This document shows, in pieces, positions 1-41,055 of a stretch of 41,055 nucleotides of DNA. A program made the translations under genes and the position numbers. Within the stretch, counting starts at the first letter, position 1; the number at the start of each line of letters is the position of its first letter. Source of the stretch: a virus; the IMG/VR virus record IMGVR_UViG_3300022937_000046, positions 1 through 41,055 of that record. The stretch is one strand, 5' to 3'. The notes below the pieces were generated by a model. It had not been told where the DNA came from. It made no database searches and saw nothing but the letters and a program-made list of their open reading frames with translations.

Positions 1-1
1 C

Positions 2-1105
<1,104 letters not shown>

Positions 1106-1106
1106 G

Positions 1107-1114
1107 CATAAATA
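1107..1114 (+). promoter_or_regulatory. T4-type late promoter (CATAAATA)
   Basis: CATAAATA matches the T4 late -10 consensus TATAAATA at 7 of 8 bases. With the T4 spacing (last A at -6) the predicted +1 is base 1120, the A of the next gene's ATG. It lies in the 14-bp gap between gp17 and the 701-aa gene. Confidence 0.7.
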
Positions 1115-1119
1115 ATGTT

Positions 1120-3225
1120 ATGGCAGTAAATTACAACTCAGTTGCAGAAAAAGTTTTTAAAGTCTTAAAAGGTTTTGGATTACCTGTTAAGATGTTTGAT
1201 AGTTCTGATGGCAACGAAATAGCAGATCCTAATACAGCAAGATTCTTTTTTATTGCCCAACCCAACATGATGATTAATGTTGATGATCAGAACAACGAGA
1301 TTAAAATGCATAAAGGTCCAGAAAATAGCGAAGATATGCAAAAATTAACAGACTCATTACGCAGTATAGCAAAAAATAACCTGTTAGACTTTGATTTACG
1401 TGAATTTGGAAAGGAAATTAAGCCCAAAAATTACACTTTTAGGTTAAATACAAATACTATGTCAGACAATATTCAAACAGAAGGCCTATCAGCACCGATT
1501 GGCACAACAAAAACCAGCTCACAGCATCTTGAAGGTGCCAAATTATTAATTAAACACAGAAAACCTGTAAACGAAGAAATTCCAGGTTCAAGATCAAGAA
1601 ACATCAAAGCATTATACGTTGAAAATGCAGATGGTGAAAGATTCAAATATCCATACATTCATTTAAATGGTGCTCGAGCAATGACAAGACATGTACAAGC
1701 CGGCGGAACACCTTACGATGAAGTAGGTCAATCAATTACTGGAATGAGTGAGCAGTTGAGTAAAATTAGAGAAGTAGTTAATATTGCTAGACGTTCTGCA
1801 CAGATGCAAGAACAAGCCGGTTCAATTATAAACAGTTTATTAGCAAGACAAGACAGATTAAGAGAAACTGTAAGAAGATTAACAACAGCAGAAGGTTATT
1901 CACAATACGCAGAAACATATACAGCTCCGGTAACTAAACAATTAGAGCAAAACACAATTGATGAAATGAAAAACAAATTTACAGTTTCAAACATTGACAA
2001 CAGAATTACAGAATTATTACCTTTGATTCATGAAATACATGATGAAGAAATCAACGACACAGACAGTTTAAGAAACAGAGTTTTACAGAAACTAGATAGT
2101 CCAGTTGAAATGCATCCAAGAAATCAGTCACAGTCAGATTATGATCCTAGCAAAGTTGCACAGTTCAGTGACAAGCGAGCCAAAGTTGCATATAGACTTG
2201 GTGATCTAGCGGCAAGAGCCAAAGACGATGAAATCTCAATCTATCTTGCAAGAATGAGTGACAAATTTTCTGGAATGGATGTTGAAAAAGAAAAACCAGA
2301 AGACATTGACACAATCAAATCTATCATTGCAAAAGTACAAGAACCTAAGCCAGCAGTGGCAAACAGTGAAAGTGTCACAGAAAACAAAGAACTTAAAGAA
2401 GTTACAGAATTGACAGAATCATTTGATAGAATTTTAGGAATGTTTTCTCCAAATCATGTTGCACAACATGAAGATGAAGTAGAAGAAAACACACTAAGCA
2501 CATATGCATCACAGCAAGAACTAACAAAAATGTTGCAAAATTCTATTGAAAAAGCAAAAGAGCTACAACGTATTCAATTAGATCCGCACACAGCAAAAGA
2601 TCCAGAACTACAAAAAGAATTAATGAAGCGTAAAGCAGAATTAAATGATGAAGTTCATAACATCAAAGCCAGAATGGCCGACATGGGGATCAAAAAAGAA
2701 AACACAGTAGAAGAAGATAATGCATTTAACACAGCGGCGGCCCAGGCGGCAGTAGCTGGTAAAAAAGAATTTTCATTTAATGGTAAAACATATCCAGTAA
2801 AAATGAGCAAAGAAGCGGCACAGAAACTTTTAGATGAACAAGCAGTTGAAGAAGGTCGTTTAAAAGATGAAAGAGAAAACATGGAAGCCGATGCTTCTGA
2901 TATGAGCAAAGAAGAATTTGTCAAAGCACACGGTGAAAAATATGCTCATATTTGGGACAAAGTTCAAAACGAACTAAAATACGGCACAGACGAAAGTGTT
3001 GAAGAAGGTCGTGTAAAAGACTGGTTACTAGATATGGAAGCAGATGCGGCGGCTATGTCAAAAGAAGAATTTATCAAAGCACATGGCGAACAGCATGTTG
3101 ATATCTGGAACAGAGTACAAAAAGAAATGGATGGTGATTACGAATACATGCCAGAACCAGAATTTGAATCAACAGAAAACAACACACTAGCAAGAATTAT
3201 AGAACTTTCTGGTTTAAGAAAATAA
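1120..3225 (+). CDS. Large acidic protein of unknown function with two C-terminal 51-aa repeats
   Basis: 701 aa; family not recognised. The N-terminal ~130 residues look globular. The middle is long, charged and probably helical/coiled-coil (many E, K, Q). Near the C terminus are two tandem copies of a 51-residue unit beginning VEEGR at codons starting 2845 and 2998; each contains a MEADA..MSKEEF.KAHGE core and ends in a W-containing helix. No signal peptide or catalytic motif is evident. A late promoter abuts the start codon, so late expression and a virion or assembly role are plausible inferences. No Shine-Dalgarno precedes the ATG, consistent with a leaderless late mRNA. Confidence 0.85.
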   Translation: MAVNYNSVAEKVFKVLKGFGLPVKMFDSSDGNEIADPNTARFFFIAQPNMMINVDDQNNEIKMHKGPENSEDMQKLTDSLRSIAKNNLLDFDLREFGKEIKPKNYTFRLNTNTMSDNIQTEGLSAPIGTTKTSSQHLEGAKLLIKHRKPVNEEIPGSRSRNIKALYVENADGERFKYPYIHLNGARAMTRHVQAGGTPYDEVGQSITGMSEQLSKIREVVNIARRSAQMQEQAGSIINSLLARQDRLRETVRRLTTAEGYSQYAETYTAPVTKQLEQNTIDEMKNKFTVSNIDNRITELLPLIHEIHDEEINDTDSLRNRVLQKLDSPVEMHPRNQSQSDYDPSKVAQFSDKRAKVAYRLGDLAARAKDDEISIYLARMSDKFSGMDVEKEKPEDIDTIKSIIAKVQEPKPAVANSESVTENKELKEVTELTESFDRILGMFSPNHVAQHEDEVEENTLSTYASQQELTKMLQNSIEKAKELQRIQLDPHTAKDPELQKELMKRKAELNDEVHNIKARMADMGIKKENTVEEDNAFNTAAAQAAVAGKKEFSFNGKTYPVKMSKEAAQKLLDEQAVEEGRLKDERENMEADASDMSKEEFVKAHGEKYAHIWDKVQNELKYGTDESVEEGRVKDWLLDMEADAAAMSKEEFIKAHGEQHVDIWNRVQKEMDGDYEYMPEPEFESTENNTLARIIELSGLRK

Positions 3226-3240
3226 TTTTTCAAAAACCGG

Positions 3241-3269
3241 TTGACATTTATCTAAAAGATAAATATAGT
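3241..3269 (+). promoter_or_regulatory. Sigma70-like promoter of gene 32
   Basis: TTGACA at 3241-3246, a 17-nt spacer and TATAGT at 3264-3269: near-consensus sigma70 elements. The predicted +1 is about 3276, leaving a ~77-nt leader before the gp32 ATG. Confidence 0.75.
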
Positions 3270-3303
3270 AGTGCTTAATGTTAGAAAACATTAAAGTACT
3301 AAC

Positions 3304-3355
3304 AGGCAAACATAGGCAAACATAGGCTAATATAGGCAAAAAGGAGGCTAACATG
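3304..3355 (+). repeat. Decanucleotide repeat leader of gp32 (AGGCAAACAT units)
   Basis: Four units of AGGC(A/T)AA(A/C/T)A(T/G) start at 3304, 3314, 3324 and 3334 with exact 10-nt period. A fifth, AGGCTAACAT, starts at 3345 and includes the first two bases of the ATG at 3353. The Shine-Dalgarno AAGGAGG is embedded in the last units. In T4, gp32 represses its own translation by cooperative binding to an unstructured, repetitive leader next to a pseudoknot. This array may play the same role; that is inference. Confidence 0.7.
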
Positions 3356-4396
3356 GCTACACTCGCAGAAATCCGTGCTAAACTGGCGGAACAAGAAAAA
3401 AGAACCTCATCAGCAGGTACAGTTTCAGACAATGCAATTTATCCATTCTGGAATATTCCAGAAGGAACAACTTCCACACTTAGATTTCTACCAGACGGAA
3501 ACACAGAAAACACATTTTTCTGGGTAGAAAGAGCAATGATCAAATTACCATTTCCTGGTATTAAAGGTCAAGCAGATACAAAACCAACTCTTGTACAAGT
3601 TCCTTGTATGGAAATGTTCAATGAACCATGTCCGGTACTAGCAGAAGTTAGAACTTGGTTCAAAGATTCAAGTCTAGAAGACATGGGTAGAAAATATTGG
3701 AAAAAGCGTTCTTATATTTTCCAAGGTTTTGTTGTAAATTCAACACTAGATGAAGAATCGGTACCTGAAAATCCAATTAGACGTTTTGTAATCAATCCAT
3801 CAATCTTTAACATTATTAGATCAGCATTAATGAATCCAGATATGGAAGATCTTCCAACTGATTATGAATCAGGAAGAGAATTTAAACTGACTAAAACTGC
3901 TAAAGGTGGTTATGCAGATTATTCAACTTCAACTTGGAGCTTCAAAGCAAGATCACTAGACGAGACAGAAAGATCAGCAATTGATCAACATGGTTTGTTT
4001 AATCTTAGTGATTATATGCCAAAGAAACCTTCACAAGATGAGCTAAACATTATTCAAGAAATGTTCAAAGCAAGTGTTGATGGAGAGCTTTATGATCCAG
4101 ATAGGTTTGGACAGTATTACAAGCCAGCAGGTTTGAACACTGGTAATTCAAACACATCTAATACTACAGCAAATGCAACAACAACAGCACAACCAACACC
4201 TGCTGTTGAAACTGCAACTGCTCAACCAACGGTTCAACCAACTCCTGAACCTGCAAATGCTAGTGTAACAGAATCAGTTACAGTAGCAGAAAAACAACCT
4301 GAGTCACCAGCACCAGCACAGCCGGCAGAAACTGGCAAAGTTGCCGCTGATGATATCTTGGCTATGATTAGAAATAGACAAGCTAACAAAGGTTAA
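3353..4396 (+). CDS. 32: Single-stranded DNA-binding protein gp32
   Basis: 347 aa. T4 gp32-type SSB that coats ssDNA during replication, recombination and repair and recruits UvsY. The N terminus (MATLAEIRAKLAEQE) resembles the cooperativity domain. The core carries the gp32 signature around residues 28-60 (YPFWNIPEGTTSTLRFLPDG) and a Cys pair C85/C93 where T4 has its zinc module; the complete Cys3-His zinc set is not obvious. After residue ~255 comes a long Thr/Pro/Ala-rich linker and a short conserved helix (ADDILAMIRNR). A strong SD (AAGGAGG) precedes the start. It heads the uvsX-uvsY-uvsW block and has its own sigma70 promoter and a terminator behind it. Confidence 0.93.
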   Translation: MATLAEIRAKLAEQEKRTSSAGTVSDNAIYPFWNIPEGTTSTLRFLPDGNTENTFFWVERAMIKLPFPGIKGQADTKPTLVQVPCMEMFNEPCPVLAEVRTWFKDSSLEDMGRKYWKKRSYIFQGFVVNSTLDEESVPENPIRRFVINPSIFNIIRSALMNPDMEDLPTDYESGREFKLTKTAKGGYADYSTSTWSFKARSLDETERSAIDQHGLFNLSDYMPKKPSQDELNIIQEMFKASVDGELYDPDRFGQYYKPAGLNTGNSNTSNTTANATTTAQPTPAVETATAQPTVQPTPEPANASVTESVTVAEKQPESPAPAQPAETGKVAADDILAMIRNRQANKG

Positions 4397-4404
4397 TGTA
4401 TAAT
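4375..4404 (+). promoter_or_regulatory. Possible sigma70-like promoter for uvsX
   Basis: TAGACA at 4375-4380, an 18-nt spacer and a perfect TATAAT at 4399-4404. The predicted +1 (~4411) falls inside the 5' arm of the terminator hairpin at 4408-4436, so a transcript from here would lack the outer base pairs of that hairpin. Only one base departs from the -35 consensus. Confidence 0.45.
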
Positions 4405-4407
4405 TAT

Positions 4408-4436
4408 GAGCGTGAGGAAACTCACGCTCTTTCTTT
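4408..4436 (+). terminator. Rho-independent terminator after gp32
   Basis: A 9-bp perfect stem GAGCGTGAG/CTCACGCTC closed by a GAAA tetraloop, followed by TTTCTTT. It sits between gp32 and uvsX and should limit read-through of the abundant gp32 message. Confidence 0.9.
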
Positions 4437-4447
4437 AGGAGGTAAAA

Positions 4448-5542
4448 ATGGTAAGACCGTTTGACGTAAGTAAATTTAGAACCAGTCTAACAAAAAACAT
4501 TCAAGGCATTAGTGTAGGTTTTGAATCTGACCCAAACACTTGGGTATCAACTGGTAATTATACACTAAATTATCTAATCAGTGGTGACTTTCAAAGAGGT
4601 ATTCCTTTAGGTAGAGTAACCATGTTAGCAGGTGAATCAGGTTCTGGTAAGAGTTTGATCGCATCTGGTAATCTTATTAAAAATGCACAAGAGCAAGGTA
4701 TTTTTTGTGTGGCATTAGATTCTGAAAATGCATTACACGAAGATTGGTTACAAGCACTAGGTGTAGACACGAACCCAGATAAACTGCTTAGAATTAATGT
4801 TGCTATGGTAGATGATGTTGCTAAAATTATCAGTGATTTTATCACAAACTACAGCAAAGAATATGATAGTAAAGATGAGTCTGAAAGACCAAAGATTCTT
4901 TTTATTATTGACAGTTTAGGTATGTTGCTAACACCAACTGATAGAGATCAGTTTGAAAAAGGTGACATGAAAGGTGACTTAGGAAGAAAAGCCAAATCGC
5001 TGACTGCATTGATTAGAAACACAGTAAACCTTATTGGAAATTACAATATTGGTTTAGTAGCAACTAACCATACATATGCTTCGCAAGATATGTTTGATCC
5101 AGATGATAAAATATCAGGTGGACAAGGATTTGTGTATGCAAGTTCAGTTGTGGTTGCTATGAAAAAACTCAAACTAAAAGAAGATGAAGATGGTAATAAA
5201 ATTTCTGATGTTACAGGTATTAGATCAGCTATTAAGGTTATGAAAACTAGATTCAATAAACCGTTTGAATCTGTTCAAGTCAAAATACCTTATGAATCAG
5301 GAATGGATCCATATTCAGGATTAGTTGAGCTTTTTGAGAAAAAAGGTTTGTTGGTCAAAGAAGGCAACAGATTAAAATATGTTGACCTTGAAGGCAAAGA
5401 ACACAAATACTACAGAAAGCAATGGACTGGTGAAAATCTTGATTTAATCATGTCAGAATTTAATCAACAGGTAAAACTAAATAACACCGAAGGAGCAACA
5501 GTTGAACATGAAGACACAAATGGAGGCGGAGATGCTTCTTGA
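4448..5542 (+). CDS. uvsX: UvsX, RecA-like recombinase
   Basis: 364 aa, T4 UvsX/RecA family: an ATP-dependent strand-exchange protein for recombination-dependent replication. Walker A GESGSGKS at residues 62-69; Walker B ILFIIDSLGM with D155; loop region DRDQFEKGDMKGDLGRKAKSL resembles DNA-binding loop 1. The C terminus is acidic. The start is set by an AGGAGG SD 5 nt upstream of the ATG. The stop overlaps the start of the next gene. uvsY and uvsW follow directly, forming the classic T4 recombination set. Confidence 0.93.
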   Translation: MVRPFDVSKFRTSLTKNIQGISVGFESDPNTWVSTGNYTLNYLISGDFQRGIPLGRVTMLAGESGSGKSLIASGNLIKNAQEQGIFCVALDSENALHEDWLQALGVDTNPDKLLRINVAMVDDVAKIISDFITNYSKEYDSKDESERPKILFIIDSLGMLLTPTDRDQFEKGDMKGDLGRKAKSLTALIRNTVNLIGNYNIGLVATNHTYASQDMFDPDDKISGGQGFVYASSVVVAMKKLKLKEDEDGNKISDVTGIRSAIKVMKTRFNKPFESVQVKIPYESGMDPYSGLVELFEKKGLLVKEGNRLKYVDLEGKEHKYYRKQWTGENLDLIMSEFNQQVKLNNTEGATVEHEDTNGGGDAS

Positions 5543-5756
5543 AGCATGGCAAAAACTGATAGAATATGTGCCAGCTAAAGACAAAGTTGACGCCGCAAGA
5601 TCATATGTAGCTTTAATCGACGATTACAATCTTGACGAAGCATCGTTACAAGAACTCAAAGATAATGACACATATCTTGAAGCCGCAATTCAAGACTATT
5701 ATGATGAGTTAGAAGACGAAGAAGATCAAGATTGGGACAGTCAAGAGGACTGGTAA
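5532..5756 (+). CDS. Small acidic protein between uvsX and uvsY
   Basis: 74 aa from the ATG at 5532, chosen because GGAGG lies 5 nt upstream and the ATG overlaps the uvsX stop; upstream ATGs at 5502, 5508 and 5520 have poorer SD placement. The protein is helical and very acidic, ending in a D/E-rich tail with three Trp-containing DW/EDW patches. Family not recognised. Its overlap with uvsX and with uvsY (TAATG) shows tight translational coupling, so a role near recombination is possible but unproven. Confidence 0.75.
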   Translation: MLLEAWQKLIEYVPAKDKVDAARSYVALIDDYNLDEASLQELKDNDTYLEAAIQDYYDELEDEEDQDWDSQEDW

Positions 5757-6229
5757 TGCCACAGGGATGGTATAATCAAGTTTCAGCAGACCTTGGCAAA
5801 ATTGTTGATTGTATTGATTTTTACGAAACACAACTAGAAGAAGCACGAGTTGAATGTGGGCTTTCTGGTAACATTGAAAAAAATGCTACCAGAATACCCG
5901 GCATTGTTGAGCATCGTTTTAATCAATTACAAGAAATTGAAGCAATACTAGAATTTCTCAACATACAATTAAGAAAAATACGCAGTAAACACTATAAAAA
6001 ATATTTAGAAAGTTATCAACGAGCATTGACCAGTCGTGATGTTGAAAAATACATAGACGGCGAAGACGAAGTTGTTGACATGACAAATATTTTAAATGAG
6101 TTTGCACTTTTAAGGAACAAATATTTGGGTCTCATGAAAGCTATTGATTCTAAACAGTTTCAGATTAATAACATTGTCAAATTGCGAGTAGCAGGGCTTG
6201 ATGATGCTGAACTGTTTGCAAAAAAATAA
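5756..6229 (+). CDS. uvsY: UvsY, recombination mediator
   Basis: 157 aa. UvsY loads UvsX on gp32-covered ssDNA. The C-terminal half follows the T4 UvsY pattern: a basic K/Y-rich segment, a SYQRALTSRDVEKYIDG stretch equivalent to the T4 KSEMKTVLSADKDV region, then an amphipathic helix ending in the AIDSKQFQINNIVKLR equivalent of AIKSRGFAIKHIQDMR. Size and position between uvsX and uvsW agree. The start at 5756 overlaps the upstream stop (TAATG) with GAGG 7 nt upstream; the longer reading from 5732 would need a non-ATG-coupled start. Identification rests on remembered sequence pattern and context. Confidence 0.82.
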   Translation: MPQGWYNQVSADLGKIVDCIDFYETQLEEARVECGLSGNIEKNATRIPGIVEHRFNQLQEIEAILEFLNIQLRKIRSKHYKKYLESYQRALTSRDVEKYIDGEDEVVDMTNILNEFALLRNKYLGLMKAIDSKQFQINNIVKLRVAGLDDAELFAKK

Positions 6230-6244
6230 CTTTTGTGTTAATAT
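6216..6244 (+). promoter_or_regulatory. Sigma70-like promoter of uvsW (leaderless geometry)
   Basis: TTGCAA at 6216-6221, a 17-nt spacer, TAATAT at 6239-6244. Seven bases past the -10 is 6251, the A of the uvsW ATG. No SD is present before uvsW. Confidence 0.55.
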
Positions 6245-6250
6245 TACATT

Positions 6251-7702
6251 ATGCAAAAAGCAATCTTACACATTAGAGATGAAGTAAATGTCAAGTTTGA
6301 AGGACTTGATGTTGCTACAAGGCGAAAAATTTCTGACAAATTAAAATATTTTGTACCTTATGCTTATCATCTCCCAGCATATAAATTAGGAAGATGGGAT
6401 GGTTTTATTAGATTCTGTGATATAGGTGCAAGAACATATCTTAACCTTATTGAAAAAATACTGCCTGTTGTTGAACAACAAGGATATGAAATCGAAATTA
6501 AAGATGATAGAAACGACTGGAACTTTGAGTTTAACAAAGTCGATGCCATGTACTTAGCTAATATGACTTGGCCAAAAGGTCATCAACTTGATGGTGAGCC
6601 AATTGTACTTAGAGACTATCAAGTTGATGTGATTAACAATTTTATTGCCAATCCTCAAAGTCTACAAGAAGTAGCAACCGGTGCCGGTAAAACAATTATT
6701 ACAGCATCGTTGAGTAAACTCTGTGAAAAATATGGCAGAACAATAGTTATTGTGCCAAACAAAAGTTTGGTTTCACAAACAGAAGAAGATTATAAAAATA
6801 TAGGTTTAGATGTAGGTGTGTATTTTGGAGAAAGAAAAGAATTAAATCATCAACACACAATTTGTACTTGGCAAAGTCTTAACGTACTACACAAAAAAAC
6901 AAAGAAACAAGAATCTGACTTTCCTATTGATGAATTTTTAGATGGTGTAGTGTGTGTAATGGTTGATGAAGTACACATGGCAAAAGCAGATGTATTAAAA
7001 CAACTGTTAACAGGACCTTTTGCAAATGTACCAATTAGATGGGGATTAACAGGTACAGTACCCAAAGAAGAATATGAAAAAGCCAGTTTGGTAGCAAGTT
7101 TAGGCTCTGTTATAAGTTCTCTCAGTGCCAGTGAATTGCAAGACAAAGGTGTTCTAGCACAATGTCATGTTAATGTTATTCAAACACAAGATATCCAGTC
7201 TTTTAGAAGTTATCAAGAAGAATTAACTTATTTGACAACAAACAATTATAGATTAGAATTTTTAAGTAACTTAGTTGAAGAAATAAGATCTGGCGGTAAT
7301 ACTTTGATATTGGTTGATAGAATCAAAACTGGAGAATTGTTAAAAGACCTAATACCAGGCAGTGTGTTTATTCAAGGTAAAACCAAAATGGAAGAAAGAC
7401 AAGAAGAATATGATGAAGTTGCTACTGAACAATACAAAGTACTAATAGCAACATATGGTGTTGCCGCGGTTGGTATTAATATACCGAGAATATTTAATTT
7501 GGTTCTTATGGAACCTGGAAAAAGTTTTGTCAGAGTTATCCAAAGTATTGGAAGAGGCATTAGAAAAGCCAAAGACAAAGATCATGTACAAATTTGGGAT
7601 ATAACTTCTAGTTGTAAATTTTCAAAAAGACACTTAACAACCAGAAAAAAGTTTTACAAAGAAGCAAATTATCCGTATACTGTAAACAAGGTGAATTTAT
7701 GA
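6251..7702 (+). CDS. uvsW: UvsW, SF2 DNA/RNA helicase
   Basis: 483 aa. T4 UvsW unwinds branched DNA and R-loops and helps switch from origin- to recombination-dependent replication. Residues 1-110 form the N-terminal DNA-binding region of the T4 protein. Helicase motifs in order: Q-type RDYQ at ~121; Walker A ATGAGKT at 142-148; DEVH at 239-242; GLTGT motif III-like near 270; C-terminal RecA domain with QSIGRGIRK (motif VI) near 432. The ATG has no SD and sits on the predicted +1 of the upstream promoter. The 3' end overlaps the next gene by 4 nt. Confidence 0.93.
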   Translation: MQKAILHIRDEVNVKFEGLDVATRRKISDKLKYFVPYAYHLPAYKLGRWDGFIRFCDIGARTYLNLIEKILPVVEQQGYEIEIKDDRNDWNFEFNKVDAMYLANMTWPKGHQLDGEPIVLRDYQVDVINNFIANPQSLQEVATGAGKTIITASLSKLCEKYGRTIVIVPNKSLVSQTEEDYKNIGLDVGVYFGERKELNHQHTICTWQSLNVLHKKTKKQESDFPIDEFLDGVVCVMVDEVHMAKADVLKQLLTGPFANVPIRWGLTGTVPKEEYEKASLVASLGSVISSLSASELQDKGVLAQCHVNVIQTQDIQSFRSYQEELTYLTTNNYRLEFLSNLVEEIRSGGNTLILVDRIKTGELLKDLIPGSVFIQGKTKMEERQEEYDEVATEQYKVLIATYGVAAVGINIPRIFNLVLMEPGKSFVRVIQSIGRGIRKAKDKDHVQIWDITSSCKFSKRHLTTRKKFYKEANYPYTVNKVNL

Positions 7703-8199
7703 GAATATTAACAACAACAAACGAATCATACAATTTAGATTGTGTGCCAGAAACAGTAGACGATTTACAATACTGTGTATTAGACACTACAAATAAAAAC
7801 AACATTGACTTCTTTTTTATTCCATTAATTTTTATGGAAACATTTTCTGCTCCTAGCATGATTATGGAAATTGGACCTTATAATGTGCAAATGCCAATTG
7901 ATTGGAGTATACTAGTTGTTGAAAAAGAATTAGGACAGTGTGAAATGGTTCCATTAACCAGTTTAAATGATAGAGGTTTTGAAGCACTTGTAATTAATCC
8001 ATTAACTGTTAAAATGGTAGAATCATATGAAATTAAAATTGTAAATGTATTTCAAGAAGTGAAATGGTATTTTCCAAAACTCAAACACGGGCATATAATG
8101 AGTGTTCCAGCAAAAGAAGGAAAAAACTCTCCTTGTATGTTTTTTGCTAAAGATATTAACCAAATACCCGATGTGCTTGATGTTGGAAGTTTTTTATGA
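7699..8199 (+). CDS. Conserved-looking protein of unknown function downstream of uvsW
   Basis: 166 aa; family not recognised. No signal peptide, transmembrane helix or nucleotide-binding motif is seen. The composition is mixed beta-type with hydrophobic strands and ends in DVGSFL. It overlaps uvsW by 4 nt (ATGA) and the clamp-loader-like gene by 4 nt, so it is part of the replication transcription unit; function remains unknown. Confidence 0.8.
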   Translation: MRILTTTNESYNLDCVPETVDDLQYCVLDTTNKNNIDFFFIPLIFMETFSAPSMIMEIGPYNVQMPIDWSILVVEKELGQCEMVPLTSLNDRGFEALVINPLTVKMVESYEIKIVNVFQEVKWYFPKLKHGHIMSVPAKEGKNSPCMFFAKDINQIPDVLDVGSFL

Positions 8200-8672
8200 G
8201 CAAACCAAATATAAACTTAAATCAACTTTTATATAATTTAGATATTGGCAAACATGATTGGTATGAAAATCTTGACAGTGAAACTAAAAAAAGTTTTTCA
8301 CCTTATGTGACAATGCGTTTTGCATCAAATGTAAAAGCAAATAAAATATTACAAGAATCACATATTGAAAATGTTAATGAATTCTGTAATAAACACTTTT
8401 CATTGACACAAAAACATGGTGATGATAGTTTGCTTTTTTGGAAGTTATTGTGTTTGTGTGGCACAGGAAAAAAACAGTTTCATCCATGGCTTAAAGCACC
8501 TAAAGGCAAAGGTAAAAAAACCAAGTTGTTTGACTTTGTACAGAGTTGCTATCCAACATACAAAGATGATGAAATTGAATTACTATTAAAAGTATTAGAC
8601 AACAAAGAATTAAGACAATTAGCAAAGTCATCTGGATTAGATGACAAAGAAATCAAAGCGTTGATAAAATGA
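8196..8672 (+). CDS. 62: Clamp-loader small subunit, gp62-like
   Basis: 158 aa. Likely the T4-like clamp-loader subunit that, with gp44, loads the gp45 sliding clamp. Recognition is by pattern: an N-terminal helix then FSPYVTMRFASN (the PY.V.R.LS segment), a middle helix, K.QFHPWLKAPK (the K.RF.PW.K segment), then a C-terminal helix pair in which LLLKVLDNKELRQL resembles the typical L..LS.E.L ending. It overlaps both neighbours by 4 nt. gp44 itself is not in the window. The family match is from memory of the motif order and is moderately certain. Confidence 0.62.
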   Translation: MSKPNINLNQLLYNLDIGKHDWYENLDSETKKSFSPYVTMRFASNVKANKILQESHIENVNEFCNKHFSLTQKHGDDSLLFWKLLCLCGTGKKQFHPWLKAPKGKGKKTKLFDFVQSCYPTYKDDEIELLLKVLDNKELRQLAKSSGLDDKEIKALIK

Positions 8673-9346
8673 CATATGAATGTAAGTTTTGTAAAAAAAG
8701 TTTTGGTAGCGAAAGAACATTGATTACACATCTTTGTGAACCAAAACGCAGATGGAACAACAGAAATGAAAAAAATGTACAGTTGGCATTTCGTTGTTTT
8801 CAACACTTTTGGCGTATCACAAGCACTAATATGAAAAGTGAAAAAACTTACGATGATTTTATGACAAGCAAATACTACTTGGCATTCGTAAAATTTGCAA
8901 ACTATGTGATGGGAGTATACATAGCCAGTGTAGAAGACTATATTGAATGGTTGTTAAAACAACGAATAAGAATTGACAAATGGTCAAGTGATACAGTGTA
9001 TGAACAGTATATCAAAGAATTTAATGTTCGAGAAAGTGTTGATCGTGCTGTTGAAAGAACTATTTTGTCAATTAAACAATGGTCTGAAGAAAACCAAAAA
9101 GATTGGACAGCATTTTTCAAAGAAGTAAGTGTTCCAAGAGCAGTACATATGATCAGGTCTGGTAAAATATCTCCATGGGTGTTATATAACAGCAAAGGTG
9201 GATTAAAACTGTTAGAAAGTTTAAATGATGAACAGATGATCATGATTGAAGAATATGTGTCACCACCAGCATGGAGTGAAAGATTTCAAACAAGTCCAGA
9301 GGATGTTGAATTTGTTTTAAACTTAACCAAGAAAGCAGGATTATAA
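8669..9346 (+). CDS. Protein with N-terminal C2HC zinc finger
   Basis: 225 aa. Residues 4-24 form a compact zinc finger with C5-x2-C8 and H21-x-C23, followed by a basic RRWNNRNEK stretch; this suggests nucleic-acid binding. The remaining ~190 residues are helical and Trp-rich, with no family I can name. ATGA overlap with the clamp-loader-like gene places it in the replication operon. A role in transcription or replication control is inference only. Confidence 0.8.
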   Translation: MTYECKFCKKSFGSERTLITHLCEPKRRWNNRNEKNVQLAFRCFQHFWRITSTNMKSEKTYDDFMTSKYYLAFVKFANYVMGVYIASVEDYIEWLLKQRIRIDKWSSDTVYEQYIKEFNVRESVDRAVERTILSIKQWSEENQKDWTAFFKEVSVPRAVHMIRSGKISPWVLYNSKGGLKLLESLNDEQMIMIEEYVSPPAWSERFQTSPEDVEFVLNLTKKAGL

Positions 9347-9663
9347 TGAGTATGAACACAATTGACAGTTTGTTAAAAGTAGTAGCAACGTCAATGACAC
9401 TCAGTAAAACCAAAAACAAAGAACTTAAAAAACAATGGTTACAATTAGAAATGATGACACAATTGGTTGAAAAAGAATTATTTAAAATGAATTTAGACAC
9501 AATTGAAGGTGTGTTGCAAGATTTAGACAACACCAAAGCTAGATTAAACATGCTAGAACAATATTTTGGTGCATTTAAAAACAGATTAGAAAGTCATATT
9601 GATATAAACGAAAAAAATATGAAAGCAGTTAAAAAAAGATTAGGTTTAAAAAACAATGATTAA
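9346..9663 (+). CDS. Small coiled-coil protein
   Basis: 105 aa, almost wholly helical with heptad-like spacing of leucines (e.g. LLKVVATSMTLSK and the DTIEGVLQDLDNTKARLNMLEQ segment), K/E-rich, ending KKRLGLKNND. Family not recognised. The ATG overlaps the previous stop (TAATG); a second ATG at 9352 is an alternative. It overlaps the DnaE-like gene by 8 nt. Confidence 0.75.
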   Translation: MSMNTIDSLLKVVATSMTLSKTKNKELKKQWLQLEMMTQLVEKELFKMNLDTIEGVLQDLDNTKARLNMLEQYFGAFKNRLESHIDINEKNMKAVKKRLGLKNND

Positions 9664-10243
9664 TATTGCAAAAACAGATATTGATATAGATACTAAAGAT
9701 CGTACAACATTGTTAAATCTAATTAAACATATTCCTGCAAGTATTATAAAAAACAATGAAACTAAAAAACATAATACCGGAGTATATGTCACAGATATAC
9801 CGGTTAATCCATTTACAAAAACTAGCAGTATTGATTATCAAGAAGCCGAAGAGCGTGGATATTTTAAACTAGATATTCTTAATGTTAGTGTATACGAAGA
9901 AGTAAAAAATGAAAAACATCTTGTTGAATTGGTTTCTAAAGATCCTGATTGGGGCTTATTAGAACTTGAACCAGTTGTTGAAAACTTATTTCATATACAC
10001 GATCATTTTGATATTGTAAGTCAACTAAAACCAAAATCAATTATTGAATTAGCAGAAGTTTTAGCAATTATTAGACCTGCTAAACGACATCTTTTAACAG
10101 CAGATATTAATACTAGAAAATCTCAAGTGTGGCAAAAACCAACAGATGGTGGCTACTATTTTAAGAAAAGTCATGCAGTTGGATATGCTATGGCTATTGT
10201 TTTACAATTAAATTTGCTAAGTGAACAAGCACAAAAAAACTAA
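9656..10243 (+). CDS. Miniature DnaE-like (Pol III alpha-like) protein
   Basis: 195 aa. Four blocks follow bacterial DnaE in the same order but greatly condensed. (1) TDIDIDTKDR at 7-16 resembles PDxDxDFxxxR, which carries the first two catalytic Asp. (2) KKHNTGVYV at 37-45 resembles the KHAGGVVI loop. (3) Residues 59-76 (IDYQEAEERGYFKLDILN) resemble the DFDKSDVEYAGLVKFDFLG segment carrying the third catalytic Asp, here D73. (4) LAIIRP at 136-141 resembles ALFRPGP, and KKSHAVGYA at 170-178 resembles NKSHSAAYA. No PHP, OB or tau-binding region fits in this length. Known DnaE proteins exceed 1000 aa. Whether it polymerises DNA, is a remnant, or has been repurposed is unknown. It sits just after the clamp-loader-like cluster. 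Confidence 0.75.
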   Translation: MINIAKTDIDIDTKDRTTLLNLIKHIPASIIKNNETKKHNTGVYVTDIPVNPFTKTSSIDYQEAEERGYFKLDILNVSVYEEVKNEKHLVELVSKDPDWGLLELEPVVENLFHIHDHFDIVSQLKPKSIIELAEVLAIIRPAKRHLLTADINTRKSQVWQKPTDGGYYFKKSHAVGYAMAIVLQLNLLSEQAQKN

Positions 10244-10608
10244 GTTGTTTTTTTAATCAAACTAATATTTCTTCTAATAATTCGTTTTTTAAGAACATTA
10301 TTCAAACTGGTAGTAGGTCCAAACACAATTTCAACATCTTTGGTGGTAAATGTTCTTAAGCAGTCTTTGAATTTAATTAGTTCTCTGTTTAAAAATATGT
10401 TTATAGGTATAGTTCTATTAGATTCCCACCACCATATATCACCTAAATCTAAAAATTCTTGTCGTAAATCAGCAGTTTTAATAAAATCGTACACATATAT
10501 AGATGTTACATGTTGATCTTGATTCTGTAAAATACCCACATATTCGTCGTTAGAGTATTTGATACAGCTTAGAAACGGAAATTTGGTTTGTAAATCGGCG
10601 TAATCCAT
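10240..10608 (-). CDS. Minus-strand protein of unknown function
   Basis: 122 aa from the ATG at 10608 (MDYADLQ); an 8-residue longer reading starting at 10632 is possible but would overlap the divergent gene. The sequence has a beta-rich middle with an IWWWES motif and a basic C terminus (KKRIIRRN). Family not recognised. It is one of only two minus-strand genes. Its start codon lies inside the late promoter of the divergent gene (CAT of CATAAATA), and its 3' end overlaps the DnaE-like gene tail to tail by 4 nt. Confidence 0.7.
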   Translation of the reverse strand: MDYADLQTKFPFLSCIKYSNDEYVGILQNQDQHVTSIYVYDFIKTADLRQEFLDLGDIWWWESNRTIPINIFLNRELIKFKDCLRTFTTKDVEIVFGPTTSLNNVLKKRIIRRNISLIKKTT

Positions 10609-10613
10609 AAATA
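10606..10613 (+). promoter_or_regulatory. T4-type late promoter (CATAAATA)
   Basis: 7 of 8 matches to TATAAATA; predicted +1 at 10619 is the A of the next ATG. The element also contains the reverse complement of the minus-strand gene's start codon. Confidence 0.7.
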
Positions 10614-10618
10614 TTAGT

Positions 10619-11410
10619 ATGTCAAGTTCCAATACATTGTATGTTTATAGTAATACTTATGACCTTTCGATCTCAACGAAGTTAAATAACAGTATGCCAT
10701 TATACGATAAAAATATTTTACTATACAAAGGTCTAGATAGCAAGACTAATTTTAAATTAGTCAACGACAACAATATACCTTACGATTTGTCAAATGTCAC
10801 TGTGTATTTTAATATCACAGATATTGAAAACAATGAAACAGTTATTGCCAAAACAATGACAGTGTCAGATGCAGTAAGAGGAGAAGCATACGTAGAAATT
10901 ACAGCACAAGAACTTTATAATATTGGTGAAGGTTATTATAATTTTACTGCTTATATACAAGATGCTAATCAGGTCCAGTCACCGGCGTATACTGACAGAG
11001 CCGGAGACATACAAGGTGTAGTTGAAATAAAATACAGTGGCCTACCAAAGTCTAGAGATACCAAAATAGCAGACACTTTTTTACCTAATTCAGGAAATAC
11101 ATATCAAATCAGTAATGTGCTATCAGGATCAAGTGAAAGAAATTTAACTGCTAGAAATCACACAGTGGCTATATACACAACTAATTTTACCGGTAATGTG
11201 CAATTAGAAGGTAATTTAGATGACACAGCAAGTACTGATGATAATGATTGGTTTCCAATTGCAATCAAAGGTCAAGGAACTAATGAATTAGTTTTTACTA
11301 GTGAAACCGGAGTAAATCCTTTCTTTTTTACTACAGCATGTCGTTGGATTAGAGTCAAATATTCAAGTAGTTCATCTGGAACATTTGACAAAATGCTTTT
11401 AAGAAACTAA
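10619..11410 (+). CDS. Structural protein with BppU-like N-terminal domain
   Basis: 263 aa. Residues ~30-145 follow the pattern of phage baseplate upper protein N-terminal domains: a KTNFKL...N.IPYDLSNVTVYFNITDIENNE segment, a turn, then GEAYVEITAQELYNIGEGYYNFTAYIQD. The C-terminal half is Ser/Thr/Asn-rich and beta-type, ending in RWIRVKYSSSSSGTFDKMLLRN, like a receptor-facing or adhesin fold. Late expression is indicated by the late promoter abutting the ATG, and no SD is present. A tail or baseplate component is likely; exact role inferred. Confidence 0.72.
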   Translation: MSSSNTLYVYSNTYDLSISTKLNNSMPLYDKNILLYKGLDSKTNFKLVNDNNIPYDLSNVTVYFNITDIENNETVIAKTMTVSDAVRGEAYVEITAQELYNIGEGYYNFTAYIQDANQVQSPAYTDRAGDIQGVVEIKYSGLPKSRDTKIADTFLPNSGNTYQISNVLSGSSERNLTARNHTVAIYTTNFTGNVQLEGNLDDTASTDDNDWFPIAIKGQGTNELVFTSETGVNPFFFTTACRWIRVKYSSSSSGTFDKMLLRN

Positions 11411-11419
11411 AATCTTAGA

Positions 11420-12379
11420 ATGTTCATTCAAAAGAACAAAAAAGAAGATCATTTAGACAAAAGAGTTTTTTCAATAATTGGAGAAGATACTTCTGAGTGT
11501 TTAAGTAGATTGTGTTTTATAGAATATGATAATTCACAAAATTTCAATGACAAGATTAAAAGACTGTGTGATATTGAAAAAGTAAGACAAATTTTAACTG
11601 GAAAAATTGTACCAATGGGGCTAGTAACAGTTGCTGAAAGTTATGTGGATAGAGGCTCAGTACCAAAAAAACAATTGACCGAATTCTTAAGAAAAATAGT
11701 TTTAAAAAATTTAACTGCTGTTTATCCAGCATCACACATTGATTTTGATGTATATAAAAAATCTGTACAAAGTTCCACAGTATGGATGGAAGATATACAA
11801 CCACCAGAGGCTGATTACGCTAGTTTGTTAACAGCAATACTAGTTGCCAAAGAAAAAAACGAACTAGACACTGTCAAAATAGATAGCAATATTCTTAACA
11901 ATCAGGGTTTTTCTGATTTTGCTAAAGAACATATTAATCTCACTTTTTCCAATGATGCTGATATTGTTGTTACTGATAAGTTTTTTGATTTAAAGTATGT
12001 TCAACTTTTATCAAGAACTAGATGTAAAACATTAATTTGTTTTGATGAAGTGGGTTATTTGCCCAACTCTATTCCGTTACAGTATTTAGAAAAATCAAAA
12101 ATACATGTGATTCCGCCAAGTGTTACAAAACTTGGAAATTTTTTAGTTGCCGAAGGAATTTATAATAATAATAGAAACATAGAAGAAAGTTTCTATCTAA
12201 CTCAAATTCTTACTAAAAATCTTAATAGTGCTCTTTGGGATTTTGCATTAAACAGCCGAGAAAACTTTCATGCAGTGGTTGAAGAAATATATGATGCAAC
12301 TATTAATGATAATTTTAAAAATAGGTTTAAGTTGAAAACACAAGGTGTTGGCGCTATGAGCTATCGAGTGAAATTCTAA
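11420..12379 (+). CDS. Protein of unknown function
   Basis: 319 aa; family not recognised. Mixed alpha/beta composition with alternating hydrophobic strands (e.g. CKTLICFDEVGYL, IHVIPPSVTKLGNFLVAEG), suggesting a nucleotide-binding-like or Rossmann-like topology, but no Walker or other motif can be named. It follows the BppU-like gene by 9 nt and may share its late transcript. The gap behind it holds the gp61 promoter. Confidence 0.75.
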   Translation: MFIQKNKKEDHLDKRVFSIIGEDTSECLSRLCFIEYDNSQNFNDKIKRLCDIEKVRQILTGKIVPMGLVTVAESYVDRGSVPKKQLTEFLRKIVLKNLTAVYPASHIDFDVYKKSVQSSTVWMEDIQPPEADYASLLTAILVAKEKNELDTVKIDSNILNNQGFSDFAKEHINLTFSNDADIVVTDKFFDLKYVQLLSRTRCKTLICFDEVGYLPNSIPLQYLEKSKIHVIPPSVTKLGNFLVAEGIYNNNRNIEESFYLTQILTKNLNSALWDFALNSRENFHAVVEEIYDATINDNFKNRFKLKTQGVGAMSYRVKF

Positions 12380-12408
12380 TTGACTTTTGGCAGTTAACAC
12401 ACTATAAT
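12380..12408 (+). promoter_or_regulatory. Sigma70-like promoter of gp61 (leaderless geometry)
   Basis: TTGACT at 12380-12385, 17-nt spacer, perfect TATAAT at 12403-12408. The gp61 ATG is at 12416, 8 nt past the -10, so the mRNA should begin at or one base before the start codon. There is no room for an SD. Confidence 0.75.
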
Positions 12409-12415
12409 ATGTGTT

Positions 12416-13420
12416 ATGAACTTGCAATCCGTTATTGTAACTGCTATTTCTGGAAAGATGAAAAAAACTCCTTCTGGCTGGCACACTGTGAATTGTCCAA
12501 TGTGTACCACTAGAGGACATGCTAGAAATGATACCAGAAATCGTGGAGGATTCAAGTTCAGTGACGTAGCCAGTTATCATTGTTTTAATTGTGGTTATAA
12601 AGCATCATTTACTCCTGGTAGATTACTAGGAAAGCGAATGCAAGATCTTTTAATTGGCATAGGGGTTCCAGAACAAAGAGTAAAAGAACTCCAATTTGAA
12701 GCTATGAAAAACAAAGATCAAGAGCAAGATATTATAAAATCATATACATCTGTTACAGATTTTAATCAAGTGAATTTACCAAAAGGATCTCAGTTGCTAG
12801 ATAGAATTGTAAATGATCATAATCCTCCTGCTGATGCTGTTTATGTTTACAAGTATCTTATGGATCGTGAATTAGATTTCTACAATAAATTTTATTGGTC
12901 ACCGGATCCTTATATGAAAATTAATCGTAGAGCAATTGTACCTTTTTATGCAGAAGGAAAAATTGTAGGATATACTGCTAGATTAATTGAAACGTTAGAA
13001 AACATACCAAAATATTATAGTAGTGTCCAGCCAGGTTATTTGTATAATATTGATAACTTGTATAAAGATAGAAAATATGTTATAATTACTGAAGGAGTAC
13101 TAGATGCATTAAGCATTGATGCAGTAAGTTCATTAGGAAATAAGTTAACACAAGGACAAATTGATTTAATTAATGCAGTTAATAAAACTGTAATAGTTTG
13201 CCCAGACAGAGATAAATCTGGAAGTAATCTAATTGATGTTGCTTTGGAAAATAATTGGATGGTAAGTTTTCCTGAGTGGGAAACACACATCAAAGACTGT
13301 GCTGATGCTGTTAGACATTATGGTAGAATATACACATTAAAGTCAGTGATAGACAGTGCAATAAGCAACAAAGCAAAGATAGAAATATATAAGAAAATAG
13401 GAGTGCAAGATGCTAGATAG
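12416..13420 (+). CDS. 61: DNA primase gp61
   Basis: 334 aa. T4 gp61-type primase, partner of helicase gp41, making RNA primers for lagging-strand synthesis. N-terminal zinc ribbon: C27-x2-C30 and C56-x2-C59 flanked by VNCPMC and YHCFNCGYKASFTPG. A Toprim fold follows: catalytic Glu in ITEGVLDAL (E226) and the DxD pair in VVCPDRDKSG (D264, D266). The start is leaderless-type. The 3' end overlaps clpP by 11 nt. gp41 lies three genes downstream. Confidence 0.92.
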   Translation: MNLQSVIVTAISGKMKKTPSGWHTVNCPMCTTRGHARNDTRNRGGFKFSDVASYHCFNCGYKASFTPGRLLGKRMQDLLIGIGVPEQRVKELQFEAMKNKDQEQDIIKSYTSVTDFNQVNLPKGSQLLDRIVNDHNPPADAVYVYKYLMDRELDFYNKFYWSPDPYMKINRRAIVPFYAEGKIVGYTARLIETLENIPKYYSSVQPGYLYNIDNLYKDRKYVIITEGVLDALSIDAVSSLGNKLTQGQIDLINAVNKTVIVCPDRDKSGSNLIDVALENNWMVSFPEWETHIKDCADAVRHYGRIYTLKSVIDSAISNKAKIEIYKKIGVQDAR

Positions 13421-14006
13421 CAAGAAAAAACAACAACAACAAGTACCAAATAAACCGCCAGTTCAACCTGGCCAATTAATGTATGAAAACGGTTTAATTT
13501 ATTTCAGTGATCATTTTGATAGTACAACAACCAAACCAGTAATCAATACTATTATTGAAAAAAATCTACTACCTCAAGCAGAAAGACCAAAGGAAATTAC
13601 GCTAGTAATTAACTCTCCGGGTGGACAAGTTCATTCTGCATTTGCATTAATTGACACAATGAAAGGGTCAGCAATACCTATTAAAACAATTGGACTTGGC
13701 ATGATTGCATCATGTGGTATCTTAACTTTTATGGCAGGTACTAAAGGAAGACGATTCATTACTCCTAATACTTCTATCTTGTCACATCAATACAGTTGGG
13801 GCAGTGCAGGTAAAGAACACGAATTATTTGCTAGAGTTAGAGAATTTGAATTAAGCACAGCAAGAATGATTGATCATTATAAAAAATGTACTGGTTTAAG
13901 TGAAAAGAAAATTAGAGAAATATTGCTTCCTGCTGAAGATGTTTGGTTAAGTGCCAAAGAAGCAGTCAAGTATGGTATTGCAGATAAAATTATAACAACA
14001 TACTAA
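13410..14006 (+). CDS. clpP: ClpP-like serine protease
   Basis: 198 aa, usual ClpP length. The barrel-forming peptidase that degrades substrates unfolded by ClpX/ClpA. Motifs: INSPGG at 68-72 (oxyanion strand), nucleophile S101 in GMIASCG, H126 in SHQYSWGSAG, and D177 in EDVWLSAKEAVKYGIAD. The full Ser-His-Asp triad is therefore present. The N terminus (residues 1-20) is Lys/Gln-rich and atypical, where host ClpP would have a propeptide or axial loop. It could form its own 14-mer or mix with host ClpP. A ClpX-like gene begins at 40761 and a tmRNA gene lies at 28.9-29.3 kb, so a tagged-protein degradation role is a reasonable inference. Confidence 0.92.
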   Translation: MLDSKKKQQQQVPNKPPVQPGQLMYENGLIYFSDHFDSTTTKPVINTIIEKNLLPQAERPKEITLVINSPGGQVHSAFALIDTMKGSAIPIKTIGLGMIASCGILTFMAGTKGRRFITPNTSILSHQYSWGSAGKEHELFARVREFELSTARMIDHYKKCTGLSEKKIREILLPAEDVWLSAKEAVKYGIADKIITTY

Positions 14007-14016
14007 GGAGAAAGTA

Positions 14017-14691
14017 TTGACAGTTAAACTTGTAAGTTATAGCATGGCATCAAAAGAAATGTTTAATGCAGATAGCAGTCTACGTGATTTGCAAGGACTT
14101 GTTTCTTACTGTGCAAGAGTTAGTAATCCTAGTAATCAAATGAATTCTGAAACAAGTGAACGTTTGATAAAATATCTAATTGAACATAAACATTGGAGTC
14201 CTTTAGAAATGGTCAATGTTTGTTTAGAAATAAACACTACTAGAGATATTGCACACCAAATTGTTCGACACCGGTCTTTTAGTTTTCAAGAATTCAGTCA
14301 AAGATATGCTGAACCAAAAGAAATAGGAGATCAGTTTGTTATTAGAGAAGCAAGATTGCAAGACACAAAGAATAGACAGAACTCTGTTGAAACAACTGAT
14401 CACGAGCTGATCTCAGAATGGAAAACCCTACAAGAAGATATAATTTCTCACGCACAGCGAGTATATGAATGGGCAATCAAAAATGGCATAGCCAAAGAAC
14501 AGGCTCGAGTAGTATTGCCTGAAGGATTAACTAAAACAAGATTATATATGAATGGCACATTAAGAAGTTGGGTACATTATATTGAGTTGCGTGGAGCAAA
14601 TGGAACTCAAAAAGAGCATATGGATATTGCTCATGCTTGTGCTAAAGTTATAACAGAAATTTTCCCACTTGCAAAAAACATAACAGTATAA
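14017..14691 (+). CDS. thyX: Flavin-dependent thymidylate synthase ThyX
   Basis: 224 aa. Makes dTMP from dUMP using FAD and methylene-tetrahydrofolate. The ThyX signature RHR-x7-S is at 84-94 (RHRSFSFQEFSQRY), and the C-terminal LRSWVHYIELR segment is family-typical. The start is a TTG at 14017, selected by AAGGAG 6 nt upstream, directly behind the clpP stop; the first ATG would remove conserved N-terminal sequence. Supplies thymidylate for phage DNA alongside nrdA/nrdB. Confidence 0.93.
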   Translation: MTVKLVSYSMASKEMFNADSSLRDLQGLVSYCARVSNPSNQMNSETSERLIKYLIEHKHWSPLEMVNVCLEINTTRDIAHQIVRHRSFSFQEFSQRYAEPKEIGDQFVIREARLQDTKNRQNSVETTDHELISEWKTLQEDIISHAQRVYEWAIKNGIAKEQARVVLPEGLTKTRLYMNGTLRSWVHYIELRGANGTQKEHMDIAHACAKVITEIFPLAKNITV

Positions 14692-14703
14692 TATAGTAGT
14701 AGT

Positions 14704-16116
14704 ATGGCAACAGTTTACACAGACGATTTACAAAAATTATTTTTAGAATTTATGATTACAGACAGCGAATTGTTTGTAAGATGTAGAAATATTATAGATC
14801 CAAAGTATTTTAGTAAGAAGTATTTTGATACAGTAGAAATGTTTGTTGACTATGCTGAACAATACAAGTCATTACCTACAGTTGATCAAGTAAAAGCCAA
14901 ATGTGAAATAGAATTAAAGCCAGTACCTGATTTAGATGACAACCAACGCAACTGGTTTTTAGATGAGTTTGAAACTTTTTGTAGACACAAAGCATTAGAA
15001 AAAGCAATTATTGAAAGTGCTGATCTTTTAGAAAAGTCCGAATATGGTACTGTAGAAGACAAAATTAAACAAGCAGTGCGTATAGGTTTAACTAAAGATC
15101 TAGGCACAGACTATTTTGAAGATCCAAGATTAAGACTAATGAAACTCAAAGATAACAATGGTCAGATATCCACTGGATGGAAAATGCTAGACAAAAAGTT
15201 ATATGGTGGATTTAATAGAGGAGAACTTAACATATTTGCAGGAAGTTCTGGTGCTGGTAAGAGTTTGTTTTTGCAAAATCTTGCTATCAATTGGATAGAG
15301 CAAGGACTAAATGTCATCTACTTTACATTCGAATTAAGTGAAGAACTTAGTGCAATGAGAGTCGACTCTATGGTAACTGAAGTTCCTACAAATGAAATTT
15401 TTAAAAAAATTGATGATGTTGAAGTTGCTGTCAAAATGTATAAAACCAAACACGGAGGAAATTTCCAAATCAAATACATGCCATCTGGGTCAAATACAAA
15501 TGATTTAAGAACATATGTCAAAGAGTTTGCAATTCAGAAAGGTGTAATGCCGGACATAGTACTAGTAGATTATTTAGACTTGATGTTTCCATTAAACAAG
15601 AAAATTTCTCCTGGAGATATGTTTATCAAAGACAAATTTGTATCTGAAGAACTTAGAAATTTTGCTGTGGAGCAACAGATAGTTTTGGTAACTGCATCTC
15701 AGCTGAACAGAGGAGCAATTGAAGAAGTAGAATACGATCAAAGCCATATTGCTGGCGGTATATCTAAAATTAACACAGCAGACAATCTAATTGGTATTTT
15801 TACAAGCAGAGCCATGCGTGAAAGAGGACGGTATCAGATTCAGCTTATTAAAACAAGAAGTTCGGGCGGTGTAGGATCTAAAATTGATTTAGCATTTGAT
15901 GTTGATAGATTAAGAATTACAGATCTTGATGAAGATGACCAAGGATATGAATCATTACCAAGCTCTGAATCAGCACTTGCAACTATAAAAAAGAGAACAG
16001 CAACAGTACAAGACAACAAAAATTCAAACACTGTAGTAGCAGAAAAAACTGAATTTAGCAAAGGATTACGTGATATAATTAGGTCTCAAAGCCAGGTTTT
16101 CGATGATACAGAATAA
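14704..16116 (+). CDS. 41: Replicative DNA helicase gp41 (DnaB-like)
   Basis: 470 aa. Hexameric 5'-3' helicase of the replisome, partner of gp61. The N-terminal domain spans ~1-140. The RecA-like C-terminal domain has Walker A GSSGAGKS at 180-187, a catalytic-Glu-type FTFELSEE at ~208-214, Walker B DIVLVDYLDL with D289, and the DnaB-like sequence VTASQLNR. The C-terminal ~60 residues are low-complexity. A TATAAT at 14687-14692 lies 12 nt before the ATG but has no good -35, so it is not listed as a promoter. Confidence 0.93.
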   Translation: MATVYTDDLQKLFLEFMITDSELFVRCRNIIDPKYFSKKYFDTVEMFVDYAEQYKSLPTVDQVKAKCEIELKPVPDLDDNQRNWFLDEFETFCRHKALEKAIIESADLLEKSEYGTVEDKIKQAVRIGLTKDLGTDYFEDPRLRLMKLKDNNGQISTGWKMLDKKLYGGFNRGELNIFAGSSGAGKSLFLQNLAINWIEQGLNVIYFTFELSEELSAMRVDSMVTEVPTNEIFKKIDDVEVAVKMYKTKHGGNFQIKYMPSGSNTNDLRTYVKEFAIQKGVMPDIVLVDYLDLMFPLNKKISPGDMFIKDKFVSEELRNFAVEQQIVLVTASQLNRGAIEEVEYDQSHIAGGISKINTADNLIGIFTSRAMRERGRYQIQLIKTRSSGGVGSKIDLAFDVDRLRITDLDEDDQGYESLPSSESALATIKKRTATVQDNKNSNTVVAEKTEFSKGLRDIIRSQSQVFDDTE

Positions 16117-16143
16117 AACACATAGAAATCTGTTTGTTTTTTA

Positions 16144-16151
16144 TATAAATA
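16144..16151 (+). promoter_or_regulatory. T4-type late promoter (TATAAATA, perfect)
   Basis: Perfect match to the T4 late consensus, in the 51-bp gap after gp41. Predicted +1 ~16157, followed by GAGG 8 nt before the next ATG, so this late message has a short leader with a usable SD. Confidence 0.78.
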
Positions 16152-16167
16152 TTAATGAGGCAAGATT

Positions 16168-16422
16168 ATGAAAAAAAACACACGTTCAATACTAGATGAA
16201 ATTAGCAGAGTTGTACCTAGTACAGACATAAATTCTATTGTAGAAACTCGTGCTAACCATGTTATTACCTCAGCAATTAACATTACTAAAATGATTTATG
16301 AATCATATGATGAAACAGTAGCAGACGACTTAGTAAAAAGATTTATAAACAGTATTAAAACACAAGATTTTAGAAAGTTTGAGCGTGGTATAAAAAAGTT
16401 GAACGAGTCCAATGAAAGCTAA
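16168..16422 (+). CDS. Small helical protein of unknown function
   Basis: 84 aa, mostly helical: ISRVVPSTDINSIVETRANHV, then ESYDETVADDLVKRFINSIKTQD and a basic FRKFERGIKKLN tail. Family not recognised. The start is supported by GAGG upstream and a perfect late promoter. It overlaps the next gene by 11 nt. Confidence 0.8.
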   Translation: MKKNTRSILDEISRVVPSTDINSIVETRANHVITSAINITKMIYESYDETVADDLVKRFINSIKTQDFRKFERGIKKLNESNES

Positions 16423-18313
16423 TGATCTACTTGTCGAAAACACCAATCTTCATTTAACACATCTTGAAGATCTAGCACTGTTTCAAGGAAAAACAGGTGC
16501 ATTACGAGCCTTAGACTTTTTAAAAAATTTAACTGAATTAGCCAAATCAAGTAGTCCTAAAAAATTCAATGTCACTATCAAGTGGGATGGATCACCTGCA
16601 ATTTTTTGTGGAACAGATCCTAGCGATGGAAAGTTTTTTGTAGGTACAAAAGCAGTTTTTAATAAAGATGCCAAGCTCAATAAAAGCATCAAAGACATTG
16701 ATACAAATCATGCTGATACTACAAAGCAAGGTGAAGTACAAGACAAAAGCGGACTGAGAGAAAAGTTAAAAGTTGCATTTACAGAATTATCTAAATTAGG
16801 AATCAAAAATGTATTACAAGGTGATTTGCTTTTTACAAAAAATGACCTTAAAACAATCAACTATAAAGGCGAGTCATATATAGCATTTAAACCTAATACA
16901 ATTACGTATGCTGTACCAACATCAAGCAACATTGCCAAAGATATACAACAAGCAGAAATTGGAATAGTTTTTCACACAAGCTACTCGGGTAAATCATTAG
17001 AAGATATGTCTGCAAGTTTTGATGTTGATGTATCTGATCTTAACAAAGTTTCAAGTGTATGGTTTGACGATGCTTACATTAAAGATTTTACAGGCGTAGT
17101 AAATTTAACAACAGGAGAGTATCAAGCAGTACAAAATGCTATTCAAGATGCTGAAAAGTATTTGAGTCAATCCGGAGATGTTTTTAGTTGGATTGAATCC
17201 ACAGGTATTCCTGCTAAAAAGTTAAAAGAGTTAATTCACGCAAATCATAATAAAATGGTGAGAGCTGGGTCAATTGAACAAGATCCTGCAAACTTTTTTA
17301 ATGGATTTGCAAACGACTATGAGCAAAGAATTGAAAAAGAAATTGAAAATTTAAAAACAGGTAGAGAAGGACCAGCCGGACAAAGAAAATTAGTAGCATT
17401 AGAACAATGGAAAAATAATTATTTTGCAAACAAAGATAAAATTCAAGCATGGTATAGTTTATGGCTAAAACTAACAGCAATCAAAAATACACTCTATCAA
17501 AAACTAAAAAACATTAAAGCCATTGATGCTTTTGATCAAAACGGCGAAGAATATGTTGTTAGAGATCAAGAAGGTTTTGTTGCAGTAGATCATGTTGGTA
17601 ATGCAGTTAAAATTATTGACAGATTAGATTTTTCAAGAAAGAATTTTGCTAAAGAAGGACTAAATTTAAATTTATTAAATCAACTCACTGAAAGTCGTGC
17701 ATTTAGAACAAGACAAGATATAGGCCAACACACAGCATCGCAAGTTGGTGAACTTGTATATACATATATTTTATCTTTATTGGTTATGTATTATGAATAC
17801 AAATACAAAAAAATGTCACAACAATATTCCAGTAGAACTTTAAGTTATAATAATTTTGATTTTTTTAGAACAAATGGAACTGATTTATATTTGTTAACAC
17901 ATAGTCTTTTTGGAACTGGATCAATTGTGCAGTTTGCTGATGAGGTAGCAAGTAAAAAATATATAGAAAGATTAAGTAAAAACTCTTTTACTTTGAAACA
18001 AATTTTAGTTGAACTTAAAAATGATTCATTAAAAGATGTTCCAAGATTTTTAATTCGACTTGAAAAAGAATTGTCAATATCAAACTCTAAACTTAAAAAA
18101 TCTAGAAGATTAATTAGTGACTATAGAAAGTTAAAGCAAAAAGAAAAGTATAATGTAATTATACATTTGCAACAATCACTTCGAAACCGTGCACCACGTA
18201 GTGAACTATACAGTATTTTACAAGATATGATTAAAGAAAGACAGTTAGCAGACAAGTATAGGTCTCAACAAAATTTACCAAAAAGAGTTGCCACCGGGGC
18301 AAAAACTAGTTAA
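16412..18313 (+). CDS. Ligase/nucleotidyltransferase-like protein, 633 aa
   Basis: The N-terminal half looks like the covalent nucleotidyltransferase superfamily (DNA/RNA ligases, capping enzymes). KWDG at 57-60 fits motif I (KxDG, with K57 the candidate adenylated Lys), FVGTK at 76-80 and LQGDLLFTKNDL at ~135-146 fit motif III-like strands, and AFKPNTITYAV at ~158-168 may be a further strand. Around residues 390-420 is EGFVAVDHVGNAVKIIDRLDFSRKNF, resembling motif V (EGxV...K). The last ~200 residues are helical, very basic and match nothing I know. I am fairly sure of the superfamily and unsure of substrate. It overlaps the upstream gene by 11 nt, within a late-promoter unit. Confidence 0.6.
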   Translation: MKANDLLVENTNLHLTHLEDLALFQGKTGALRALDFLKNLTELAKSSSPKKFNVTIKWDGSPAIFCGTDPSDGKFFVGTKAVFNKDAKLNKSIKDIDTNHADTTKQGEVQDKSGLREKLKVAFTELSKLGIKNVLQGDLLFTKNDLKTINYKGESYIAFKPNTITYAVPTSSNIAKDIQQAEIGIVFHTSYSGKSLEDMSASFDVDVSDLNKVSSVWFDDAYIKDFTGVVNLTTGEYQAVQNAIQDAEKYLSQSGDVFSWIESTGIPAKKLKELIHANHNKMVRAGSIEQDPANFFNGFANDYEQRIEKEIENLKTGREGPAGQRKLVALEQWKNNYFANKDKIQAWYSLWLKLTAIKNTLYQKLKNIKAIDAFDQNGEEYVVRDQEGFVAVDHVGNAVKIIDRLDFSRKNFAKEGLNLNLLNQLTESRAFRTRQDIGQHTASQVGELVYTYILSLLVMYYEYKYKKMSQQYSSRTLSYNNFDFFRTNGTDLYLLTHSLFGTGSIVQFADEVASKKYIERLSKNSFTLKQILVELKNDSLKDVPRFLIRLEKELSISNSKLKKSRRLISDYRKLKQKEKYNVIIHLQQSLRNRAPRSELYSILQDMIKERQLADKYRSQQNLPKRVATGAKTS

Positions 18314-18314
18314 T

Positions 18315-18689
18315 ATGTATTCGTACAATTCGTTAAAAAACACCTATATTCAGCTGTCTGAGTCTTTAGAAATTTATAAATTATGCACAACAATTCCTTT
18401 ATCATATAACGAAGTTACAGAAACAGATAGTGAAAAAGATTTTGATCATGTTAAACAGTTAATACTAATGTATGATAAAATACTGTTTTTTACACAACCA
18501 ACACAGTCTTTGAAACACAAAAATTGCTATGAGTTTATATTTGGTGTGTCACATGTGAATTTATTTGCATACAAAAAAAATGAAGTAGGAATATTACAAA
18601 ATCGGTTAGATGATTTGATTTTGTTTGGTGGAATATTAAATACAAAAGGAGTAAATACAAATACATGGATTTACAAATTTAAGGAGTAA
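18315..18689 (+). CDS. Protein of unknown function
   Basis: 124 aa from the ATG at 18315, right after the upstream stop; a TTG start at 18288 would add 9 residues overlapping the previous gene and is less likely. It contains hydrophobic beta-type segments (KILFFTQPTQSL, CYEFIFGVSHVNLFAYKK) and ends TWIYKFKE. Family not recognised. Confidence 0.7.
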   Translation: MYSYNSLKNTYIQLSESLEIYKLCTTIPLSYNEVTETDSEKDFDHVKQLILMYDKILFFTQPTQSLKHKNCYEFIFGVSHVNLFAYKKNEVGILQNRLDDLILFGGILNTKGVNTNTWIYKFKE

Positions 18690-18691
18690 TA

Positions 18692-18961
18692 ATGGAGCAA
18701 AAAACCAATCAGATACCAGAATCAAATCAACATAGTAGTTTAGAAGCTTCAAATCTTGAAGTTCATGTGGCTTTGAGTCGTGAAAGACACGAAGAAATTA
18801 ATGCACGGTTTGATCGTGCTGAAGCACACATGGATAAAATTGAAGAAAAAATGGAAAAAGGTTTTAGCAAAATTGAAAAAATAATCATGTGGACTGCTGG
18901 TACTATGTTTTTTACTCTAATGACTATACTATTAACAACAGTGTTTGGAAGAGTTGTCTAA
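18692..18961 (+). CDS. Coiled-coil protein with C-terminal membrane anchor (XhlA-like topology)
   Basis: 89 aa. Residues 1-60 are soluble and helical with a coiled coil (RFDRAEAHMDKIEEKMEKGFSKIEK). One transmembrane helix follows at about 65-86. An AAGGAG SD lies 6 nt before the ATG. The topology recalls hemolysin XhlA-type and other phage accessory lysis proteins, but length and topology are the only evidence. Confidence 0.7.
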   Translation: MEQKTNQIPESNQHSSLEASNLEVHVALSRERHEEINARFDRAEAHMDKIEEKMEKGFSKIEKIIMWTAGTMFFTLMTILLTTVFGRVV

Positions 18962-19273
18962 ATGAAAATATTTGAGATTATTGAAAGTACTCCACAAATA
19001 TACGGAAAATACAAACAGAGTGTAAAACGAAAGTATAGATGTCAAAGTGGTCCAAGAAAAGGAAGAATAGTTGCTGACCCAAGCACTTGTTCAGCACCAC
19101 TTAATATCAAAAAAAGACAAAGCATGAAAGCCACTCGAGCCAAATTGGGTGGAATACAAAAACAAAGAAGTTCTTTGACTAAAAAATATAACCCTTCTAG
19201 CAAAATTGCTAGAAAGTTAAATTTACAAGTTAAAAAATCTAGAAAAGCCAAACCAAGGATATTGAAAAAATAA
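18962..19273 (+). CDS. Small very basic protein, tandem paralogue 1
   Basis: 103 aa, very rich in Lys/Arg. Shares with its downstream neighbour the ordered blocks K(R/K)KYRC, RKGRIV..PS.CSAPL.IKKR, MK...A..G and TKKYN..S. Two Cys are conserved between the copies. Likely nucleic-acid binding by charge, possibly packaged with DNA; no family assigned. Its stop codon's final A is the first base of paralogue 2's ATG. Confidence 0.75.
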   Translation: MKIFEIIESTPQIYGKYKQSVKRKYRCQSGPRKGRIVADPSTCSAPLNIKKRQSMKATRAKLGGIQKQRSSLTKKYNPSSKIARKLNLQVKKSRKAKPRILKK

Positions 19274-19554
19274 TGTTAATCAGTGATTTAATTGATGTAA
19301 CTGAAGCCAAAATGATATTTGGTAGAACCGGTAAAAAGGTTGTTAAAAAATATCGTTGTAGTTTTGGCCGTAAAAAAGGAAGAATAGTTTCAAATCCAAG
19401 TGTATGCTCTGCGCCTTTAGATATTAAAAAACGTATGACTATGAAAAAAATGAAAGCCAGAATGGGTGCTAGATTACAAAGAAAAATTAAATTTACAAAA
19501 AAATACAATGCGGCATCTAGAAGAGTAGCCGCTTTGAACAAAGCCAGAAGATAA
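19273..19554 (+). CDS. Small very basic protein, tandem paralogue 2
   Basis: 93 aa; a clear paralogue of the preceding gene by the same blocks (KKYRC, KKGRIV, PSVCSAPLDIKKR, TKKYN), with different N- and C-terminal tails. The conserved Cys pair and extreme positive charge suggest binding to nucleic acid or an acidic partner. The two genes overlap by one base, fitting a recent-to-moderate tandem duplication. Confidence 0.75.
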   Translation: MLISDLIDVTEAKMIFGRTGKKVVKKYRCSFGRKKGRIVSNPSVCSAPLDIKKRMTMKKMKARMGARLQRKIKFTKKYNAASRRVAALNKARR

Positions 19555-19559
19555 TAAAC

Positions 19560-19796
19560 ATGTCAGATTTTAAAAAAGATATTCAAAAACTTGCTGAAGA
19601 CTTAGACAAAAAACAATTAATAAGTCAAAAAATCAGTAGACTTACCGGATATCCTGAAAAGCAAATTCTTGATAAACTATCAACATTAAGTTTAGGGGAT
19701 TATTTGAACTTGATTTCTAGCACAAAATCAAGTAATATAGAACATATAAAAGATATATTAGACATGGAAAGTACTGGCAATGAAAACAGCATATAG
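19560..19796 (+). CDS. Small acidic/helical protein
   Basis: 78 aa, helical and charged (FKKDIQKLAEDLDKKQLISQKISRL, then YPEKQILDKLSTLSLGDYLNLI). Family not recognised. It overlaps the next gene by 17 nt. No obvious SD; probably co-transcribed with the basic paralogues. Confidence 0.7.
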   Translation: MSDFKKDIQKLAEDLDKKQLISQKISRLTGYPEKQILDKLSTLSLGDYLNLISSTKSSNIEHIKDILDMESTGNENSI

Positions 19797-20472
19797 CACA
19801 AGCAAACAAAACAAAGATAAACCTTACCCACAATATTCAACTGCTAGAGAGGCATTAGAGCATTTTAAATTTGCTATGGTATTATATAGACATAATCGTT
19901 TACCTGAAAGTTATATTCAACATATTAAAAATGAGATTTCTAGATTTGAACAACTCAAAGATGATAACAAACAAAGAATTCATCAAACCAAAGCCGCACT
20001 ATCCAAAATTGATTCATTAGTTGAAACTGCTGTCAAAAGAAATATAAACAACAAAGATTTTACCACAGCACTCACAACAACCAAAGTTGATGATGGTGTT
20101 ATAATTGACAAGTATTTGATAAAATTTGATGATTATGAGATACTGTATAACATCACTGATTTACAAGCAAACAAAAAAGTGTATTATAACATATATCTCT
20201 ATGAAATAGCATACTTACTGGTGTTAAATTCAATAGAAGGATTAACAAAGTCTGCTCCTCAGAATAAAGAATTATTGTCACAAAATACTCAATATGAGCA
20301 AGTGTCTAACTCTATTAAAGAACTCAGACACAAGTTACATGATAAAAACACAGAAGAATCTGAAATATTAACAACAAAATCACTAATAAATAAGCTAAAA
20401 GACCAGATTAAAGTGATTAAACAAGTGGTTAATGCACAATACAAACACAAGATAAATGCCAATCAAGCATAA
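19780..20472 (+). CDS. Helical protein of unknown function
   Basis: 230 aa, largely helical with Lys/Glu/Asn-rich segments and a central beta-like stretch (VIIDKYLIKFDDYEILYNITD). The C terminus is coiled-coil-prone. Family not recognised. A late promoter follows its stop. Confidence 0.72.
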   Translation: MKTAYSTSKQNKDKPYPQYSTAREALEHFKFAMVLYRHNRLPESYIQHIKNEISRFEQLKDDNKQRIHQTKAALSKIDSLVETAVKRNINNKDFTTALTTTKVDDGVIIDKYLIKFDDYEILYNITDLQANKKVYYNIYLYEIAYLLVLNSIEGLTKSAPQNKELLSQNTQYEQVSNSIKELRHKLHDKNTEESEILTTKSLINKLKDQIKVIKQVVNAQYKHKINANQA

Positions 20473-20475
20473 ATA
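20468..20475 (+). promoter_or_regulatory. T4-type late promoter (CATAAATA)
   Basis: 7 of 8 matches to consensus; predicted +1 ~20481, three bases before the ATG at 20484. Near-leaderless geometry; no SD. Confidence 0.68.
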
Positions 20476-20483
20476 AAAATGTT

Positions 20484-21317
20484 ATGAAATTAAATGATCT
20501 ACAAACACAATATGAATCTAAAATTTCCAGAATAAATCGCTGGTTAGAAGAAACATACGGCTTTAAAGTATTTGACCAAGTAGAAGTTGAAAAACTATAT
20601 CAAGTCAAATCAGAACTAGATGCACAAAGAGAGCAACTTAAACACAGCTTGCCTTTTAATTCGTATCATCAACATCCTGAGTATGCTAAAAACATTTTAC
20701 TCAGTGAAGCAATTGTACTAATGATAGGACAAGTGCCAGATGAAATGGTTGATCAGATGAAGAATAAAGATAATGACAACTGTGGTTGCGGTGAAACACC
20801 GTGCGGTTGCGGAAATGCACATGGCGAAGAATCACCAATATCAGGTGATGAAGAAATGGGCGAAAGCACAGAAGTTGTTAAAGAAGCTGATGATTTAGAA
20901 AAAGCAGAAACAGTTTTAGCAAGTCAGCAATTAGTAGATGAATTTCAAGGAATGATTGAAGACCTAGGTAAAATGCAAAACGAAACACTAGGTGCAATTG
21001 TTGACAAAATGACATACGAATTTGGTGCAGATGCGGCATCACAGTTTAACACTGCAATGAACGATACACTTTCAGCAATGCTAGACAGTGCTAGACAAGC
21101 CAAAGAACAAGCACAAAACGAAGTATTAAAAATTCAAGGTGAACAGCCAGCTTCAACAATGGATACTGATGATGCAACAGATGATGTTGATGATTTAGAT
21201 CTTGATGGACAGGATTCACTAGAATTAGATTCTCCAGACAGTGATCAAAAAACTGCTGGTGATGATTCAGCATCAGGTCCGGTAGATGAACCACTTGGCA
21301 GAGCCAAGAAATCATAA
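20484..21317 (+). CDS. Late acidic protein with Cys-rich knuckle
   Basis: 277 aa. Residues 1-85 are helical; around residue 98-110 is a compact Cys cluster (CGCGETPCGCG) that could bind a metal. A helical middle (QLVDEFQGMIEDLGKMQNE and onward to ~225) leads to a highly acidic Asp/Ser-rich tail ending in GRAKKS. Helical core plus acidic tail and late promoter recall scaffold or prohead-core proteins, but no family is recognised. Confidence 0.72.
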   Translation: MKLNDLQTQYESKISRINRWLEETYGFKVFDQVEVEKLYQVKSELDAQREQLKHSLPFNSYHQHPEYAKNILLSEAIVLMIGQVPDEMVDQMKNKDNDNCGCGETPCGCGNAHGEESPISGDEEMGESTEVVKEADDLEKAETVLASQQLVDEFQGMIEDLGKMQNETLGAIVDKMTYEFGADAASQFNTAMNDTLSAMLDSARQAKEQAQNEVLKIQGEQPASTMDTDDATDDVDDLDLDGQDSLELDSPDSDQKTAGDDSASGPVDEPLGRAKKS

Positions 21318-21640
21318 TGCGTATCAACGAAATTACTGAAAACTATGTAGATAAACTCCAGGCAGATGTTATGAATCTGTTAATGAGTATGTTGGCATCA
21401 GGAGAAACTGAAATACCAACTGACAGTCTAGTTAAAGAATTAAATCAATTAGGCTATAGTGTGACTCCCAATTCTTTAGCAGATGTTGTAAAAAATATGA
21501 AACTGGTTAAAAGTATTAATCAAGACAAGATTGTTTTACAACAAGATCATAACTTGACACAATATTCAAAAGATGCTACAATGGATAATGAAAAAACAGT
21601 TTCAAAACTGGCTAAAAAAACCATTGATAGAGATCTTTAA
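21317..21640 (+). CDS. Small protein with winged-helix-like pattern
   Basis: 107 aa. The order of helices followed by DSLVKELNQLGYSVTPNSLADVVKNM and a short strand pair (LVKSINQDKIVL) resembles a winged helix, but similarity is weak. It overlaps the upstream gene's stop by one base. Function unknown. Confidence 0.68.
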   Translation: MRINEITENYVDKLQADVMNLLMSMLASGETEIPTDSLVKELNQLGYSVTPNSLADVVKNMKLVKSINQDKIVLQQDHNLTQYSKDATMDNEKTVSKLAKKTIDRDL

Positions 21641-21642
21641 AA

Positions 21643-22320
21643 GTGTCATTACTAGTAGAAAAATTTCCATATAAAAATTTTAAAAGAACCACAATAGAAG
21701 GTAAAAGATATTACGTAGGTGAGGATAATAATCCAGTACCAAGTGTAACTACAATTCTGAGTGCTACCAAAGATATGACAGCACTCAATCAGTGGAAGAA
21801 GCGAGTAGGACAAGCAGAAGCACAGCGTATTGTGACTGAGTCAGCAAACTTAGGAACAGTTACTCATCAGCATTTAGAAAATTACATCACCGGCGAACCT
21901 CGCCCCACCGGCGGAAATCTTGTTTACCAACAAGCCAAGCAACTCAGTGATATTATTATTGAAAATGGAATGAAGGACATAAACGAAGTATGGGGTATTG
22001 AACAGCATCTTTGTTTTCCTAATTTATATGCCGGCACAGCAGATATGGTATGTGTCTATAAAGGTCAGCCTGTTATTGGCGATTTTAAAACTTCTAGAAA
22101 AGTTAAAAAACGTGAATGGATTGAAGATTATTTTATGCAATGTGCCGCTTATGCGTTAGCACACAATGAAGTGTATGGCACAGATATTCAAGCCGGCGTA
22201 ATTTTTATTGTGTCACACAGCGGTGAATACCAGCAGTTTTTAGTAGAAAAAAGCGAATTTAACCGTTATATAGACATGTGGCTTGACAAAGTAGAACAGT
22301 TTTACAAAATCGCTAAATAG
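21643..22320 (+). CDS. PD-(D/E)XK exonuclease, Cas4/RecB-like
   Basis: 225 aa. Motifs: GTVTHQHLE (H75), E120, GTADMV with D134, the core DFK (D147, K149) in PVIGDFKTSRK, and a Q-x3-Y motif (Q166...Y170 in MQCAAYALA). These are the five RecB/Cas4-type nuclease sites in order. No Cys cluster for an Fe-S is visible, so it is not a full Cas4. Start is the GTG at 21643; no ATG lies nearby without losing the N terminus. It probably processes phage or host DNA ends. Confidence 0.85.
   Translation: MSLLVEKFPYKNFKRTTIEGKRYYVGEDNNPVPSVTTILSATKDMTALNQWKKRVGQAEAQRIVTESANLGTVTHQHLENYITGEPRPTGGNLVYQQAKQLSDIIIENGMKDINEVWGIEQHLCFPNLYAGTADMVCVYKGQPVIGDFKTSRKVKKREWIEDYFMQCAAYALAHNEVYGTDIQAGVIFIVSHSGEYQQFLVEKSEFNRYIDMWLDKVEQFYKIAK
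22312..22319 (+). promoter_or_regulatory. Late promoter variant (GCTAAATA)
   Basis: 6 of 8 matches to TATAAATA with the invariant TAAATA core, overlapping the end of the nuclease gene. Predicted +1 ~22325; AAGG lies before the ATG at 22341, so this late transcript has a short leader with an SD. Confidence 0.6.
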
Positions 22321-22340
22321 TAATGTTAAGGTAAAAACAA

Positions 22341-23567
22341 ATGACTACTACATATGTAAGATTAAAAAACAGAAGAGGAAACAAAGCTGATCTGCCAACA
22401 CCTCTTGCTGAAGGTGAACTAGGGTTTGCTCTTGATACTAGAGAGCTGTATATTGGCGGTGGAAATCAAGATTCTAAGAATCGTATGGTGCAGGTTAATA
22501 ATTTTTTAAATGCACAAAATCATACACAGAGCGATATTAATACTAGATTAGTTGTTTTTAAACTTGCTGAAACTGAAAGTGTTGTTGGTGATGGTACAAA
22601 TTCAAATTTGTCTATTCTGAATTCTAACACACCACTTTCACTGCCAAGTACAAAATCAACACCAGTACTTGCCGAAAATGTAGTGGTTACTAAATTTAAT
22701 ATCAATAATATTCCAGAAACGATTAGTAATACAATTTACACTGTTAGTACCGCCGGAACAGACTTACATATTGATTTAACATCAACTAGTATTCCTGAAG
22801 CTAATTCGGTAATAGTAGTGTCAAAATGGACTACTGATGAAATTGTATCAGAAATTGCTAATGCAGTGCCTTCAATTGAAACAGATCAATCATCTGCTAA
22901 CAACCAACTGTATATTGATTTAACCACAGGCACTGGTTGGATTGATGTTGGTGCTACCGGCAACCAGGCCAGTGTAATCAGTGCTGTATCAAATTTGGAT
23001 ATCATTGCATCAGCCGATACTAATACCAATTTAAATATTTTAGGATCTATTTCAGATTTACCTTACAGTAGTAGATCAATTGAAGTTGATGGAAATCTTT
23101 TAGTTGATCTAGATTCACCACAACAGGCAGTAAATCTTGTGACATTTTTAAATGCTTCACAAGGAGTCAATGAGTCTACGGTTGCTAATAATATTAAAAT
23201 TTTTACACAAGATTCAAGACCATCTTTTGAAAACAACGTTTTTGTTAATGAAAATTCTTTATTAAAATTAACTGCCACTGCTAACGCAACAACCAATTTG
23301 ATTTCCTTTGATGTGTCTGATACGGATACAATGTTTTTTGACTACAGTATTCAGTTTGGATCAGACAAATCAATAGGAACAATGAGAGTAATTACAGACG
23401 GTTCAACTGTGTCATTTGTTGATGACAGAACAGATATCAATGACACATCAGATATAACTTTCAATTCAAGAATAAGTGGTACTACAATTATTGTTGAGGC
23501 AATAAATGCAAACGTAACCACAGATGCTAGAATAAGTTACATATTAAAACGCTGGTTAACTTCATAA
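22341..23567 (+). CDS. Tail-fibre-like structural protein
   Basis: 408 aa. The N terminus (YVRLKNRRGNKADLPTPLAEGELGFALDTRELYIGGG) is the recurrent phage fibre/tropism-determinant N-terminal motif that anchors fibres to the baseplate. The rest is Asn/Ser/Thr-rich beta-type sequence with no Cys, as in fibres. The late promoter fits a virion protein. It probably contacts the host surface; exact position in the tail is inferred. Confidence 0.8.
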   Translation: MTTTYVRLKNRRGNKADLPTPLAEGELGFALDTRELYIGGGNQDSKNRMVQVNNFLNAQNHTQSDINTRLVVFKLAETESVVGDGTNSNLSILNSNTPLSLPSTKSTPVLAENVVVTKFNINNIPETISNTIYTVSTAGTDLHIDLTSTSIPEANSVIVVSKWTTDEIVSEIANAVPSIETDQSSANNQLYIDLTTGTGWIDVGATGNQASVISAVSNLDIIASADTNTNLNILGSISDLPYSSRSIEVDGNLLVDLDSPQQAVNLVTFLNASQGVNESTVANNIKIFTQDSRPSFENNVFVNENSLLKLTATANATTNLISFDVSDTDTMFFDYSIQFGSDKSIGTMRVITDGSTVSFVDDRTDINDTSDITFNSRISGTTIIVEAINANVTTDARISYILKRWLTS

Positions 23568-23625
23568 ATCTGTAGATAATTATTTTTTATCCACACGATT
23601 ATTGATAAATTACTCAGAAAAATTG

Positions 23626-23654
23626 TTGACAATGGCGCTGGATAGCTGTACAAT
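23626..23654 (+). promoter_or_regulatory. Sigma70-like promoter of nrdA
   Basis: TTGACA at 23626-23631, 17-nt spacer, TACAAT at 23649-23654. Predicted +1 ~23661; AAGGA lies upstream of the ATG at 23679, so unlike gp61 or uvsW this message has a leader and an SD. Confidence 0.72.
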
Positions 23655-23678
23655 TAAAAATAAGGAATTGAGCTAATA

Positions 23679-26030
23679 ATGAACAAAGAAAAAGAACTAT
23701 ATATTGTTAAAAGAGACGGTCGTAAAGAGTTTCTTGATATTAATAAAATCCACAAAATGACAGAAGCCGCATGTGAAGGCTTATCAGGAGTATCATCTTC
23801 TCAGGTTGAAATGAACTCCGGATTACAATTCACAGATGGAATGACAACGGATGAGATTCAAGAAATTTTAGTTAAATCTGCAAACGATTTAATTGACTTG
23901 CAAAATCCAAATTATCAATATGTAGCGGCAAGATTGTTGCTTTTTAGTTTGCAGAAACATGTGTTTGGTAAATTTATGCCTACTGAAGGTCATGTACCTT
24001 TGAGATATTTTGTAGCAACAAACATTGAAAGAGGTGTATATGACAAATCAATTTTATCTAAATACACAGACGATGAGTGGAACAAAATTAACAGTTATAT
24101 CAAACACGAAAGAGATTTAAATTTTACCTATGCTGGTTTAAGACAGGTAGTAGACAAGTATCTTGTACAAGATCGTAGTTCTGGTAAAATATACGAAACA
24201 CCACAATACATGTATATGATGATTGCAGTAACATTATTTGCTGATTATCCGGTTGATCAGAGACTACGATATATCAAAAAATACTACAATGCTATTAGTC
24301 AATTTAAAATTAATATTCCTACTCCGGTAATGTCAGGTGTTAGAACACCAATGAGGCAATTTGCTAGTTGTGTTTTAGTTGAGGTTGATGACACATTACC
24401 ATCAATTTTTTCTAGTGACATGGCCATAGGTAGATATATTGCACAAAGAGCCGGTATTGGAATCAACGCCGGAAGAATTCGAGGTATTAACTCTAAGATC
24501 CGAGGAGGTGAAGTAGCACATACTGGTGTGGTACCATTCTTAAAAAAGTTTGAAGCCACAGTAAGATGTTGCACACAAAATGGTGTACGTGGTGGTAGTG
24601 CTACTGTTCACTTTCCAATATGGCATCAAGAGATACAAGACATTTTAGTTTTAAAAAACAACAAAGGCACAGAAGATAATAGAGTTAGAAAACTAGACTA
24701 TTCAATTCAACTCAGTAAATTATTTTATGAAAGATTTTTAGAAGGCGGAGACATCACATTGTTCTCGCCGCATGATGTACCAGATTTATATGATGCTTTT
24801 GGTACTCCAGAATTTGACGAGCTGTATTGCAAATATGAACGTAGCAAAAAAATTGATAAAAAAACTATACCAGCACAAGAACTATTTGGTGACCTTTTAA
24901 AAGAAAGAGCAGAAACAGGTCGTATCTATATTATGAATATTGATCATGCTAACTCGCATAGCAGTTTCCAAGACAAAGTAAACATGTCAAATCTTTGCCA
25001 AGAAATTACTTTACCCACAGTTCCGGTACAACACATTGACGGAGATGGTGAGATTGCATTATGTATTTTAAGTGCAATCAATGTAGGAACTCTAAAAGAT
25101 TTATCTGAACTGGAAGAGCTGTGTGATTTGGCTGTAAGAGCTTTAGATGAAATTATTGACTATCAACAGTATCCGGTAAAAGCCGCAGAAATTTCTACAA
25201 AAGCCAGACGTAGTTTGGGTGTTGGTTATATTGGCCTAGCACACTATCTTGCTAAAAATCAAGTCAAATACAGTGATGCTGAAGCACTACCTGTAGTGCA
25301 TGAGCTTACAGAAGCATTCCAGTATTATTTGATCAAAGCATCATCAGAGTTGGCTAAAGAAAAAGGCAAATGCGAATATTTTGATAGAACCAAATATGCA
25401 TTGGGTCAAATGCCAATTGACCATTACAAAAAAGAATTAGATGAACTTTGTAATACCAAATTAAAACTAGATTGGAAAAGTCTTAGAAAACAAGTAGCAG
25501 AAACAGGTCTAAGAAATTCTACTCTAAGTGCTCAGATGCCTTCTGAAAGCTCAAGTGTTGTATCAAATGCAACAAACGGAATTGAACCACCTAGAGGATA
25601 TTTGTCAGTTAAAAAATCCAAAAAAGGACCTTTAAAACAAATAGTTCCTGATTATGCTAGACTAAAAAACTTTTATACACTGCTTTGGGACATGCCATCA
25701 AACGATGGGTATATAAACATTGTTGCTGTGATGCAGAAGTTTTTTGATCAAGCCATTTCGGGTAACTGGAGTTATAATCCTACGCACTTTGAAAACAACG
25801 AAGTTCCTATGAGTGTGATGTTTAAAGATTTGCTTACAACTTATAAACTAGGATGGAAGACAAGCTATTATCAAAACACATACGATTTTAAAACTGACGC
25901 CAGTGTTGAAGTTGAAGAAACACCAATACAGAATGCGGCAGACGAATTTGCAGAAAATCCTCAGTCAGAAGCAAACGTGAATGTAGAAATAGAAACAGAT
26001 GATGCATCATGTGATGCTTGTGAGATATAA
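23679..26030 (+). CDS. nrdA: Ribonucleotide reductase class Ia, alpha subunit NrdA
   Basis: 783 aa. Reduces ribonucleoside diphosphates to dNDPs. The N-terminal ~90 residues form an ATP-cone (YIVKRDGRKEFLDINKIHKM), so allosteric activity control may be retained. The catalytic N-x-C-x-E is in SNLCQEITLP. The C-terminal segment has SAQMPSESSSVVSNATNGIEPPRG, a family landmark. The tail ends CDACEI, a C-x2-C pair for reduction by thioredoxin/glutaredoxin. nrdB follows after 9 nt. Confidence 0.95.
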   Translation: MNKEKELYIVKRDGRKEFLDINKIHKMTEAACEGLSGVSSSQVEMNSGLQFTDGMTTDEIQEILVKSANDLIDLQNPNYQYVAARLLLFSLQKHVFGKFMPTEGHVPLRYFVATNIERGVYDKSILSKYTDDEWNKINSYIKHERDLNFTYAGLRQVVDKYLVQDRSSGKIYETPQYMYMMIAVTLFADYPVDQRLRYIKKYYNAISQFKINIPTPVMSGVRTPMRQFASCVLVEVDDTLPSIFSSDMAIGRYIAQRAGIGINAGRIRGINSKIRGGEVAHTGVVPFLKKFEATVRCCTQNGVRGGSATVHFPIWHQEIQDILVLKNNKGTEDNRVRKLDYSIQLSKLFYERFLEGGDITLFSPHDVPDLYDAFGTPEFDELYCKYERSKKIDKKTIPAQELFGDLLKERAETGRIYIMNIDHANSHSSFQDKVNMSNLCQEITLPTVPVQHIDGDGEIALCILSAINVGTLKDLSELEELCDLAVRALDEIIDYQQYPVKAAEISTKARRSLGVGYIGLAHYLAKNQVKYSDAEALPVVHELTEAFQYYLIKASSELAKEKGKCEYFDRTKYALGQMPIDHYKKELDELCNTKLKLDWKSLRKQVAETGLRNSTLSAQMPSESSSVVSNATNGIEPPRGYLSVKKSKKGPLKQIVPDYARLKNFYTLLWDMPSNDGYINIVAVMQKFFDQAISGNWSYNPTHFENNEVPMSVMFKDLLTTYKLGWKTSYYQNTYDFKTDASVEVEETPIQNAADEFAENPQSEANVNVEIETDDASCDACEI

Positions 26031-26033
26031 ATA
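26026..26033 (+). promoter_or_regulatory. T4-type late promoter (TATAAATA, perfect)
   Basis: Perfect consensus overlapping the nrdA stop codon. Predicted +1 ~26039, one base before the nrdB ATG at 26040. A late promoter on an RNR subunit is unexpected for an early/middle enzyme and could allow continued or extra NrdB synthesis. Confidence 0.65.
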
Positions 26034-26039
26034 AACGCT

Positions 26040-27140
26040 ATGAGTAAAACCATTTTTAACAGAAAAGATGTTGACTTTACTAAAGAGCCTATGTTCTTTG
26101 GTGAAGACCAGAATGTACAAAGATATGATATTTTTAAATATCCAGCATTAGACAAACTCAATCAAACAATGTTGGGATATTTTTGGAGACCAGAAGAAGT
26201 GAGTCTACAAAAGGACAGATCAGATTATGCTAATTTTCGTCCGGAACAAAAACACATATTCACATCTAATTTAAAATATCAAACATTACTAGACAGTGTA
26301 CAAGGCAGAGGACCGTGTTTGAGTTTTTTACCTTATGTATCAAATCCAGAACTAGAAGGTTGTATAATCACTTGGGATTTCTTTGAAACAATTCATTCAC
26401 GTAGTTATACACATATCATGAAAAATGTGTATGCTGATCCTAGTGAAGTGTTTGACACAATTCTTAATGATGAGCAGATTATCAAAAGAGCTATTTCTGT
26501 AACTGAAAACTATGACAAGTTTAGCAAAATGGCAGAAGATTATTTTGTCAAAGGCAAAGGCGATATCAAAGAAGTTAAAAAACAGTTGTACCTTGCTATG
26601 GTTAATGTAAACATACTTGAAGGTTTGAGATTCTATGTGTCATTTGCTTGTACGTTTGCGTTTGGTGAATTAAAACTGATGGAAGGTTCAGCAAAAATTA
26701 TTTCGTTAATTGCTAGAGATGAATCACAACATTTGGCACTGTCAACACACATTATTAAAAACTGGCAACAGGGTGATGATTCAGAAATGAAAAAAATTGT
26801 CAATGAAAACAACGACACAGTGTACAACATGTACAAGCTCTGTGTTGAAGAAGAAAAAGCCTGGGCACGACATCTTATGAAAGACGGTTCTATTATTGGT
26901 CTTAACGAAACTTTATTAGACAGATATGTAGAGTTTATTGCAAACAAAAGATTAAAAGCAATTGGTCTTGATCCAATTTTTGATCAGCCAGTAACACAAA
27001 ATCCATTACCATGGACACAGCATTGGTTAAGCAGTGCTGGATTACAAGTTGCACCACAAGAAACTGAAGTAGAGAGTTACATTGTTGGTGGTGTCAAGCA
27101 AGATGTAACTAAAGATACATTCAAAGGCTTCAAACTCTAA
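26040..27140 (+). CDS. nrdB: Ribonucleotide reductase class Ia, beta subunit NrdB
   Basis: 366 aa. Carries the diiron centre and radical for NrdA. Landmarks: EGCIITWDFFETIHSRSYTHI (first E and the E..H pair) and IARDESQHLALSTHI (the E-x2-H site) in a helical bundle. C-terminal length matches the family. No SD precedes the ATG, which sits beside the late promoter. The stop overlaps a tiny basic gene. Confidence 0.95.
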   Translation: MSKTIFNRKDVDFTKEPMFFGEDQNVQRYDIFKYPALDKLNQTMLGYFWRPEEVSLQKDRSDYANFRPEQKHIFTSNLKYQTLLDSVQGRGPCLSFLPYVSNPELEGCIITWDFFETIHSRSYTHIMKNVYADPSEVFDTILNDEQIIKRAISVTENYDKFSKMAEDYFVKGKGDIKEVKKQLYLAMVNVNILEGLRFYVSFACTFAFGELKLMEGSAKIISLIARDESQHLALSTHIIKNWQQGDDSEMKKIVNENNDTVYNMYKLCVEEEKAWARHLMKDGSIIGLNETLLDRYVEFIANKRLKAIGLDPIFDQPVTQNPLPWTQHWLSSAGLQVAPQETEVESYIVGGVKQDVTKDTFKGFKL

Positions 27141-27286
27141 TGTATCTGGAATGGATAAAAATCTCAGAACAGCAAGAACTTGATTCTATACGTGAAGCAA
27201 GAAGACAAACAAGAAAAACTAAACATATGCAGAAACGCAAAGGCAGGATTGATCCAAGAACAAATCGTCCTGGGAAAAGGAAATAA
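27140..27286 (+). CDS. Tiny basic protein after nrdB (48 aa)
   Basis: 48 aa, begins at an ATG overlapping the nrdB stop (TAATG). The sequence is helical then strongly basic (REARRQTRKTKHMQKRKGRIDPR), ending RPGKRK. Coupled translation with nrdB and an uninterrupted frame up to just before the next gene's start support reality. Family unknown. Confidence 0.55.
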   Translation: MYLEWIKISEQQELDSIREARRQTRKTKHMQKRKGRIDPRTNRPGKRK

Positions 27287-27288
27287 CT

Positions 27289-27636
27289 ATGATATCAAAA
27301 ATTTATAACAATAATGAAATAGTTACAATAAAACTAGGTTCCGGCGAAGAAATTATTACAAAAGTTGTTGATGATAACGGTCAAGCAATGATAATTTCAA
27401 AACCTATTGTGCTAGTGGTAACACCAAAAGGTGCCGCTATGACACAATTTTTAATGATGCAAGACATGAACGAAACAGTTGAGCTTTCAAAATCTCAAAT
27501 TGTTTGCATTACAAAAGCAAACAAAACAGCATCAGATCAATACATACAGACTACAACAGGAATTAAGCCAGCAGTGTCTATTCCTACTCCAGAACAAAAC
27601 TGGGGACCATCTTTTGAAAACAAAGTCAGTACTTAA
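27289..27636 (+). CDS. LSm/Hfq-like small protein
   Basis: 115 aa. Residues ~9-75 follow an Sm-like two-part pattern: EIVTIKLGSGEEIITKVVDDNGQAMIISKPIVLVV (Sm1-like strands), a variable loop, then ETVELSKSQIVCI (Sm2-like end strand). The tail (residues 80-115) is low-complexity. AAGGA in the preceding gene's end serves as SD. An RNA-binding ring is a hypothesis; no experimentally known family member is claimed. Confidence 0.6.
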   Translation: MISKIYNNNEIVTIKLGSGEEIITKVVDDNGQAMIISKPIVLVVTPKGAAMTQFLMMQDMNETVELSKSQIVCITKANKTASDQYIQTTTGIKPAVSIPTPEQNWGPSFENKVST

Positions 27637-27643
27637 AACAGTA

Positions 27644-27651
27644 CATAAATA
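27644..27651 (+). promoter_or_regulatory. T4-type late promoter (CATAAATA)
   Basis: 7 of 8 matches; predicted +1 at 27657 is the A of the PAAR gene ATG. The motif is bracketed by ACAGT (27638-27642) and ACTGT (27652-27656), an inverted repeat. Confidence 0.7.
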
Positions 27652-27656
27652 ACTGT

Positions 27657-27941
27657 ATGCCAGCAGTAGCAAGATTAGGTGACACATGTACAGGACACGG
27701 ATGTTTTCCGCCTAGAGCCAACACAGGTTCAAGTCCAAATGTGTTTGCTGATAATATACTAGTTCATAGACAAAGTGATGCATGGGCAACCCATTGTTGT
27801 GTAGTTTGTCATGCTAGTTCGTTGGCCGCAGGATCAGGTTCGGTATTTGCTAACAATTTACAGCTTGGTAGAGTTGGAGATCCTGTTGCATGTGGCAGTT
27901 CAGTAGCCACAGGTTCAGGTACAGTTTTTGCAGGAGGGTAA
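27657..27941 (+). CDS. PAAR-domain tail spike tip protein
   Basis: 94 aa, the length of a minimal PAAR protein. It sharpens the tail spike and binds a metal at its tip. PAAR-type landmarks: MPAVARLGDTCTGHG..., VFADNILVHRQSDAWATHC, and the repeated glycine-rich GSGSVFANNLQLGRVGDPV and GSGTVFAGG. Several His/Cys (C12, H14, H35, H46, C47, H52) could bind metal. Late promoter and neighbours fit a virion gene. Confidence 0.9.
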   Translation: MPAVARLGDTCTGHGCFPPRANTGSSPNVFADNILVHRQSDAWATHCCVVCHASSLAAGSGSVFANNLQLGRVGDPVACGSSVATGSGTVFAGG

Positions 27942-27943
27942 TA

Positions 27944-28855
27944 ATGGTAAGAAGAACAATATCAGGAATTGGATTTGATAATTTTAATTTTCCAACAGAC
28001 ATCACTGCTGTCACAACACCATTGACTGATGTACAAGCAGATCTAATAAACACCGGTGCCCTTGATCAAGTTCAATATACAGATCCTTTTGGTAGAACGT
28101 CAACTGCTTACAAAGGGTTTCAAAATCCTCATGCACAGCAAGTTTCAGAAATTGCAAGTTTATTAAATGATTCTAAAAAAGATTTACCAGATGGCTGGAA
28201 TGCTCCTTATGGTTCACGAACTCCGGTACCGGCTTCGGTTTTAGGTACAAGTTCAGATCGTGTGCTAACAGATGCTGAAATCAATGATATTAATTTTGTT
28301 GATGATGTGTTGAAAGATTTTACGTATCTAACTAATAGACAAAGCGGAATGGATATTGCAGAGCAGTTGACATCACCATGGTCTATGTTTGGTAATTCAG
28401 CATATGGATCTGTTTATTCTTTACCAACTACACCAGGGTTTCCAGGAGGAGTTTCTGTACCAAACATTGGCGGTCTTTTAAGTGCCAGCTCAGCAGTTAA
28501 TAGACTGGCAACACATTTAACCAATGTGCCAGATACAGGGCCTTGTGCTTTGATTGGCGATGTTATGGAAGCCTTAATGAAAGGTGCAGAAATACTTGCA
28601 CAAATTCTTAACAAACTCAAAGAAGTATTAGGTTTTCTAGCAAAAATTTTAGGAATATTGGCTCTTGTAAAGTTATTAGCAGATCTAATGAAAAGAAATT
28701 TAGAAAATATTGGTAAAACTATAGAAATGCTAAAACAGTTAGCATTGGCTGGTTTGTTAGAACAATTGATGAAAGATCCATGCATGAGATATATCATTGA
28801 ATCTGTAATTTTAACAGCAGGCACGGTAGAAATATTAAAAAGAACCAATATTTAA
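27944..28855 (+). CDS. Structural-type protein downstream of PAAR
   Basis: 303 aa from the ATG at 27944, chosen because AGGAGGG precedes it; the longer reading from 27890 overlaps PAAR. The N-terminal half is loop/beta-type and Pro/Gly-rich (FGRTSTAYKGFQNPHAQQ; SLPTTPGFPGGVSVPNIGG). The C-terminal ~110 residues are strongly hydrophobic, helical and repetitive (LAQILNKLKEVLGFLAKILGILALVKLL), possibly membrane-active or a coiled-coil spike element. Linkage to PAAR suggests a tail/baseplate role, inferred. Confidence 0.75.
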   Translation: MVRRTISGIGFDNFNFPTDITAVTTPLTDVQADLINTGALDQVQYTDPFGRTSTAYKGFQNPHAQQVSEIASLLNDSKKDLPDGWNAPYGSRTPVPASVLGTSSDRVLTDAEINDINFVDDVLKDFTYLTNRQSGMDIAEQLTSPWSMFGNSAYGSVYSLPTTPGFPGGVSVPNIGGLLSASSAVNRLATHLTNVPDTGPCALIGDVMEALMKGAEILAQILNKLKEVLGFLAKILGILALVKLLADLMKRNLENIGKTIEMLKQLALAGLLEQLMKDPCMRYIIESVILTAGTVEILKRTNI

Positions 28856-28883
28856 TTGACAAATCCTTAAATAGTCGTATAAT
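28856..28883 (+). promoter_or_regulatory. Strong sigma70-like promoter of the tmRNA gene
   Basis: TTGACA at 28856-28861, 16-nt spacer, TATAAT at 28878-28883: both hexamers perfect. Predicted +1 ~28890, 36 nt before the T-stem of the acceptor piece. A late-type CTTAAATA (28866-28873) lies within the spacer and might add late expression. Confidence 0.8.
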
Positions 28884-28889
28884 TACAAT

Positions 28890-28953
28890 TACAATGTTGA
28901 AGTTGTCATAATAGATTATGCGGACCTCGGGGCAGTACCGAGCAGGTCCACCA
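28890..28953 (+). ncRNA. ssrA: tmRNA acceptor piece
   Basis: T-stem CTCGG (28926-28930) / CCGAG (28938-28942) with a 7-nt loop GGCAGTA. That loop lacks the usual TTC but is of the GGCAGTA type I associate from memory with alphaproteobacterial tmRNAs. The acceptor strand CAGGTCC (28943-28949), discriminator A28950 and encoded CCA (28951-28953) follow directly. Upstream 28912-28919 pairs with the coding piece as P2. The 5' end is set from the promoter and is approximate. Confidence 0.88.
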
Positions 28954-28973
28954 TAAACACATGGGAGTAGCAA

Positions 28974-29159
28974 ATGCAAGGAACAAATAGACTACCACGC
29001 AAACCCATGACAAATGGTGATGAATACGATGTGTTAACCAAAGCACGAAAGTTTTATTGTTATACACAAAGACCCAAAGTTTGTAAAAAGGTCAAGAAAG
29101 CATATAACAAAAAAGAACGCAAATGGTTAGATCGTGTGTTTATGATGGGCCTGAACTAG
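28974..29159 (+). CDS. ORF nested in the tmRNA intervening segment (61 aa)
   Basis: 61 aa, strongly basic. A GGGAG SD lies ~7 nt before the ATG. Core: NGDEYDVLTKARKFYCYTQRP then a Lys-rich KVKKAYNKKERKWLDR, plausibly nucleic-acid binding. The last four codons (GGC CTG AAC TAG) lie inside the tmRNA coding piece, so the 5' acceptor-stem strand doubles as coding sequence. Processing of the precursor to tmRNA would therefore cut the ORF's mRNA. I recall similar short basic proteins in marine phages but cannot name a family. Confidence 0.7.
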   Translation: MQGTNRLPRKPMTNGDEYDVLTKARKFYCYTQRPKVCKKVKKAYNKKERKWLDRVFMMGLN

Positions 29160-29316
29160 GATTGACGGTAATTTAAAAGGCAATGGAGTTGTTGGTAGGT
29201 GACGACCATAAATCGCACAAAACTATAAATGCAGATGAAAATCTAGCACTTGCGGCCTAATTAATTAGGCAGGCGGGGTTGGCAACTTACCTGGCAACAG
29301 AAAAGTTGCATTTAGG
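29147..29316 (+). ncRNA. ssrA: tmRNA coding piece with tag ORF
   Basis: Begins GGGCCTG, then AACTAGGATTGACGG, matching the conserved tmRNA 5' block (GGATTCGACGG) with one base missing. The resume codon GCA is at 29231, preceded by TA at -5/-4 as in E. coli tmRNA. Codons 29231-29257 give ADENLALAA, stop TAA 29258-29260, embedded in the palindrome GCCTAATTAATTAGGC. Downstream, CAGG (29270-29273)/CCTG (29290-29293) and GCAACTT (29282-29288)/AAGTTGC (29303-29309) interleave as an H-type pseudoknot. The 3' end is approximate. Confidence 0.9.
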
Positions 29317-29327
29317 ATTTTAAAAAT

Positions 29328-30044
29328 ATGCAAGAAATATTATCACACAGTTTTCCTAGCAAATATGAATACAACATAATTGACGGAAAACTTAAATTAA
29401 AAACCAGAACAACATATTTTAATGAAGGACAAATTTGGAAATTTAAAAACACTCGGCTAGGATATTTGTCAATTGCTAAAAATATGTCAACTAGTTTTCT
29501 TGAATTTGCACATGAACAGCAGATTTTAGAAAACTATTATGAATATGCTGAACAGATAAATCAAGATAAATCAGTTGATACTGTTTTGGCTTTTATGAGA
29601 GATCCTACTTATAGGTATGTATCTGGTTTAACAGAATACATTTGTATGAAATTTGGTAAAAGCATAGCTGACATGAAAAAGCAAGTGCTGGTTGACATTA
29701 TACAAACACTGATATCTATAAATGATATAGATGAGCATACCATAGAACAAATTCATTTTTTTAGAGACATAGATTTATCCCAGGTCAAAGTTTTTATGAT
29801 GGATAATAAATTATCTGATCATGATTTATTTAAATGGCTAAATCAACACGGTGTACAATTCAAAACAGATTGTGAAAAACTGCCTCGCTCCAATTCTAGC
29901 AAAGGCAATGATCTAAAATTAAAAGTTAGAAGTGTAGTTTTTGGAGTTTGTTTTAGACATCAAAACACAATTCAGCACAAGTGCATTGGTGATTATGAAT
30001 TGATTAAATACTTTAAAAATAATAATCAGATTGTAAACATATGA
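29328..30044 (+). CDS. Sulfotransferase-like protein
   Basis: 238 aa. Two PAPS-binding landmarks are seen: a 5'-phosphosulfate-loop-like segment LSIAKNMSTSFLEFA (K51, STS 54-56) and a 3'-phosphate-loop-like RDPTYRYVSGL (R91...S99). Between and after lie helices and the strand segment FFRDIDLSQVKVFMMD. These match the carbohydrate/Golgi-type sulfotransferase family in order, but the protein is small and divergent. It would move sulfate from PAPS to an unknown acceptor. It begins 12 nt after the estimated tmRNA end, with no SD seen. Overlaps the next gene by 4 nt. Confidence 0.6.
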   Translation: MQEILSHSFPSKYEYNIIDGKLKLKTRTTYFNEGQIWKFKNTRLGYLSIAKNMSTSFLEFAHEQQILENYYEYAEQINQDKSVDTVLAFMRDPTYRYVSGLTEYICMKFGKSIADMKKQVLVDIIQTLISINDIDEHTIEQIHFFRDIDLSQVKVFMMDNKLSDHDLFKWLNQHGVQFKTDCEKLPRSNSSKGNDLKLKVRSVVFGVCFRHQNTIQHKCIGDYELIKYFKNNNQIVNI

Positions 30045-30322
30045 TTAAAAAAATAACACAATTTTGGAAAGATAGTTACACATCAAACCCAACTGCATTT
30101 TATATGGAAATGATCAGTGCGGTTTTTGTTATAACCGGTAGTGCTATACTAACATACACAGTGTTAGATCCAAGACCAGATATATTTGTGCCTTTTTATT
30201 TTGTAGGCAGTGTAACAGGTTTAGTTGGTGCTTATCTAAGAACATTGCCATGGGTAATGGTATTAACATCATGGTTTAGTACAATGAATTTGATTGCATT
30301 GTATCAACTTTTTATATTATAA
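30041..30322 (+). CDS. Small membrane protein, three predicted helices
   Basis: 93 aa. Hydrophobic segments at about 23-42, 49-66 and 72-92; a short basic N terminus (MIKKITQFWKDS) suggests N-in. An ATGA overlap joins it to the sulfotransferase-like gene. Holin-like size and topology, but no sequence evidence for lysis function. Confidence 0.75.
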   Translation: MIKKITQFWKDSYTSNPTAFYMEMISAVFVITGSAILTYTVLDPRPDIFVPFYFVGSVTGLVGAYLRTLPWVMVLTSWFSTMNLIALYQLFIL

Positions 30323-30323
30323 T
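30294..30323 (+). promoter_or_regulatory. Sigma70-like promoter with leaderless geometry
   Basis: TTGCAT at 30294-30299, 18-nt spacer, perfect TATAAT at 30318-30323. Seven bases on is 30330, the A of the next ATG. Confidence 0.5.
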
Positions 30324-30329
30324 ATAGAC

Positions 30330-30488
30330 ATGTCTAGCAGTATTAACACAAAAATAAAAGAATTAATAAAAAAAATTGAATATGCTGAACAAACCAACGA
30401 AGTACCAGAAAAGCAATACAATATAATGATTGATAATTTAAATCAACTTAAGAAAAAACAAAATGAATCAGATAAAGCAACGCATTAA
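30330..30488 (+). CDS. Small helical protein (52 aa)
   Basis: 52 aa from the ATG at 30330, chosen because it lies on the predicted +1; a TTG at 30294 would overlap the membrane-protein gene. A single charged helical hairpin (KIKELIKKIEYAEQTNEVPEKQ then a Lys-rich tail). Overlaps SufE by 26 nt. Family unknown. Confidence 0.6.
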   Translation: MSSSINTKIKELIKKIEYAEQTNEVPEKQYNIMIDNLNQLKKKQNESDKATH

Positions 30489-30888
30489 AAATTGGAGTGA
30501 TGACTTAGGACTATTAGATGGTCATAGTCGGTTAGAATACTTGGTTGATCTAGCCAAAGAATCAACTACAATGTCTCCTGAAAAACGCATCGATGAAAGA
30601 CTAGTAAGTGGATGTATTAGTAAAATTTGGGTTGATGTTCAAGTAAATGACAATCAAGTCACGGTAGAATATGACAGTGATGCTATGATTACCAAAGGTA
30701 TAACTAGAATTGTGTGTGAATGTGTAAATGGTAGTACAGTTGAAGATTGTAAGGAAATTGTTCCAGACGATTTTATGGATTTAGGATTTCAACAGTTGTT
30801 GTCAGCACAACGTAGAAATGGATTAGGCAATTTAATTAGTACAATTTTGACAAGATTTGACACATTAGCGTCAAAACAAACTAGTTAA
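30463..30888 (+). CDS. sufE: SufE-like Fe-S assembly protein
   Basis: 141 aa, usual SufE length. SufE accepts persulfide sulfur from SufS for Fe-S cluster assembly. Landmarks: LGLLDGHSRLEYLVDLAKES, then RLVSGCISKIWVDV, where the Cys (about residue 51) is the sulfur acceptor in the GCxS motif; then VEYDSDAMITKGITRIV, the family strand-helix. It is two features before a 7Fe ferredoxin, suggesting phage support of host Fe-S metabolism, an inference. Confidence 0.85.
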   Translation: MNQIKQRIKNWSDDLGLLDGHSRLEYLVDLAKESTTMSPEKRIDERLVSGCISKIWVDVQVNDNQVTVEYDSDAMITKGITRIVCECVNGSTVEDCKEIVPDDFMDLGFQQLLSAQRRNGLGNLISTILTRFDTLASKQTS

Positions 30889-30891
30889 ATA
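30884..30891 (+). promoter_or_regulatory. Late promoter variant (GTTAAATA) before tRNA-Ser
   Basis: TTAAATA core, 6 of 8 matches to TATAAATA. Predicted +1 ~30897, two bases before the tRNA 5' end, so little or no 5' trimming would be needed. Confidence 0.5.
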
Positions 30892-30898
30892 ACACAAA

Positions 30899-30988
30899 GG
30901 AAGGGTGGCTGAGCGGTTGAAAGCACTGGTCTTGAAAACCAGCATAGGGGCAACTCTATCGTGGGTTCGAATCCCACCCCTTCCGCCA
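30899..30988 (+). tRNA. tRNA-Ser (anticodon UGA)
   Basis: Full cloverleaf with long variable arm. Acceptor GGAAGGG/CCCTTCC; anticodon stem CTGGT/ACCAG with loop CTTGAAA, anticodon TGA (decodes UCA/UCN); T-arm GTGGG/CCCAC with loop TTCGAAT; CCA is encoded. UCA is a common Ser codon in this AT-rich phage. Confidence 0.95.
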
Positions 30989-31007
30989 GAAAAAAAGAAA
31001 TAAAGAC

Positions 31008-31036
31008 TTGATCTTTTGATAAAAATTTATTAATAT
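31008..31036 (+). promoter_or_regulatory. Sigma70-like promoter of the ferredoxin gene (leaderless geometry)
   Basis: TTGATC at 31008-31013, 17-nt spacer, TAATAT at 31031-31036. Predicted +1 is 31043, the ferredoxin ATG. The hexamers are only moderate. Confidence 0.45.
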
Positions 31037-31042
31037 ATACAT

Positions 31043-31399
31043 ATGACCTACTATGTGAATCAATCCTGTATTATGTGTAAACACACTGACTGTGTAGATG
31101 TGTGTCCAGTAGACTGTTTTTACGAAGGTGAAAACATGTTAGTAATCAATCCTCTTGAATGTATTGATTGTGGAGTTTGTGAACCTGAATGTCCAGTTGA
31201 TGCTATCAAACCCGACAGTTTTGATGAACCTGACAAACAGCACTGGCTAGACATAAACAAAAAGTTTGGAGAACAATGGCCAAACCTAGCAGAAATTATT
31301 CCAGCTATGCCTGAAGCAGAAAAATACGCCCCAGAAAATTACAACAAAGACAAAACAGAGTTATTCTCTGAAAATCCCGGAGGAAAAAAAGATGAGTGA
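31043..31399 (+). CDS. fdxA: 7Fe ferredoxin FdxA
   Basis: 118 aa. Small electron carrier with one [3Fe-4S] and one [4Fe-4S] cluster. Cys set as in the Azotobacter-type family: C9, C17, C50 for 3Fe; C21, C40, C43, C46 for 4Fe; additional C12 and C25. Sequence around them ([19 protein letters not shown]) is highly family-typical. A C-terminal acidic extension follows. The 3' end overlaps the glycosyltransferase by 8 nt. Confidence 0.93.
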
Positions 31400-32360
31400 T
31401 AAAAAATTCAGTGAAAAATGGAAAGCTGAAAGAGAAGAAAAAAGAGCCGCCAAGGCCAAAAAACTAGGAAAACAACCCGAGCCAGGACAGACAATTACAC
31501 AAGCACTTTCTGGAAATCAAATAAGAATTGACTTAGAGCAATTTAAAAATAGACATTTGTTTATTGCCACACCTGCATACGGAGGTATGGTAGGCGAAGC
31601 TTATCTTAAAGCCATGGTAAAAGTTGGAATATTATTTAAAACATATGGTTTACACTTTACACTGGCCACAATTGCTAACGAAAGTTTGATCACAAGAGGT
31701 AGAAACACTCTTGTTGCTATGTTTATGAGTGATCCTAAATTCACAGACATGATGTTCATTGATGCAGATATTCATTTTGATGCAGAGTCGATTATTAAAA
31801 TGTGGGCAAAGAATGTTGACTGTATTGTTGGAGCTTATCCAAAGAAAACTATTAACTGGAAAGGTATTCATAAAGCAGTAACAGAATCAAACGCTGATGA
31901 AAATGAAATGGTCAAGCATCAAGCCTCATATGTATTAAATATGAGACCTGATGAAAACGGTAGAATTCCAATGACAAACGGTTTAATTCCAGTATATGAT
32001 GGTGGAACTGGATTTATGATGTTTAAAAGAGAAGTAATTCAAAAAATGATGGACAAATGGCCTGATTTACATTATAAAAATGACTTAAACACTGATCCAA
32101 AATATGATCCTTACATGTATGCATTGTTTGATACAATCATTGATCCTGATACTAGAAGATATCTATCAGAAGACTATACATTTTGTAGAAGATACCAAGA
32201 ACTTGGTGGCACAATTTGGTTAGACCCAACAATCAATCTAGATCATCAAGGCGCTTATCTGTTCAAAGGAAATATTGGTAATCAATTCACAGTCGGAACA
32301 CCAGTGGAGCAACCAAAAGAAGAAAATTCTTCAGATGACAAGACAGACAAATCAGAATAA
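31392..32360 (+). CDS. Glycosyltransferase-like protein (GT-A type)
   Basis: 322 aa. A basic N-terminal ~40 residues precede a GT-A-like core: [37 protein letters not shown]; the DxD-type metal site [16 protein letters not shown]; then [12 protein letters not shown] and [16 protein letters not shown], where ED may be the catalytic base region. It probably transfers a sugar to DNA or a surface glycan; acceptor unknown. Confidence 0.78.
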
Positions 32361-32547
32361 TAGCTCTTGGATATCATGGACAGTTCCTCCAATACTTGCA
32401 TTTGATTATATCTTAAAGATAGCTTTTTTTACAGTTGGCTTACCTTGGTTGTTTGGTGTAATAATAACACCTTTGGGGTTTTTGTTTAACTTTTTGATAA
32501 TAGACTTTTTTGTTTATTCCGGGTACAAAGCAAGAGGTCTATTATGA
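32335..32547 (+). CDS. Small membrane protein (70 aa)
   Basis: 70 aa from the ATG at 32335, overlapping the glycosyltransferase 3' end; the non-ATG start at 32275 is rejected. Two hydrophobic segments (about 17-40 and 42-62) with a polar Asn/Gln/Ser-rich N terminus. Family unknown; a tRNA follows. Confidence 0.65.
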   Translation: MTRQTNQNNSSWISWTVPPILAFDYILKIAFFTVGLPWLFGVIITPLGFLFNFLIIDFFVYSGYKARGLL

Positions 32548-32552
32548 TTTAT

Positions 32553-32637
32553 GCGCCTGTGGTGGAATTGGTAGACACGCTAGACTTAGGATCTAGTGCT
32601 TCACGGCGTGGGGGTTCGACTCCCTCCAGGCGCACCA
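32553..32637 (+). tRNA. tRNA-Leu (anticodon UAG)
   Basis: Cloverleaf with long variable arm. Acceptor GCGCCTG/CAGGCGC; D-arm with GGTAGACACGC; anticodon stem CTAGA/TCTAG with loop CTTAGGA, anticodon TAG (decodes CUA); T-loop TTCGACT; encoded CCA. CTA codons are frequent in this phage. Confidence 0.95.
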
Positions 32638-32643
32638 ACTGTT

Positions 32644-33000
32644 ATGTTTAAAATACAAGATTTATATCAAATAAAAAATAAAAAAATCACACATATTCCA
32701 AAAAAGAAACACACTGTGAACTGGATAGGCGGCAGTTGTGTTTATAAGTTGCTAGTCAACAACAAATTGATTCATGTTGGAAGGTCTGACACTTGCAAAA
32801 AACATGGCGGCGCCGAAAAAACCAGAAAAGCTGTAGTACAACTGTTAGGATGGGAAGATCATAATCCAGGTATTTCCACTACAAAAATCTGGAAACAATT
32901 AAAAGAATCTTTAAATCCAGATCTGGATGACATAAGCATAGAAATCATCTTTACAGACAGCATAGATCGAGTGTATAATAAAGAAAGTAAAAATGTTTAA
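32644..33000 (+). CDS. Protein of unknown function, possible GIY-YIG-like
   Basis: 118 aa from the ATG at 32644; an upstream start at 32596 lies inside the tRNA and is rejected. GGSCVYKLLVNNKLIHVGRS near residue 28-47 faintly resembles the YK....G..Y.G.S pattern of GIY-YIG nucleases, but the defining Tyr/Gly pair is weak. The C-terminal part has no recognisable motif. Overlaps the next gene by 8 nt. Confidence 0.6.
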   Translation: MFKIQDLYQIKNKKITHIPKKKHTVNWIGGSCVYKLLVNNKLIHVGRSDTCKKHGGAEKTRKAVVQLLGWEDHNPGISTTKIWKQLKESLNPDLDDISIEIIFTDSIDRVYNKESKNV

Positions 33001-33391
33001 GAATCAAGACAAACTGTTACATTTAGTAATGAAAGAACTGTGTAGTTTTGCTGAAAAGCAAATCTTTAAGCAGTACCCTGACAATGTTTACAAATCACTA
33101 CAGTATCTTGCCAACAATACTAAACAAATGAAACTGGAATATCAGGAGTTAAATACTATATACAAATGGTATAAACTTGATAGACCAAAAAGAAAACAAC
33201 CAAAAGATATTGCCGAGAGTATGATGTATTACGAACAAGATACAAAAATGTTAGCCAGAGCAGTATCACTTCGAAAATTTAGCAAAAGATTATTTAAAGG
33301 AGGAGACTATGTCCCAGAAATCCAGCCTAATCAGGCATCACAGAAATCTATCAGAGAAGGTAGAAACACTAGAAAAGCAACGACTATATAA
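32993..33391 (+). CDS. Protein of unknown function
   Basis: 132 aa, helical and basic, with QYLANNTKQMKLEYQELNTIYKWYKLDRPKRKQPK and a Lys/Arg-rich tail. Family not recognised. It overlaps the following 55-aa gene by 83 nt, so its C terminus is encoded in a shared region. Confidence 0.65.
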   Translation: MFKNQDKLLHLVMKELCSFAEKQIFKQYPDNVYKSLQYLANNTKQMKLEYQELNTIYKWYKLDRPKRKQPKDIAESMMYYEQDTKMLARAVSLRKFSKRLFKGGDYVPEIQPNQASQKSIREGRNTRKATTI

Positions 33392-33476
33392 GCGTTCTTT
33401 TGAACACAAAGCAGAATTGCTAAAATTAAAGAAGGAAAAATTAAAAATCAAAGAACAGATTGATAATATTAAATAG
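33309..33476 (+). CDS. Small coiled-coil protein, DUF465/YdcH-like (55 aa)
   Basis: 55 aa. AAGGAGGAG lies directly upstream of the ATG. Single coiled-coil helix with the family's pattern: HHRNLSEKVETLEK, spacer, then LLKLKKEKLKIKEQID, like HReLD..I..LE ... LKKeRLxLKDeI of DUF465/YdcH proteins. It starts inside the upstream gene in another frame. Role unknown. Confidence 0.65.
   Translation: MSQKSSLIRHHRNLSEKVETLEKQRLYKRSFEHKAELLKLKKEKLKIKEQIDNIK
33468..33475 (+). promoter_or_regulatory. Late promoter variant (ATTAAATA)
   Basis: TTAAATA core overlapping the end of the 55-aa gene; predicted +1 ~33481, two bases before the nuclease ATG at 33483. 6 of 8 matches. Confidence 0.5.
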
Positions 33477-33482
33477 CATATC

Positions 33483-33884
33483 ATGTACGAATATAGATGT
33501 AAAATATTAAGAGTAATTGACGGAGACACTGTAGATGTTGATATTGATTTAGGCTTTGGTGTTTGGATGCACAAAGAACGTGTGCGTTTGCATGGAATAG
33601 ACACACCAGAATCAAGAACCAGAGACAAAGTAGAAAAAAAATATGGATTGATGTCTAAGCAGTTTGTCAAAGATCACATGCCGGTTGGCTCTGCTCAAAC
33701 ACTAGTAACCATAAAAGATGCCACAGGAAAATTTGGTAGAATTCTTGGCAAGTTCAAATTAGAAGACGGAACAATTCTTAATGAGCTTATGATAAAAAAA
33801 TATCATGCAGTGGCATATCATGGTCAGTCCAAAGACGATATTATAAACGAACATTTAAAAAATAGAAAACGTCTTGAAAACTAA
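33483..33884 (+). CDS. Staphylococcal-nuclease-like thermonuclease
   Basis: 133 aa, one SNase domain. Landmarks: RVIDGDTVDVDIDLGFGV (Ca-binding Asp strand), RVRLHGIDTPESR (catalytic Arg and Glu), and GKFGRILGKFKLEDGTILNELMIKKYHAV, with the second catalytic Arg in FGRILG. No signal peptide is seen, so it probably acts inside the cell on host or phage nucleic acids. Stop is immediately before the Smr gene ATG. Confidence 0.88.
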   Translation: MYEYRCKILRVIDGDTVDVDIDLGFGVWMHKERVRLHGIDTPESRTRDKVEKKYGLMSKQFVKDHMPVGSAQTLVTIKDATGKFGRILGKFKLEDGTILNELMIKKYHAVAYHGQSKDDIINEHLKNRKRLEN

Positions 33885-34160
33885 ATGTCTAACACTTTGG
33901 ACCTACATGGTTATACCACATGGGAAGCATGGAAAACATTTAAATCGTGGATAACTGACAAGCAAAAGAATCAGTCAATTAAAAAAGTTGTTGTAATTAC
34001 CGGAGACGGGGAAATCAAAAAAGAATTCAAGAAATGGTGTGAACCATTAAATTTTATTAGAGCAGTAGAATTGCACAGCACCGGCGGTGCATTTGTGATA
34101 TATTTTTATAAAAACCGGAGAGAAATGTATGAAGGTAGTTTTAGTAACTGGAGGGTTTGA
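33885..34160 (+). CDS. Smr-domain protein
   Basis: 91 aa, a stand-alone Smr domain. Landmarks: LDLHGYTTWEA (family LDLHG), VVVITGDGE (equivalent of the TGxG loop) and STGGAFVIYF near the end. Smr domains nick branched or damaged DNA or cleave RNA. Which applies is not visible. Begins directly after the nuclease stop and overlaps the next gene by 32 nt. Confidence 0.8.
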   Translation: MSNTLDLHGYTTWEAWKTFKSWITDKQKNQSIKKVVVITGDGEIKKEFKKWCEPLNFIRAVELHSTGGAFVIYFYKNRREMYEGSFSNWRV

Positions 34161-34941
34161 TCCTTTACATTCGGGTCATATTGAATATTTTAAAGAAGCA
34201 AAGGAATTAGGTGATATTCTTTTAGTTGGAGTTAATTCTGATCAATGGTTAGTTAACAAAAAAGGAAAAGCATTTATGCCTTTCAAAGAAAGAGCATTAA
34301 TAATACAAAATTTATCCATGGTCGATGGTATAGTAGCATTTGATGACAGCGATGGGACGTCATGTGGTGCTATATATAAAACACTAGCCACTGTTAAAGT
34401 TGATCAATTGATTTTTGCAAATGGTGGAGATCGTACAGAAAGCAATACTCCTGAATATTTGACATATAAAGATCGTGTTAAATTTGTCTACGGTGTAGGT
34501 GGCACTGATAAAAAAAACAGTTCCAGCTGGTTGCTTGAAAATTGGTCTCAACCAAAAGTTGAAAGACCATGGGGTTGGTACAGAGTGTTGCAAGATCGCC
34601 CCGGATACAAAGTCAAAGAACTAGTAATTAATCCTAAATCAAGTTTGAGTATGCAACGGCATTTTAAAAGAGCAGAGCATTGGTATGTGTTAAAAGGAAC
34701 CTGTCATATCAAAACAGATGGTGTAGCAGGAATTCAAGAAAATAAAGTAGAACCACACAGCACATTCTCAATAGGCAAAGAAGTATGGCATCAAGGACAA
34801 AATAAAACCAATTATTTTTGTCATATATTAGAAGTACAGTATGGCAAAGAATGTGTTGAAGATGACATTGAAAGAAGATACGGCGGCGGATTTACTGTTG
34901 ACGAAATGGTAACCACAACCAAAAATATCATACAAAGCTAG
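34129..34941 (+). CDS. Nucleotidyltransferase-cupin fusion
   Basis: 270 aa. N-terminal ~1-130: cytidylyltransferase/RfaE-C-like fold with GGFDPLHSGHIEYFKEAK (HxGH at 14-17) and LVGVNSDQWLVNKKG. C-terminal ~140-250: cupin like the mannose-6-phosphate isomerase type II domain, ERPWGWYRVL, then NPKSSLSMQRHFKRAEHWYVLKGT and HSTFSIGKEVWHQG. Fusion of a sugar/phospholipid-precursor nucleotidyltransferase with an isomerase-type cupin suggests synthesis of an activated sugar; the substrate is unknown. Lies near the glycosyltransferase. Confidence 0.82.
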   Translation: MKVVLVTGGFDPLHSGHIEYFKEAKELGDILLVGVNSDQWLVNKKGKAFMPFKERALIIQNLSMVDGIVAFDDSDGTSCGAIYKTLATVKVDQLIFANGGDRTESNTPEYLTYKDRVKFVYGVGGTDKKNSSSWLLENWSQPKVERPWGWYRVLQDRPGYKVKELVINPKSSLSMQRHFKRAEHWYVLKGTCHIKTDGVAGIQENKVEPHSTFSIGKEVWHQGQNKTNYFCHILEVQYGKECVEDDIERRYGGGFTVDEMVTTTKNIIQS

Positions 34942-35054
34942 ATGTACGTTTTTTGCATAACTGCCATAGAATATTAGCACTAGAAAAATCCAATTTTTTG
35001 TCATAAATTAATATTGAGAATAAAAAAGTTTTTCTAACAGCATTGTTAAAAAAA

Positions 35055-35099
35055 TTGAGTACTATTAACTCAAGGCTACTGCCTTGTGGCAAAAAGGAG
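35055..35099 (+). promoter_or_regulatory. Overlapping hairpins before tiny-gene cluster (possible translational switch)
   Basis: Hairpin 1: TTGAGT/ACTCAA (35055-35060 with 35068-35073). Hairpin 2: AAGGC/GCCTT (35072-35076 with 35081-35085), tetraloop TACT. CCTT (35082-35085) can instead pair with AAGG (35094-35097), which is the SD of the gene at 35106. The hairpins share bases 72-73 and the SD pairing excludes hairpin 2. The 164 bp from 34942 hold little else except a weak -35/-10-like pair (TTGTCA/TAAAAA) at 34998-35026. Confidence 0.35.
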
Positions 35100-35105
35100 C
35101 AACAG

Positions 35106-35201
35106 ATGAAGAAATTTTTAAAGTTTATCATGTCAATTCAGAAGTTACACATAATTGGCAACAAGAAAAATGTAAAAGAAGCATTCAAATACGTGTACTA
35201 A
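35106..35201 (+). CDS. Tiny basic protein (31 aa)
   Basis: 31 aa, positively charged amphipathic helix with several Lys. AAGGAG lies 6 nt before the ATG, the best support. Located after the paired-hairpin leader and followed within 2 nt by another mini-ORF. Confidence 0.5.
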   Translation: MKKFLKFIMSIQKLHIIGNKKNVKEAFKYVY

Positions 35202-35202
35202 T

Positions 35203-35250
35203 ATGTGGCCTTACACTGAAGAAGAACTTGAATTTATAAATGGAAAATAG
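35203..35250 (+). CDS. Micropeptide ORF (15 aa, MWPYTEEELEFINGK)
   Basis: 15-codon ORF immediately after the 31-aa gene (1-nt gap between TAA and ATG), with acidic aromatic sequence. Too short to classify; the tight spacing suggests translation by coupling. Could be chance. Confidence 0.3.
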   Translation: MWPYTEEELEFINGK

Positions 35251-35262
35251 AAAGGACAACAC

Positions 35263-35463
35263 ATGCAAAAAGTATTTGAACATACTGCTAGAAGTCTCAG
35301 TCAGTTTACTAGTTTTATTAACAGCATTTTTACTAATAACGATGAAAACATTATCGATTTTTGTAGAGCTGAATATGGACGTGACTGGCAGTGGGCGTAT
35401 TCTACTTACAAAAAGCAAGGAAGATTCCCAAATCACCTTGACACATATAGAAAAGCCGCATAA
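35263..35463 (+). CDS. Small protein of unknown function (66 aa)
   Basis: 66 aa. GAAAGGA precedes the ATG by about 8 nt and the stop overlaps the next ATG (TAATG), so this frame is preferred over the competing 76-aa frame at 35240. Sequence mixes a helical N terminus with a Trp/Tyr-rich EYGRDWQWAYSTYKKQGRFPN motif. Family unknown. Confidence 0.68.
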   Translation: MQKVFEHTARSLSQFTSFINSIFTNNDENIIDFCRAEYGRDWQWAYSTYKKQGRFPNHLDTYRKAA

Positions 35464-35669
35464 TGCCTAAGTTTACTAACGAACATTGGGGACAGGCATT
35501 TCGAATGTATTGTAACACAACTGCCTGGGGTTACAAACCAACTTATAAACAATCAGGCAACAAACACACAGTAACTTGGGAGAACACAGATGAGAAAACC
35601 AATATGGGCGGGCAACATCAGAGTATTGCCCAGAAGCAAAAGGATATAAAAAATGTCAAAAATACTTAA
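35463..35669 (+). CDS. Small protein of unknown function (68 aa)
   Basis: 68 aa, starting on the preceding stop (TAATG). Trp/Thr-rich N-terminal part (WGQAFRMYCNTTAWGYKPTYK) and a Lys/Gln/Asn-rich tail. Overlaps the next gene by 17 nt. Confidence 0.65.
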   Translation: MPKFTNEHWGQAFRMYCNTTAWGYKPTYKQSGNKHTVTWENTDEKTNMGGQHQSIAQKQKDIKNVKNT

Positions 35670-35805
35670 CTTTTTTACAGGATTATTTTCCTTTGACTAC
35701 TATGATTATAGAAGAAAAGCTGAAGAAGAGTATCTTGCTCAATCAGTAGATCACTATGATCTTGAAAGACGTCAGCGTGAGTTGGCAACAAAAAAATTAA
35801 TTTAA
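35653..35805 (+). CDS. DUF3563-like small protein (50 aa)
   Basis: 50 aa. YRRKAEEEYLAQSVDHYDLE followed by RRQREL matches the short proteobacterial DUF3563 signature (...YLAxAVDxYDLERRxR.L). N-terminal hydrophobic MSKILNFFTGLF resembles a short membrane or interaction helix. Function of the family is unknown to me. A perfect inverted repeat follows its stop. Confidence 0.72.
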   Translation: MSKILNFFTGLFSFDYYDYRRKAEEEYLAQSVDHYDLERRQRELATKKLI

Positions 35806-35835
35806 TTTAGCGTCAAAAATAGCATTGACGCTAAA
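35806..35835 (+). repeat. Perfect 11-bp inverted repeat overlapping a late-promoter motif
   Basis: TTTAGCGTCAA (35806-35816) and TTGACGCTAAA (35825-35835) form a perfect 11-bp stem with an 8-nt loop. No T-run follows, so it is not a standard terminator. The right arm contributes GCTAAATA (35830-35837), a late-promoter-like core, predicted +1 ~35843, two bases before the next ATG. Confidence 0.65.
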
Positions 35836-35837
35836 TA
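35830..35837 (+). promoter_or_regulatory. Late promoter variant (GCTAAATA)
   Basis: TAAATA core, 6 of 8 matches; predicted +1 ~35843, two bases before the ATG at 35845. Sits in the right arm of the inverted repeat. Confidence 0.45.
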
Positions 35838-35844
35838 CCTTCAT

Positions 35845-35997
35845 ATGAAAATCAGTCATAATCCGTTGGTAAAAGTCATTGTTAAGGCTAGAATGTTCTA
35901 TGCTGACATACGAGGTCATCATGGAAAAAGATGGAACTACGAGCCTAGTAGATACTATTTGGGTATGGCTAAGTCCAAAAAAGCTAAAAATATCTAA
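35845..35997 (+). CDS. Small basic protein (50 aa)
   Basis: 50 aa, basic, with VKVIVKARMFYADIRGHHGK and a C-terminal Lys-rich YYLGMAKSKKAKNI. The ATG lies at the end of a late-promoter-like motif. Stop meets the convergent minus-strand gene end to end. Family unknown. Confidence 0.55.
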   Translation: MKISHNPLVKVIVKARMFYADIRGHHGKRWNYEPSRYYLGMAKSKKAKNI

Positions 35998-36435
35998 TTA
36001 TTTAACTGGACCGAGTATTTCAAAGCCATCAAACTTTGATTTGTATTCGTCGGCACCGCCAAGATACAACCATTTGTATCCAAGATTTTTGTATAAAGCA
36101 CATTCGTTTTCAAGAGTCTTAAATCCTAGTTTGAGTTCTGGATTTTTGTAGTCCCATGCAAATTGAAATGCTTCTACATTCTGCTCATCTTGGTAAAATC
36201 TTTTAATCAAGCTAAAAGCTACTAGGTTGTTATAGTGATAATATCCTATAACATCCATGTTTGGATCAAGGTATTCACTGTCAAAGATAGGTACAACACT
36301 TTTGAATTTTTTATGTTTGCAATATTGATAATAAATTGAATTCAGTTTGTCAATATTGGGATGGTCAATAAAGTCCCAATCAACACACCCAAGTTGATAG
36401 TTTGTTTTTTCTAAGTTTATTCTAGCATACAACAT
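35998..36435 (-). CDS. Acyltransferase-like protein (GNAT/Ate-C-like)
   Basis: 145 aa, minus strand. The C-terminal half resembles the catalytic half of Ate1/Bpt aminoacyl-protein transferases: NLVAFSLIKRF, FQFAWDYKNPELKLGFKTLENECAL and YKWLYLGGADEYKSKFDGFEILGP, parallel to the DPxYRRLSLGTYSILREI..LGxxYYYLGYY......YKA.F.P pattern. It may attach an amino acid or acyl group to a protein N terminus; that is inference. Its promoter region is shared with the plus-strand gene (see 36458-36476). Confidence 0.5.
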   Translation of the reverse strand: MLYARINLEKTNYQLGCVDWDFIDHPNIDKLNSIYYQYCKHKKFKSVVPIFDSEYLDPNMDVIGYYHYNNLVAFSLIKRFYQDEQNVEAFQFAWDYKNPELKLGFKTLENECALYKNLGYKWLYLGGADEYKSKFDGFEILGPVK

Positions 36436-36442
36436 TTGTTAC

Positions 36443-36471
36443 TTGACTTTTTTCTTTTATTTATATACAAT
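36443..36471 (+). promoter_or_regulatory. Possible sigma70-like promoter
   Basis: TTGACT at 36443-36448, 17-nt spacer, TACAAT at 36466-36471. Predicted +1 ~36478, giving a 19-nt leader before the ATG at 36497. Overlaps the late promoters of both strands. Confidence 0.45.
36458..36465 (-). promoter_or_regulatory. Late promoter, minus strand (TATAAATA, perfect)
   Basis: On the minus strand the sequence reads TATAAATA, predicted +1 ~36452, 17 nt before the acyltransferase-like ATG at 36435. Confidence 0.7.
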
Positions 36472-36476
36472 AAATA
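36469..36476 (+). promoter_or_regulatory. T4-type late promoter (AATAAATA), plus strand
   Basis: 7 of 8 matches, just 4 bp from the minus-strand late promoter. Predicted +1 ~36482, 15 nt before the ATG at 36497. Confidence 0.6.
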
Positions 36477-36496
36477 CATAAAGAACAAGAATAAAA

Positions 36497-36829
36497 ATGG
36501 ATATCTATACAATATACGCTGATCATAATGAAACTGTTGATGCTCGAACATTTGTTTTAAAAATGAGAGCATTTTTAGACATGCTTGTTGACCAGAAAAA
36601 AATGGTTTCATATAGAATTACTAGAATGAAATTGGGTTTTAGATCTATGGATTTACCTGAGTTTCGTATTGATATGGAATTTGAAAACATGCAACAGTTA
36701 GATGATGCAATGACTAATGTGTTAAAAAACAAAGATAATATTGAACAAAAGCATGTAGGATTTAATCAGTATGTTGATGTAGAAACAATACAGCATTTTT
36801 TATATAGGGACTTTCCAGATGACATATAA
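36497..36829 (+). CDS. DUF6614-like small protein
   Basis: 110 aa. Ferredoxin-like/dimeric alpha-beta barrel pattern: MDIYTIYADHNETVDARTFV, ITRMKLGFRSMDLPEFRIDMEFENMQQLD, and the C-terminal VETIQHFLYRDFPDDI. This order (ITRRKLGxxxxxLxEFxIxIE ... ALYRDFPD) is what I recall for DUF6614. Function unknown. Its last 11 nt overlap the amidinotransferase start. Confidence 0.75.
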   Translation: MDIYTIYADHNETVDARTFVLKMRAFLDMLVDQKKMVSYRITRMKLGFRSMDLPEFRIDMEFENMQQLDDAMTNVLKNKDNIEQKHVGFNQYVDVETIQHFLYRDFPDDI

Positions 36830-37991
36830 AGTAAACAGTTGGACAGAATTTCAACCATTGAAAACTCTAATGGTAGGATCTGTTTACAAGCAGAGTTTCT
36901 TTGATGGTATTAAAAATGATACTATTAGAGAAGGTTTAAAAGAAATAGTAGGTAGCACAGAAGAAGATATTGATAATTTTAAAAAGGTTATCAAAGATAA
37001 AGGCATTGAGTTGATACAATATACTCCAGATGAGTTAGGATATAAATCAAGCATACTCGATTATATTGACAACTCAGGAAGGATGGGAACACAAAACAAT
37101 TTAAGTAGAGATGGATTCCAAAATGGAATACCAATTCCACCGTTGGCTGTAAGAGATGATGCAATTGTTATGGGAAATAAATTTCTTATTACTGATCCTT
37201 TCCCATATCAAATGCAACAAGCTCTTCCAGAGTATAAAAAACAATTTGCTAATTTTATTGATACAACAGTTATTGATGAGAAAGTTGAATTTTCTCGTTC
37301 AGTTAAAAATATAAAAAACTGGGCAAAGAAAAATAGGTTGCAGATTGAAGAAGAAGATATTGCAAGATTACAAAATGAACAAAAATTACAATCTTTTTGT
37401 GCACCAAATTTGACTAGACTTGGTAAAAAAATATTAGTTGATGTGTGGCAAGCACCTCATATAATTGAAGAATTTTTAGAAAAATATTATCCAGAATATG
37501 ATTATCAAAAGATTTTTATTGGTGGGCATAACGATAGTGTGTTTACAGTTCTGCGTCCAGGCTTAGTAATTGCATCTGAATGGTTAAAACCATATGCTGA
37601 TATTTTTAAAGACTGGGATATTATTTGGTTTCATGAAACAGATTGGCAAAGAGTAGTTAACAAACAAGTTGGTATGAAGTATAATAATTCTGGATCGTAT
37701 TGGTTTCCAGAAAAAGATAATAATGAACAGTTAGAAAATTTTATTAATAACTGGTTATCAACTTGGCACGGTTATAGTGAAGAAACAATCTTTGACGTTA
37801 ATGTGTTGATGTTAGATGAAAATACTTGTATTGTTAATAGTAATAGTTCTTTCTTATTAAAAGAGTTAGAAAAAAGAAAAATTGAACCAATTGTTGTTCC
37901 TTTAAGAAATAGATTCTTTTGGGATGGTGGCTGGCACTGTAATACTCTTGACATTTACAGAGAAGGCAATTGCGAAGACTATGGTCTCTAA
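36819..37991 (+). CDS. Amidinotransferase-family enzyme
   Basis: 390 aa, near the size of glycine amidinotransferase. Landmarks: VNSWTEFQPLKTLMVGSVY at the N terminus (family VNS..EWDPL..VIVG), ILVDVW with D208, the His motif GGHNDSVFTVLRPGLVIASEW (H237), and the Cys motif DGGWHCNTLDIYREG (C374). Together these are the Asp-His-Cys catalytic set of guanidino-modifying pentein enzymes. It could transfer an amidino group from Arg or hydrolyse a guanidino compound. Overlaps the next gene by 11 nt. Confidence 0.85.
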   Translation: MTYKVNSWTEFQPLKTLMVGSVYKQSFFDGIKNDTIREGLKEIVGSTEEDIDNFKKVIKDKGIELIQYTPDELGYKSSILDYIDNSGRMGTQNNLSRDGFQNGIPIPPLAVRDDAIVMGNKFLITDPFPYQMQQALPEYKKQFANFIDTTVIDEKVEFSRSVKNIKNWAKKNRLQIEEEDIARLQNEQKLQSFCAPNLTRLGKKILVDVWQAPHIIEEFLEKYYPEYDYQKIFIGGHNDSVFTVLRPGLVIASEWLKPYADIFKDWDIIWFHETDWQRVVNKQVGMKYNNSGSYWFPEKDNNEQLENFINNWLSTWHGYSEETIFDVNVLMLDENTCIVNSNSSFLLKELEKRKIEPIVVPLRNRFFWDGGWHCNTLDIYREGNCEDYGL

Positions 37992-38439
37992 ACAAGAAAT
38001 ACAGGATTGGATTTTTAATACACTATCAACACCTACACCAATTTTTAATAATCTGCCGGCTTGTCCATATGCTAAAAAAGCCTGGTTAGATGGAAAAGTA
38101 GAAATTGTTGATAAAGATTGGCAAATATTTGATTTTTCGTTGTTATTAACAGGCAAATACGACTTGTACATAATACCTTGTAATTCAAATTTAGAAGTAG
38201 AAGCGTTTGATCATTTAGTTGAACAAGTAAGAGAACATGTTGGCAACCAATACATTGTATTAGATGACCACCCAGATCACAAAGAACAAGTAAAAGAAAT
38301 TGACTTAAATTTTGGTAAATGTCCTTTGATTTTTGTCCAATCTAGAGAAAAATTACAAGAAGCTAGAAAGTTCTTAGAATCAAAAGATTACTATAAAAAC
38401 TGGGATCCAGAATACAAAAATGAAGTAACTGGGTTATAG
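37981..38439 (+). CDS. Protein of unknown function paired with amidinotransferase
   Basis: 152 aa from the ATG at 37981, inside the amidinotransferase 3' end; the non-ATG 19-residue extension at 37924 is rejected. Contains a striking NNLPACPYAKKAWLDGKVEIV near residue 22-42 and KYDLYIIPCNSN. The CPYA core recalls DUF1415-type CPFA proteins. Possibly thiol- or metal-dependent. Genetic coupling suggests work on the same substrate; unknown. Confidence 0.65.
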   Translation: MVSKQEIQDWIFNTLSTPTPIFNNLPACPYAKKAWLDGKVEIVDKDWQIFDFSLLLTGKYDLYIIPCNSNLEVEAFDHLVEQVREHVGNQYIVLDDHPDHKEQVKEIDLNFGKCPLIFVQSREKLQEARKFLESKDYYKNWDPEYKNEVTGL

Positions 38440-38440
38440 A

Positions 38441-38469
38441 TTGACAATTTTCAATTTCTATAGTATTAT
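38441..38469 (+). promoter_or_regulatory. Sigma70-like promoter of queD-like gene
   Basis: TTGACA at 38441-38446, 17-nt spacer, TATTAT at 38464-38469. Predicted +1 ~38476-38477, at the ATG of a 17-aa upstream ORF. Confidence 0.65.
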
Positions 38470-38476
38470 TAACACA

Positions 38477-38530
38477 ATGTTTAACAAAGGTCTTGACGTC
38501 AACCCTTCTAATTCTGCCGTCTTTATATAG
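38477..38530 (+). CDS. Upstream mini-ORF in the queD leader (17 aa)
   Basis: 17 codons (MFNKGLDVNPSNSAVFI) beginning at the predicted transcription start and ending with TAG inside the TATAGGAG of the queD SD. The overlap of stop and SD is typical of coupled leader peptides. Could be chance; no conservation data. Confidence 0.35.
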   Translation: MFNKGLDVNPSNSAVFI

Positions 38531-38540
38531 GAGAAAAACA

Positions 38541-39014
38541 ATGGGAAAATTTTATTCAACTAAAACTTACGGCAATGACAGAGGATTGTCATGTGCGTTT
38601 AGACAATGGCGAGCAACACACTCGCACTGCTCATTGATTCATGGGTACAGTTTAGGATTTAAGTTTACATTTGAATGTGATGAGCTTGACGACAGAAATT
38701 GGGTGATGGATTTTGGCGGCCTTAAAGAAATGAAAAAATGGTTAGAACACATGTTTGATCACACTCTTTGTGTTGCCGAAGACGATCCTGAAAAAGAAAA
38801 ATTACTATCTTTGTCAATGTCAGATCCAATGATTGCTGATGTAAGAATAGTTCCAAGTGTTGGTTGTGAGAGATTTGCCGAAATGGCTTATTTAAAAATG
38901 GCAGACATTCTTTTGAAATCTGCACAAGATAAAACATCACTTAATCCTACTGTACGTGTTAAAAGCGTTGAATGTTTTGAACATAGCAGTAATTCAGCCA
39001 TATATGAACAATAA
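38541..39014 (+). CDS. queD: QueD/PTPS-family protein, divergent
   Basis: 157 aa from the ATG at 38541 with TAGGAG SD; a TTG at 38493 adds a spurious extension. QueD makes 6-carboxy-tetrahydropterin toward preQ0 for queuosine or 7-deazaguanine DNA bases. Landmarks: CAFRQWRATHSHCSLIHGYS, VMDFGGLKEMKKWLEHMFDHT, and FEHSSNSAIYEQ near the end. The canonical HGH zinc motif is HGY here (H34, Y36), and the usual FxxxH N-terminal His is not clear, so metal binding differs from classical QueD. No queC, queE or folE is visible in the window. Confidence 0.78.
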   Translation: MGKFYSTKTYGNDRGLSCAFRQWRATHSHCSLIHGYSLGFKFTFECDELDDRNWVMDFGGLKEMKKWLEHMFDHTLCVAEDDPEKEKLLSLSMSDPMIADVRIVPSVGCERFAEMAYLKMADILLKSAQDKTSLNPTVRVKSVECFEHSSNSAIYEQ

Positions 39015-39017
39015 ATA
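39010..39017 (+). promoter_or_regulatory. T4-type late promoter (AATAAATA)
   Basis: 7 of 8 matches, overlapping the queD stop; predicted +1 at 39023 is the A of the next ATG. Confidence 0.65.
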
Positions 39018-39022
39018 ATAAC

Positions 39023-40525
39023 ATGTTCTTAATCATATTGACATTATTGTCAGCATTATCAATCAGTGCGGTAGCAATCTATTACAGTATTGCTGGACTG
39101 GCCGCTATCTTTGCCGGTGCTGTGATACCTATTATGGTTATGGGGTCTGTGTTAGAAGTTGGTAAATTGATTACTGCTTCATGGTTATATCAAAACTGGA
39201 GTCATGCTCCTAGGCTATTAAAATATTATCTGAGCTTTGCAGTTTTTGTATTGATGTTTATTACGTCAATGGGTATTTTTGGATTCTTGTCAAAAGCACA
39301 CATTGAACAAACCAGTATGAGCACAGAACAGATTGCATTGATTGACACATTAGATGACAAAATTTCAAGGTCAAATTTAAAAATAGATCGTTGGACAGGC
39401 GAACTAGATCGCTTGATGAAAGGCGAAGATGTCAGAGTAGACAATCTAATTGCACAAGAACAACAAGTACTAGATGGCATATACACAAAAATCAAACAAG
39501 AAAAAGATGATATTCGAGTAGATTTTGATAAACAAATTGAACTACAGAACAACAGATTAAAACAAGCACAAGAACGTAAAGAGGCTGACATAGCCGCGGC
39601 ACAAGAACGTTATAAAACTGCATTTAGTAAAAAAGGTTTAGATGAAGCAATAGCCCAAGCCAAAGCAAATGAGCTTTCTGTTGCATCAGCAGTACAAAAA
39701 GAAATACTACAGATTAATAATGCGTTAAATGATACACTTGCTGGTGTTGACAGCAAATATGCTGATGAAATTACAGATATACAAAACAGAATACAAGATC
39801 TAAGAAATCAAGCAAATACCAAAACACAAGATATTGATGTTAGAATTTCTGAACTTGAAACTTTTATTGACACAGAGCAAACAGCAATTGACGGTGTTAG
39901 AGAAGAAAAATTTTTATATGAAAAAGAATACAGAAAATTAGAAGCAGAAGTTGGGCCTATCAAATACATTGCAGAGTTTATATATGGTGAAACAGCAGAC
40001 CAGACACTGCTTGAAGAAGCAGTTCGTTGGGTAATTATCATTATTATTGTTGTGTTTGATCCACTTGCAGTCCTAATGCTGATTGCGGCCAATTACAGTA
40101 TCAAAAGAAAGTATGGAAAAACACTAGAAGATTATGCTGATAGTTCTTTTAAATCTAAAAGATCAGATATTAAAAAAATGAAGCAGGATCTTGCTCGTTT
40201 CAATGAGCTAAAAGAACATGAAGACCATTTCAAAGAATATGAACAAGCTCGTGCTGAAAAAATAGATGCTAACGAACCTCCAGAATTTGATAACACACCA
40301 ATGACTGAAGAAGAAGAGTATAGAAACGCTGGCATCAGCAAAAAAGAAATACAAGAGCTCAAAGAAAAAGAATTTGAAAAACGTGAAGAAGAATGGAAAG
40401 AAAGTTTAGAAGAAATATCAAAACAAGCACGTGACGAAGATAATGAAAAACCAGATAATCCAGAACAATCAGAACTTTTTGAAAAATCATCTATAAATTT
40501 AGACGATGTAAAAAAAAAGGATTAG
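39023..40525 (+). CDS. Membrane protein with long coiled coil (zero-frame product)
   Basis: 500 aa in frame. Hydrophobic segments at about 2-20, 24-45 and 68-90, then a long coiled coil at ~95-320 (rich in Q, E, K, I, L), a fourth strong membrane helix at ~336-358 (VRWVIIIIIVVFDPLAVLMLIAA), and an acidic tail. Late promoter abuts the ATG. The frame ends after an A8 run; the -1 frame continues to 40764 (see next entry). Function unknown. Confidence 0.8.
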   Translation: MFLIILTLLSALSISAVAIYYSIAGLAAIFAGAVIPIMVMGSVLEVGKLITASWLYQNWSHAPRLLKYYLSFAVFVLMFITSMGIFGFLSKAHIEQTSMSTEQIALIDTLDDKISRSNLKIDRWTGELDRLMKGEDVRVDNLIAQEQQVLDGIYTKIKQEKDDIRVDFDKQIELQNNRLKQAQERKEADIAAAQERYKTAFSKKGLDEAIAQAKANELSVASAVQKEILQINNALNDTLAGVDSKYADEITDIQNRIQDLRNQANTKTQDIDVRISELETFIDTEQTAIDGVREEKFLYEKEYRKLEAEVGPIKYIAEFIYGETADQTLLEEAVRWVIIIIIVVFDPLAVLMLIAANYSIKRKYGKTLEDYADSSFKSKRSDIKKMKQDLARFNELKEHEDHFKEYEQARAEKIDANEPPEFDNTPMTEEEEYRNAGISKKEIQELKEKEFEKREEEWKESLEEISKQARDEDNEKPDNPEQSELFEKSSINLDDVKKKD

Positions 40526-40764
40526 AAGATCCTGAAATTGTACAAAATCCAAGAAAATTTTTTGAAAACAAGAAAACACCTGAAAAAAGAACACTTGACA
40601 TCAAAGAGAATGTTAATATAAAATTAAATGAAGTAAAGAAAAGAATAAACATGGAAGGCATGAACAAAGTAACACAAGCAACTCTAGATTACGGTCCAAA
40701 ATCAACAAATGAATACACAAAATCTAAAGAATGGATAAAAAAGTGGTTAGACGATAATAAATGA
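40516..40764 (+). CDS. -1-frame extension of the membrane protein (likely frameshift product)
   Basis: After GTA and a run of eight A (40511-40518), slipping back one base enters an open frame to TGA 40762-40764, adding ~80 residues ([18 protein letters not shown]..., ending KKWLDDNK). The frame has no start codon near its 5' end; its first ATG is 40651. The TGA overlaps the clpX ATG (ATGA), which argues that this frame is translated. Programmed -1 frameshift and a sequencing indel in the A run both explain it. Confidence 0.55.
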
Positions 40765-41055
40765 GCAATACAGTAGAAATGAAATGCTCATTCTGTGAAA
40801 AAACACGAGCAGATGCAAAAAAATTAATAGCAGGACCACAGCAAACATTTATATGTGATGAATGTGTGGTACTGTGTTATGATATTCTAAAAGAAAACAA
40901 AACTCCAGATGAAGTTGGAGAAATTGTTGTTCCGGATCCTAAAAAATTAAATGAATTTTTAAATCAATATGTTATTGGTCAGCAACAAGCAAAAAAAATT
41001 ATCAGTGTTGCAGTATACAATCATTACAAAAGAATATTTAATAATCTATCAACAA
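40761..41055 (+). CDS. clpX: ClpX-like ATPase, N-terminal part (3' truncated by window)
   Basis: The window ends after 98 codons. The N-terminal zinc-binding domain is clear: C9-x2-C12 ([20 protein letters not shown]) and C32-x2-C35 ([14 protein letters not shown]). It is followed by the linker and start of the AAA+ domain, [34 protein letters not shown], which is typical of ClpX. ClpX unfolds substrates, including ssrA-tagged proteins, for ClpP. Walker motifs lie beyond the window. The ATG overlaps the stop of the -1 frame of the upstream gene. Confidence 0.9.

Follow-up and report, generated by a model that had tools for sequence, protein, structure and literature searches.

Sequence comparisons indicate that phages have repeatedly used the intervening segment of permuted tmRNA genes as a slot for varied small protein genes. 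The case analysed here lies on a viral sequence of 41,055 nucleotides (IMG/VR record IMGVR_UViG_3300022937_000046, positions 1 to 41,055; hereafter the window), in which an open reading frame (ORF) of 61 codons sits between the two halves of a tmRNA. An earlier note on this DNA had described the tmRNA and omitted the ORF; the segment is a conserved protein gene, not inert sequence.

The window is a linear virus record of 41 kb that encodes a terminase large subunit, a DnaB-like helicase, a primase and a ribonucleotide reductase, a gene content in keeping with a T4-like phage. It also carries unusual phage cargo adjoining a tRNA-Ser(TGA) gene: a SufE-like Fe-S protein (30463-30888; Pfam E 3e-28) and a ferredoxin-like protein (31043-31399). 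The permuted two-piece phage tmRNA that the earlier note had placed at 28890-29316 was recovered by two Rfam models, each scoring over double its gathering cutoff: alpha_tmRNA (RF04321) matches 28852-29312 with 108.4 bits (E 7.5e-29; gathering 50) and tmRNA_permuted (RF01849) matches 28891-29260 with 104.1 bits (gathering 47). Searching with the alphaproteobacterial model was the check that the note had proposed, and it gave a match well above threshold rather than none. ARAGORN independently called a permuted tmRNA with the tag ADENLALAA. The locus is organised as follows:

28856..28883, + strand: sigma-70-type promoter, TTGACA (28856-28861), 16 nt, TATAAT (28878-28883); 12/12 consensus positions, a consensus match only
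28891..28953, + strand: tmRNA acceptor piece with one P2 side, T-arm, acceptor 3' strand, discriminator A and CCA (RF04321 and RF01849 alignments, computed acceptor and T-stem pairing)
28926-28942, + strand: T-arm CTCGG-GGCAGTA-CCGAG, T-stem 5/5 paired
28943-28949, + strand: acceptor 3' strand CAGGTCC, pairing with 29147-29153
28951-28953, + strand: encoded CCA, in the acceptor piece
28954..29146, + strand: intervening segment, 193 nt, outside mature tmRNA; putative boundaries set by the CCA and the acceptor 5' G
28954..28964, + strand: closing helix, 5' arm TAAACACATGG, 11 pairs with 29132-29142, present in the minimum-energy fold
28963..28967, + strand: Shine-Dalgarno-like GGGAG, 6 nt 5' of the ORF start, overlapping the closing-helix end (sequence reading)
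28974..29159, + strand: embedded protein gene, 61 aa, family A, with its stop TAG (29157-29159) inside mature tmRNA (relatives, dN/dS)
29132..29142, + strand: closing helix, 3' arm TCGTGTGTTTA, inside the last ORF codons (pairing and minimum-energy fold)
29147..29316, + strand: tmRNA coding piece with acceptor 5' strand GGGCCTG (29147-29153), resume region, tag and 3' stem (ARAGORN, Rfam); the 3' end at 29316 is approximate, the Rfam match stopping at 29312
29231..29260, + strand: tag reading frame GCA...TAA, ADENLALAA-stop (ARAGORN)

The anatomical claims of the earlier note were borne out. The elements it had described (a 7-bp acceptor stem, an 8-bp P2 and a 5-bp T-stem with a 7-nt loop) are all present, with the acceptor GGGCCTG/CAGGTCC paired at 7/7 positions, including G3-U70, and the T-stem at 5/5; the encoded CCA, the ADENLALAA-stop tag and the perfect TTGACA/TATAAT promoter also stand. 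The covariance score, the permuted order of acceptor, G3-U70, T-arm and CCA, and the ALAA-type hydrophobic end of the tag are those of alphaproteobacterial permuted tmRNAs. The note had also remarked that the GGATTGACGG block lacks one base. This gap is real, and is common to the same locus on three other IMG/VR contigs (L002-L004), which read GGATCGACGG here; these loci are near-identical to the window, the embedded ORF differing by a single residue. The recurrence of the locus on these contigs makes an assembly error unlikely. A missing base and a short tag might mean that the tmRNA has decayed and that only the ORF is maintained, and such decay does happen, as a truncated copy on contig L008 and a possible remnant on L360 illustrate. 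However, the acceptor, T-arm, G3-U70, CCA, tag and 3' stem are intact in the window and both Rfam models score well over threshold; we consider decay of this tmRNA very improbable. A DNA search among annotated phages returned no match to the window tmRNA, and no SmpB gene was found on the window contig.

The embedded ORF (28974-29159) starts just past the CCA, with GGGAG 6 nt before its ATG. Its last codons and its stop come from conserved tmRNA sequence, TTTATGATGGGCCTGAACTAG reading FMMGLN-stop. That stop falls 13 nt inside the mature coding piece, and the predicted cut at 29146/29147, within codon 58, would remove it. The encoded protein is basic (17 K/R, 5 D/E), and its AlphaFold model is helical with a long C-terminal helix (pLDDT 81). 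The model matched no PDB fold, and the protein matched neither Pfam (E 0.1) nor PDB sequences. As no Pfam family, and hence no endonuclease domain, was hit at E 0.1, we rejected the identification of the ORF as a homing endonuclease or intron ORF, and likewise as an ArfA homologue.

Relatives of the window protein, which we refer to as family A, were found on 18 viral contigs by plain search and on at least 80 by profile search. By tblastn, the window protein matched free-standing phage proteins on L005 (E 6e-26) and L014 (E 2e-13). Relatives match phrog_16066, a family of unknown function, with best E values of 5e-9 to 7e-9, whereas the window protein itself has no PHROG match at E 0.1. Family A genes occur in three settings: free-standing in tRNA arrays (L005, L011 and L012), beside the tmRNA (L007, just upstream of it, and L008), and inside the tmRNA segment (the window with L002-L004, L006, L114, L311, L367 and L428). 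The L006 contig ends within the ORF, leaving only the acceptor half of its tmRNA visible. This recurrent place among tRNA and tmRNA genes suggests that the 61-aa protein may act near translation or RNA. On a protein tree of 58 columns, weakly resolved, the embedded copies require at least two state changes across well-supported branches, so that family A has probably undergone more than one capture, or one capture and one release. In L360 a free-standing member has a C-terminus resembling the tmRNA-derived one; it looks like a fossil of past embedding. Separately, L008:4911-5449 holds a family A ORF and a truncated second tmRNA between direct repeats of about 70 nt, a complete tmRNA lying elsewhere on the contig (1964-2334); the arrangement looks like an inserted ORF-tmRNA cassette.

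Selection was examined between copies that are both embedded. Over 43 codons, the window and L006 differ by 13.5 synonymous and 8.5 nonsynonymous changes (dN/dS 0.10), distributed 4/4/14 over the codon positions; L311 and L428 give a dN/dS of 0.08. The window-L002 pair has too few changes for such a test. This conservation argues that the embedded ORF of the window is a real small-protein gene. It also bears on the view that the ORF is merely carried along untranslated, with the tmRNA as sole product, for which one may cite that the Shine-Dalgarno site touches the closing helix: purifying selection between copies both residing inside tmRNA genes makes this the least credible of the readings considered here.

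To place the window in context, a viral set was collected from pattern scans (one pattern alone gave at least 120 matches) and related loci. It comprised 302 distinct segments, some of which came through searches with the ORF family itself, and the figures are samples and not frequencies. An ORF was counted as qualifying when a Shine-Dalgarno-like site marked its start close to the CCA and its frame ran on to the tmRNA boundary. A length of at least 90 nt was attained by 134 of the 302 segments, and 68 of the 134 held a qualifying ORF, compared with a mean of 6.3 and a maximum of 12 in dinucleotide shuffles. A stricter earlier filter led to the same answer (26/54, versus 1.5 in shuffles), and the looser count is conservative, as additional members of families C and E, several in number, escaped the filter. 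Clustering sorts the 68 ORFs into 27 groups, 12 of them multi-member; the singletons may include chance ORFs (about 6 expected). Median dN/dS ranged from 0.10 to 0.27, all well below 1, in the 11 multi-member families tested, where within-family pairs are non-independent and families I, J and K are represented by one pair each. Pooled codon-position differences across the tested families were 740/523/1268. Every one of the 302 distinct viral loci retains G3-U70, and variation elsewhere in the acceptor stems is compensatory.

The same pattern applied to bacterial GTDB genomes yielded 66 distinct segments, of which a single one exceeded 62 nt. The two of at least 60 nt contained no qualifying ORF, and the shorter ones mostly had no room for one; the contrast between viral and bacterial segments is thus mainly one of length. 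With its 193 nt and conserved ORF, the window segment departs from the short, gene-free bacterial pattern. Bacterial contamination is an unlikely source of the coding segments: several of them have phage-type families (helicase, ribonucleotide reductase, tail) in their vicinity, the phage Melnitz, which carries one, is an isolate, and the sampled bacterial segments are without ORFs. Three of the ten proteins tested in this check had no PHROG match. The longest embedded ORF of the census, in the 352-nt segment of L577, has 117 codons, a TTG start and hydrophobic stretches. Seven segments (L105, L136, L441, L546, L550, L555 and L567) hold two overlapping ORFs in different frames: a leader of about 19-25 aa with an acidic GDSDEE-like motif follows closely behind AAGGAG, and a membrane-type protein starts inside it.

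The slot is not solely for proteins, since some long viral segments have no ORF and resemble structured RNA. A conserved non-coding class of about 105 nt occurs in L102, L275, L277, L503 and L554. Its predicted structure has 30 pairs, 12 with pair-keeping changes on both sides among these five sequences only, and Rfam searches of the L102 and L277 loci returned no known family there besides tmRNA; the class is possibly an unknown structured RNA in the tmRNA slot. A second conserved non-coding class of 80-96 nt (L027, L542, L549 and L628) has shared stretches such as GCTGTAAC and TTTACAGA.

The ends of the intervening segment pair with each other right beside the acceptor stem. There are 11 such pairs in the window and a median of 10-12 across viral loci, versus 4.7-5.6 when ends are swapped between loci. 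Folding of the window precursor is predicted to join this closing helix to the acceptor stem almost without a break, with an overall fold z-score of only -1.4. In several loci the Shine-Dalgarno site lies in or at the edge of the closing helix, and the 3' end of the ORF is the opposite arm. Very probably, one promoter gives one transcript that is at once the tmRNA precursor and the mRNA for the small protein in the spacer. Transcription from the single promoter would supply both. By analogy with known permuted tmRNAs, RNase P would cut at 29146/29147 and 3' trimming would expose the CCA, and the resulting two-piece tmRNA would be charged with alanine and rescue stalled ribosomes with the host SmpB. 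The embedded ORF would be translated from the precursor. Translation and folding should compete where the Shine-Dalgarno site touches the closing helix and the ORF 3' end is its other arm. Whatever the loop contains, this helix would keep the tmRNA halves joined, and genes of very different length could therefore be tolerated there. Once processed, precursors should no longer give the complete protein, since the ORF stop lies inside mature tmRNA.

Two readings share this anatomy but disagree about a functional link between the ORF and the tmRNA. According to the first, the segment is a tolerant, strongly transcribed slot for small genes, a matter of pure genome economy in which ORF and tmRNA are functionally unlinked. 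Unrelated protein families share the slot and family A is also found free-standing; likewise, family G occupies the slot in L063 and L298 while a like protein is free-standing directly downstream of the tmRNA in L428 (L428:3280-3420). Economy alone, however, leaves the repeated association of family A with tRNA and tmRNA genes unexplained. The second reading is a regulatory switch: maturation would cut off the ORF stop and leave a nonstop message, whose product would be tagged by the same tmRNA and degraded, so that, as with ArfA, the protein would appear only under slow processing or slow trans-translation. The window stop (29157-29159) does lie downstream of the expected cut, and in the family A members of the window, L114, L311, L367 and L428 the ORF always terminates within the tmRNA. 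There are also precedents, as the arfA nonstop mRNA is repressed by trans-translation (PMC10107115) and nonstop mRNAs from genes overlapping t(m)RNA genes have been proposed (PMC4131195). Against the switch, Pfam revealed no ArfA similarity and, across families, 23 ORFs stop just 5' of the cut and 25 inside the tmRNA, whereas random frame choice would place about two-thirds of the stops inside. A nonstop design as a general rule is thus unsupported by the stop positions. Because there is no excess of nonstop designs across families, we lean slightly towards economy and regard the switch as possible but rather unlikely. More doubtful still is a wider proposition, that phage permuted tmRNA precursors are double-function RNAs whose maturation decides the fate of the spacer message, the tmRNA in family A repressing the co-encoded protein by tagging once the stop is removed. 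The preferred account remains that of a single transcript serving as tmRNA precursor and as message.

As a phage tmRNA, that of the window is not new. The earlier note had held a virus-encoded tmRNA of this kind to be rare, which it is not, given the at least 120 viral-contig matches to one search pattern and the published two-piece phage tmRNAs: a two-piece tmRNA was described in the marine phage Melnitz, and 53 of 133 distinct phage tmRNA structures were two-piece (PMC9004378). Melnitz, a Methylophilales phage (MZ577097.1), is a T4-like marine myophage whose tmRNA, like that of the window, is permuted and of alphaproteobacterial type. The Melnitz segment contains a 54-codon ORF with the PKYLSG motif of family F, a different embedded protein from that of the window, at a place where the record annotates only the tmRNA. 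In addition, a glutamine riboswitch match lies just 3' of the Melnitz tmRNA (L437:1716-1764), whereas Rfam found none at the window locus. This riboswitch was reported as controlling the tmRNA; since the match is 3' of the tmRNA, it more likely controls what follows.

Alphaproteobacterial permuted tmRNAs (RF01849, RF04321) share with the window the architecture, acceptor, T-arm, tag and encoded CCA, but their sampled segments are short and empty where the window has 193 nt and a gene. A protein gene inside a tmRNA gene is likewise found with group I introns carrying homing endonuclease genes (PMC11915505). Those introns, however, are self-splicing, lie in the T-loop and encode LAGLIDADG endonucleases, whereas the phage genes occupy the processing spacer of a permuted gene and encode diverse small proteins. 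The arfA gene of E. coli also encodes a small protein, and RNA processing may strip the stop from its message, as it may from that of the window ORF (PMC10107115); there the cause is an RNase III hairpin inside the gene and not tmRNA maturation, and no sequence similarity to the window ORF was found. A survey of 2014 examined 115,660 valid bacterial t(m)RNA genes and encountered no Pfam-positive gene within them, in either orientation (PMC4131195). A study of 97,179 tmRNA sequences noted that intervening segments can contain a tRNA gene or a repeat, and we found in it no mention of protein genes there (PMC11915505); nor did we find, in the open-access literature, any account of protein genes lying in this position.

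Until now, what lies between the halves of a permuted tmRNA gene has been treated as a discarded spacer, and annotation of the tmRNA hides the embedded phage genes, even in a sequenced isolate. Melnitz is culturable, and in it ribosome rescue by one transcript and the translation of that same transcript can be examined together. Our findings add a class of overlooked phage small proteins and a new kind of overlap between RNA and protein genes.
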